From: Lachnospiraceae bacterium
GTDB taxonomy: Bacteria > Bacillota > Clostridia > Lachnospirales > Lachnospiraceae
Length of the DNA: 48,492 bases
NCBI GenBank assembly: GCA_022764445.1
Contig: JALERT010000121.1
Span: 1-48,492 of the forward strand
Direction of reading: 5' to 3'
In this document: positions 1 through 48,492 of the stretch, one piece after another
Position numbering within the stretch: the stretch's first letter is position 1
Layout: every line of letters begins with the position of its first letter
Notes under the pieces: model-generated
Seen by the model: the letters and a program-made list of their open reading frames with translations, nothing else
What the model was told of the DNA's origin: nothing
Databases searched by the model: none
Made by a program: the position numbers and the translations under genes

Positions 1-275
1 CCGCCTCTCTTGTTTTTATTTTCTTAGGCTGCTAACTTCTTCCCAAAATTAGTCTTGCTTAAGACAAATATATGATAGCAGAAAAATACCCCAATATTTT
101 TGAGTTGTAAAAAACTATATAGATTTTTGTAAAAATTTACAGTTTTTACGTAGAAAGTTACAGTTCACTGTAACCGTAGAAAAGGTTAGAATAATGTTTA
201 TCCCCTAACTTTTTGATTATAATAAAAATATGTGATACTATATCTTCAAAAGCCTAATCGAAAGGATAAGTGATT

Positions 276-2225
276 ATGAAAGACCATTTTATAAAGGTTG
301 CCGCACTGACACCAGACATACGTGTGGGTGACACTGATTTTAATACTGACAATATAATTGATGGGATGAAAAAAGCCGCAGGCGAAGGAGTAAAGTTGGC
401 TGTATTTCCTGAACTCTGTATAACAGGATATACATGCAGTGATTTATTTTTACAGGATATTCTTCTTAAAGAATCCCTTAACAGCTTAAAGCGAATTATA
501 TCTGCATCTGTTAATATGGATATGATTACTATCGTAGGACTTCCTTTTATGTATAAAGGAAATCTTTATAACATTGCGGCAATAGTACATGCCGGGGAAC
601 TTCTTGGTATAGTTCCAAAAATGCACATTCCTAATTATTCTGAATTTTATGAAGCACGTCACTTTACGGCAGGACATGACGAGGTTGTATATATAGATAT
701 ACCTGAACTTGGAGATTACGGAGAGGCTGTAAGCTTTGGTTCAAAACTACTTTTTGAAGCGTCCAACATGCCTGAACTTGTTATCGGTATAGATATCTGT
801 GAAGATTTATGGATGCCTGTCCCACCATCATGTTATCACGCTATGGCTTCGGCTACAGTCATAGCAAATCTTTCTGCAAGTGATGAAACAACAGGAAAAG
901 ACATATACAGAAGAGAACTTGTGCGTAACCAGTCCGCACGTCTTATCTGCGGCTATATATATGCAGATGCGGGCGAAGGTGAATCTTCTACAGATCTTGT
1001 ATTTAGTGGACACAATCTAATTGCAGAGAACGGAAGTGTACTAGCTGAAACTAAGCGTTTTACCAATGAAATGATTATAAGCGAAATCGATCTTGGCAAA
1101 CTTACATCAGAAAGACGACGTATGACTACATTTAATGTTACTCCTCCTGAAGAAGCAGGTTATGAGGTGATCTATTTTACATTTTCTGATATTACAGAAA
1201 CAAAGCTGACACGAAAATACGAAAAGACACCTTTTGTACCTAATAGCATAGACGACCGAAATAGAAGATGTGACGAAATACTTAACATACAGGCGATGGG
1301 ACTTAAGAAAAGACTTATCCATACAGGCTGTAAAAGTGCTGTTATCGGTATATCAGGCGGTCTTGATTCTACACTTGCGCTTCTTGTTACTGCTAAAGCA
1401 TTTGATATGGCAGGACTTGACAGAAGCGGGATACAGGCTATAACTATGCCTTGCTTTGGTACAACAGACAGAACTTATCAAAATGCATGTACACTCACAC
1501 AGAAACTTGGTGCAACACTAAAAGAAGTTCCAATCCATGAAGCAGTTAATCTTCACTTCCGTGACATAGGCCACGATAAAGATGTTCACGACGTTACTTA
1601 TGAAAACAGCCAGGCAAGACAGCGTACTCTTATCCTTATGAATATCGCTAACCAGTCAAACGGAATGGTTATAGGAACAGGTGATATGTCAGAGCTTGCT
1701 CTCGGCTGGGCAACATACAACGGAGATCATATGTCCATGTATGGCGTAAACTGCTCTGTACCAAAAACACTTGTCCGATATCTGGTACTTTACTATGCCG
1801 AGACAACTACAGATAAAGAACTGAAAGACGTTCTTATGGACATACTTGATACACCTGTAAGTCCGGAACTTCTTCCTCCTAAAGACGGTAAGATTTCACA
1901 GAAAACAGAAGACCTCGTCGGTCCTTACGAACTTCACGACTTCTTCTTATACTATATGATGCGATTTGGTTATACTCCTTCCAAGATATACCGTCTTGCA
2001 AAGTATACATTTGCTGATGAATACGACGATGAAACGATATACAAATGGCTTCGCAAATTCTACTGGAGATTCTTCTCACAGCAGTTTAAGCGTTCATGCC
2101 TGCCTGACGGACCAAAAGTCGGAAGCGTTGCACTTTCACCAAGGGGAGACTGGCGTATGCCTAGCGATGCCGCTGTATCTATATGGATGAAAGAACTTGA
2201 TAATTTAAACCCAGCACAACAATAA
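276..2225 (+). CDS. nadE: Glutamine-dependent NAD+ synthetase (nitrilase-type amidotransferase domain plus NAD synthase domain)
   Basis: 651-aa ORF; N-terminal nitrilase-like FPELCITGYTCSDLF and GIDICEDLW; synthase motif GISGGLDSTLALLV and GTGDMSELALGWATYNGD. ATG at 276 preceded by AAAGGA. Confidence 0.96.
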   Translation: MKDHFIKVAALTPDIRVGDTDFNTDNIIDGMKKAAGEGVKLAVFPELCITGYTCSDLFLQDILLKESLNSLKRIISASVNMDMITIVGLPFMYKGNLYNIAAIVHAGELLGIVPKMHIPNYSEFYEARHFTAGHDEVVYIDIPELGDYGEAVSFGSKLLFEASNMPELVIGIDICEDLWMPVPPSCYHAMASATVIANLSASDETTGKDIYRRELVRNQSARLICGYIYADAGEGESSTDLVFSGHNLIAENGSVLAETKRFTNEMIISEIDLGKLTSERRRMTTFNVTPPEEAGYEVIYFTFSDITETKLTRKYEKTPFVPNSIDDRNRRCDEILNIQAMGLKKRLIHTGCKSAVIGISGGLDSTLALLVTAKAFDMAGLDRSGIQAITMPCFGTTDRTYQNACTLTQKLGATLKEVPIHEAVNLHFRDIGHDKDVHDVTYENSQARQRTLILMNIANQSNGMVIGTGDMSELALGWATYNGDHMSMYGVNCSVPKTLVRYLVLYYAETTTDKELKDVLMDILDTPVSPELLPPKDGKISQKTEDLVGPYELHDFFLYYMMRFGYTPSKIYRLAKYTFADEYDDETIYKWLRKFYWRFFSQQFKRSCLPDGPKVGSVALSPRGDWRMPSDAAVSIWMKELDNLNPAQQ

Positions 2226-2304
2226 ACTTTATAGGCACAATTCCAACAACACTCGATGTCGGCTTCAGGCGACACTCACACCTATATATCCTTATAAAAC
2301 TTAT

Positions 2305-2347
2305 AAAAAGCACAGCAGTACGAATTAAATTCCTGTTGTGCTTTTTA
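2305..2347. terminator. Bidirectional intrinsic terminator between convergent nadE and addA
   Basis: AAAAAGCACAGCAG...CTGTTGTGCTTTTT hairpin with A-run and T-run, between convergent ORFs. Confidence 0.8.
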
Positions 2348-2383
2348 TTTCTTTTAATATATTATCTTTCCAAACACCTGTCC

Positions 2384-5300
2384 TTATATGCGTACACATT
2401 TACCAAGTCCAAATGAATAAATAATTTTTTCCGATACCTCTTTACCGGTTATACTTTCTAACGCTCTTGCGTAATAATTTAACTGTGACTCATATCTTTT
2501 TACAAGTTCATCTTCCTTGCCTTTTTCTATATAATCCGTCTTATAATCAACAAGTACAAGCTTACCGTCTTCCTCAAAAAATGCATCTATTATACCCTGC
2601 ATCATAACTATCTCATCACACGAATCATCTAATTCAGGATATAGTTCAGCTGCCGGTATACCAAGCATAAACGGTTGTTCTCTTTTAAGCTTTCCATTAA
2701 GCGATGCATTTTTCATTCTCTCAAAGAGTTTGTTTTTACTAAACCACTCAAATCTGCCAGTGTCAAGCAGCCCTGCTTCTTCATCACTCATATATCCCTT
2801 CTGTACAAGAGAATTAATAAGCTCTCTAAAATCATAATCTTCATCAATATCTTCATATGGGAGATGCTCCATAACAAGATGATAAAGAGTACCCTTTTCT
2901 GCTCCTGTGGCAACCTCCTTTTCTTTCATAAAAGATGGTCTTGGTGCTTCATATACTTTTTCTTCCATATACTCAGGCTCATCAATATAATCCTCAGAAA
3001 GCTTTTTCACTTTCTGCATAGACATTCTTTTTAATTCTGATACAGATATTTTAACCGGTAAGTTCTGCATTGCTTCATATGGATACTGATACGATTTACT
3101 TTGATGTATTTCATCATACATATCTTTATCATAAATCTTATCGCAGTCCCATTCTAGAAGCTGTGTCATACTATCCATGCTTTCCCTTAGGCTATCCATT
3201 TCTTCCCCGACTATATCATTTTTGCTTATAACAGATAGATTAAATAACTTCCCATCTTCCCTTTCACTCAATACTGCCGGTATAATCCAGTCAAAATAAG
3301 TTTGTGCGCCAAGAAGCATTTCCATATCAATTCTTCTGCTCTTATTTAACCAGCCTTCCATCTTTTTTTCCGTATTAGCTGCAGTTCCTGTAATTATAAG
3401 CTTTTCTTCTGCTCTCGTAAGTGCCACATATAATATTCTTATTTCTTCTGCATAAGTATTTCTTTTAATCTGATTGGCAAGGAACTTTTTTATTAATGTC
3501 GGCTGTTTGATACGGCTTTCAAGATCTATAAAGTCCGCACCTATACCATAATCAGCATCAATTATTGTACTCTTTCTGGCATCCGTAAGATTAAACTTTT
3601 TGCCCATGCCCGCTACAAATACAATTGGAAACTGAAGTCCCTTACTTTTATGAATACTCATTATACGGACTGCATTTGTATTTTCTCCTGTAACGGATGC
3701 TTCTCCAAAGTCGATATTGGATTTACGCAGACTTTCTATATAATGAGTAAATGCAAATATTCCCTGATGGCCATTCTCTGCAAATTCAAGTGACTGCTGC
3801 AAAAGTATATCAAGGTTGGCAGCTCTTTTCTCTCCGGCAGGCATTGCTGACATAATATCATAATATCCCGTTTCTTTATATATACGCTGTAAAAGTTCAT
3901 ATACAGATAATGTCAGCGACTGCTTATGGTATTTATCTATCATACTGCAGAATTTTTCAGTTTTATCATGAAGATTTTTAATACCTTCCTCATCCAGCGG
4001 AAGCATGTCCCAATATACAGACATATCTTCTTCACATTCCTGACCGTATTTTAAGATAAGCATAAGGCAGTCCCAATAATTTAACGTACGAGGAAGTATT
4101 CCTATACATGCCATCTCTTCATCACTAAAACCTCCTAGAACAGATCTTAATACTGCTGCCAAAGGAATATCCTGTCTGGGATTATCTATTATACGTAAAA
4201 GATCAAGTATTGTTGCAACTTCAAGACTTGAAAAATATCCTGTCTTTGTATCAGAGTATGCCGGAATCCCCATATCTGTAAGCGTCTCTATAAACTCCTC
4301 CGACCACCCACTGACACTTCTCAGAAGAATTACTATATCTCTGTATTCAGCCCGGTGATAACCTGATTTTCCACTTACATAAAGAGGATCTTCTCCCTGC
4401 ACCATTTCTTTTATCTTATTTCCTATGGCAGCCGCTTCAAGAGTTCTCTTCTCTATCGTCTCATCATCTTCACTCTTCTGTTCTATTACAATTACATCAG
4501 TAGAATCCGATATCTTATACTCACATTCATCATATTTTTTCCCAGGTACAAGACTTGCCGCATCATCATATTCTATTCCACCTACACATTTTTGCATTAT
4601 ATTCCTAAAAATGAAATTGGCACTGTCAAGAACAATTTTTCTGCTTCTGAAATTCTGCTTAAGATCTATTCTCTGACACTTACTTTCTTCTGTACTGTAA
4701 GTATTATATTTGTTCATAAAAAGCTCTGGTCTTGCAAGTCTGAACTGATATATACTCTGCTTTACATCTCCTACCATAAATAAATACGGCTTACTTTCCG
4801 GACCTCTTGAAATACTTGTAAGTATAAGCTCCTGCACGAAGTTGCTATCCTGATACTCATCAGTCATTATCTCTTCATAATACTCCTGAAGTTCTTTAGC
4901 TACAGAACTTGGCAAAACCTTATTACCATCCTTAGTCACAAGAATGTCGAGTGCAAAATGCTCCATATCTGAAAAATCAAGTATTCCGTCGTCACGCTTT
5001 TTTTGTGCAAATACATCTGCAAACTCTATAGTCAGATTAACAAGCTGTTGTATAACAGGTGACATTATCTTTATATCCTTAAGCATCTCATCAGGTGACT
5101 GAAAGAAAAAGCTTTCTTTAAGATTCTCTATACTCTTTTTATATTTATCCCTGATTGCTTTTGCTTCTTCTCTTTTTTCCGGATCTACCGATGCATCTTT
5201 TTTTGCAGGAAGTCTTGCCGGATTATATCTGTAAAAAGCTTCAAACTGTTCACTATATGTAGAAGCATTTACCATCTCTTTTATCTGGCTTATATCAGAT

Positions 5301-6067
5301 TCGACTGCTTCTTTATACTGTCCCGGTCCATCACTTTCATTACATTTCTCCAAAACTTCCTGTGCCATACTAAGATAAACTTCAACCATTTCATGAGTAT
5401 ATGAAACAAGCTCTTTCATCCACGAAGACTCTTCAAGTTCTTCTACGCTCTTACACTTGTACATATCACCACAGCTTTTTAACCACTCCATAGGCCACGG
5501 ATAACTCATAGATATATCAAATAGTTTAAGTACAAGTTCTTCAATATTGCTGTCTGTCCTGCCTGGAGACATAACATCGGCAAACGCCACAAATGCTTCA
5601 TACTCTTCTCCAGTCTGGGAGTATTTTTCTTCGATAAGTTTTTCGAGAATTTCATTTTTAATAATAGAAAGATCATTCTCATCTGCCACTTTAAATGATG
5701 GATCTAAATCAATTACATAAAAGTAATTTCTTATTATACTCTGGCAAAAACTGTCGATAGTTGTAATCTGTGAATTATGAAGAAGTGTCACCTGTCTCTG
5801 AATATGTTCATCATCCGGATTTTCTACAAGTTTATCCTCCAGCGCCTCTAAAACTCTCCCTTTCATCTCTGCTGCTGCAGCTCTTGTAAATGTAACTACA
5901 AGCAGCCTGTCTATATCTACCGGCTTTTCCTTATTGCTTATAATATCTATTATTCTTTCTACTAAAACTGCCGTCTTTCCTGAGCCTGCTGCTGCAGATA
6001 CAAGTATATTTCTGTCTCTAAGCTCTATAACTTTTTTCTGATCTGCAGTCCATCCTGTTTTTCCCAT
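2384..6067 (-). CDS. addA: ATP-dependent helicase/nuclease subunit A (AddA)
   Basis: 1227 aa; UvrD-type Walker A VSAAAGSGKTAVLVERI, ATP-binding and helicase motifs, C-terminal nuclease motif LVLVDYKTDYI; adjacent to addB. Confidence 0.96.
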   Translation of the reverse strand: MGKTGWTADQKKVIELRDRNILVSAAAGSGKTAVLVERIIDIISNKEKPVDIDRLLVVTFTRAAAAEMKGRVLEALEDKLVENPDDEHIQRQVTLLHNSQITTIDSFCQSIIRNYFYVIDLDPSFKVADENDLSIIKNEILEKLIEEKYSQTGEEYEAFVAFADVMSPGRTDSNIEELVLKLFDISMSYPWPMEWLKSCGDMYKCKSVEELEESSWMKELVSYTHEMVEVYLSMAQEVLEKCNESDGPGQYKEAVESDISQIKEMVNASTYSEQFEAFYRYNPARLPAKKDASVDPEKREEAKAIRDKYKKSIENLKESFFFQSPDEMLKDIKIMSPVIQQLVNLTIEFADVFAQKKRDDGILDFSDMEHFALDILVTKDGNKVLPSSVAKELQEYYEEIMTDEYQDSNFVQELILTSISRGPESKPYLFMVGDVKQSIYQFRLARPELFMNKYNTYSTEESKCQRIDLKQNFRSRKIVLDSANFIFRNIMQKCVGGIEYDDAASLVPGKKYDECEYKISDSTDVIVIEQKSEDDETIEKRTLEAAAIGNKIKEMVQGEDPLYVSGKSGYHRAEYRDIVILLRSVSGWSEEFIETLTDMGIPAYSDTKTGYFSSLEVATILDLLRIIDNPRQDIPLAAVLRSVLGGFSDEEMACIGILPRTLNYWDCLMLILKYGQECEEDMSVYWDMLPLDEEGIKNLHDKTEKFCSMIDKYHKQSLTLSVYELLQRIYKETGYYDIMSAMPAGEKRAANLDILLQQSLEFAENGHQGIFAFTHYIESLRKSNIDFGEASVTGENTNAVRIMSIHKSKGLQFPIVFVAGMGKKFNLTDARKSTIIDADYGIGADFIDLESRIKQPTLIKKFLANQIKRNTYAEEIRILYVALTRAEEKLIITGTAANTEKKMEGWLNKSRRIDMEMLLGAQTYFDWIIPAVLSEREDGKLFNLSVISKNDIVGEEMDSLRESMDSMTQLLEWDCDKIYDKDMYDEIHQSKSYQYPYEAMQNLPVKISVSELKRMSMQKVKKLSEDYIDEPEYMEEKVYEAPRPSFMKEKEVATGAEKGTLYHLVMEHLPYEDIDEDYDFRELINSLVQKGYMSDEEAGLLDTGRFEWFSKNKLFERMKNASLNGKLKREQPFMLGIPAAELYPELDDSCDEIVMMQGIIDAFFEEDGKLVLVDYKTDYIEKGKEDELVKRYESQLNYYARALESITGKEVSEKIIYSFGLGKCVRI

Positions 6068-6178
6068 CTCTGTACCTCTTTCTATCTGTGACTGAGTAAA
6101 TATTTACATAATATGGCGTTTTCCATGTGTAAATTATATTGTTCCGTTACTGTGACACCATATGTATATATAGCAACA

Positions 6179-9100
6179 TTATTCCTGCTTATTATTATCT
6201 TCTGAACTAATCAAATTCAATACATCATCGTCTGTAAGCTTCTTAAGACTCCTGTATACATTTCCCGGGATTCTTACATCAAACCTGCATACATCTTTAT
6301 ATGAGCAGTAATCACACGCTGTCGTCATAGAAGAATCATCTTTCTTATACGGATTAATTTCCGTCTTTCCATTTTTTATCTCTCCCGCCATCTTCGAGAT
6401 ATTTTTCCTTGTATAATTTATAATATCCTCAAACTGCTTTGTCTGAACGGTAGATGAATTTTTCTTGAGATTACCATTCTTGTCTGTTTCAAAAGGAGCT
6501 ACCACCGATTTTGTTTTTATAGGAAGCTCTCCTGATGGCGTAGCAAAATTACTGTCTATTGAAGGAAGTACAGGATCATCCTCATTAACCATTCCCTCCA
6601 TCCTAAGCTTCTTAAGAATATTTTCTGATATCTTATCAGGATCAATCTTTCCCTCAAGCAAAGGATCGTCAATATTGTAGTAAAATACACCAGCAGGAAT
6701 AATTAGTTTTTTGCCTGATTTTTTTTGTGTATGATTCTTAGCTGCTTCAAGATATATTACAAGCTGCATCTGAAGACCATAATACATATCTGAAAGAGAA
6801 AGTTCCTTCTTACCGGTCTTATAATCAACTATACTTACATATGACTTATCATTTTCTGTCATCATATCTATTCTGTCAACCTTGCCAATAAGGTGCATAA
6901 CACCTTCTTCTTTCTCCACCACATCAAAACTAAGCTCACTTGTCACAGTATCAAACTTTCCAAGCTTCATCTGTTCCGTTATAGCCCATACAGTTCTGTT
7001 CATAAGCTTCTTAAGTCGGGTAATCATATACTCATCACGTTTTGTATCATGCAGTAGTCCGTTTTTATATCCTTCTACGGCAGCCTCGAGACACTCCCAC
7101 GATTTTTTCTTCTGAGTTTCCTCATCAATATCTTCCCACTTCTGACCATTTTCAAGAAGTTTCTTTGTATATATTTCAAGAGCCTTATGGACGATATTTC
7201 CTATATCAAAGAATTCAACCTTTCGCTCTGCACGTTCCTCAAGTTTAAGACCATATTGCATGAAATAAGAAAATGCACATGCAGAATATCTTTCAAGCTG
7301 CGATGTACTTCCTTTTATTATCTCCCCATAAAGACCTTCTGCAGCCGCCTTCGATATCTGGCTTTTTCCTTCCCTGTAAAATGCAGCTCCAACAAGTTTC
7401 TGAGTCATCTCTTTATCATCACTCTGAACATAATATTTATATAATTCCTGCCACTTGCTGTCACTGTAATCCTTATCTCTAAGACCACGTATCAGATATT
7501 TTTTTCCCATATCATCAGAAAGAATATGTGTTGTATCCTTCCTTGCTTCTTCTATAGATACAGACATTTTCGGAAATAACCTCTTTATCCTGTCAACTAT
7601 ATAAGACGGACTTTTTGCTTTACCGTCATTACCCGTAACACAATATGTTATATAAAGGTGATTTGACGGCTTTGCCATATTAAGATAAAGATAAAACTGC
7701 TCCGTATATACTTCTTCTCTCGGTGTAGGTGCAAGTTCATAATCTTCCTCTGAAAGAAAAATTCTCTCTGCCTCAGAAAGTATTCCACCTGCATTTCCTG
7801 ACTTTGGAATATTACCATCATTTACACCAATGAAGAAAAGATATTTTATATCAGATAAACGTGTTCTCGATATATCGCCTGCAAGTATCTGGTCAACTCC
7901 CGGTGGAATAAGACCTATACGAGCCTCGGAAAAACCTACATCGATAATCTCCTTAAATTCCGCAAGGTTCATACTTTCATCACCAAGAAGTTCTACAAGA
8001 CGGTCAAGTACATCAATAACTATTCCATATATCTGTTCATATTCTCTTGCAAGTTCCGGCTCATCATTTTCTGAAAACTTCTCTGCCTTTGTCATAATAT
8101 CAGCATAAAAGTTCTGTGACTCCATATACTCACACAGACTTTGGCAGTATTCTCTTACGGTGTGTTTTCCTCTTGCTATTTTTTCATATAGTTTTCCGAA
8201 CTTTTCATATCCGCTTTCTCTTACATAATTAAGCTGTTCATTCACATACTCTAAAGCCTGATCCGTCATATGATTAAACACATACGAACATTCCCACTCC
8301 TCTGTCCATTTTTTATGACCTCTTATTCCGGTGGCAAGCAAAAAGTTATCAGCAAGTGACATCTGCTCCTCAGTAATCCATGAAAAGCTTCCTTTAAGAT
8401 ATTTCATTACATCTTCATATGAAAAGTCCTTTATCAGGATATCTAAAAGAGAATCTATCGTCATAACAAAAGGATTGGCAAGGACGCTCTTTTTCTGATC
8501 TATAAAGCATGGAAGCTTAGCCTCTTCCATTGCAGATTTAACAAGCATTCCATACTCCTCAAGATTTCCCGCAACTATTGCGATATCCTTATATCTGCAG
8601 TTACCATCACGCAAGAGTTCACCTATCTTCTCAACTACAAAACTAACCTCATTCTCCGGCTGTTTAAGCTCATGTATGCTTATATCATTCTGTTCTTTAT
8701 CATAAGTTTTTAGTGGATATCTAAATATATTTTTTTCGAGAAATGACAATGATTCTGACTCTGCGAAACGGCTTTCCTCATCTTTTAAGCCTGTCCATAT
8801 TTCAGGACATATTTCAACAGAATTTTCTTCGGCAATCTTACGCAGATGATATATCATATTTTGACTCATATAAAAAAGCTGATGCTTTGCACCACGTTTC
8901 CATATATTCTGACCTTTATCAATCGTAACCGTCACAAAGACTTCATCTGCCACATTCATCAATTTATTTATCAGTTTATACTGAAGGGGAGTAAATCCCG
9001 TAAACCCATCAAGACATATAACACTATTTTTAAGGATTTCAGACTGTGGAACAACTTCTGACAAAACTGACAGAACCTCTTCAGACGTTATATAATTATC

Positions 9101-9613
9101 CTTAATATAACCTGTAAAGACCTTATACGCAGTATAAATATCCTTTAACTTCTGATCAAGTACAGGTTTTTTAGCCGATGCTTCAATCATATTTAATATC
9201 ATTTCTTCATCAGCACCATACTGAATAAGCTCTGACAAAAAAGACTTTATCTCTGAGATATAACCTTTTTTATTAATATTTCTTCCAAAGTATACAAGGT
9301 TTTCCTTATTGTCTGATAATACCTTTTTTAAAATCATAGTCTTACCAAGATCATCAAGTACAGGCTTTCCTGCTGCCCCCGTTTCTGAAAAAACTCTGAA
9401 AGCAAGCCTCAAAAAACTCTGTACATCTATATTCATAATTCCATGATTTTTACTAAGTCTGACAAGCTCCTTCTGAGTTGCCATTGTAAACTGTTCAGGT
9501 ACAATCATTATATATTCTTTATCCGGATTTGCCTCAGCAGCTTCAAGTAACATATGCTGTACATAATATGTCTTTCCTCTTCCTGCACCACCCAAAACAA
9601 ATTGTAATGACAT
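6179..9613 (-). CDS. addB: ATP-dependent helicase/nuclease subunit B (AddB)
   Basis: 1144 aa; FVLGGAGRGKTYYV, SIVDYKTGKKEL nuclease motif, C-terminal CDYCSYKDVCRFD Fe-S cysteines; upstream of addA. Confidence 0.95.
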   Translation of the reverse strand: MSLQFVLGGAGRGKTYYVQHMLLEAAEANPDKEYIMIVPEQFTMATQKELVRLSKNHGIMNIDVQSFLRLAFRVFSETGAAGKPVLDDLGKTMILKKVLSDNKENLVYFGRNINKKGYISEIKSFLSELIQYGADEEMILNMIEASAKKPVLDQKLKDIYTAYKVFTGYIKDNYITSEEVLSVLSEVVPQSEILKNSVICLDGFTGFTPLQYKLINKLMNVADEVFVTVTIDKGQNIWKRGAKHQLFYMSQNMIYHLRKIAEENSVEICPEIWTGLKDEESRFAESESLSFLEKNIFRYPLKTYDKEQNDISIHELKQPENEVSFVVEKIGELLRDGNCRYKDIAIVAGNLEEYGMLVKSAMEEAKLPCFIDQKKSVLANPFVMTIDSLLDILIKDFSYEDVMKYLKGSFSWITEEQMSLADNFLLATGIRGHKKWTEEWECSYVFNHMTDQALEYVNEQLNYVRESGYEKFGKLYEKIARGKHTVREYCQSLCEYMESQNFYADIMTKAEKFSENDEPELAREYEQIYGIVIDVLDRLVELLGDESMNLAEFKEIIDVGFSEARIGLIPPGVDQILAGDISRTRLSDIKYLFFIGVNDGNIPKSGNAGGILSEAERIFLSEEDYELAPTPREEVYTEQFYLYLNMAKPSNHLYITYCVTGNDGKAKSPSYIVDRIKRLFPKMSVSIEEARKDTTHILSDDMGKKYLIRGLRDKDYSDSKWQELYKYYVQSDDKEMTQKLVGAAFYREGKSQISKAAAEGLYGEIIKGSTSQLERYSACAFSYFMQYGLKLEERAERKVEFFDIGNIVHKALEIYTKKLLENGQKWEDIDEETQKKKSWECLEAAVEGYKNGLLHDTKRDEYMITRLKKLMNRTVWAITEQMKLGKFDTVTSELSFDVVEKEEGVMHLIGKVDRIDMMTENDKSYVSIVDYKTGKKELSLSDMYYGLQMQLVIYLEAAKNHTQKKSGKKLIIPAGVFYYNIDDPLLEGKIDPDKISENILKKLRMEGMVNEDDPVLPSIDSNFATPSGELPIKTKSVVAPFETDKNGNLKKNSSTVQTKQFEDIINYTRKNISKMAGEIKNGKTEINPYKKDDSSMTTACDYCSYKDVCRFDVRIPGNVYRSLKKLTDDDVLNLISSEDNNKQE

Positions 9614-9638
9614 ACTTGTCCTCCTTGTCGTATATTCT

Positions 9639-10673
9639 TTACTTCTTATATGTTTTTACGAGCCACTTACCCTGCTCTGTAAGATCTGAACTTTTAAATC
9701 CAAATGTCTTTTTACAATTAGGTTTAAGTAAAGATGTACTTTCTGCCTTATTTGAAAGACTCCAGCAAACATATCCCATATTGTAACTTTTCATAAGTTT
9801 AATCCATTTATTAGCAGATTTAAAGTCATATGCACCATTTCCACTGGCATCACATGTACCAAATTCCGTACATATTACAGGCAGCTTTTTTGCATGAGCT
9901 GTTTTAAGTTTTTTCATATTCCAGTCCTTGTGAGTTGCTGAATAAAAATGTATAGAATACATAATATTGCTGTAACCCTTTATAGGACTCTTAGCAGCTA
10001 TATCAACATCCTGTGACCATGTTGGTGTTCCTACTATTATAATTGATTTTTTATTATACTTTCGTATAACTTTTATAACCTTTACCGCATACGATTTTAT
10101 ATCCGACCACTTTGTATCGCCATTTGGTTCATTACAAATCTCATAAAGCACGTTATCATATTTCTTATATTTTGAACAAACCGTTTTGAAAAATCCAAGT
10201 GCTTTTTTTTCATATTTTTTAGGTGTTTTATCATTAAGTACATGCCAGTCAATTATTACATACATTCCAAGCTTTTTTGCAGCCTTAACACCGGTATCAA
10301 TGATTTCAAGGAGTTTTTTTCTTCCTGCTGCATCTGTAACACAATATCCGTTGTAATCCTGGGTATACATAGCAAGACGAACTGTATTCACGCCCCAGTT
10401 ATCACGTATCGTCTTAAAAGCTTTTTCATTTACATATGGAAATCCTACATCCCAGTTTATTCCATGTGAACTTACTCCCTTTAGGATTACTTTCTTTCCA
10501 TGCTTGTCTACTATATTAGTTCCTTTTACCGAAAGCTGTCCATGTTTTTGGACAAATGATGCCGCACTGGCGCTTTTTACTGCTTCCTTATCAATATAGG
10601 GAATTTCCACCCCTGCTATATTAATTATAAGTACCAGCGCAAGCAGCATAAATAATTTTGATTTTCTTTTCAT
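9639..10673 (-). CDS. Secreted glycoside hydrolase family 5 (cellulase/endoglucanase)
   Basis: Signal peptide; HGINWDVG, YEICNEPNG (acid/base Glu), VICTEFGTCDASG (nucleophile Glu). Confidence 0.92.
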   Translation of the reverse strand: MKRKSKLFMLLALVLIINIAGVEIPYIDKEAVKSASAASFVQKHGQLSVKGTNIVDKHGKKVILKGVSSHGINWDVGFPYVNEKAFKTIRDNWGVNTVRLAMYTQDYNGYCVTDAAGRKKLLEIIDTGVKAAKKLGMYVIIDWHVLNDKTPKKYEKKALGFFKTVCSKYKKYDNVLYEICNEPNGDTKWSDIKSYAVKVIKVIRKYNKKSIIIVGTPTWSQDVDIAAKSPIKGYSNIMYSIHFYSATHKDWNMKKLKTAHAKKLPVICTEFGTCDASGNGAYDFKSANKWIKLMKSYNMGYVCWSLSNKAESTSLLKPNCKKTFGFKSSDLTEQGKWLVKTYKK

Positions 10674-10690
10674 AACGATTTTCTCCTCTG

Positions 10691-11164
10691 TTATTTTTTA
10701 TCAGGCACCTTATTTTCCTTCATAACATCCTTTACCTTTTCCAGTACAAGTTTTTCTGTATACTGTGATTCTTTTGATAAAACAACTTCATCTACTGAGA
10801 CACCGGATGCGAGCTGTTTTGAAATATTATTTACCGAAGGCTTCATAAGAGGGTACATTGCAGATACACTGTCATCGAGATTAACCACTTTAACTGACTT
10901 AACTCTATCCTCATCAAGTGTCACCTGAAGTTCTACTCTGCTCTCACCAATCGTAAGTTCTTCATTATATATACCTGCTTCATATATCGCATCGCTCTTA
11001 TCTGCATGATCTGATTTCTTAGAGTCACTTCCTGATGGCCAAAACATAAAGAAAAGAAGAATCAGCAGTAAAATTCCAAGTCCGACAAATATAGCTGTGT
11101 ATACAATTTCTCTTGCCTGTAAGATAACTATCTTAGTTTTTGACATATCAACCATATTCTCCAT
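10691..11164 (-). CDS. Hypothetical single-pass membrane-anchored protein (FMN-binding-domain-like exterior, tentative)
   Basis: 157 aa, one TM helix (YTAIFVGLGILLLILLFFMFW), C-terminal soluble domain; upstream of the GH5 gene. Confidence 0.6.
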   Translation of the reverse strand: MENMVDMSKTKIVILQAREIVYTAIFVGLGILLLILLFFMFWPSGSDSKKSDHADKSDAIYEAGIYNEELTIGESRVELQVTLDEDRVKSVKVVNLDDSVSAMYPLMKPSVNNISKQLASGVSVDEVVLSKESQYTEKLVLEKVKDVMKENKVPDKK

Positions 11165-11302
11165 TTAACTGTAATTTTTTTATATATTATATTTATATTA
11201 ATGAAGAAATGATTATAGAACATATAGTTTATCTCTATTATTAATTCGGCACCATATATTTAGTATATCAATCTAATTTGATAAAGCAAGATACATTTGA
11301 AT

Positions 11303-11390
11303 GAAAAAAGTCATGAAACCATTGTCCCGATTACCTGGCTTAAACTAATAATAAGCGATGTAATCAGAAACTATAATTCCATGACTCTTT
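11303..11390 (-). terminator. Long branched hairpin with U-run downstream of the queT-like gene (terminator or structured 3' UTR)
   Basis: Minus strand: AAAGAGTCATG...GATTAC...GCTTA...TAAGC...GTAATC...TCATGACTTTTTT. Confidence 0.5.
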
Positions 11391-11462
11391 ATAATATTAT
11401 GATGTAAGTATTAAAATATAGTTTTAAAAATAACATCATATTATTTTATTTTCACTAAGTAT

Positions 11463-11996
11463 TTACTGTTTTGAAACAGTAGCACATTGTCCAAAAATCT
11501 GGTGCTTATATTTTGCAAGTGCACGTAAAAGAACCGTTCCCAGTATACAGCATGATATTACTTCACCTACGCATACAGTTGCCATATTGAATAATATAGT
11601 AACATTAACACCTTTAAATATAACATCAGGTACACCATATACATATACAAGAATTAGTGGTACAATAATCGTATTTGAAATAACAGGTGGAAGTGTTAAT
11701 GCGAACTTATGATTTCTAAGTAAATATGTTCCGCATGCACCTAAAAGAGTTGCAATACTGCCGAATATTATATCCGGTACAGCACATCCTGTAATAAGAT
11801 TGGATATAAAGCATCCTAATGTAACCCCCGGTATAGCAGCCGGTGTAAAATACGGTAATACTGTTAACGCTTCTGAGAATCTGATCTGGATAGTTCCTGA
11901 TGCAAGACCAAATGCATTGGTAATGTAAGTCAGAACGACATAGACTGCAGCTATCATAGCTGCCTGAGTGATAAATAAGATTTTTTTGTTATTCAT
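11463..11996 (-). CDS. queT: QueT-family transporter (queuosine-precursor ECF S-component)
   Basis: 177 aa with ~5 TM segments; SGTIQIRFSEALTVLPYF and ITGCAVPDIIFGSIATLLGA are typical of QueT; preQ1-like riboswitch directly upstream. Confidence 0.88.
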   Translation of the reverse strand: MNNKKILFITQAAMIAAVYVVLTYITNAFGLASGTIQIRFSEALTVLPYFTPAAIPGVTLGCFISNLITGCAVPDIIFGSIATLLGACGTYLLRNHKFALTLPPVISNTIIVPLILVYVYGVPDVIFKGVNVTILFNMATVCVGEVISCCILGTVLLRALAKYKHQIFGQCATVSKQ

Positions 11997-12000
11997 GTTT

Positions 12001-12047
12001 TTCTCCTTTAGTTTTGTTTTACGAGTGGAAGGTCTCGAACACTCGAA
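12001..12047 (-). promoter_or_regulatory. PreQ1-I riboswitch (probable)
   Basis: Minus strand: CGAGTG-TTCGAGACCTTC-CACTCG-TAAAACAAAACTAAAGGAG: P1 stem, C-rich loop, A-rich tail ending in AAGG that can pair with loop CCUU and sequester the SD of the queT-like gene. Confidence 0.8.
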
Positions 12048-12241
12048 GTTAATGGTTAACTGTGTTAAACATAAATATTATGATTTAACAACTAAATCAA
12101 TATATCATGCCATAACAAAAAAATCAATATTTTATTAAATGACTTATTATTACCATCTTTTAACTATATATTTTTATAGAACACAAAACTGATTATTCAT
12201 TACTTTATTTATATAAAGATTTTCGACAATATTTATATAAG

Positions 12242-12294
12242 ATGTTCTCTCGGTATCTCTCTTGCACCTGCTTTTGCGGCTGCCGAGAGAACAT
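12242..12294 (+). repeat. Leader inverted repeat L1 upstream of the FN3 surface protein gene
   Basis: ATGTTCTCTCGG (12242-12253) / CCGAGAGAACAT (12283-12294), perfect 12-bp inverted repeat; SD AGGAGG follows. Confidence 0.85.
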
Positions 12295-12315
12295 TAACAT
12301 CTTTAGGAGGAGCTT

Positions 12316-14886
12316 ATGTCAAAGAAACATTTCTTAAGAAATTTATTTTTAATTTTACTTGTATTTATTACAGTGGGGACAGTTTATAACTTCTCACCTG
12401 TAAAATCATATATTCACTCTATAACTACAACTCATAATTCATTAACAGCTTTGGCAAAATATAATTTATATTTAACGCAGAATAAGTCTAAACCTGTTTT
12501 CAAGAATAATTCAAGTTCAAATGATAATGATACAGATAATTCTTCCCCTGTACAGACCCCGGAACCAACGCCTACCGTAACTGAAATTCCCACAGTACTT
12601 GATGGAACAATTGTAACCTCTTCGACCATATCGGCTACATATTTATCTGTTACGATACAATGGGATGCATTTCCAGGTGCAGACGGTTATTCTTTATCAT
12701 ATAGCTATCAGGATAAATTATGTTCACTTGATACAACAGATACTACATTTACTATCAATGATATGGGACCTGCAACAGTATGCTCTTACCAGTTAAGTTA
12801 CTATAAAGACTTTTTCGGAGTACGTGTCTACAGTAATCCATCAAAGATATTTACTACATGTACACCTACGGCAAAAGTATCTGGTCTTAAGATTACATCA
12901 CGAAAAACAACTACAGAAAATAATGCCTCAATTTATCTGGAATGGGATAAAATGAATGATGCTTCTTATTACCTGTATTATAAAAAATCAACCGAAACTT
13001 TATATAAACGTTCAAAATCATTAAAAGAAAATAAAGCAACAATATCTAAATTAGATGCTTCAACTGATTATGATATTTATGTTCAGGCTTATTGTATAGA
13101 TGAAAATAACATTGGTGAACCGTCTGATACAATAAAAACCACCACGCGTCCTTCTCAGGTTTTAGGACTTACCATAATAGAAGAAAGAATGCACTTCATT
13201 AATTTAAAATGGGATGCAAATCCAACATGTGATTACTATTATATATACAGAAGCGTTAATGATGGTGATTACGAATTATACAAAAAAACAACTGATACAT
13301 CACTTTTGGATGATAATCTTACTGCTGGTACTGTTTATTCTTATAAAATAAAACCATATCTTATAAGGGCAAATATTGAAGGAAGTTATTCTAAAACATT
13401 GAAGGGTGTAACAAATCCTACCGTAACAACTAATTTAAAATTATCAAAAAATAAAACGACCTCTCTATATCTTTCATGGGATAAAAATGAATCAGCAACT
13501 GGTTATATGATTTACCGCAAAAAAAATAATGGAAGTTTTGTATATGTTACATCTACTACAACAACTTCATATCTTGATAAAAAACTGAGTTCAGGAACCA
13601 ACTACAGATATAAAATTCTTACATATGCCGATACTGAAAAACATACAAGTGCCATAGGTCAATCAGGTGATTCTGATTATACTGACGGATTTAGTAATAT
13701 CGCTATGACTTCAACACTTCCTGCTCAGGTAGCACTTCGTATAAAACCAGGATATAACAGGGTTCGTTTATCATGGAATACTGTTACAGGTTCAAATGGA
13801 TACTATATTTATAAGAAAGAGGACACTGAATATAATTTGTGCGATGAAATAACTTCTCCAAATGAAACTTCTATAGTATATACAAATACACCTGCAAATA
13901 GACAGTTTACATACAAAGTTGTTGCCTACAGAAATGCATTTAATAAGCAGTTTATAAGTCCCTCTACAGTAAAAAATGTTGTTCCTAAAAAAACTAAAGG
14001 TACAACAACTAAACCAAGTTATTATTCTACAAAAAAACAATTAATAAACTCTGCTGCATGGAAAAAAACACAAATAGTAAATAAATATGCTGTTTACAAT
14101 AAATGCTATACAATTCCAGGCATACGTTCAACCAATGTAGCAGGTTTTGAAAGCACAAGCATGTGTCCACAGGGACTGACATTTGCAAAAAACTATATGC
14201 TTATATCAGCCTATGATTCATACAAAGAAGAAAATTCCGTCATATATGTTATGGGAAAAAAATCACGTAAACTACTGACTGTCATAGTCCTTCCAAACAA
14301 AACTCATGCCGGAGGCATTTGTTTTGACGGAACAAACGTATGGATTACAAATGGGAAAAAACTTTCTACTATTCCATATAGTGAAATTGATGATGCTGCA
14401 AAAAACAAAACTTTATATAAGAAAGTAAACTACTCAGAAAGTTATCAAACACCATATAAATGTTCTTTTCTTAATTATTATAATAAACAAATATGGACAG
14501 GAACTTTCATGTATACATCAAATGGTTCTCTTAGAAGTTATGAAGTAGAAAAAACTGATAGTGGCACAAATCTTATACAGAAATCACTTGTCACTATCCC
14601 ATCTGCCGTACAAGGTGTTACATTTGCAAAAGGCAAACTTATATTATCAAGAGCATTTGGACTCACTAATGAATTAAATATATACTCACCTAAAAAGACA
14701 GGTACATCAGATATGCAGTTAGGTAAGAGAATAAAAACAGTAATTATGCCTGCACTTAATGAAGAAATAGCCGTAAGCGGCAATTACCTTTATGTCAACT
14801 TTGAATCTGCACTTCCATATTCAAAGGCACTCAATCATATGGACAGGGTACTTGCAATAAAGTTAAGTGCTATTCTTAAAAAATGA
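12316..14886 (+). CDS. Large secreted protein with tandem fibronectin type III domains and a C-terminal propeller-like region
   Basis: 856 aa; N-terminal signal or TM; repeated FN3 pattern (LxWDxxxxAxxYxxYxK ... LxxxTxYxYKI); C-terminal GLTFAKNYMLISAYD / GVTFAKGKLILSRAFG repeats. Confidence 0.82.
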   Translation: MSKKHFLRNLFLILLVFITVGTVYNFSPVKSYIHSITTTHNSLTALAKYNLYLTQNKSKPVFKNNSSSNDNDTDNSSPVQTPEPTPTVTEIPTVLDGTIVTSSTISATYLSVTIQWDAFPGADGYSLSYSYQDKLCSLDTTDTTFTINDMGPATVCSYQLSYYKDFFGVRVYSNPSKIFTTCTPTAKVSGLKITSRKTTTENNASIYLEWDKMNDASYYLYYKKSTETLYKRSKSLKENKATISKLDASTDYDIYVQAYCIDENNIGEPSDTIKTTTRPSQVLGLTIIEERMHFINLKWDANPTCDYYYIYRSVNDGDYELYKKTTDTSLLDDNLTAGTVYSYKIKPYLIRANIEGSYSKTLKGVTNPTVTTNLKLSKNKTTSLYLSWDKNESATGYMIYRKKNNGSFVYVTSTTTTSYLDKKLSSGTNYRYKILTYADTEKHTSAIGQSGDSDYTDGFSNIAMTSTLPAQVALRIKPGYNRVRLSWNTVTGSNGYYIYKKEDTEYNLCDEITSPNETSIVYTNTPANRQFTYKVVAYRNAFNKQFISPSTVKNVVPKKTKGTTTKPSYYSTKKQLINSAAWKKTQIVNKYAVYNKCYTIPGIRSTNVAGFESTSMCPQGLTFAKNYMLISAYDSYKEENSVIYVMGKKSRKLLTVIVLPNKTHAGGICFDGTNVWITNGKKLSTIPYSEIDDAAKNKTLYKKVNYSESYQTPYKCSFLNYYNKQIWTGTFMYTSNGSLRSYEVEKTDSGTNLIQKSLVTIPSAVQGVTFAKGKLILSRAFGLTNELNIYSPKKTGTSDMQLGKRIKTVIMPALNEEIAVSGNYLYVNFESALPYSKALNHMDRVLAIKLSAILKK

Positions 14887-14901
14887 CGTTACTAAAACAT
14901 A

Positions 14902-14950
14902 CAAAAAAGGGGCTGTCGCACTAAGTAATTAGTGCGCAGCTCCTTTTTTA
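14902..14950. terminator. Bidirectional intrinsic terminator
   Basis: AAAAAAGGGGCTGtCGCACTAA-GTAA-TTAGTGCGCAGCTCCTTTTTT between convergent ORFs. Confidence 0.88.
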
Positions 14951-14958
14951 TATAAGCT

Positions 14959-15309
14959 CTAATCAATTTTAAACTGTAACTGAAGTGGTTTCTTAAGAGA
15001 CTTTCCACCTAAAGACTTAACATTTGTTGTAATGTTAAGTATATATGATTCATTTTGTGCATATGGCTCAAGTGGTTCAATTTCAATCTCATTCTCCAAA
15101 GAATTATACCTTATTGCTGTTTTAAGCGGTGTAAGATTTAACGATGTAACATATAAATTAACATTATTTACCGTCTTTGGATCAAGTGGAATATTGAATT
15201 TAATTTTCCACAAAAAATTGCCTGTCCTAAACTTTAAATCCTGTCTTACTTTATTTTGTAAATCATCTGACATAGATTCAAATTCCAAATACCTTCCCAT
15301 ATTTTCCAC
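14959..15309 (-). CDS. Small Ig-like-fold (SbsA/Big_5-like) protein, function unknown
   Basis: 116 aa; WKIKFNIPLDPKTVNNVNLYVTS ... EIEIEPLEPYAQNESYILNITTNVKSLGGKSLKKPLQLQFKI pattern of Big_5 domains; no signal peptide. Confidence 0.65.
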   Translation of the reverse strand: MENMGRYLEFESMSDDLQNKVRQDLKFRTGNFLWKIKFNIPLDPKTVNNVNLYVTSLNLTPLKTAIRYNSLENEIEIEPLEPYAQNESYILNITTNVKSLGGKSLKKPLQLQFKID

Positions 15310-15454
15310 CTCTCATCTTATAATGAAATTACAATTCTATTAATAAAATTATAATCAAAAATTAACATATATAAATATGATAACTATTTTATCACACTAT
15401 TTCTATTTTGTGTAGCACATAAATGTGTTATTATTATATTATTATTGTAACAGG

Positions 15455-15486
15455 GTTACTGTACACACCTACGGTGCTACAGTAAC
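15455..15486. repeat. Hairpin GTTACTGTA/TACAGTAAC
   Basis: Perfect 9-bp inverted repeat around CACACCTACGGTGC. Confidence 0.75.
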
Positions 15487-15632
15487 GATTACAGCCCATT
15501 TTAAATGCATCTTAATAGTAGCAGGCACATTTTATACAAGCTTCGCTTGTGTGTGCCTGCGTAGGTCATAAGAAATCTTCCCATCTTCGATGGGTCCCTT
15601 CTTATGACAAATTGCTGCATGGGGCTGTAATC
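15487..15632. other. Multi-branched structured intergenic element (two internal hairpins closed by an 11-bp stem)
   Basis: GATTACAGCCC (15487-15497)/GGGCTGTAATC (15622-15632); internal GCAGGCACA..ACAAGCTTCGCTTGT..TGTGCCTGC (15521-15560) and GTCATAAGAA..CCCATCTTCGATGGG..TTCTTATGAC (15565-15608). Confidence 0.75.
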
Positions 15633-15657
15633 TGGCAAAATTTCATTATCGGCGCAT

Positions 15658-15680
15658 AGCTTGACAGAAAGTGTCAAGCT
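15658..15680. repeat. Hairpin AGCTTGACA/TGTCAAGCT
   Basis: Perfect 9-bp inverted repeat, 5-nt loop, at the junction with the repeat A fragment. Confidence 0.7.
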
Positions 15681-15761
15681 TGCTTGTAGTATTATATAAT
15701 GCTGATATAGTGGAATAGCCTAACATTTCCTTAATGAATAAAACAAAAGCTGCGAAGCAGC
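15675..15761 (+). repeat. Partial copy (A) of the dispersed TGTTACAGTTCACAC-type foldback repeat
   Basis: TCAAGCTTGCTTGT...GCTGATATAGTGGAATAGCCTAACATTTCCTTAATGAATAAAACA-AAGCTGC-GAAGCAGC, nearly identical to 37925-38012. Confidence 0.85.
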
Positions 15762-15779
15762 TTTAGAAATGAGGTTTTT

Positions 15780-16361
15780 ATGTCAAAGATTAATTTTAAA
15801 CCGGGTAATATGCTTTATCCGCTCCCCGCAGTTATGGTAAGCTGTGGAGATATTAATAAAGAATCCAATATAATTACTGTAGCATGGACCGGTACTATAT
15901 GTACTAATCCACCCATGCTCTACATATCAGTAAGACCAGAACGCCATTCATATAAAATGATTAAAGAATCAGGTGAATTTGTTATAAATCTCACCACTGA
16001 AAAGCTAGCAAAGGCAACAGACTACTGTGGTGTACGTTCCGGAAGAGAAGTTGATAAATGGAAAGAGTGCAATCTTACTCCACTTGCAGCCGACACAGTA
16101 AAATGTCCAATGATATCTGAATCACCTGTCAATATCGAATGTAAAGTAAAAGAAATAAAAGAGCTTGGCTCGCATCATATGTTCATTGCAGATGTAACAG
16201 CTGTTCATGTAGACGATTCTTATATGGATGAAAATAATTCGTTTAAACTAAACGACTCTGGATTACTTATTTATTCTCACGGACAATATCTTGGATTAGG
16301 TAAAGAGCTTGGCTCATTCGGCTATTCCGTAAGTCGCAAAAAAAAGAAGAAAAAGAGATAA
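15780..16361 (+). CDS. Flavin reductase family protein
   Basis: 193 aa; NIITVAWTGTICTNPPMLYISVRPERHSYKMIKESGEFVINL typical of the flavin-reductase-like FMN-binding family. Confidence 0.9.
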   Translation: MSKINFKPGNMLYPLPAVMVSCGDINKESNIITVAWTGTICTNPPMLYISVRPERHSYKMIKESGEFVINLTTEKLAKATDYCGVRSGREVDKWKECNLTPLAADTVKCPMISESPVNIECKVKEIKELGSHHMFIADVTAVHVDDSYMDENNSFKLNDSGLLIYSHGQYLGLGKELGSFGYSVSRKKKKKKR

Positions 16362-16408
16362 GCACAATATTTAAAGCAGTTCATACATTATATTAAGGGG
16401 GATTGTAT

Positions 16409-18268
16409 ATGAAGATAATTTATATTAAAATCAACAATTTCAAATCTGTTCGTGAACTTGAAATTACTGATATTGATAATGCACTAATTCTTGTGGGTAA
16501 AAACAGTACCGGTAAAACAACCGTAATAGATGCAATATTACTTGCTGCCGGACTTCACGAAGTGAAACAGCGTGAATTTCTCGATTCCGGTAAACCTATA
16601 CGCATTGCCATGAAGATAGAATTTACAGATGATGATCTTAAATTCTATAATCAAAAAGGCATTATTGACAAAACCCATGACTTTGATAAGTGGCTTCTGG
16701 CTTTTAAAACAGCTCTCCCCTCTTTTGAAAATAAAGTAATCTCTTTTACATGCCATATTAATCCGGATGGTTCGGTAAGATATGATGATGGTTTTCAGAA
16801 AAATAACCCAAACATCATAAAAATCATTCCAACCATATATCACATTGATCAGGCTAGAAATCTCGAGGCGCTGCAGAATGATGTATTCAGCTTTTACGAT
16901 AAAGAATCTTTCCAAATGCTGAAGGATAATGAATGTACTTTTGACTCTACTAAAAAATGTAACAGATGCTTCCAATGCATCGGACTTATCAATAAAAAAA
17001 CACCTGAAGAGCTGACCGTTTTTGAAACTGCGCGCCTCTTACAATATAAGCTCTTCAATACTAACCTGACCAAATTTGAAGAAAAAGTTAATGCACATTT
17101 CCATGCCAATGGAAGTCCTTCTCAGGATATAAGATATGTCCTTGATTATGACATTGATAATCTTCTCCATATAGATACGCAGGTATATAATAATGAACGA
17201 GGTGGCACAGTCGGTTCTATAAATATGCTGAGTGAAGGTATCAGAAGCATATATGCATTGTCTCTTCTTGAAGCATATAATGAGGAAAAAGATACTCTTC
17301 CATGTATTATTCTTATGGAAGATCCTGAAATTTACCTTCACCCACAACTCCAAAAAGTAGCAAGTGAGATACTTTACCGACTTTCAAAAAAGAATCAGGT
17401 TATTTTTTCTACCCACTCGCCTAATTTGATATTCAACTTTTCTACAAGACAGATTAAAGAAGTTGTACTTGATGATGAATACTATACTGTCATCAAAGAA
17501 AATACTGACATTGATGAAATACTTAATGATCTTGGCTATACTGCTAACGACCTTATGAATGTCAGCTTTGTATTTATAGTTGAGGGTAAACAGGACAGTA
17601 ACCGTCTTCCTTTACTGCTTGAAAAATACTATTCAGAGATATATGACGAAGATGGCAATCTGCAGAGAATTACAATAATTCCTGTAAACAGCTGTACCAA
17701 TATTAAGACATATGCCAATCTAAAATACATAAATAAACTCTATCTAAAGGATCAGTTTCTTATGATTCGTGACAGCGATGGTAAAAATCCAAAGTATTTA
17801 AAAAAACAGCTTTGCAGTTACTATGATCAGCGTGCAAAAGAAGATGTAGGAAATCTTCCTAAAGTAGAACCTAAAAATGTTCTTATACTAAAATACTATT
17901 CATTTGAAAATTATTTCTTAGATCCTGCTGTTATGGTTAAAATTGGAGTAATTAAAAGTGAAGAAGAATTTTATAATATACTGTATAAAAAATTTAAAGA
18001 CTATCTATATAAACTCACCAGTGTTAAAAGAATGCAGAGGATACTTGGAATACGTATAAAAACTAAGCAGGATATCAAAAATAATATAGAAAACATTAAA
18101 ATCTATGTACGTGGTCATAACCTGTTTGACATTTTCTACGGAAAATATCATGGAAGTGAAGAACAGGAAATACTAAAAAAATATATAGATGTCGCTCCTC
18201 GTGATACATTTAAAGATATATTTGATGCAATTGATTCATTCGTTTACTTTGAAAACAGGAAAAAATAA
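16409..18268 (+). CDS. OLD-family AAA ATPase with C-terminal TOPRIM nuclease-like domain
   Basis: Walker A LVGKNSTGKTTVIDAIL; Walker B CIILMEDPEIYLHPQLQ; STHSPNLI; TOPRIM-like FVFIVEGKQDSNRL; Cys cluster CTFDSTKKCNRCFQC. ATG at 16409 preceded by AAGGGGG. Confidence 0.85.
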   Translation: MKIIYIKINNFKSVRELEITDIDNALILVGKNSTGKTTVIDAILLAAGLHEVKQREFLDSGKPIRIAMKIEFTDDDLKFYNQKGIIDKTHDFDKWLLAFKTALPSFENKVISFTCHINPDGSVRYDDGFQKNNPNIIKIIPTIYHIDQARNLEALQNDVFSFYDKESFQMLKDNECTFDSTKKCNRCFQCIGLINKKTPEELTVFETARLLQYKLFNTNLTKFEEKVNAHFHANGSPSQDIRYVLDYDIDNLLHIDTQVYNNERGGTVGSINMLSEGIRSIYALSLLEAYNEEKDTLPCIILMEDPEIYLHPQLQKVASEILYRLSKKNQVIFSTHSPNLIFNFSTRQIKEVVLDDEYYTVIKENTDIDEILNDLGYTANDLMNVSFVFIVEGKQDSNRLPLLLEKYYSEIYDEDGNLQRITIIPVNSCTNIKTYANLKYINKLYLKDQFLMIRDSDGKNPKYLKKQLCSYYDQRAKEDVGNLPKVEPKNVLILKYYSFENYFLDPAVMVKIGVIKSEEEFYNILYKKFKDYLYKLTSVKRMQRILGIRIKTKQDIKNNIENIKIYVRGHNLFDIFYGKYHGSEEQEILKKYIDVAPRDTFKDIFDAIDSFVYFENRKK

Positions 18269-18269
18269 G

Positions 18270-18297
18270 TTGACATAAAAATTAATTTGATTATAAT
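18270..18297 (+). promoter_or_regulatory. Candidate sigma-A promoter upstream of murA
   Basis: TTGACA (18270-18275), 16-nt spacer, TATAAT (18292-18297). Confidence 0.65.
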
Positions 18298-18420
18298 GAT
18301 GTTATGCGTTGGATTATGCCATTTTATATTTTTATAAATAATGACCAGATAATTGTTCGCGAGATAAAATTTTTAGTTTTAATTTACAATATTCCACGCA
18401 TAACATAATCATAATTAATA
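18281..18420. repeat. Long imperfect inverted repeat enclosing ~80 nt in the murA leader
   Basis: ATTAATTTGATTATAATGATGTTATGCGTTGGA (18281-18313) versus ATTCCACGCATAACATAATCATAATTAATA (18391-18420). Confidence 0.75.
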
Positions 18421-18524
18421 TTTACACTGGAAAATTTTTCAAATTACTTTATATAATAATTTACTTTTGTTCGTAGGATACTTAAATTTAAAAATTAGCC
18501 AGATTTGTTTGAATGAGGTGCAAA

Positions 18525-19826
18525 ATGGAAAATCAATATATTATAAAAGGGGGCACTCCGCTTCGTGGTGAAGTAACCATTGGTGGTGCTAAAAATGCTG
18601 CACTCGGAATACTTGCAGCTGCTATTATGACTGACAATACTGTTGTTATCGATAATTTACCTGATGTTAGAGATATAAATGTACTTTTAGATGCTATTAA
18701 GGGAATAGGAGCTACTGTTGAACGTGTAAATTCCCATTGTGTAAAAATTAATGGAAGCACTATTGGCGATGTAACTATTGATTACGATTCTATTCGCAAA
18801 ATACGCGCTTCTTACTATCTGCTTGGTGCTTTACTCGGTAAATATAATAAAGCCCAGGTTGCACTTCCTGGTGGCTGCGATATAGGAAGCCGTCCTATAG
18901 ATCAGCATCTTAAAGGTTTTCGTGCACTTGGTGCAACAGTCAATATAGAATATGGCATGATTAATACATCTGCTGACAAACTTACCGGTAATCATATCTT
19001 TCTTGACGTTGTATCAGTAGGTGCTACTATCAATATAATGCTTGCAGCATGTATGGCAGAAGGCCGTACAGTTATTGAAAATGCTGCTAAAGAACCACAC
19101 ATTGTTGACGTTGCTAACTTTCTCAACAGTATGGGAGCTGATATAAGAGGTGCAGGTACTGATAAGATTCGTATACATGGTGTTGAAAAACTTCATGGAA
19201 GTGAATATTCTATTATTCCTGATCAGATTGAAGCAGGTACTTTTATGGTTGCAGCTGCGGCAACAAGAGGAAATATTCTTATAAAAAATGTTATTCCTAA
19301 ACATCTTGAAGCTATTTCAGTAAAATTAATCGAAATTGGCGCAACGGTAGAAGAATTCGATGATGCCGTAAGAGTATCTTCTGATCACCGACTTGGTCAT
19401 ACACAGATTAAAACACTGCCATATCCGGGATTTCCAACTGATATGCAGCCTCAGATTGCTACTCTGCTGGCACTTTCTGAAGGCACAAGTACTGTAACTG
19501 AAAGTATTTTTGAGAATAGATTCAAATATGTAGATGAACTAGTACGTATGGGCGCATCTATAAAAGTAGAGGGCAATGTTGCAATTATAGAAGGTGTTGA
19601 CTCACTTTCAGGTGCATCTATAACAGCTCCCGATCTTCGTGCAGGTGCTGCACTTGTAGTGGCAGGGCTTGTTGCTACAGGATATACTACTGTTGATTCT
19701 ATTCAGTATATTGAACGAGGTTATGAAAACTTTGAAGGTAAGTTGTCTGCACTGGGTGCCCATATGGAAAAAATACCTGTTGACGATGAGCGTGCAGTAC
19801 AAAAATTTAAATTAAAAGTCGGATAA
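18525..19826 (+). CDS. murA: UDP-N-acetylglucosamine 1-carboxyvinyltransferase
   Basis: GGTPLRGEVTIGGAKNAALGILAAAI; PGGCDIGSRPIDQHLKG; PYPGFPTDMQPQ. Internal ATG at 18525 preferred. Confidence 0.96.
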   Translation: MENQYIIKGGTPLRGEVTIGGAKNAALGILAAAIMTDNTVVIDNLPDVRDINVLLDAIKGIGATVERVNSHCVKINGSTIGDVTIDYDSIRKIRASYYLLGALLGKYNKAQVALPGGCDIGSRPIDQHLKGFRALGATVNIEYGMINTSADKLTGNHIFLDVVSVGATINIMLAACMAEGRTVIENAAKEPHIVDVANFLNSMGADIRGAGTDKIRIHGVEKLHGSEYSIIPDQIEAGTFMVAAAATRGNILIKNVIPKHLEAISVKLIEIGATVEEFDDAVRVSSDHRLGHTQIKTLPYPGFPTDMQPQIATLLALSEGTSTVTESIFENRFKYVDELVRMGASIKVEGNVAIIEGVDSLSGASITAPDLRAGAALVVAGLVATGYTTVDSIQYIERGYENFEGKLSALGAHMEKIPVDDERAVQKFKLKVG

Positions 19827-19862
19827 TTGACACTTTTATCCGATATAATATATGAAAATAAT

Positions 19863-19910
19863 GGAAGGAAAGTAGAGACAATTGTCTGTTGTTTTTGCTT
19901 TCCTTTTATA
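19863..19910 (+). terminator. Intrinsic-terminator-like hairpin after murA
   Basis: AAGGAAAG...AGACAATTGTCT...CTTTCCTTTTAT. Confidence 0.55.
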
Positions 19911-19944
19911 CTAATTTTCTATCTAAATAATAAGGAGGTACACT

Positions 19945-22125
19945 ATGAATAAAAAAAATAACTCTTACAAAATTACTTTTATACTTTATTTTACGTTATT
20001 TACATTAATTCTTGGTTTAGGTATTCTATCCAATCAGACTTTAAGCAAGGCTGCCAAAAAACCTTATCTTACTTCAAGTTCTGCAACAATTTTTGTTAAT
20101 GGCACATATACAATATCTGTCAAAAATAAAATAGCCCATTCAACCTGTTTCTTCACATCAAATAAAACAAAAGTAGCAAAAGTTAACTCTAAAGGTACAG
20201 TAACAGGATTAAAAAAAGGAACTGCCCAGATAAAAGTACGTTATAAGTTAAAAGGTAAATTCCATACAATAGGTTCTTTTAACGTTACAGTTAAAAAGGC
20301 TACTATTAATTCTAAATATTATAAAGAAGACTATTATATGACAACCGGACAAACACTGCCCGCTTCAACATATCTGAATACAGTCAATACAGCAGCTACA
20401 TATAATATTACAAGTTCAGATGAAAATATTGCAACCGGAAGTTCAGATGGCACAATAACAGCCCTTAAAGCAGGTAAAGTGTCTTTATCTATTAACGAAG
20501 TATACAATAAAAAAAGTCGTAAAATCGGTTCAGTTATTTTAACTATAACAGGTTCTTCTTTAAAAACTAAAGATGTAAAGATGCCTTATAATTCAACTTT
20601 AAACATCACTCAGTTTATTGAAGATTTTAACAAAACGTCCATATACACACTTAACTCAAGCGATACAAGCCTCGTATCAGTTAAAGATAATATATTATTA
20701 TCAGCTTCATCAGGCATAGACAATAAAACATGTACTATTACTGTATGTGAAACAACATTAGATGATAATGCCACACACACTGTAGGAACATTTACTGTAT
20801 CACTTACCAACTCTGCTTATATCGCTGATGAAAATCAGACTGTATATCTTGGTATAGGAGACAGACTTGAAATAGGTGCAGAAGACAATATTTGTATTTC
20901 AAATCCTAATAAATATGCAACATATACTATAGTTCCGTCAGAAGAACCGACGGAAACAACAGTTCTTTCCGACAACCTGGTTGCACAAAAGTACGGGCCG
21001 ACAGAAGTTTCTATTAAAGAAACAATTAATGGTAAGTCAACTATTCTTCTTAATAAAATTAAAGTTATAGTAGAAAAAGCATCTATACGAGATGAACTTT
21101 TAACAGATGGATTTACTACATCAGTCGGTGGTGATACATACGGCAAGTATCCTGTAAAATGCCGCAATCATAACTATATATATTCTTATGAAGTAGAGAA
21201 TAAAAATGTATGTGATGCAAATCCTGCCGGAAACCATCCTGACGAGGATTATCTCATTATTAATCCAAAAATAGTTCAAACTACTCGTATTACAGTATAT
21301 GAAAAAACATCAGTTTCTTCTACTAAACGAACAAAAGTTGGCTCGTTTGCTGTTATAGTAACGGCTGATAACTCTGTACCCCTTAATCCTTATAATATAA
21401 ACGCAAGTGATATTATTAAAGCCCTTTCTGTTACATGTAATGGTAAAACATATTCTGCCGACGTAAGCAATGATGATATGACCTGTTCATTTACAGATAA
21501 AAATAATAATGGAACAATTGATTATGGTACGAATTTAGAAAATATTACAGCAAATGATTTTAATATAACATTTAAAAAGGCAAAATATACAATTCAAAGT
21601 GCTGATTCAACTAATGGTTCTGACTGGACATTTATAATTGGTCTTGGCAAGAACGATAATGATAGTTCCGGTAATGAAGAATCAACTGCAGAATTAAATG
21701 TTTCACTTAGAACCAGCGATTTTAAAACGTCTTCTATTTTAAAGAATATTATGGTACAGCTTGGTCCGACAACTAAGACAATTACACAGACAACACCATT
21801 TTATTATAATAATAGCATGATGCAATTTGATGATGACAATAAAAACTTTGAGATACAGTTCACTCCTGCACAATATATATCAGCAGGCGCTACTGAATAT
21901 AAAAATGGTGCTGACAATCCTGTCTATCTTAGAGATCTTAAAAATGTACGTTGTTTCGTTACACCTAATACATTTAACAGTAAAACCAATCCAACAGGTA
22001 ATGCTGCCGTAACACGTATAACGGATCCAATATCAGATGATAATGAAGAGTGGACATTTACAATTACATTTGATGACGGCACTACCGAAGATTGTACTGT
22101 AAGACTCGAAGTAAGCTATAATTAA
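19945..22125 (+). CDS. Large secreted Ig-like (Big_2-type) domain protein
   Basis: 726 aa, signal peptide; KVAKVNSKGTVTGLKKGTAQIKVRYK and NIATGSSDGTITALKAGKVSLSI Big_2 signatures. Confidence 0.85.
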   Translation: MNKKNNSYKITFILYFTLFTLILGLGILSNQTLSKAAKKPYLTSSSATIFVNGTYTISVKNKIAHSTCFFTSNKTKVAKVNSKGTVTGLKKGTAQIKVRYKLKGKFHTIGSFNVTVKKATINSKYYKEDYYMTTGQTLPASTYLNTVNTAATYNITSSDENIATGSSDGTITALKAGKVSLSINEVYNKKSRKIGSVILTITGSSLKTKDVKMPYNSTLNITQFIEDFNKTSIYTLNSSDTSLVSVKDNILLSASSGIDNKTCTITVCETTLDDNATHTVGTFTVSLTNSAYIADENQTVYLGIGDRLEIGAEDNICISNPNKYATYTIVPSEEPTETTVLSDNLVAQKYGPTEVSIKETINGKSTILLNKIKVIVEKASIRDELLTDGFTTSVGGDTYGKYPVKCRNHNYIYSYEVENKNVCDANPAGNHPDEDYLIINPKIVQTTRITVYEKTSVSSTKRTKVGSFAVIVTADNSVPLNPYNINASDIIKALSVTCNGKTYSADVSNDDMTCSFTDKNNNGTIDYGTNLENITANDFNITFKKAKYTIQSADSTNGSDWTFIIGLGKNDNDSSGNEESTAELNVSLRTSDFKTSSILKNIMVQLGPTTKTITQTTPFYYNNSMMQFDDDNKNFEIQFTPAQYISAGATEYKNGADNPVYLRDLKNVRCFVTPNTFNSKTNPTGNAAVTRITDPISDDNEEWTFTITFDDGTTEDCTVRLEVSYN

Positions 22126-22157
22126 ACCATATACAGAAAGGATTTAAATAATTTACT

Positions 22158-22787
22158 ATGACTAATACAAAAGGACATTTTATTGTATTTGAAGGCATAG
22201 ACGGATGTGGCAAAACAACACAGATATCACTGCTAAAAAAAAGAATTGAACAAAACGGAGCAAGATGTTTTGAAACAAAAGAACCAAGTGACGGACCTGT
22301 AGGTTCCATGATAAGACAATGTCTTACAGGAAGAATTAAAGTAGACGAAAGCACACTGGCTGCACTATTTGCAGCTGATCGTCTTGATCACATCAATAAT
22401 ACAACAGATGGTCTTTCTATTAAGATTAATGATGGAATAAATGTCATATCTGATCGATTTATTCTTTCAACATATGCTTACCAGAGTGTAAGAGTTCCAT
22501 TAGACTGGGTTATGAATATGAACTCATTAGCAGCTTCTTTACTCAAGCCTGATTATCATATATTTATAGATGTGGAACCCGATATTACTTTGGAGCGCAT
22601 GTCTAAAGGAAGATTTCATACAGAACTCTTTGAAAATAAAAAGAGACTTACAGAAGTTCGTAACAGATACTTTGAATTAATTGATAAGCTCAAAGATACA
22701 GAAAATATAATTATCATAGATGGTAATCAGGGTATTGATGATATTTCAGAAGAAATATGGTCAAAAGTCTCACACTTATTTAAATAA
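22158..22787 (+). CDS. tmk: Thymidylate kinase
   Basis: FIVFEGIDGCGKTTQISLL; DRFILSTYAYQ; followed by yaaR-holB. Confidence 0.95.
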   Translation: MTNTKGHFIVFEGIDGCGKTTQISLLKKRIEQNGARCFETKEPSDGPVGSMIRQCLTGRIKVDESTLAALFAADRLDHINNTTDGLSIKINDGINVISDRFILSTYAYQSVRVPLDWVMNMNSLAASLLKPDYHIFIDVEPDITLERMSKGRFHTELFENKKRLTEVRNRYFELIDKLKDTENIIIIDGNQGIDDISEEIWSKVSHLFK

Positions 22788-22814
22788 TTATAAATATAAG
22801 CGAAACTTTATTAA

Positions 22815-22859
22815 GCTGTATGTCGATTATTATATATAATTGATGTACAGCTTTTTTTG
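22815..22859 (+). terminator. Intrinsic terminator after tmk
   Basis: AAGCTGTAtgtcgATTAT..ATAATtgatgTACAGCTTTTTTT. Confidence 0.8.
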
Positions 22860-22929
22860 ACACTAATCTTATAAAATGATATACTAAAAGATATTTAGAA
22901 GCTTATTTAGCCAGAAAGGAGTGTCACTG

Positions 22930-23370
22930 ATGGAGATAAAAGTTACACCCATGCAACAGCTTCAGCAGATGGAACAAAAAGTTCAGACTCCCGATACGGA
23001 CAGTTCTTTTCGTTTTACTCTTCTTAGTACGATAGAAGAACAGGAACTTCAGGCATCCCTATCAATTATGATGGAAGATATTACACAACAGGGATATAAG
23101 CTTGGTAAACGTATGGATATCCGTGATATGAAACTCTATAGAAAACTTATACAGGAATTTATGAATGAGGTTGCATCCCACTCTCACAAATTCAGTCGTG
23201 AAAATTTTCTTGACAAAAAGGGACGTCATCGTGTGTATGGTATAATAAAACAGGTAAATCAGACATTGGACGAACTCGCTGCTGAGCTTCTTAAAGATGA
23301 AAAGGACCACATAACTATATTAAGCAAAATAGATGAAATACGTGGACTGCTTCTCGATATTTTCACCTGA
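22930..23370 (+). CDS. YaaR family (DUF327) protein
   Basis: ~146 aa; position between tmk and hol[28 protein letters not shown] and [13 protein letters not shown] typical of DUF327. ATG at 22930 after AAAGGAG. Confidence 0.88.
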
Positions 23371-23399
23371 CATTCACGTAATTTCCAATGGAGACGACT

Positions 23400-24389
23400 A
23401 TGGCAAATTTTAAAGATATAATTGGACAGGAACAAATTAAAAAGCATTTACAAAAGGCGATAAATCAGAACAGTATTTCCCATGCATACATATTCTGCGG
23501 AGAATCCGGTTCGGGAAGACACACTCTTGCTGACGCATTTGCCAAGGCAATACAATGTGAAGATAAAACAGCAGACATTGACTCCTGCTGTAAGTGCAAA
23601 TCCTGCATACAGGCAGAATCACATAATCATCCTGACATTAAGTACATTACTCATGAAAAACTTAGTATAAGTGTCGATGATATAAGAGAACAATTAAATA
23701 ACGATATAACCATTAAACCATACAGCAGTGAACATAAGATATATATCATTCCTGATGCTAATAAAATGACTGAGGAAGCTCAGAATGCTTTATTAAAAAC
23801 GATAGAAGAGCCACCTGCATACGCAGTGATTATACTTCTTACGGATAACATTACAAGTCTGCTTCCAACTATACAGTCAAGATGTATAACATTAACCATG
23901 AAACCATTATCAAAGAATGATATAGCTGCTTATCTTACTTCCAAACTTCAGATGGAACCGGAGCGTGCAGAGATTGCTGCCGGTTTCTGTCAGGGCAATA
24001 TGGGCAAAGCTATTCGTTTTGCATGCTCGGAAGATTTTCAAAATATGAAAGATCAGGTTCTTCTTCTTCTTAAACACATTGATACAATGGATGTACCTGC
24101 AATCATGGAAGTAATACGTGGTTTTGCACAGCACAAATCCCAGATATATGATTATCTTGATCTCATTCTTTTATGGTACAGAGATGTCCTTATGTTTAAA
24201 GTTACAAAAGATGCTAATCTTCTATTATATAGTGACGAATATCATGATATTTCAAAGCAGGCATCAAGCAGAAACTATGAAGACATAGAAAATATCATTA
24301 AGGCTATCGATAAGGCAAAAGTCAGACTTGAAGCTAACGTTAACTTTGATGTGGCAATAGAACTCATGGTACTGACAATAAAAGATTAA
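23400..24389 (+). CDS. holB: DNA polymerase III delta-prime subunit
   Basis: IIGQEQIKKHLQKAINQNSISHAYIFCGESGSGRHTLADAFAKAIQC; Zn-binding CCKCKSC; NALLKTIEEPP. Confidence 0.94.
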   Translation: MANFKDIIGQEQIKKHLQKAINQNSISHAYIFCGESGSGRHTLADAFAKAIQCEDKTADIDSCCKCKSCIQAESHNHPDIKYITHEKLSISVDDIREQLNNDITIKPYSSEHKIYIIPDANKMTEEAQNALLKTIEEPPAYAVIILLTDNITSLLPTIQSRCITLTMKPLSKNDIAAYLTSKLQMEPERAEIAAGFCQGNMGKAIRFACSEDFQNMKDQVLLLLKHIDTMDVPAIMEVIRGFAQHKSQIYDYLDLILLWYRDVLMFKVTKDANLLLYSDEYHDISKQASSRNYEDIENIIKAIDKAKVRLEANVNFDVAIELMVLTIKD

Positions 24390-24405
24390 AGAGATGAGGT
24401 GTATT

Positions 24406-25623
24406 ATGATACTAATAATCGGAGTAAAATTTCGAAAATCCGGTAAAGTATATTATTTTGATCCATGTAATTTTGACATTACAAAAGGAAATCATGTAAT
24501 TGTTGAAACAGCTCGCGGCATAGAATATGGAACTGTTGTTCTCGGTCCCAAAAAAGTAACAGATGACAAAGTTGTCCAGCCTTTAAAACCTGTTATCCGA
24601 ATCGCAACACCTGAAGACGACTCAATAAATGAGGATAACATGATAAAAGAAAAAGAAGCTTTTGATGTCTGTTTAGAAAAAATCAAAAAACATGAACTCA
24701 ATATGAAATTAATTGATTCAGAATATACATTTGACAAAAATAAGCTTCTATTCTATTTCACAGCTGATGGCCGTATCGACTTTCGTGAACTTGTAAAAGA
24801 CCTTGCTTCCATTTTCCGTACACGAATTGAATTAAGACAGATTGGTGTACGTGATGAAACTAAAATCATAGGTGGAATTGCAATATGTGGACGTCCTTTA
24901 TGCTGTCACACATATCTTTCTGATTTTGCACCTGTCTCTATAAAGATGGCAAAAGAACAGAATCTTTCATTAAATCCTACTAAGATATCAGGTGTCTGCG
25001 GAAGACTTATGTGTTGTCTCAAAAACGAAGAAGAAGCATATGAGTACCTTAACAGTACCCTTCCACATATTAATTCAGAAGTAAAAACTTCAGATGGATA
25101 TAATGGAATTGTGCAAAGTGTAAATGTACTCAAACAAAAAGTTAAAGTAATAATAACTAAAGATAATGATGAAAAAGATGTTCGTGAATATCATGTTGAT
25201 GACTTATCTTTTGAAAAGAAAAACACCTCAAATTCTGCACCTGTAGCAGTCCCTCTGCCTGATGAAACCCTTGATGCGGATGCATTAAAAGAACTTGAAC
25301 AGATGGAACAGGGTGATATTGAAGATCTTGTGGATGAAGAGGAAGTTCAGAAACCAACTAATAAAAAGACATATAATAAAAACAACAATGATAATTCAAC
25401 CGGAAGGCAGTCCAAAAATAATCATCCACAACATGATAAACACTATTCTAAGGAATATAAATACAATAGAGATAATAATTTTTCAAAGGACAACCGTCAA
25501 AATAAAGATATAAAAAACCAACACAATAATTACAACAATCGTCCTTATAAGAATCAAAACGGCAGACGAAATAACAACCGCCGTTCTTCTTCAGGCGGTT
25601 ATACAAACCAAAATAATTTCTAA
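24406..25623 (+). CDS. ricT: PSP1 / RicT (YaaT) family regulatory protein with an Asn/Lys/Arg-rich C-terminal tail
   Basis: VRDETKIIGGIAICGRPLCCHTYLSDFAPVSIKMAKEQNLSLNPTKISGVCGRLMCCLKNE; the tail after ~residue 310 is N/K/R/Y-rich. Confidence 0.93.
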   Translation: MILIIGVKFRKSGKVYYFDPCNFDITKGNHVIVETARGIEYGTVVLGPKKVTDDKVVQPLKPVIRIATPEDDSINEDNMIKEKEAFDVCLEKIKKHELNMKLIDSEYTFDKNKLLFYFTADGRIDFRELVKDLASIFRTRIELRQIGVRDETKIIGGIAICGRPLCCHTYLSDFAPVSIKMAKEQNLSLNPTKISGVCGRLMCCLKNEEEAYEYLNSTLPHINSEVKTSDGYNGIVQSVNVLKQKVKVIITKDNDEKDVREYHVDDLSFEKKNTSNSAPVAVPLPDETLDADALKELEQMEQGDIEDLVDEEEVQKPTNKKTYNKNNNDNSTGRQSKNNHPQHDKHYSKEYKYNRDNNFSKDNRQNKDIKNQHNNYNNRPYKNQNGRRNNNRRSSSGGYTNQNNF

Positions 25624-25645
25624 TATACCGGAGTTTATTCACCAT

Positions 25646-26389
25646 ATGAATGAAAAAGATTTTTTACGAGATGGAGAACGTTTTGATGATTTACAGCGTA
25701 ACAACTATAAAATAATTCAAAATCCTGATAAGTTTTGTTTTGGTATGGATGCAGTGCTTCTATCTCATTTTACTACACTTAGAAAAAGAGATAACGTCCT
25801 CGATCTTGGAACAGGTACAGGAATACTTCCTATTCTTTTATCTGCAAAAACAGACGCAGAACATTTTGATGCACTTGAGATACAGGAAGAAAGTGTTGAT
25901 ATGGCAAAAAGAAGTGTCATGTTTAATCACCTTGAAGACAGGATAAATATAATTCATGGAGATATAAAGGAAGCTTCATCTATTTTTGATGTGGCTTCCT
26001 TTGATGCGATTACAACAAATCCACCATATATGAATAACAACCATGGACTTAAAAATCCCGATATGCCAAAAGCTATTGCAAGGCATGAAATACTCTGCAC
26101 TTTTGATGATATTGCAAGAGAAAGTTCCAGACTCCTTAAGCCTCATGGAAGATTATACATGGTTCACAGGCCATTCCGACTTGCAGAAATAATCAATACA
26201 CTAAATAAATATCGTCTTGAAACAAAAAGGATATGCCTGGTCTATCCATTTATTGACAAAGAACCAAATATGGTTTTAATCGAAGCAGTAAAAGATGGTA
26301 ATCCGATGGTTAAATTTGAACCGCCAATAATTGTGTATGAAGCTCCCGGAAGATATACTGAACAGATTATGAAAATATACGGATACTAA
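25646..26389 (+). CDS. tRNA1(Val) (adenine(37)-N6)-methyltransferase family (YabB/TrmN6)
   Basis: VLDLGTGTGILPILL SAM motif; TTNPPYM catalytic NPPY; between ricT and rsmI. Confidence 0.92.
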   Translation: MNEKDFLRDGERFDDLQRNNYKIIQNPDKFCFGMDAVLLSHFTTLRKRDNVLDLGTGTGILPILLSAKTDAEHFDALEIQEESVDMAKRSVMFNHLEDRINIIHGDIKEASSIFDVASFDAITTNPPYMNNNHGLKNPDMPKAIARHEILCTFDDIARESSRLLKPHGRLYMVHRPFRLAEIINTLNKYRLETKRICLVYPFIDKEPNMVLIEAVKDGNPMVKFEPPIIVYEAPGRYTEQIMKIYGY

Positions 26390-26402
26390 ACGGAGGTAAT
26401 TT

Positions 26403-27248
26403 ATGTCAGGGACACTTTATTTATGTGCTACACCAATAGGTAATCTGGAAGATATTACTTTCAGGGTTTTACGAACACTTAAAGAAGCAGATCTTATTGC
26501 AGCAGAAGATACACGCAATACGATAAAGCTCCTAAACCATTTTGAAATAAAAACACCTATGACAAGCTATCATGAATACAATAAAGTTGACAAGGCAGCC
26601 TATCTTGTTAATAAACTAATTGAAGGTACCAATATTGCACTTGTTACAGATGCAGGAACTCCTGGTATATCAGATCCCGGTGAAGAAATTGTCAGGCAGG
26701 CATATGAAGCCGGAATACGTGTAACATCTCTTCCCGGTGCATGCGCATGTATTACAGCTCTGACATTATCAGGTCTATCTACAAGAAGATTTGCATTTGA
26801 AGCATTTCTTCCTACAGATAAAAAAGAACGCAAAGCTATACTTGATTCTCTTATAACAGAAACACGTACTACTATAATATATGAGGCTCCCCATCATCTT
26901 CTTTCAACCCTTGAGGAATTATATAATGCTATAGGAGACCGTAAAATCACTCTTTGCAGAGAGCTTACAAAACTTCATGAAACAATTCAGCTTATGACTA
27001 TTTCCTCTGCTATTACTTATTACAGAGAAAACCAGCCAAAAGGTGAATACGTCCTGGTTATATCAGGCAGAACGCTTAAAGAGCTGGAAGAAGAAAAACA
27101 ACAGTCATGGGAAAAGATATCACTTAATGAGCACATGGATATCTATCTTTCCAAAGGGCTCGATAAAAAAGAAGCAATGAAAAAAGTAGCTAAAGACAGA
27201 GGTATTTCCAAACGAGATGTGTATCAGGCTTTATTATCGGAACAATAA
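26403..27248 (+). CDS. rsmI: 16S rRNA (cytidine(1402)-2'-O)-methyltransferase
   Basis: LYLCATPIGNLEDITFRVLRTLKEADLIAAEDTRNT; LVTDAGTPGISDPG. Confidence 0.96.
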   Translation: MSGTLYLCATPIGNLEDITFRVLRTLKEADLIAAEDTRNTIKLLNHFEIKTPMTSYHEYNKVDKAAYLVNKLIEGTNIALVTDAGTPGISDPGEEIVRQAYEAGIRVTSLPGACACITALTLSGLSTRRFAFEAFLPTDKKERKAILDSLITETRTTIIYEAPHHLLSTLEELYNAIGDRKITLCRELTKLHETIQLMTISSAITYYRENQPKGEYVLVISGRTLKELEEEKQQSWEKISLNEHMDIYLSKGLDKKEAMKKVAKDRGISKRDVYQALLSEQ

Positions 27249-27338
27249 ATTTAAAAATTAGGTTATCAACTATTTTTTTGACGCCTTAATATATAAAGTA
27301 ATAAAAATATGAATATTTTTTACAAAACTGGTAAGAAT

Positions 27339-27367
27339 GATTGACAAACCAATTAAGGAGGTCAATC
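27339..27367 (+). repeat. Inverted repeat GATTGAC/GTCAATC bracketing the Shine-Dalgarno sequence
   Basis: GATTGAC (27339-27345) / GTCAATC (27361-27367), AAGGAG in the loop, ATG at 27368. Confidence 0.6.
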
Positions 27368-27796
27368 ATGAAACGTCTTTATACAACACATTTTTTATCT
27401 AAATCATTTGCAATATCTCTGTCATTATTGTGCTGGATAGCAGTACTTTTTAACTTTTCAGCAGGACATACCAACTCATCTGCCCAGGCTGTTACAGCTT
27501 TTTCCACTTCCTCTGTAAATTGTCCTGATTATTCACCTGAAATCAAAATGATAAATAAAAACACATATGAATTATCGTACAATAATACTTTTGATATACT
27601 TAAACAGTATGATAAAAACTTAAGCCTGATTTCTTCTTATACGGCTGATAATTATACAGATTATTATTTTTACAGTCCTAAATTATGTAATGAAAAAAAC
27701 ATTACACCTGTTTCAAACGGATTTAATATACACCTTGCCATAACGAAATCCGGAAAAGTATATCTTGGACTCCCATACATCGATTACGACTTTTAA
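27368..27796 (+). CDS. Small secreted protein of unknown function
   Basis: ~142 aa, signal peptide, AAGGAGGTCAATC RBS; IKMINKNTYELSYNN resembles IRCINSRTYKLSFES of the 33826 protein. Confidence 0.7.
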   Translation: MKRLYTTHFLSKSFAISLSLLCWIAVLFNFSAGHTNSSAQAVTAFSTSSVNCPDYSPEIKMINKNTYELSYNNTFDILKQYDKNLSLISSYTADNYTDYYFYSPKLCNEKNITPVSNGFNIHLAITKSGKVYLGLPYIDYDF

Positions 27797-27797
27797 A

Positions 27798-28169
27798 CTA
27801 TTTTTCAAGATTGCACTTATGACATCTTCTTCTCTGTCTTCTATATCCCATCTCACTGCACATCATAACCTGCACTAAGGCAATCAGCCATTTTCTGCCC
27901 TCTTCATCACCACATCCTTTATAATTATTTTTCTTGCATATTCTCCTCACTATTCGCTCTACACTGACTTTATCCGGACACTGATCATACATCAAGCTCC
28001 CATCATATTCCATCCTGTCACAGGCTTCCTCTACATCACGTTGTAAGCCTGCTACTTCAATCGGATACAAATACTTATTGTCTACATCATTTTCATCTTC
28101 ATTTACTTCTGTAAGTTCAAGCGGAAAAGTCATTGAATTTCCTTTTCCATATAATACATTCCTGCCCAT
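27798..28169 (-). CDS. Conserved-looking hypothetical protein with Cys-rich C-terminus
   Basis: ~123 aa from ATG 28169 (GGAGG upstream); C-terminus CSEMGYRRQRRRCHKCNLEK. Confidence 0.6.
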   Translation of the reverse strand: MGRNVLYGKGNSMTFPLELTEVNEDENDVDNKYLYPIEVAGLQRDVEEACDRMEYDGSLMYDQCPDKVSVERIVRRICKKNNYKGCGDEEGRKWLIALVQVMMCSEMGYRRQRRRCHKCNLEK

Positions 28170-28392
28170 TTTTTCCTCCATAACCACATTTACATATACC
28201 ATAATATATGTATTTTCTTAATAAGTGTTACAGTTTGATTAAAACTTTTCTGTTCAGTTGCCTTTTTCACATAAAAACACTATACTGTAATCATGTCATT
28301 CTTAAAAATATTTTTAAAGAAAATATCATGTAAATAAATGGCAAAATATACTTCTAACAATTACGTATTTATTCAATATATGGAGGATAATT

Positions 28393-30909
28393 TTGAAACG
28401 TTTTTATAAATTTATTGTATTATTATTTATTTTTATGGGATCAATATATTTCTTCTCTAAATCGATTCCTGAAGCAACCATAGGGACTACAAAAGCTACA
28501 AGTCTTCAAGATGCTGCATTTCCTATAATGTACATAGAACTTGGAGACTATACACTTAATACACTTCATGGATATAGTGGAGAACTTAACAGCGGTAACA
28601 TTCGTGAATCAATAACTCCTTTAGGAACAGATAAAACTTTCGCTGTAAAAATCGATGAAAATAACAGTAAAATAAAAAGACTTGATTTTCAACTCAGAGA
28701 TATCGCCAATAATAAAATAATCGAATCAAATACACTTACTGCATTCGAAAAAAAGAACAATGACAAGTACGCAAAAATAAAAATAACTGAATCATTGGAT
28801 ACAAGTACAGAATATGGTATGCAGATTACTCTAACAACAAATCTGAGTAAAAAAATACAATTCTATACTCGTATTAAATATTATGAAAATGATTTTTACC
28901 TTACCGAAAAGCTTGATTTTATTAATAAATTTCATCAGGCAACATTTGATAAAGGTCAGACAATGGACATTACAAGCTACCTTGAAGCCAATACATCAGA
29001 TGATTCCACATACGCTAATGTAAATATCAACTCAAATTATAATCTTATTACATGGGGTAAACTTAATCCTGAAATTATATCGGATATTGTTCCCACAATA
29101 AAAGAAATCAATATTGAAACTGCATCTGTCGAGCTAAATTATTATATAAAGGCACAGACAGCTTCAGGTCAGGAAACATACCATGTAAAAGAATTTTACA
29201 GAGTAAGGTATTCAGGAAACCGTATATATCTTCTTGCTTTTAATAGAAATATGGAAGCTGAATTTAATCCTGATTATTTTTCACTTAAAAAGAGCCAGTT
29301 CAAGATAGGCATATCAAATGAATCAGATTTTAATGTTGTTACAAGTTCCGATAATAAAAGTTTTGCATTTGTCAGAAACGGAACATTATGGTTTTATGAT
29401 ATAGAAAAAGAGAAACTCACACAGGTATTTTCTTTTTCAAAGAAAAATCCTGATTATCTGAGAGATAATTATGACCAGCATAATATTAAAATATTAAAAA
29501 TCAACAAAGATAAGTCATTAAGTTTTGTTGTATATGGATATATGAACTGTGGCGATTATGAAGGACGTGTAGGAATAATCCTCTATGACTATACACCTGA
29601 AAATAATCAGATTAAGGAACGTGTATACATTCCTCTTGAAACAACTTATCAACAGCTAAAAGAAGATTTTGGAAAGTTCTGTTATGTAAATGACAAGAAT
29701 ATTTTTTATTTCTCACTTAATGATATAGTATACGCCTACAATATATCATCAAAGAAATACGAAATACTTTCAGATAACTGTGTAAGAGATAATTTTGTAA
29801 TGTTAAATGATGCAGGATGTTTTGTATGGTCTGATTTTTCTGGAGATAATCATGCCAGAAGCATAACAATACTTAATCTTGAAACCTCAAAGAAACTTAA
29901 AGTTTCTTCCTCAGATAGTGAGAATATTGTTGTTCTTGGTACAATTGATTCTAACGTTGTTTATGGATATGTAAAAGACACCGATATTTACGAATCAACA
30001 AGTGGAGAAATAATAAAACCTGTTTATAAGCTTATAATTTCAGACTGCAAAGGCAATATACTAAGAAAATATCAAAACAAAAATATCTATATTACAAGCG
30101 CAACAGTAGATCATGATGTAATACGTTTAAAACGTGTAAAAAAAGTAAATGGTTCTTTCCGTAAAATATCAGATGATAGTATTCTTAACCAGAAAGTTAC
30201 ACCTAAACCAATTGTCAACGTGACTACAAGAGTAACAGATAAGACACTGACTGAAAAATATTTGTCACTTCCATCAGGACTTGTACTTGATAAAAAGCCA
30301 TCTGTTGATTCAACAAAATATGTAACGGTTACAGAGAATACTACACTCCACATTGACAATACAGAGTCCGATTCAGTACGTTATTATGTATATGCATATG
30401 GTGGCATTACAGGAAGCTATACAAGTGCTTCTAAAGCTATACAGACTGCACAGGAACAAATGGGTGTAGTAGTTGATAATAAGTCCCATATAGTCTGGGA
30501 ACGTGGTGGTAAATTTATATCTAAAGAATTATCAGGAATATCGTATCCACCTTCAGGAGCATCAAGTATCAAATCAGCAACACATATGCTTCTACAAGGT
30601 GCCCAGTGTACAATTGATATAAATGAGCTTAACGGCAATTCAATTATCTCTATGCTTAATAATTACCTTGATCAGCCTGTAGATTTAACCGGATGCACAC
30701 TTGATGAAGTTCTCTACTTTGTAAGCAGTGGAAAGCCTGTAATTGGTATGCTTAACAACTCACGTGCTGTAGTCATTACAGCATATGATAAAACATCTGT
30801 AACATGGATGGATCCTTCAACTTATACCAAATCTACAGTTTCTCTTTTAAATGCAGAAAACCAGTTTAAACAGGCAGGATATGTATTTGTAAGTTATGTA
30901 TCAAATTAA
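28393..30909 (+). CDS. Large secreted protein with C-terminal C39-like domain (likely catalytically degenerate)
   Basis: 838 aa, TTG start after GGAGG; WD/propeller-like middle; C-terminal SGASSIKSATHMLLQGAQ...GKPVIGMLNNSRAVVITAYDKTSVTWMDP. Confidence 0.78.
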   Translation: MKRFYKFIVLLFIFMGSIYFFSKSIPEATIGTTKATSLQDAAFPIMYIELGDYTLNTLHGYSGELNSGNIRESITPLGTDKTFAVKIDENNSKIKRLDFQLRDIANNKIIESNTLTAFEKKNNDKYAKIKITESLDTSTEYGMQITLTTNLSKKIQFYTRIKYYENDFYLTEKLDFINKFHQATFDKGQTMDITSYLEANTSDDSTYANVNINSNYNLITWGKLNPEIISDIVPTIKEINIETASVELNYYIKAQTASGQETYHVKEFYRVRYSGNRIYLLAFNRNMEAEFNPDYFSLKKSQFKIGISNESDFNVVTSSDNKSFAFVRNGTLWFYDIEKEKLTQVFSFSKKNPDYLRDNYDQHNIKILKINKDKSLSFVVYGYMNCGDYEGRVGIILYDYTPENNQIKERVYIPLETTYQQLKEDFGKFCYVNDKNIFYFSLNDIVYAYNISSKKYEILSDNCVRDNFVMLNDAGCFVWSDFSGDNHARSITILNLETSKKLKVSSSDSENIVVLGTIDSNVVYGYVKDTDIYESTSGEIIKPVYKLIISDCKGNILRKYQNKNIYITSATVDHDVIRLKRVKKVNGSFRKISDDSILNQKVTPKPIVNVTTRVTDKTLTEKYLSLPSGLVLDKKPSVDSTKYVTVTENTTLHIDNTESDSVRYYVYAYGGITGSYTSASKAIQTAQEQMGVVVDNKSHIVWERGGKFISKELSGISYPPSGASSIKSATHMLLQGAQCTIDINELNGNSIISMLNNYLDQPVDLTGCTLDEVLYFVSSGKPVIGMLNNSRAVVITAYDKTSVTWMDPSTYTKSTVSLLNAENQFKQAGYVFVSYVSN

Positions 30910-30928
30910 ATTTTAATCTAAAATTGTA

Positions 30929-30963
30929 AGGGATATCCACATCTTCAATGTGTATCCCTTATG
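30929..30963 (+). terminator. Hairpin downstream of the 28393 gene
   Basis: AAGGGATAtCCACAT-CTTCA-ATGTGTATCCCTT. Confidence 0.6.
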
Positions 30964-30969
30964 ATAATA

Positions 30970-31025
30970 ATGTTCTCTCGGAGCAGGTTCCTTATCATTC
31001 AAAGGGTTCCTGCTCCATTTTATTT
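30970..31025 (+). terminator. Hairpin GGAGCAGG/CCTGCTCC followed by T-rich tract, beginning with a half copy (L4) of the ATGTTCTCTCGG leader repeat
   Basis: ATGTTCTCTCGG at 30970-30981; GGAGCAGG 30980-30987 / CCTGCTCC 31009-31016, then ATTTTATTT. Confidence 0.6.
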
Positions 31026-31166
31026 ATATTTTTTGTTATTATGTACAATCATATGTAATAAAATAATTGTATTTTTTAGTTAAAATAACAATAGATTTTT
31101 ACATAATTTAAGTTTATACTATGTCTTACATAATACATATGAATTTTGATGTGTGGAAAGGATTAT

Positions 31167-32087
31167 ATGAAAAAAAGTCAAATAATAATTGATATACAGT
31201 GGAATTTATTTAAAGTGTATCTATTGATTCCATTAATGATACTACTCTGTATAGGATCACTAATAACCAGTGTGTCCTCTATTGCATATTCTATTCCTTC
31301 AAAAAGTGTACATGATTCCTTTTCTACTTCATATAAGATATCACCCGGTAAAAGCTATTCAGATAATATATTATCTGATTCTTCCAACTTTTATTATATT
31401 GATTTATACAATATGAAGTGTAACTCAAAAACTTCTATATCATTATCTTTTTCAGGAAATAATCTTAACTCTTTGGATTATCAGGTTTTTAAAGATAACT
31501 TCACGTCAATGTCTTATAATTTTATTTTTTCCAATAAAAAGACAAATACCATATCATTTCCATTTAAAACTGATTCTGAACGCATATATATAGCTGTTAA
31601 TAATACAAATCAGTCAAAAAAATTACAATATAAACTAAAACTCAGTGTACTAAAACCACAATCATCCACATCAAAATCTAAAAAAAGTTCAAAGAAAAAA
31701 AAGAATACAACTAAAAAAACAAAAACTACAAAACATCCTAAATCCACAAAACGCCCTAAATCCAATAAACAGCCTAATAATTCAAAAAATAAACCTAAGA
31801 ACAATAAATACAAACCAACAGTTAACACATCAAAATTTAAAGTAAAAAAAATAAGATTATCTAAAAATTTTATAAGACTTCCTGCTAATTCTGAATATTA
31901 TCTTTCATATAAAATACTACCGGCAAATGCAAAAAATAAAAAAGTCAAATGGTATAGCAGCAATAAAAAAATAGTATCTGTAAAATCAGGACGAATCTAC
32001 ACACATAAAAAGGGAATTGCGATAATACGTATATCATCCTGCTCAAATAAAAAAGTAACAGCTTCATGTACCATAAAAGTAATCTAA
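31167..32087 (+). CDS. Secreted Ig-like (Big_2-like) protein with highly basic Lys/Thr/Pro linker
   Basis: TM/signal; linker KSKKSSKKKKNTTKKTKTTKHPKSTKRPKSNK; C-terminal VKKIRLSKNFIRLPANSEYYLSYKILPANAKNKKVKWYSSNKKIVSVKSGRIYTHKKGIAIIRI. Confidence 0.78.
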   Translation: MKKSQIIIDIQWNLFKVYLLIPLMILLCIGSLITSVSSIAYSIPSKSVHDSFSTSYKISPGKSYSDNILSDSSNFYYIDLYNMKCNSKTSISLSFSGNNLNSLDYQVFKDNFTSMSYNFIFSNKKTNTISFPFKTDSERIYIAVNNTNQSKKLQYKLKLSVLKPQSSTSKSKKSSKKKKNTTKKTKTTKHPKSTKRPKSNKQPNNSKNKPKNNKYKPTVNTSKFKVKKIRLSKNFIRLPANSEYYLSYKILPANAKNKKVKWYSSNKKIVSVKSGRIYTHKKGIAIIRISSCSNKKVTASCTIKVI

Positions 32088-32139
32088 TGTTCTCTTATAT
32101 TCTCTTTGTGCTTGGTTATGTGAATTTTTGAGAGAACAT
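32087..32139 (+). repeat. Leader inverted repeat L2 upstream of the kinase-LRR gene
   Basis: ATGTTCTCT (32087-32095) / AGAGAACAT (32131-32139); SD AGGAGG at 32151. Confidence 0.8.
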
Positions 32140-32164
32140 ATCTAATACCTAGGAGGTGCTCAAT

Positions 32165-33718
32165 GTGAGTAATGGACTTTCTAAATCTGATAATTTAACT
32201 TTTCCGCCACTCCCTTCAAAATGGGACAAGCTTTATAAGATAAAAGAAATTGTATATTTATCTGACAATAGCAGAATTTTTCTTGTAGATGATATCAATA
32301 ATAATTCAGTTAAGATTTTAAAAATCATTACTTCCACACCCATGATAAAAGATGTTTTAAAGGTCCTGTCCAAAATTCGGGACAAGTATCTTTTATTACC
32401 GGAAAAATACTATCTCTACAATAACCTTTACTATATCATTTTTCCTTATAAAGATACTCTTCTAAAAAAGATTTTTTCACATGGTATTACCAGTAAAGAA
32501 ATAAATGTACTTGCAGATAATATTTGTTCTGCCTTAGATACCCTGCATAAACACCATATACTCCATCTTGATATTAATCCTGGTAATATATTCTGCAATG
32601 ATGATGATACATTCTGTCTTGGTGATTATTCTTCATCAACAATTTTTCCTGTAAAAACTAATTATACAATTGCCGGATTAACTCCAGGATATATATCTAA
32701 CGAAATTGCTAATGGAGATTCTCCTACAGTACTTTCAGATTATCACATGATGCTTCAGACAATTTATGTCTTATATAATGATGGTAATAATGAAATATAT
32801 AACTTTAACATAGACTCTAAAAATTCATTACAGAATAACATTTCATCTCTCATAAATAATCTTAATATAAGTACTGATTACTGCCTACATATTACCGATA
32901 AAACACACCCTCTCTTTTATCTTAAAACATGTACTTTACAACAATCATTCAAAACTAAAAGAATTAATAAACAGAATAATATAATAAATAGAAAAAGAAT
33001 AATTTACTTTTTTCTTATAACCATCTGTGCTTTACTAATGATAAAATCATATAAAATGTATCAAATATCATTAAATCACTCAATTCAACTCAACAATAAA
33101 TCAGATAATCCTATTCCATATACTACAACACCTACAATATCCTATACTACGCCACCTGAACCTTCGCTAACACCATCTACATCAACTATACCGTCTTATA
33201 ATCCATTAACCACATCACCATCATATATAATGTCATCTGAACCATCACAGACTCCGTCTCCGTCCTCAAACCAGCCTCAAATAACTGAACTGGATATAAG
33301 TGGAAAAAATTTTTCATCAATTCCTGATAAGTATCTTACAAGTGAATACACTTCTTCTGTAACTTCTATTTATTGCTGTTCATGTAACCTGAAAACACTA
33401 CAAAATATCTCGGAATTTTCCAATTTATGTGAATTATATATAACAGATAATAATATAACAAGTATAGATTCCTTATACAAAAACAATAAACTTAATACCC
33501 TTATTATCTCCTACAACGATGTACATGACATATCCAGTCTTTCTTTATGTCAAAATCTTTCTACACTTGATTTATCAGGTAATCATAATATGTCAAATAT
33601 TAAATCTCTTTCTACACTAAAGTCACTAAAATTATTAAATCTAACTAATACAAACATATCAGATTCTGAGATAAAATTTCTAAAAAAAGAACTAAAGAAA
33701 TGTACTATCATTTATTGA
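32165..33718 (+). CDS. Protein-kinase-like cytoplasmic domain, TM helix, Pro/Ser/Thr linker, C-terminal leucine-rich repeats
   Basis: GTG start after AGGAGG; SVKILKII, HILHLDINPGNIF (HxDxxxxN), LGDYSSS, TM IIYFFLITICALLMIKSY, LRRs (LCELYITDNNITSIDSLYKNNKLNTLIISYNDVHDISSLSLCQNLSTLDLSGN). Confidence 0.82.
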   Translation: MSNGLSKSDNLTFPPLPSKWDKLYKIKEIVYLSDNSRIFLVDDINNNSVKILKIITSTPMIKDVLKVLSKIRDKYLLLPEKYYLYNNLYYIIFPYKDTLLKKIFSHGITSKEINVLADNICSALDTLHKHHILHLDINPGNIFCNDDDTFCLGDYSSSTIFPVKTNYTIAGLTPGYISNEIANGDSPTVLSDYHMMLQTIYVLYNDGNNEIYNFNIDSKNSLQNNISSLINNLNISTDYCLHITDKTHPLFYLKTCTLQQSFKTKRINKQNNIINRKRIIYFFLITICALLMIKSYKMYQISLNHSIQLNNKSDNPIPYTTTPTISYTTPPEPSLTPSTSTIPSYNPLTTSPSYIMSSEPSQTPSPSSNQPQITELDISGKNFSSIPDKYLTSEYTSSVTSIYCCSCNLKTLQNISEFSNLCELYITDNNITSIDSLYKNNKLNTLIISYNDVHDISSLSLCQNLSTLDLSGNHNMSNIKSLSTLKSLKLLNLTNTNISDSEIKFLKKELKKCTIIY

Positions 33719-33737
33719 ACTGTTAACACTAAACACA

Positions 33738-33801
33738 ATGTTCTCTGGGAGTATCTATTACAACCGCAAAAGCAGTGCAAGAGATACTCCAGAGATAACA
33801 T
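33738..33801 (+). repeat. Leader inverted repeat L3 upstream of the 33826 surface protein gene
   Basis: ATGTT-CTCTGGGAGTATCT (33738-33756) / AGATACTCCAGAGATAACAT (33782-33801); SD AAGGAGG follows. Confidence 0.83.
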
Positions 33802-33825
33802 CACACAAAAAGGAGGAAAATTACT

Positions 33826-35922
33826 ATGAAAAAAATAATTTTAAATATCTCAAAACACGCTGCCATATTTCTGCTTTCTTTATCTTTGGTTTTACTTTTT
33901 ATAAATACCTCTCCTACTAAGTCATTTAATAAATCAGAGGTTAATCATGTTTCTGCTAAAGTATCTAAGAAAAAAACAGTTAAAAAACGTTCACCATATG
34001 ACAATATTAAACTTTCAACAATAAGATGTATAAACTCACGCACATATAAATTATCATTTGAAAGTAATAAAATTCTTTTAAAAAAAGAACTGAAAAAATC
34101 TTATATTTCTCTATCCAAAAATAAAAAGAAGTTAAAGGCAAATTTTCATTCAATATCTGATAATGGCAAAAAAATAACATACCTTATGGATAAACCTTCT
34201 ATAAGACTATTAAATCCAGGTGATGGTTCAATGAACGGCAGCTTTAATGTCACATTCTCATTCTGTAAATATAAAACAACTGCAATGTATACAGAAAAAA
34301 TAATTAAGAATTCCATAACGGGATTTATACTTGCATCTGATGGAACTCCTGTTTCTGCTGCATCTATCTCTCTTAAGTACGGGAATTCAAAAAAACTTAG
34401 CTGTAAATCAGATAATAATGGTCAGTATACACTTTCCGCCAGGGAAGAAACAGATGGAACCCTGACTGTCCAAAAAAGCGGATACAACGAACAAACTATT
34501 GACAATATATCAACAAATACAGACGCTGCATTATGCCAGAATTTTATTTTAAGTCAAAAAGATGATCAACCACTTACTGCAGTTTTTCATATATCAAATG
34601 ATAATAAACAATCAGTTTCTAATGCCGTAATTGACATTATTGCAGATAATAAATCAATTGCTCATCTCAATACTGATACGGATGGTAATATCATTATTAG
34701 TAATACTGAAAGACCATTATTTACTAATCCTTTTACTATAATTAATATCGCTGATAACTATAAGGATATACAATACAGTAATGAAAATTATAAATATAAT
34801 AATACAACAATAAATACTGTTGATATAGACAGACAACAAACATATACTTTTTCTATATCAGAAAGTAAACAAAATAATAGTACTTCATATAATTCTATGC
34901 AATTTGATTTTTCATTTAATGATGTAGTAACCAACGACACATTATTCGAAATTCAACTTTGTGATGCCAAACCTCTCTCAATAGATACAAACCTATCCAT
35001 AAATTGGGACAATGATAATTTAAAACATGATTCATCATATTTTAAAATAGATCTTTTTTCTCTTAATGACATTTATCCTCAATCAAAACCTATAATCAGT
35101 TACAATTGTACAATACCTGATGATATAAAAGATAATAATATAATTTACTTTAACCAACTTATTAATTCAAATTACAACAGCACTATGCCCAAAATATCAG
35201 ATGGTCTGTATTACTTTTGTATAGAAGCATACTCTGATAAAAATTTACCTGTAGGAAGTACCAATATCACTCCTGTCACCATACAAAACGGTTCATTTAA
35301 AAATGTTATTGCTACCATTCAAGACTTATGTTCTAAAGAGTTTACGGCATTTATAAATTTACCTGATACACGCGATGATTTTAACAATGAAGAATTTACA
35401 TCAAGCATTTCATTAATGCTCTGTCAAAATAAGGGCAACCTTGTAATACCGGTTGCCCCAATTAATATAGACAAATGTAATTTTCACTTTAAGGATGATA
35501 CTTCATGCTGTATCTCATCACTTATTTTATCAAATTTATCACAGAATACAGATTACACAATTATTCCATACTCATCTGACAGTAAATTGACAATCGCCTC
35601 TTCTTATTCATTTAATACAAGTGATAACACTTCAAAAGATACTATACAATGCATTTCATCCGGATGTATCAACAATGATATGATTTTTTCTGAACTGTTT
35701 CAACAAAACAGCTCTTTATCAACAACATTATCTGCACATACAGTAATTGATAATCATGATATCAGATCATCTGTTAATTATCCTAATTCCGTTTTATGTT
35801 TTTACGATGATGATTACAATATATCTTCTTTATCATGTATTAATACATCACTTGTAGGTTTTCTTACATCATCATACAAAAGGCCATTTGATGTATATAC
35901 CAATAATTATTGTATTAAATAA
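33826..35922 (+). CDS. Large secreted protein with carboxypeptidase-regulatory-like (CarboxypepD_reg) domain
   Basis: 698 aa, signal peptide; ITGFILASDGTPVSAASISLKYGNSKKLSCKSDNNGQYTLSAREETDGTLTVQKSGY. Confidence 0.78.
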   Translation: MKKIILNISKHAAIFLLSLSLVLLFINTSPTKSFNKSEVNHVSAKVSKKKTVKKRSPYDNIKLSTIRCINSRTYKLSFESNKILLKKELKKSYISLSKNKKKLKANFHSISDNGKKITYLMDKPSIRLLNPGDGSMNGSFNVTFSFCKYKTTAMYTEKIIKNSITGFILASDGTPVSAASISLKYGNSKKLSCKSDNNGQYTLSAREETDGTLTVQKSGYNEQTIDNISTNTDAALCQNFILSQKDDQPLTAVFHISNDNKQSVSNAVIDIIADNKSIAHLNTDTDGNIIISNTERPLFTNPFTIINIADNYKDIQYSNENYKYNNTTINTVDIDRQQTYTFSISESKQNNSTSYNSMQFDFSFNDVVTNDTLFEIQLCDAKPLSIDTNLSINWDNDNLKHDSSYFKIDLFSLNDIYPQSKPIISYNCTIPDDIKDNNIIYFNQLINSNYNSTMPKISDGLYYFCIEAYSDKNLPVGSTNITPVTIQNGSFKNVIATIQDLCSKEFTAFINLPDTRDDFNNEEFTSSISLMLCQNKGNLVIPVAPINIDKCNFHFKDDTSCCISSLILSNLSQNTDYTIIPYSSDSKLTIASSYSFNTSDNTSKDTIQCISSGCINNDMIFSELFQQNSSLSTTLSAHTVIDNHDIRSSVNYPNSVLCFYDDDYNISSLSCINTSLVGFLTSSYKRPFDVYTNNYCIK

Positions 35923-35942
35923 ATTTTCATCTTTTTAATTTA

Positions 35943-35957
35943 TTGTTACAGTTCACA
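35943..35957. repeat. Isolated terminal motif (TGTTACAGTTCACAC) of the dispersed foldback repeat
   Basis: TTGTTACAGTTCACACCC between convergent genes, no second terminus seen. Confidence 0.6.
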
Positions 35958-35969
35958 CCCAACAATTTA

Positions 35970-37292
35970 TTATAAAAATACTACTCCTGATGATGATACA
36001 AATGCAATTATTGTTTTTTGCTTTTCAACCTGCTTATCACCAAATCTGTATCCATTTTTCAAAAAACTAATTGCCTGCTTAATTTTATCTTTGTCAGAAG
36101 AAAATAATTCTGCGATTACATCTCCTTTTTTTATAAAATCACCTGTCTTTTTATAAAATTTTATACCTGCAGTATAATCAACATCGCTTTCCTTAATTTC
36201 TCTTCCAGCTCCCAGTATAACCGATGTTTTACCACAAATTTCTGTATCCATATGTTCGATATAACAATCTTTTTCTGCTATCCACTTTTCTGAATATAAT
36301 GCCTTATCAAACATATCAATATCATATATGTAGTCTTTATTTCCACCCTGGGCCTGTACCATATCTGAAAACTTTTTAAGTGCAGAACCATTATTTATTG
36401 CTTCTTTAGCCATAATCTTACACTCTTCAATTTTTCCTTTGCCGGCAAGACACAACATTTCTGCAGAAAACTGTATACATATCTCATTAAAGTCATCTGG
36501 ACCATTACCATTTAATGTTTCTATAGCCTCAATAACCTCAAGATTATTACCAACAGATACTCCAAGTGGAATATCCATATTAGTAATATAAGCGACTGTT
36601 TCTTTTCCGGCTCCCTCACCTATTGTAACCATCTTAGATGCAAGACTTATAGCATCTTCTACTGATTTCATAAAAGCTCCGCTTCCAACCGTTACATCTA
36701 AAACAATCTTATCGCTTCCGGAAGCGAGCTTTTTACTCATTATAGATGATGCAATCAATGGAATACTGTCAACAGTTGCCGTAACATCCCTCAATGCATA
36801 TAATTTTTTATCTGCCGTTGCAATTTCTGCGGACTGTCCAATTATTGATACACCTATATTATTAACATTATCATAAAATTCTCTTTCAGAAATATCTATC
36901 CTGTATCCTGGTATAGATTCCAGCTTATCTATTGTACCACCTGTAAATCCTAAACCTCGTCCACTCATTTTAGCTACTTTTCCACCACAGGCAGCGACAA
37001 CAGGACCAACAACAAGAGTTGTCTTATCTCCTACTCCTCCTGTACTATGTTTATCTACTTTTATTCCTGATATTGCTGATAAATCTACTATATCACCGGA
37101 TTTTTCCATGGCAATTGTCATTTCAAGTAATTCGTTATCGCTCATTCCCATATAATATACTGCCATAAGAAAAGCTGACATCTGATAATCAGGTATGCTC
37201 CCATCTACATATCCATTTATCATATATCTTATCTCTTCATCAGATAACTCTTTTCCTTTTTTCTTTTTGTCTATAATATCATACATTCTCAT
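35970..37292 (-). CDS. pdp: Pyrimidine-nucleoside phosphorylase
   Basis: DKHSTGGVGDKTTLVVGPVVAACGGKVAKMSGRGLGFTGGTIDKLESIPG. Confidence 0.95.
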   Translation of the reverse strand: MRMYDIIDKKKKGKELSDEEIRYMINGYVDGSIPDYQMSAFLMAVYYMGMSDNELLEMTIAMEKSGDIVDLSAISGIKVDKHSTGGVGDKTTLVVGPVVAACGGKVAKMSGRGLGFTGGTIDKLESIPGYRIDISEREFYDNVNNIGVSIIGQSAEIATADKKLYALRDVTATVDSIPLIASSIMSKKLASGSDKIVLDVTVGSGAFMKSVEDAISLASKMVTIGEGAGKETVAYITNMDIPLGVSVGNNLEVIEAIETLNGNGPDDFNEICIQFSAEMLCLAGKGKIEECKIMAKEAINNGSALKKFSDMVQAQGGNKDYIYDIDMFDKALYSEKWIAEKDCYIEHMDTEICGKTSVILGAGREIKESDVDYTAGIKFYKKTGDFIKKGDVIAELFSSDKDKIKQAISFLKNGYRFGDKQVEKQKTIIAFVSSSGVVFL

Positions 37293-37389
37293 AAGTAGTC
37301 CTCACAATACAATACCTTCTTTACATATATGTTTATTTTTATAAAGATCTTTTTACTCTAAATAACATTCTTTACTATATAGTAAAAAA

Positions 37390-37806
37390 TTATAATAGTT
37401 GTGCAGGTCCAAATCCTTTTGGAAGAAGTTCTTTTAATGTGTATACCTTATATTCTTTAATTGATTTTACAAGTATAATCTGAAATGTTTCCGGATTACA
37501 AAATTCTGACATAACCTGTAAACATACACCACAAGGCGGACAAAAATCTTTTACTTTATCATATCCACCTACTATTACTATTCTTTTAAAATTCCTTTTG
37601 CCTTCACTAACTGCCTTAAATATAGCTGCTCTTTCAGCACATATTGTTGCCGTATATCCTGCATTTTCAATATTACATCCTGCATATAAACTTCCGTCGT
37701 TTGCTTCCACACATGCACCCACATGAAATTTTGAGTATGGAGCATATGCCCTTTTCCTTACAGCAAGTGCCATCTTAATCATCATTTCCAATTGATCTGT
37801 TTCCAT
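37390..37806 (-). CDS. cdd: Cytidine deaminase
   Basis: APYSKFHVGACVEANDG; CAERAAIFKAVSEG; PPCGVCLQVMSEF zinc motifs. Confidence 0.95.
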   Translation of the reverse strand: METDQLEMMIKMALAVRKRAYAPYSKFHVGACVEANDGSLYAGCNIENAGYTATICAERAAIFKAVSEGKRNFKRIVIVGGYDKVKDFCPPCGVCLQVMSEFCNPETFQIILVKSIKEYKVYTLKELLPKGFGPAQLL

Positions 37807-37888
37807 AATTTTTCATTCTCCTATTCATTTTTTATTTATATTTTACCACCATTGTTTTTTTTCCACAATCAAATAATCTTCAATCAGA

Positions 37889-38106
37889 TGTTACAGTTCA
37901 CACTATATCAGTACCACATAATATTCAAGCTTGCTTGTTATATTATGTAGTGCTGATATAGTGGAATAGCCTAACATTTCCTTAATGAATAAAACACAAG
38001 CTGCAAAGCAGCGACTGACAGCAGTCGATAACTATACTACTTTTTAAATATAAAAACTGCTGGCAGGTTTTATGAATGTAGTGAATGTTAGGTGTGAACT
38101 GTAATA
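37889..38106. repeat. Full copy (B) of the dispersed foldback repeat
   Basis: Termini TGTTACAGTTCACAC / GTGTGAACTGTAATA; hairpin ACTATATCAG..CAAGCTTGCTTG..CTGATATAGT; stem CCTAACATT../AATGTTAGG; ATAAAAC/GTTTTAT; GCTGCAAAGCAGC; CTGACAGCAGT/ACTGCTGGCAG. Confidence 0.88.
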
Positions 38107-38308
38107 AACGTGTAACCACGTAATAAAACTTTAATAAAAATTCTCTTTAATATACATTGATTTCATAATATAATAGATATGTATGTGAAAAATGATATTA
38201 TCTTACTTGACCTGAATTTCTTAATCTTACATGAACAATATACTCTATTTATCATTTTGTATCATACATAATTATTAATATATGACTATTCATATATAGG
38301 AGGTATTT

Positions 38309-39325
38309 ATGAAATTACTTAGTGTTACAATCCCATGTTATAATTCACAGGAATATATGGAACATGCTATTGAATCAGCTCTTGTTGGTGGTGATGATAT
38401 AGAGATTCTTATTGTTGATGATGGTTCTAAAGATAATACATTAGAAATTGCCCAAAAGTATGAGAAGCAATATCCAAATATAGTACGTGCCATACACAAA
38501 GAAAATGGCGGACATGGTTCTGCTGTTAATACCGGTATTGCCAATGCAAAGGGACTTTATTTTAAGGTTCTTGACAGTGATGACTGGTTCGATAAAGAAA
38601 GTCTTTTAAAAGTTATTAACTTTCTTAGAGATATAGTTACAAATTCTATTTCACTTGATATGTTAATTTGTAATTATGTATATGAAAAACCAAGCGCTCA
38701 CAAAAGAAAAGTAATAAATTACTTTGGTGCTATTCCAAAAGATAAATTCATTAGTTGGAATGATGTTAAACATTTCAGAATGAGTCAGAATCTTCTGATG
38801 CATTCTATTATATATAAAACAAAACTTCTTCGTGACTGTAATCTCAAACTTCCTGAGCATACTTTCTATGTTGATAATATATATGCATACACACCTCTTC
38901 CATATGTAAAGAAAATGTATTATTTAAATGTCGATTTATACAGATATTTTATAGGAAGAGATGACCAGTCTGTAAACGAAGCTGTTATGACCAAAAGAAT
39001 AGATCAACAGATTAAGGTTACAAAGCTTATGATTGATTCCTGCAATCTTAATTCAATCAAAAACCGTAAGCTTCGTAATTACATGACTAAATATCTTGCA
39101 ATGATGATGATTGTAAGTTCAGCACTTCTTGTAAATGAAGGCTCACCTGAAAGTTTATCAAAGAGAAAAGAACTTTGGCATTATCTTAAAAATAAGAGTA
39201 AAAAAACTTACAATATCATTACACATACCAAACTTGGTTTACCACTTCAAATGAAAAGTAAATCCGGAAGAAAAGTAATTGTTTGGTGTTACCATTTATT
39301 TAACAGAATATACGGATTTAATTAA
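38309..39325 (+). CDS. Glycosyltransferase family 2
   Basis: LSVTIPCYNSQEYMEHAIESAL; DIEILIVDDGSKDNT; GLYFKVLDSDDWFD. Confidence 0.93.
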   Translation: MKLLSVTIPCYNSQEYMEHAIESALVGGDDIEILIVDDGSKDNTLEIAQKYEKQYPNIVRAIHKENGGHGSAVNTGIANAKGLYFKVLDSDDWFDKESLLKVINFLRDIVTNSISLDMLICNYVYEKPSAHKRKVINYFGAIPKDKFISWNDVKHFRMSQNLLMHSIIYKTKLLRDCNLKLPEHTFYVDNIYAYTPLPYVKKMYYLNVDLYRYFIGRDDQSVNEAVMTKRIDQQIKVTKLMIDSCNLNSIKNRKLRNYMTKYLAMMMIVSSALLVNEGSPESLSKRKELWHYLKNKSKKTYNIITHTKLGLPLQMKSKSGRKVIVWCYHLFNRIYGFN

Positions 39326-39356
39326 TTTGAAGTGTACTACCAAAAGGAGGAAAATT

Positions 39357-40100
39357 ATGCAACCACCAATTTATCGTGATGAAGAAGAAGAATGGAATCG
39401 AGCATTACTTCTATATAATGCAGTTCTTAAGGAAATATGTACAAAACTTGAAATACTAAATAATGAATTTAAACTTGCTCACCAGTATAATCCTATTGAA
39501 CACATTTCATCACGTATTAAAACACCTGAAAGCATTGCCAGAAAAATGCGTATGAACAACAGAGAATTAACTGTTGAAAATGTAATAAGATATGTTAATG
39601 ATGTTGCAGGTGTAAGAATTATCTGTTCATTTACTTCAGATATATATCGTATTGCAGATGCAATTGCAAAGCAAAATGATGTTACAGTTTTAAAAGTTAA
39701 AGATTATATTGCTAATCCTAAACCAAATGGTTATACAAGTTATCATATGATAGTTACTATTCCAATTTTTTTATCAAATGACGTTATTGATACAAAAGTA
39801 GAGATACAGATTCGCACAATAGCAATGGACTTTTGGGCTAGTCTTGAGCATAAAATATATTATAAATTTGACGGAAAAGCACCTGATGGAATACGCGAAG
39901 AACTAAAAGAATGTGCTAATATTATATCTTTTCTTGATCAGAAAATGCTTTCTATTAATGAAAATGTTAAACACTATCATGAAGATTTTAATGGTGGAAC
40001 TGCTATGACGGGAAATGTTCCGTCAGATGTTACAAATAATAGTTCAGAAATTATTCCTGATGAACTTAAATCATTATATGGTTCTATTACTTCTGACTGA
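39357..40100 (+). CDS. Small GTP pyrophosphokinase (RelQ-type alarmone synthetase)
   Basis: ISSRIKTPESIARKM; DVAGVRIICSFTSDIYRIADAI; NPKPNGYTSYHMIV; AMDFWASLEHKIYYK. AAAGGAGG SD precedes ATG at 39357. Confidence 0.92.
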   Translation: MQPPIYRDEEEEWNRALLLYNAVLKEICTKLEILNNEFKLAHQYNPIEHISSRIKTPESIARKMRMNNRELTVENVIRYVNDVAGVRIICSFTSDIYRIADAIAKQNDVTVLKVKDYIANPKPNGYTSYHMIVTIPIFLSNDVIDTKVEIQIRTIAMDFWASLEHKIYYKFDGKAPDGIREELKECANIISFLDQKMLSINENVKHYHEDFNGGTAMTGNVPSDVTNNSSEIIPDELKSLYGSITSD

Positions 40101-40123
40101 TTACTTACTATTTATACCTAATA

Positions 40124-40163
40124 AAAAACTCTAATGTTTGCTTATACAACATTAGAGTTTTTT
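40124..40163 (+). terminator. Intrinsic terminator
   Basis: AAAAACTCTAATGTT-TGCTTATAC-AACATTAGAGTTTTTT. Confidence 0.88.
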
Positions 40164-40167
40164 ATTT

Positions 40168-40222
40168 TTACTGTTCACACTTTATCAGCAAAATATAAAA
40201 TTAAAGCTTTCTTGTTATAATT
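40168..40222. repeat. Degenerate partial copy (C, one end only) of the dispersed foldback repeat
   Basis: TTACTGTTCACACTTTATCAG...TTAAAGCTTTCTTGTTATAATTT versus copy B TTACAGTTCACACTATATCAG...TTCAAGCTTGCTTGTTATATTAT. Confidence 0.65.
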
Positions 40223-40234
40223 TCTTAAACACAC

Positions 40235-41179
40235 CTATCTTATACATACATTTATCATATATACTAAAAAAATACTAACCATAATACAACCTATACTTTT
40301 TGTTTTTATCTTTCTAAATTTACATAACCCCCATACAATAATATATGAAACACATATAAAAATAAGATCATATATATTATAAATTGTAATATGAATATTA
40401 TTTATTATAGATGATATTCCTAATCCTAAAGTACTTAATATACATGCTATTATATATTTATTGCTTATATTTTTTATATTATTTTCTCTTTGATTTTCTT
40501 TTTTATCTTCTTTATTCTCTTTGCTTATATTATATTTTATTATACTAATTATATTTGGAACATTTATTACTACAGGTAAGATACACAATCCAATTATATT
40601 CTTCCTTATCTTTATCCCACCTGAATACATAATTACGCAATTTACTATAACTGATGTTCCAATTATATTACATATTATATTTAAGGCAACAAACAGTATC
40701 TCTTTTTTATCATTTATTACAACATTCTTTATTTTCTGGATAAGTTTATTTATATTTTCTTTTATATATCCATATCCAGTATACAAAATAAATATTATAT
40801 TCAATAATATTATAATTATTCCGTCAAATTTTGATATATAATTAATTTTTACAGATAATTGTAATAAATAATCTCCTGATAAAAATAATATAATTATCAT
40901 CATTATTATTCCATAATTTAAAGTAACTATAAGATTATTATCTCTTTCGTTTTCATTATCTGTCATCATATTTATACCTGTCACTACCAACAGGTATATA
41001 ATATTACTTCCTATTACAATTCCAAAACTTATCTCACTATTCTCAAATAAGCCTGCTACTATACTTCCAACTGTTATTGGCAATAAAATAGCAGCTATTC
41101 TTTCAAATGCTGCTATTTTGTATACTTTATTTGAAAAGTATGATGCCATAAACAATAATACCATACCAAATAATATCAT
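40235..41179 (-). CDS. Polytopic membrane protein of unknown function (weak CaCA-exchanger-like half motif)
   Basis: 314 aa, ~9-10 hydrophobic segments; FGIVIGSNIIYLLVVTGIN resembles one CaCA repeat segment; charged central loop NKEDKKENQRENN. Confidence 0.6.
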   Translation of the reverse strand: MILFGMVLLFMASYFSNKVYKIAAFERIAAILLPITVGSIVAGLFENSEISFGIVIGSNIIYLLVVTGINMMTDNENERDNNLIVTLNYGIIMMIIILFLSGDYLLQLSVKINYISKFDGIIIILLNIIFILYTGYGYIKENINKLIQKIKNVVINDKKEILFVALNIICNIIGTSVIVNCVIMYSGGIKIRKNIIGLCILPVVINVPNIISIIKYNISKENKEDKKENQRENNIKNISNKYIIACILSTLGLGISSIINNIHITIYNIYDLIFICVSYIIVWGLCKFRKIKTKSIGCIMVSIFLVYMINVCIR

Positions 41180-41182
41180 TAC

Positions 41183-41716
41183 TTACCTCTTTTCAATATC
41201 GTATAAATTCTTTAATCCTGTATTTGCCTTAGCCTCATCAAGTGCCTGTTGTTCTTCCTCAGATAATATTACAAATGCTTCTCCGTTTATAACTTCTTTT
41301 GTGTATGTATAACATCCATCCTTAGAACTATGCATAGAATTTAATATAAATCCATTATTTTCTGCTGTAAGCAATACCAATACAAAGCTTAACTTTCCGC
41401 CAATTTCCTTAAATGCATCATATTTTACTAACCCAATTTTTTGATAAGCTGTTGCAAGCTGACCATTTATTGCTTTGATATTTGAATTTATTTTATTTAC
41501 ATCAGCTTCAAGAACATCAATTGCTGAAAATTTATCAAGAATAGCTTTTTCTAAATTTTTTCCATTTTCTCCATCCATAAATTTTCTGTATTTTTTTCTT
41601 GTACCTGCATCTTTTACCATTGTAACAATTAATAAAATAAATAGAAGTAAAATTACTCCTGCCATTCCTATTATAACATATCCTATGTCTATTCCAAATT
41701 GATTAAATAAATCCAT
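41183..41716 (-). CDS. DUF4446 family protein
   Basis: N-terminal TM, coiled middle, LSFVLVLLTAENNGFILNSMHSSKDGCYTYTKEVINGEAFVILSEEEQQAL; adjacent to parB. Confidence 0.85.
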   Translation of the reverse strand: MDLFNQFGIDIGYVIIGMAGVILLLFILLIVTMVKDAGTRKKYRKFMDGENGKNLEKAILDKFSAIDVLEADVNKINSNIKAINGQLATAYQKIGLVKYDAFKEIGGKLSFVLVLLTAENNGFILNSMHSSKDGCYTYTKEVINGEAFVILSEEEQQALDEAKANTGLKNLYDIEKR

Positions 41717-41732
41717 AATTATCCCCTTTCAC

Positions 41733-42635
41733 TTATTGAATTCTATTCATCATTTCCATAATTCTTTCTAATTCATCCTGTGAATAATATTCTATCTCTA
41801 TTTTTCCCTTATCTCTTGTCTTATGATTTATACTAACCTTTGTTCCCATCAATACTTTCATTTTTTCTTCATACTGTTTATATACCATTTCCTCTTGAGG
41901 AGTAAATACTTCCTTTTTTTCTACCTTTTTAATTTTACCTTCCGTACTTACTTTTCTCACAAGTTTTTCTGTTTCCCTTACACTTAACTTTTCATCAAAG
42001 ACCTTTACTGCAATTTCATACTGCAAATCATTATCTTCTATTGATAATAAAGCTCTTGCATGTCCACTTTTTATTTTTTCTTCGATAACCATACACCTGA
42101 CTCTTTCATCAAGTTTTAACAATCTCAATGAATTTGTTATCGCTACACGGCTTTTTGAAACTTTTTCTGCTACTTCATCCTGCTTCAAATGATATTCATC
42201 AATTAATCTTTGAAATGCTTCTGCTTCTTCAATTGGATTTAAGTCTTCTCTCTGTAAGTTTTCTATAAGAGCTACTTCCATAATTTGCTGGCTTGTATAA
42301 TCTTTTACAATCACAGGTACTTTCTTTAATCCTGCAATTCTTGCTGCTCTCCATCTTCTTTCACCTGCAATTATATTATAAAAGCCATTCTCAGTTTTTT
42401 TAACAATTAATGGTTCAATCATTCCATGCTGTTTTATAGAATCTGCTAAATCATTTAATGAATCCTCATCAAAGTTTTTTCTTGGCTGCTGTCCATTAGG
42501 TTCAATTTTATTTATATCAATCGTATCTACTTCTTTTACGACTTCTTTTACTTTTGTAATACTATCATTATTACTTTTTTCTTTTCCAGGTATTAATACA
42601 TCTATTCCTTTACCTAATCCTCTTTTTGATGGCAT
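41733..42635 (-). CDS. parB: Chromosome-partitioning protein ParB
   Basis: KRGLGKGIDVLIPG; IEPNGQQPRKNFDEDSLNDLADSIKQHGMIEPLIV; AGERRWRAA; HTH. Confidence 0.95.
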   Translation of the reverse strand: MPSKRGLGKGIDVLIPGKEKSNNDSITKVKEVVKEVDTIDINKIEPNGQQPRKNFDEDSLNDLADSIKQHGMIEPLIVKKTENGFYNIIAGERRWRAARIAGLKKVPVIVKDYTSQQIMEVALIENLQREDLNPIEEAEAFQRLIDEYHLKQDEVAEKVSKSRVAITNSLRLLKLDERVRCMVIEEKIKSGHARALLSIEDNDLQYEIAVKVFDEKLSVRETEKLVRKVSTEGKIKKVEKKEVFTPQEEMVYKQYEEKMKVLMGTKVSINHKTRDKGKIEIEYYSQDELERIMEMMNRIQ

Positions 42636-42636
42636 A

Positions 42637-43401
42637 TTACATTCCCCTTTCAATCACTTCATCAGCCAATGCTCTATATCCATCTGCACCTGCCGATTTT
42701 GGATCATACAGATTAATTGGTTTTCCATGACTAGGAGCTTCAGCCAATCTAACATTTCTTGGAATTATACTTTTATAGATATTTTGATTTAAATTATCTT
42801 TTACATTTTCAACAACCTGTAAAGAAAGACATGTTCTTGCATCGTACATTGTAAATACTATACCTTCTATCTCCAGTTTTTCATTTAATCTGCTTTTAAC
42901 AAGTTCTATAGTATACATTAAATCGCTTAATCCTTCCAATGCATAATATTCACATTGTATTGGAACAAGAACTGTATCTGCTGTTGTCATTGCATTAACT
43001 GTCAGTGTGTTAAGAGACGGTGGACAATCTATAATTATAAAATCATAATCTTCTTTTACTTTATCAACCTCTCTTTTTAGGATATACTCTTTTTTTTCTA
43101 TTCCAATCAATTCAATTTCTGCACCGGCAAGTCCGCGTTCCGAAGGTATTACTGATACCCCCTCCATTATTGATGAAACAGTTGCTTCTTCTATAGTTGT
43201 TTCTCCTAAAAGAAGTTTATAACTCGTATTTTCAACTTTATCCTTATCAATTCCCAGTCCACTTGTTGCATTTCCCTGTGGATCCATATCAATAGTTAAA
43301 ACTTTTTTTCCTTTTTCAGCTAAACATGCTGATAAATTAATAGCTGTAGTAGTTTTTCCTACTCCACCTTTTTGATTTGATATAGCAATTACTCTACCCA
43401 T
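42637..43401 (-). CDS. parA: Chromosome-partitioning ATPase ParA/Soj
   Basis: IAISNQKGGVGKTTTAINLSACLA deviant Walker A; DMDPQGNATSGLG; directly upstream of parB. Confidence 0.96.
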   Translation of the reverse strand: MGRVIAISNQKGGVGKTTTAINLSACLAEKGKKVLTIDMDPQGNATSGLGIDKDKVENTSYKLLLGETTIEEATVSSIMEGVSVIPSERGLAGAEIELIGIEKKEYILKREVDKVKEDYDFIIIDCPPSLNTLTVNAMTTADTVLVPIQCEYYALEGLSDLMYTIELVKSRLNEKLEIEGIVFTMYDARTCLSLQVVENVKDNLNQNIYKSIIPRNVRLAEAPSHGKPINLYDPKSAGADGYRALADEVIERGM

Positions 43402-43420
43402 ATATTTTTATCCTTTCAAA

Positions 43421-43436
43421 TGTTTCACGTGAAACC
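43421..43436. promoter_or_regulatory. parS: parS site (15/16 match)
   Basis: TGTTTCACGTGAAACC versus consensus TGTTTCACGTGAAACA. Confidence 0.92.
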
Positions 43437-43569
43437 TTGCAAAAAAGAGCTGACTTTGATTATAATCAATTAAGAATATTAGAAGCCATTTTCGTCACAG
43501 TGAACACCATAGTTATACAGTAACTTTATTCTATCATTGGCAAGATTTAAACTAATACAAAATCATGGA

Positions 43570-43585
43570 TGTTTCACGTGAAACA
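43570..43585. promoter_or_regulatory. parS: parS site (perfect)
   Basis: TGTTTCACGTGAAACA within the extended palindrome GATGTTTCACGTGAAACATC. Confidence 0.96.
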
Positions 43586-43611
43586 TCCAAATTAAATATA
43601 TGAAATACAAT

Positions 43612-43659
43612 TGTTACAATTCACACTGTATCAGTAAATGTTAGGTGCAAACTGTAAAT
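43612..43659. repeat. Internally deleted copy (D0) of the dispersed foldback repeat
   Basis: TTGTTACAATTCACACTGTATCAGTA joined directly to AATGTTAGGTGCAAACTGTAA. Confidence 0.8.
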
Positions 43660-43747
43660 ATTTTTTGAAACTTACAGAAATATTATAGCATTTATTTTCA
43701 AATCGTTCTATATATATTTTATTAAATTATATTTTGATGGTAACATT

Positions 43748-43937
43748 TGTTACAGTTCACACTATATTAGTAAATATAATATTCAAGCTTGCTTGTTATA
43801 TTATATTTTACTAATATATTGGAATAGCCTAACATTTTCTTCATGAATAAAACATAAGCTGCGAAGCAGCGACTGACAATATTGCAAATATTGGCAGGTT
43901 TTATGAATGTAGGAAATGTTAGGTGTGAACTGTAACA
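43748..43937. repeat. Full copy (D) of the dispersed foldback repeat
   Basis: Termini TGTTACAGTTCACAC / GTGTGAACTGTAACA; CCTAACATTTTCTTCA/TGTAGGAAATGTTAGG; CTGACAATATT/AATATTGGCAG. Confidence 0.9.
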
Positions 43938-44089
43938 ACAGTTCAGCCGTATAAATAGCCTTTCATTCACGTAATGAATAAAACAAGAGCTGCAACGCAG
44001 TGACTGAAAGCAGTTCATAACTAGAGTATTTTTTTATTATAACACTGCTGTCAGGTTTTATGAAGGTCGTGAATGGAAGGCTGAACTGT
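43938..44089. repeat. Diverged copy (E) of the dispersed foldback repeat, abutting copy D and the rsmG stop codon
   Basis: Termini ACAGTTCAGCC/GGCTGAACTGT; GCCTTTCATTCACG/CGTGAATGGAAGGC; conserved TAATGAATAAAACA and CAGGTTTTATGAAGGT; CTGAAAGCAGT/ACTGCTGTCAG. Confidence 0.88.
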
Positions 44090-44090
44090 A

Positions 44091-44804
44091 TCACAGTGGT
44101 TCTTTTTTAGGTTTTCCTGCTTGTCTTGGATATTTTTTTGATAATGTTCCTTTTTTATCAAATTTCACAAAACTTCTGGACATATCTGTTCCATTTAAAG
44201 TAAAAGATATTTTTTTATCAATTATACATGAAAGTTTAGTCTGAGCAGATTTTGAAGCATCAAGTTCTTCATCAACATTACCTGATTTATATGATATAAA
44301 ACTTCCACCGACTTTTACAAAAGGAATACAATATTCCAAAAGTGTAGATAAGTTTGCAACAGCTCTTGAAACACATATGTCAAATTTTTCACGATATTCT
44401 ATATTTCTTCCCAAGTCTTCTGCTCTGCTGTGAATTGTAGTAACATTATTGAGGTCACACAATTTAATAACCTCATTAAGAAAGTTAATTCTTTTATTAA
44501 GAGAATCCATAAGTGTAAATTCTGTATTTTGTAAAATAATAGCTAATGGTATTCCTGGAAATCCTGCACCTGTTCCTACATCAATTATTTTTTTATTATT
44601 TAATTCAAAATAATTAATCAAAGATATACTATCTACGAAATGTTTAGTAACTACATCATTTACTTCTGTTATTGCAGTCAGATTCATTACTTTATTTTTT
44701 TCAATCAATATTTCATAATATTTTTGGAATTTATCGAGCTGGTTATCATTTAGATTTATCCCAATTTCTGATGCAGCATTTTTTAAAATTTCTTTCACAA
44801 TCAT
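44091..44804 (-). CDS. rsmG: 16S rRNA (guanine(527)-N7)-methyltransferase
   Basis: [64 protein letters not shown]. Confidence 0.95.
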
Positions 44805-46693
44805 CCTCCAATTTTAGTGCGTTCTAGCTTTTCAAGATAGATTAAAAGTACAGAAATATCCGCAGGAGAAACACCAGAGATACGTGATGCCTGACCTACA
44901 GATTCAGGTCTGAACTCCTTTAATTTTTGGTTTGCCTCCTTACGAAGGCTGTACACTTCATCATAATCAATACTTTCAGGTATTTTCTTATTTTCTAGTT
45001 TTTTGAATTGTTCAACCTGACGCAACTGTCTTTTTATATATCCCTCATATTTAAGATTAATATTAACCTGTTCTTTTACATCATCAGGAAGTTCCGGTCT
45101 GTCTTCATCAATTGTTTCAAGTATATCATACGAAAGTTCCGGTCTCTTTAAGAGTTCTGCCATTGTTGTACCCGACTGCAAAAGTGTACTGTTATTTTCT
45201 TCAAGAAGCTTCTGAACCTCTTTTCTTGCTCCTATTGTCTTTTTATTTAGTCGGTCTATCTCTTTATTAATTAATTCTTCCTTTTTAAGAAGTTTATTGT
45301 ATCTTTCATCATCAATTAATCCAACTTCATGACCAATCGGTGTAAGTCTTAAATCTGCATTATCCTGTCTGAGAAGTAATCTGTATTCAGCTCTAGATGT
45401 CATCATTCTGTAAGGTTCATTTGTTCCCTTTGTTATAAGATCATCTATTAAAACTCCAATATATGCCTGTGATCTGTCCAATATAATTGGTTCTTTTCCC
45501 TGCAATTTTCTTGCAGCATTTATACCGGCTATTATTCCCTGGGCTGCCGCTTCTTCATATCCTGAGCTTCCATTTGCCTGACCTGCACTAAAGAAACCAC
45601 TTATTTTCTTAAATTCCAATGATGCTTTAAGTTGAACAGGATTTATACAATCATATTCTATTGCATATGCATTTCTAACTATATTGGCATGTTCGAGTCC
45701 TGGCACAGAATGATACATAGCATACTGCACGTCCTCTGGAAGTGAACTTGACATTCCTCCCACATACATCTCATTTGTATAATTTCCCTCGGGTTCAAGA
45801 AATACCTGATGACGTTCTTTATCTGCAAATCTTACAACTTTATCTTCTATAGAAGGACAATATCTCGGACCTGTCCCCTTAATATTGCCGGAATAAAGAG
45901 GTGATCTATCTATATTATCCATAATTATCTTATGTGTTTCTTTATTAGTGTAAGTAAGCCAGCATGACACCTGCTCTCTTTCCAGATCTTCAGGAGAATT
46001 TGTAAATGAAAATGGAACTATATTTTCATCACCCTTCTGCTCTTCCATCTTTGAAAAATCGATTGTTCTTTTATCAACTCTTGCCGGTGTACCTGTTTTA
46101 AATCTCCTTACCTCAATTCCAAGTTTGATAAGACTGTCCGTCAGATGATTAGCTGCTGATAAACCATTTGGTCCTGTATAGTTACTTACGTCTCCGTATA
46201 TACATCTTGCCTTAAGATATGTACCGGTACACATAATTACAGCTCTACATGGATAAATAGCATCTGATGTTGTTCTGACTCCTGTAACTTCTGAATTTTC
46301 TACAAGAACCTCTGCTACTTCTCCCTGTTTTATAGTAAGATTATCCGTATTTTCAAGAACCTTACGCATCTCTCTGCTATATTCTTTTTTATCAGCCTGT
46401 GCTCTTAGAGAATGAACGGCGGGACCTTTCGACATATTTAACATCTTAGTCTGAATAAAAGTCTTATCAATATTTTTTCCCATTTCACCACCAAGCGCAT
46501 CAACTTCACGTACAAGATGACCTTTTGAGCTTCCTCCCACATTAGGATTACATGGCATCATGGCAATACTGTCAACACTTACGGTAAATACAAGTGTTTT
46601 CATGCCCAATCTGGCTGATGCAAGTGCAGCTTCACATCCTGCATGACCTGCACCTATTACAATTACATCATATGATTCATACGTATAAGACAT
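44801..46693 (-). CDS. mnmG: tRNA uridine-5-carboxymethylaminomethyl synthesis enzyme MnmG (GidA)
   Basis: [49 protein letters not shown] at 46693 fits the GGAGG spacing better than the longer ORF start. Confidence 0.96.
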
Positions 46694-46709
46694 TTTATTC
46701 ATCCTCCAT

Positions 46710-48149
46710 TTATTTTCCCATACAGAAATCTTTAAATATTTTATTAACAAGATCCTCAGATGCCGTTTCTCCATTAATTAATCCAAGCTTTTTATATGCA
46801 TCCATCATATCTATTGTATAAAAATCTTCCGGCATCCCTGCATTGATTGTATCCACTACATTTTTAAGACTTACAATTGCACTCTCAACAGCTTCCTTAT
46901 GACGCATACTAGTAAGATAAACCTGATCATTATAAGTTACATTTCCATCTAAAAATGAATTAGTTATATATTCAGTGAGTTCATCAAGTCCATGACCTGT
47001 CTCATTAGAAAATTCAATACAGTCCCAATCTAATTTTTCTTTAATCTGCTCCTTTGTAATCTTAATATCAAGATCAGTTTTATTCATCAGAATGACACCA
47101 TTACTATTCTTAAGTATATCTATTATACGGTCATCTGCTTCATCAAGCTCAACACTTGAATCAACTACATAAATTATAAAGTCTGCATTTTCTATATAAT
47201 CTACCGCTTTTGATACTCCCATACTTTCAACAATGTCGTCAGTGTCATGTATTCCTGCAGTATCTACAAGATTAAGGATTATATCGCCAAGTTTTACCCT
47301 TTCTTCCAGAACATCTCTTGTGGTTCCCGCAATATCCGTAACAATTGCCCTCTCTTCATCTAAAAGTAAATTCATAAGAGAAGACTTTCCCGCATTCGGC
47401 TTGCCTACAATAACGGTATTTATTCCTTCTGATTTCATCCTGCCATCGTTAAATTTCTCTATAATATCCTCAAGCTTTGAAATTTCGCCGGAAGTGATTT
47501 TTGCAAGTTCATCTCCATAACCATCAAGATCATAATGTTCAGGATCATCCAGTGCAGCTTCAATAAATCCCAAATTATGTAGAATCTCCTGCCTGATTTC
47601 TTCTATATAATTTGACACTCCACCTTCAAGCTGTTTTATTGCGCTGTTAAGTGCAAAATCACTTTTAGATGATATAACTTTCATAACAGCCTCAGCCTGT
47701 GATAAATCTATTCTTCCATTAAGGAAAGCCCTTTTTGTAAACTCACCTGGTTCAGATAATCTCGCACCATTTTTAATTACTGTCTGTAAAACTTTCTGAA
47801 CAACATAAGGACCTCCATGACAGTCAATCTCAATAACATCCTCTTTTGTATAACTGTTTGGTCCCTTCATCAGCATAATAAGGACCTCATCTATTATTTT
47901 ATCATCATCAACAATAAACCCATAATGTATAGTATAAGTTTCTTTATTTTCAAAATATTTAGTATTCCATTCTTTATCTTTGCATTTAATTATATTTTTC
48001 TTTTCATTATTTTTCAAATATTTTTCAACATATTTTTTATTTCGAAATATTTTTCCTACAATGTCAAGACATTTTTCTCCACTAACTCTAATAATTCCAA
48101 TACCACCACCCATACCACTGGCAATTCCCGCAATAGTATCGTTTTGCAT
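46710..48149 (-). CDS. mnmE: tRNA modification GTPase MnmE
   Basis: [51 protein letters not shown]-terminal FCMGK. Confidence 0.96.
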
Positions 48150-48207
48150 ATTTCCTCCATATATCTATATAAGAAAATAGGAACTGTTTTACCAGCCCCT
48201 ATCTCCT

Positions 48208-48492
48208 TTATTCATTCTCATTTATAACTTCTGCTTCATCTTTTTGATTTTCTACTTTTGTATAATCCGATTTATCATTGTACTTTTGATATTTGTTATC
48301 TTTTGAATATCCATTCTTACGACCATTGTATGAACGATTATTTCCATATGAATACCTGTTTTTTTTCTCATAACCTGTTTCTACGCCCGGCTTTAAAGTT
48401 ATTACAACCTTTCTGTATGGTTCTTCACCTTCACTATGCGTTTCAACATACTTATCTTTCTGAAGTGTAGCATGAATTACTCTTCTTTCATA
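48208..48492 (-). CDS. jag: Jag/KhpB C-terminus (R3H domain), truncated by the window edge
   Basis: Minus-strand frame YERRVIHATLQKDKYVETHSEGEEPYRKVVITLKPGVETGYEKKNRYSYGNNRSYNGRKNGYSKDNKYQKYNDKSDYTK...NENE*; R3H-like ERRVIHATLQ...T.SEGEEPYRKVVI; upstream of mnmE. Confidence 0.85.
   Translation of the reverse strand, partial: YERRVIHATLQKDKYVETHSEGEEPYRKVVITLKPGVETGYEKKNRYSYGNNRSYNGRKNGYSKDNKYQKYNDKSDYTKVENQKDEAEVINENE

Follow-up and report, generated by a model that had tools for sequence, protein, structure and literature searches.

The window analysed here, a 48,492-nt contig from the draft genome of a Lachnospiraceae bacterium, contains an intergenic foldback repeat, and the question it raises is whether this repeat represents a structured RNA family or a MITE-like palindrome, the two readings offered by an earlier note on this DNA. 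Both turned out to be supported together, the mobile element by 8-bp duplications and end repeats and the structured interior by compensatory base changes, the RNA product being putative. We consider it quite probable that the repeat as a whole is a non-autonomous MITE mobilised by an IS66-type transposase and equipped with a separately selected multi-stem interior.

Anatomy of the repeat and its copies in the window

All stems described for the reference copy B are present in the sequence at the places assigned to them, i.e. the inverted ends, the closing stem and the hairpins, including a side hairpin with a CAAGCTTGCTTG apex, the ATGAATAAAAC/GTTTTATGAA helix and the hairpins GCTGC-AAA-GCAGC and CTGaCAGC/GCTGgCAG. 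The site had been given as 37889-38106 (218 bp), which is right as to its place, but the mobile unit comprises 37890-38105 (216 bp; Table 1). A 224-nt stretch with copy B folds at -85.3 kcal/mol compared to -44.9 kcal/mol (SD 4.4) for shuffled sequences, a stability reached by none of 200 shuffles (z = -9.2). The ordered architecture recurs at copies D and E, as claimed, with the core model scores listed in Table 1. For copy E, previously placed at 43938-44089, the order is common with B, but the side hairpin is lost, the left end is merged with D and the extent is about 43937-44092. The supposed fragments at 15675, 35943, 40168 and 43612 are all repeat-derived, with positions and kinds to be corrected to a partial copy, a lone end, a decayed end and a 46-bp derivative, respectively. 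Likewise, no ORF explains the foldback: the only ORF of at least 80 amino acids across any copy, 43767-44018 on the minus strand, crosses from D into E and is apparently fortuitous.

Table 1. Copies and derivatives of the repeat in the window and the parts of copy B
Feature	Position	Strand	Basis
Copy B, complete element of 216 bp: ends (P1), side hairpin (P2), long stem (P3), two further hairpins (P4, P5)	37890..38105	+	sequence; fold z -9.2; core model 95.0 bits
Left terminal inverted repeat GTTACAGTTCACAC; P1 is its first 11 bases	37890..37903	+	sequence
Right terminal inverted repeat, ATTACAGTTCACAC on minus strand, one mismatch	38092..38105	-	sequence
P2 long side hairpin, GCTTGC apex	37901..37963	+	self-complementary stretch; fold
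P3 left arm CCTAACATTTCCTTAATGAATAAAAC, including GA of tandem-GA motif	37970..37995	+	core alignment
P3 right arm GTTTTATGAATGTAGTGAATGTTAGG	38067..38092	+	core alignment
P4 hairpin GCTGC-AAA-GCAGC	38000..38012	+	sequence; compensatory change
P5 hairpin CTGACAGC...GCTGGCAG	38015..38066	+	compensatory change
Copy D, full element, 188 bp, P5 shorter than in B	43749..43936	+	sequence; BLASTN; core model 102.6 bits
Copy E, with ends of the second subfamily (CAGCC); P2 lost by deletion; left end and right end of D merged	43937..44092	+	sequence; core model 76.2 bits
46-bp derivative, both ends kept, no interior	43613..43658	+	sequence; ends
Partial copy: right part of P2, P3 left arm, P4	15674..15761	+	93% identity over query 37-124
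Lone left end GTTACAGTTCACAC	35945..35958	+	end search
Decayed left end and part of P2	40167..40224	+	end search

The repeat is abundant in its own genome, a 2.40-Mb draft of 88% completeness, in which a BLASTN search with the 218-bp query gave 61 matches (E ≤ 0.1). The 15-base end occurs there 88 times in near-exact form, compared to one match of a reversed-pattern control. Two end subfamilies, TGTTACAGTTCACAC and TGTAACAGTTCAGCC, occur there together, the right ends being compensated in each. Within the window, two parS-like sites, TGTTTCACGTGAAACC (43421-43436) and TGTTTCACGTGAAACA (43570-43585), adjoin parA/parB and rsmG-mnmG-mnmE, so that copies D and E presumably lie in the origin region. 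A second dispersed repeat family is represented at 15470-15675 (50 matches in the own genome); since its modules 1-44 and 147-206 are joined elsewhere without the middle, the latter looks like a nested insertion. Regarding orientation, copies between co-directional genes in this genome and in that of Butyribacter intestini, a member of the same genus, have the folding strand antisense in 24 and sense in 9 cases (p = 0.014), and the gene to the left of the element's plus strand is directed away from it in 39 of 52 cases, both counts resting on genes called by simple ORF length.

Terminal repeats, target duplications and a probable IS66-type transposase partner

That the foldback repeat is mobile, and of the familiar MITE type, is well supported. 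The elements usually measure 182-216 bp, carry no transposase gene and end in GTTACAGTTCAC / GTAACAGTTCAGCC. In B. intestini, which harbours many copies, direct repeats matching at 7 or more of 8 bases flank 39 of 45 elements (24 of them exactly) compared to 0.35% in a mismatched-flank control, and exact flanking repeats are restricted to a length of 8 bp. Perfect 8-bp repeats also flank elements of other genera or species (loci L063, L147, L154 and L207). In the own genome, such repeats are kept at 7 or more of 8 bases by 5 of 28 elements, suggesting that the copies there are older on average. Around the window copies no clear target duplication is found, the flanking 8-mers matching at four positions for copy B and at three or two for the others, an absence for which age or merging is the sole explanation offered. 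Shorter derivatives (49, 85 and 88 bp), again with 8/8 duplications, consist of ends without any interior; their interior may have disappeared once they were inserted, or they may be able to move without one.

Several arrangements depart from this pattern. Locus L088 (33-287) and other copies of 253-255 bp in B. intestini constitute a longer variant with an additional hairpin-rich insert in P3; the L088 variant is still flanked by an 8/8 target duplication (ACTCACCG). Two loci of genome G335 (L137 and L157) contain the core inside other outer inverted repeats (CCACCTGTGCGG), those of L137 being flanked by an 8/8 repeat (AAATTTTT); this suggests a second set of ends. In genome G151, the P3-P5 core occurs as a tandem pair with no recognisable ends (L141, 1380-1592). 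Phage and plasmid records gave no match to the element, and a search of the open-access literature found no report of such MITEs in Lachnospiraceae.

IS66-family ends begin with GTAA, and members of this family generate 8-bp duplications (PMC11946415). The terminal repeats of the element begin with GTAA or a close sequence (GTTACAGTTCACAC / GTAACAGTTCAGCC and variants), and its ends and 8-bp duplications therefore fit the IS66 family. Corresponding ends accompany transposase genes in other genomes: in G006, an IS66-type single-ORF transposase gene lies between GTAACAGTTCAGTC and GGCTGAACTGTTAC (L082), a copy with no visible target duplication of its own, and in G056, GTAACAGTTCAGCC is located upstream of a fragment of a transposase gene with 83% identity, cut off by the end of the contig (L223). 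An IS66-type element of 1615 bp in G004 possesses variant ends GTTACTATTCAG and a 7/8 duplication (L084). The IS66-type transposase protein matches PF03050 (E = 2e-20), and transposase P0001 scores 148 bits against NF033517, below the NCBIfam IS66 equivalog cut-off of 180, and hence belongs to a divergent IS66 branch. We take the single-ORF layout of these transposases to resemble that of ISBst12.

From these ends and duplications, an IS66-type transposase is the likely mobilising partner. This DDE enzyme would act in trans on the inverted ends and insert the element between 8-bp target duplications. The enzyme class responsible is deduced, with no such transposase now in the draft of the own genome or in B. 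intestini: the former, at 88% completeness, yielded no PF03050 match, and neither contained a close homologue of the matching transposase. Transposase fragments occur in just 2 of 18 other carrier genomes; a family-wide search at E ≤ 1e-60 gave no match, this cut-off being too strict to be informative. The IS66 elements of B. intestini itself were considered as partner and rejected, as their ends do not match and one merely adjoins a copy. Since the core model finds nothing inside the IS66 elements examined, its sole match among these loci being the neighbouring copy in L088, the interior is not a remnant of these elements.

A conserved fold and the level at which selection seems to act

A model of the core (R1) located it in at least 22 of 397 Lachnospiraceae genomes, one genome per genus; the searches scored 10 candidates per genome, so that such counts are lower bounds. 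In a class-wide sample searched in the same way, matches were confined to the same family. Opposite-strand matches, an effect of the palindrome, were excluded. Among 15 core sequences, two-sided changes affect 14 of the 36 pairs, which none of 500 shuffles reached. With 31 representatives, of which a few weak ones (e.g. L148, L150 and L151) may be no true members, two-sided compensated changes are apparent at 34 of 36 core pairs; covariation, the lack of which had been named as an argument against a selected structure, is thus present. In this alignment 90.3% of cells are paired compared to 67% in shuffles, a value inflated because the alignment was fitted to the model. The exchanges in P5 are plain by eye across genomes (CTGACAGC/GCTGGCAG, GACATC/GATGTC and GCACGAC/GTCGTGC), and the GCTTGC apex of P2 (in most representatives) and the P4 hairpin recur, as does the tandem GA of P3 (TGAR...GCGAA). 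Selection on the multi-stem fold of the interior is well supported.

The fold is also strand-specific. Of the 31 representatives, 26 have the better fold on the plus strand (sign test p = 2e-4, with modest power), and G-T exceeds A-C in the paired columns of their alignment (23 vs 12). Private mutations within genomes strike stems about as often as loops (0.0079 vs 0.0106 per cell; p = 0.15, with limited power), and their G-T and A-C mispairs are alike (14 vs 15). Because stems and loops thus mutate at similar rates, the simplest reading places selection at the level of the propagating lineage and not of each inserted copy.

Alternative explanations and known repeat families

The palindromic form common among MITEs, together with the ends-only derivatives of 49, 85 and 88 bp, according to which the interior may be dispensable for movement, would suit an ordinary MITE in which palindromic ends produce the foldback as a passive side effect and the interior is unselected. 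This is strongly disfavoured and in our estimation very improbable, as P3 to P5 are separate stems within the ends and vary on both sides at 34 of 36 pairs across the 31 representatives, as pairing exceeds that of shuffles (90.3% vs 67%) and as the loops are conserved and one strand is preferred. The same deep compensatory change, the conserved apex and GA features, the better folding of one strand (26/31) and the orientation bias relative to neighbouring genes speak for a host-functional structured RNA, either a trans-acting sRNA or a cis-regulator, that is spread by transposition and kept for the host in every copy. Such a host RNA is nevertheless unlikely given the similar rates of private mutation in stems and loops, the equal numbers of G-T and A-C mispairs, the many copies that are truncated or down to their ends and the lack of any fixed neighbour gene among those seen. 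Movement as single-stranded DNA by a Y1 transposase or an integrase, as for REP/attC-like elements, would accommodate the strand-specific fold and the palindromic interior, but is contradicted by clean 8-bp duplications and true terminal inverted repeats, from which we infer DDE-type integration, and by ends common to IS66-type elements; we regard it as extremely improbable.

The earlier note had recognised no known riboswitch or ribozyme in the repeat, and in an Rfam scan the window copies match no family; miRNA-type matches at the window or related loci are chance hairpins. The nearest Rfam family is Clostridiales-1 RNA (RF01699), listed in the original paper as probably RNA and not cis-regulatory (PMC2864571). 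Four related elements match it below the gathering cut-off of 48 (L143, 39.9 bits; L153, 42.1, the best; L154, 39.0; L169, 34.9), which would be compatible with a divergent member, as both have a hairpin capped by GCUUGC that precedes a UGAG/CGAA helix. We deem membership rather unlikely, however, since the window copy in L001 gave no RF01699 match at E ≤ 5, every related match falls short of the cut-off, R1 did not detect the Clostridiales-1 loci, and ends and duplication length differ. Clostridiales-1 occurs in 83 of 150 genomes of the family, often with at least 17 copies, the limit of the scoring, and its loci L226-L255 (e.g. L226 from about 1501) are dispersed and bear TGATRCCAGGGTCAAAAGG-type inverted ends. 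Since 9 of 22 loci, compared to 8 of 462 controls, have exact 5-bp duplications, this RNA also looks mobile.

In the preferred reading, an IS66-mobilised MITE, the interior is a module of its own whose multi-stem fold is selected, and the folded strand, probably RNA and possibly single-stranded DNA, would aid the multiplication of the element or its being tolerated. Selection would work on the propagating lineage while individual copies gather stem mutations. A bolder version, possible but doubtful in our view, regards the interior as a self-propagating structured RNA (or single-stranded DNA) module that has combined with ends belonging to different transposase classes: in the present family these are of IS66 type and give 8-bp duplications, whereas Clostridiales-1 has ends with duplications of 5 bp; its fold would be actively advantageous, e.g. 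by aiding transposition or by protection from, or recruitment of, a host factor. MITEs are usually viewed as inert deletion derivatives kept by their ends alone. Here, one intricate strand-specific fold is held across many genera while copies decay, which suggests that the fold works for the spread of the element itself. If Clostridiales-1, a probable RNA in Rfam, is a mobile repeat, as suggested, part of the catalogue of orphan structured RNAs may consist of mobile elements with structured interiors.

REP, ERIC, Correia and RUP repeats are likewise dispersed, intergenic and foldback; for these we know of no report of a compensated multi-branched interior across genera. With the single-ORF (ISBst12-like) branch of the IS66 family and its derived MITEs, the element shares GTAA/GTTA ends and 8-bp target duplications, its ends being identical over 12-14 bases to those of the transposase genes in G006 and G056. 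It differs in that its ends are not GTAAGCG, in its conserved multi-stem interior, which none of the examined IS66 elements was found to contain, and in a related transposase below the IS66 equivalog cut-off. Clostridiales-1 differs from the element by its TGATRCCAGGGTCAAAAGG-type ends, by duplications of 5 instead of 8 bp, by having no P4/P5 pair and by a third hairpin (gGAUuGc...gCaAUCc) that is absent from the elements and skipped or replaced by other stems in the sub-threshold alignments. Both nevertheless have inverted ends, high copy numbers in Lachnospiraceae and, in the same order, a long GCUUGC-capped hairpin followed by a UGAG/CGAA helix.
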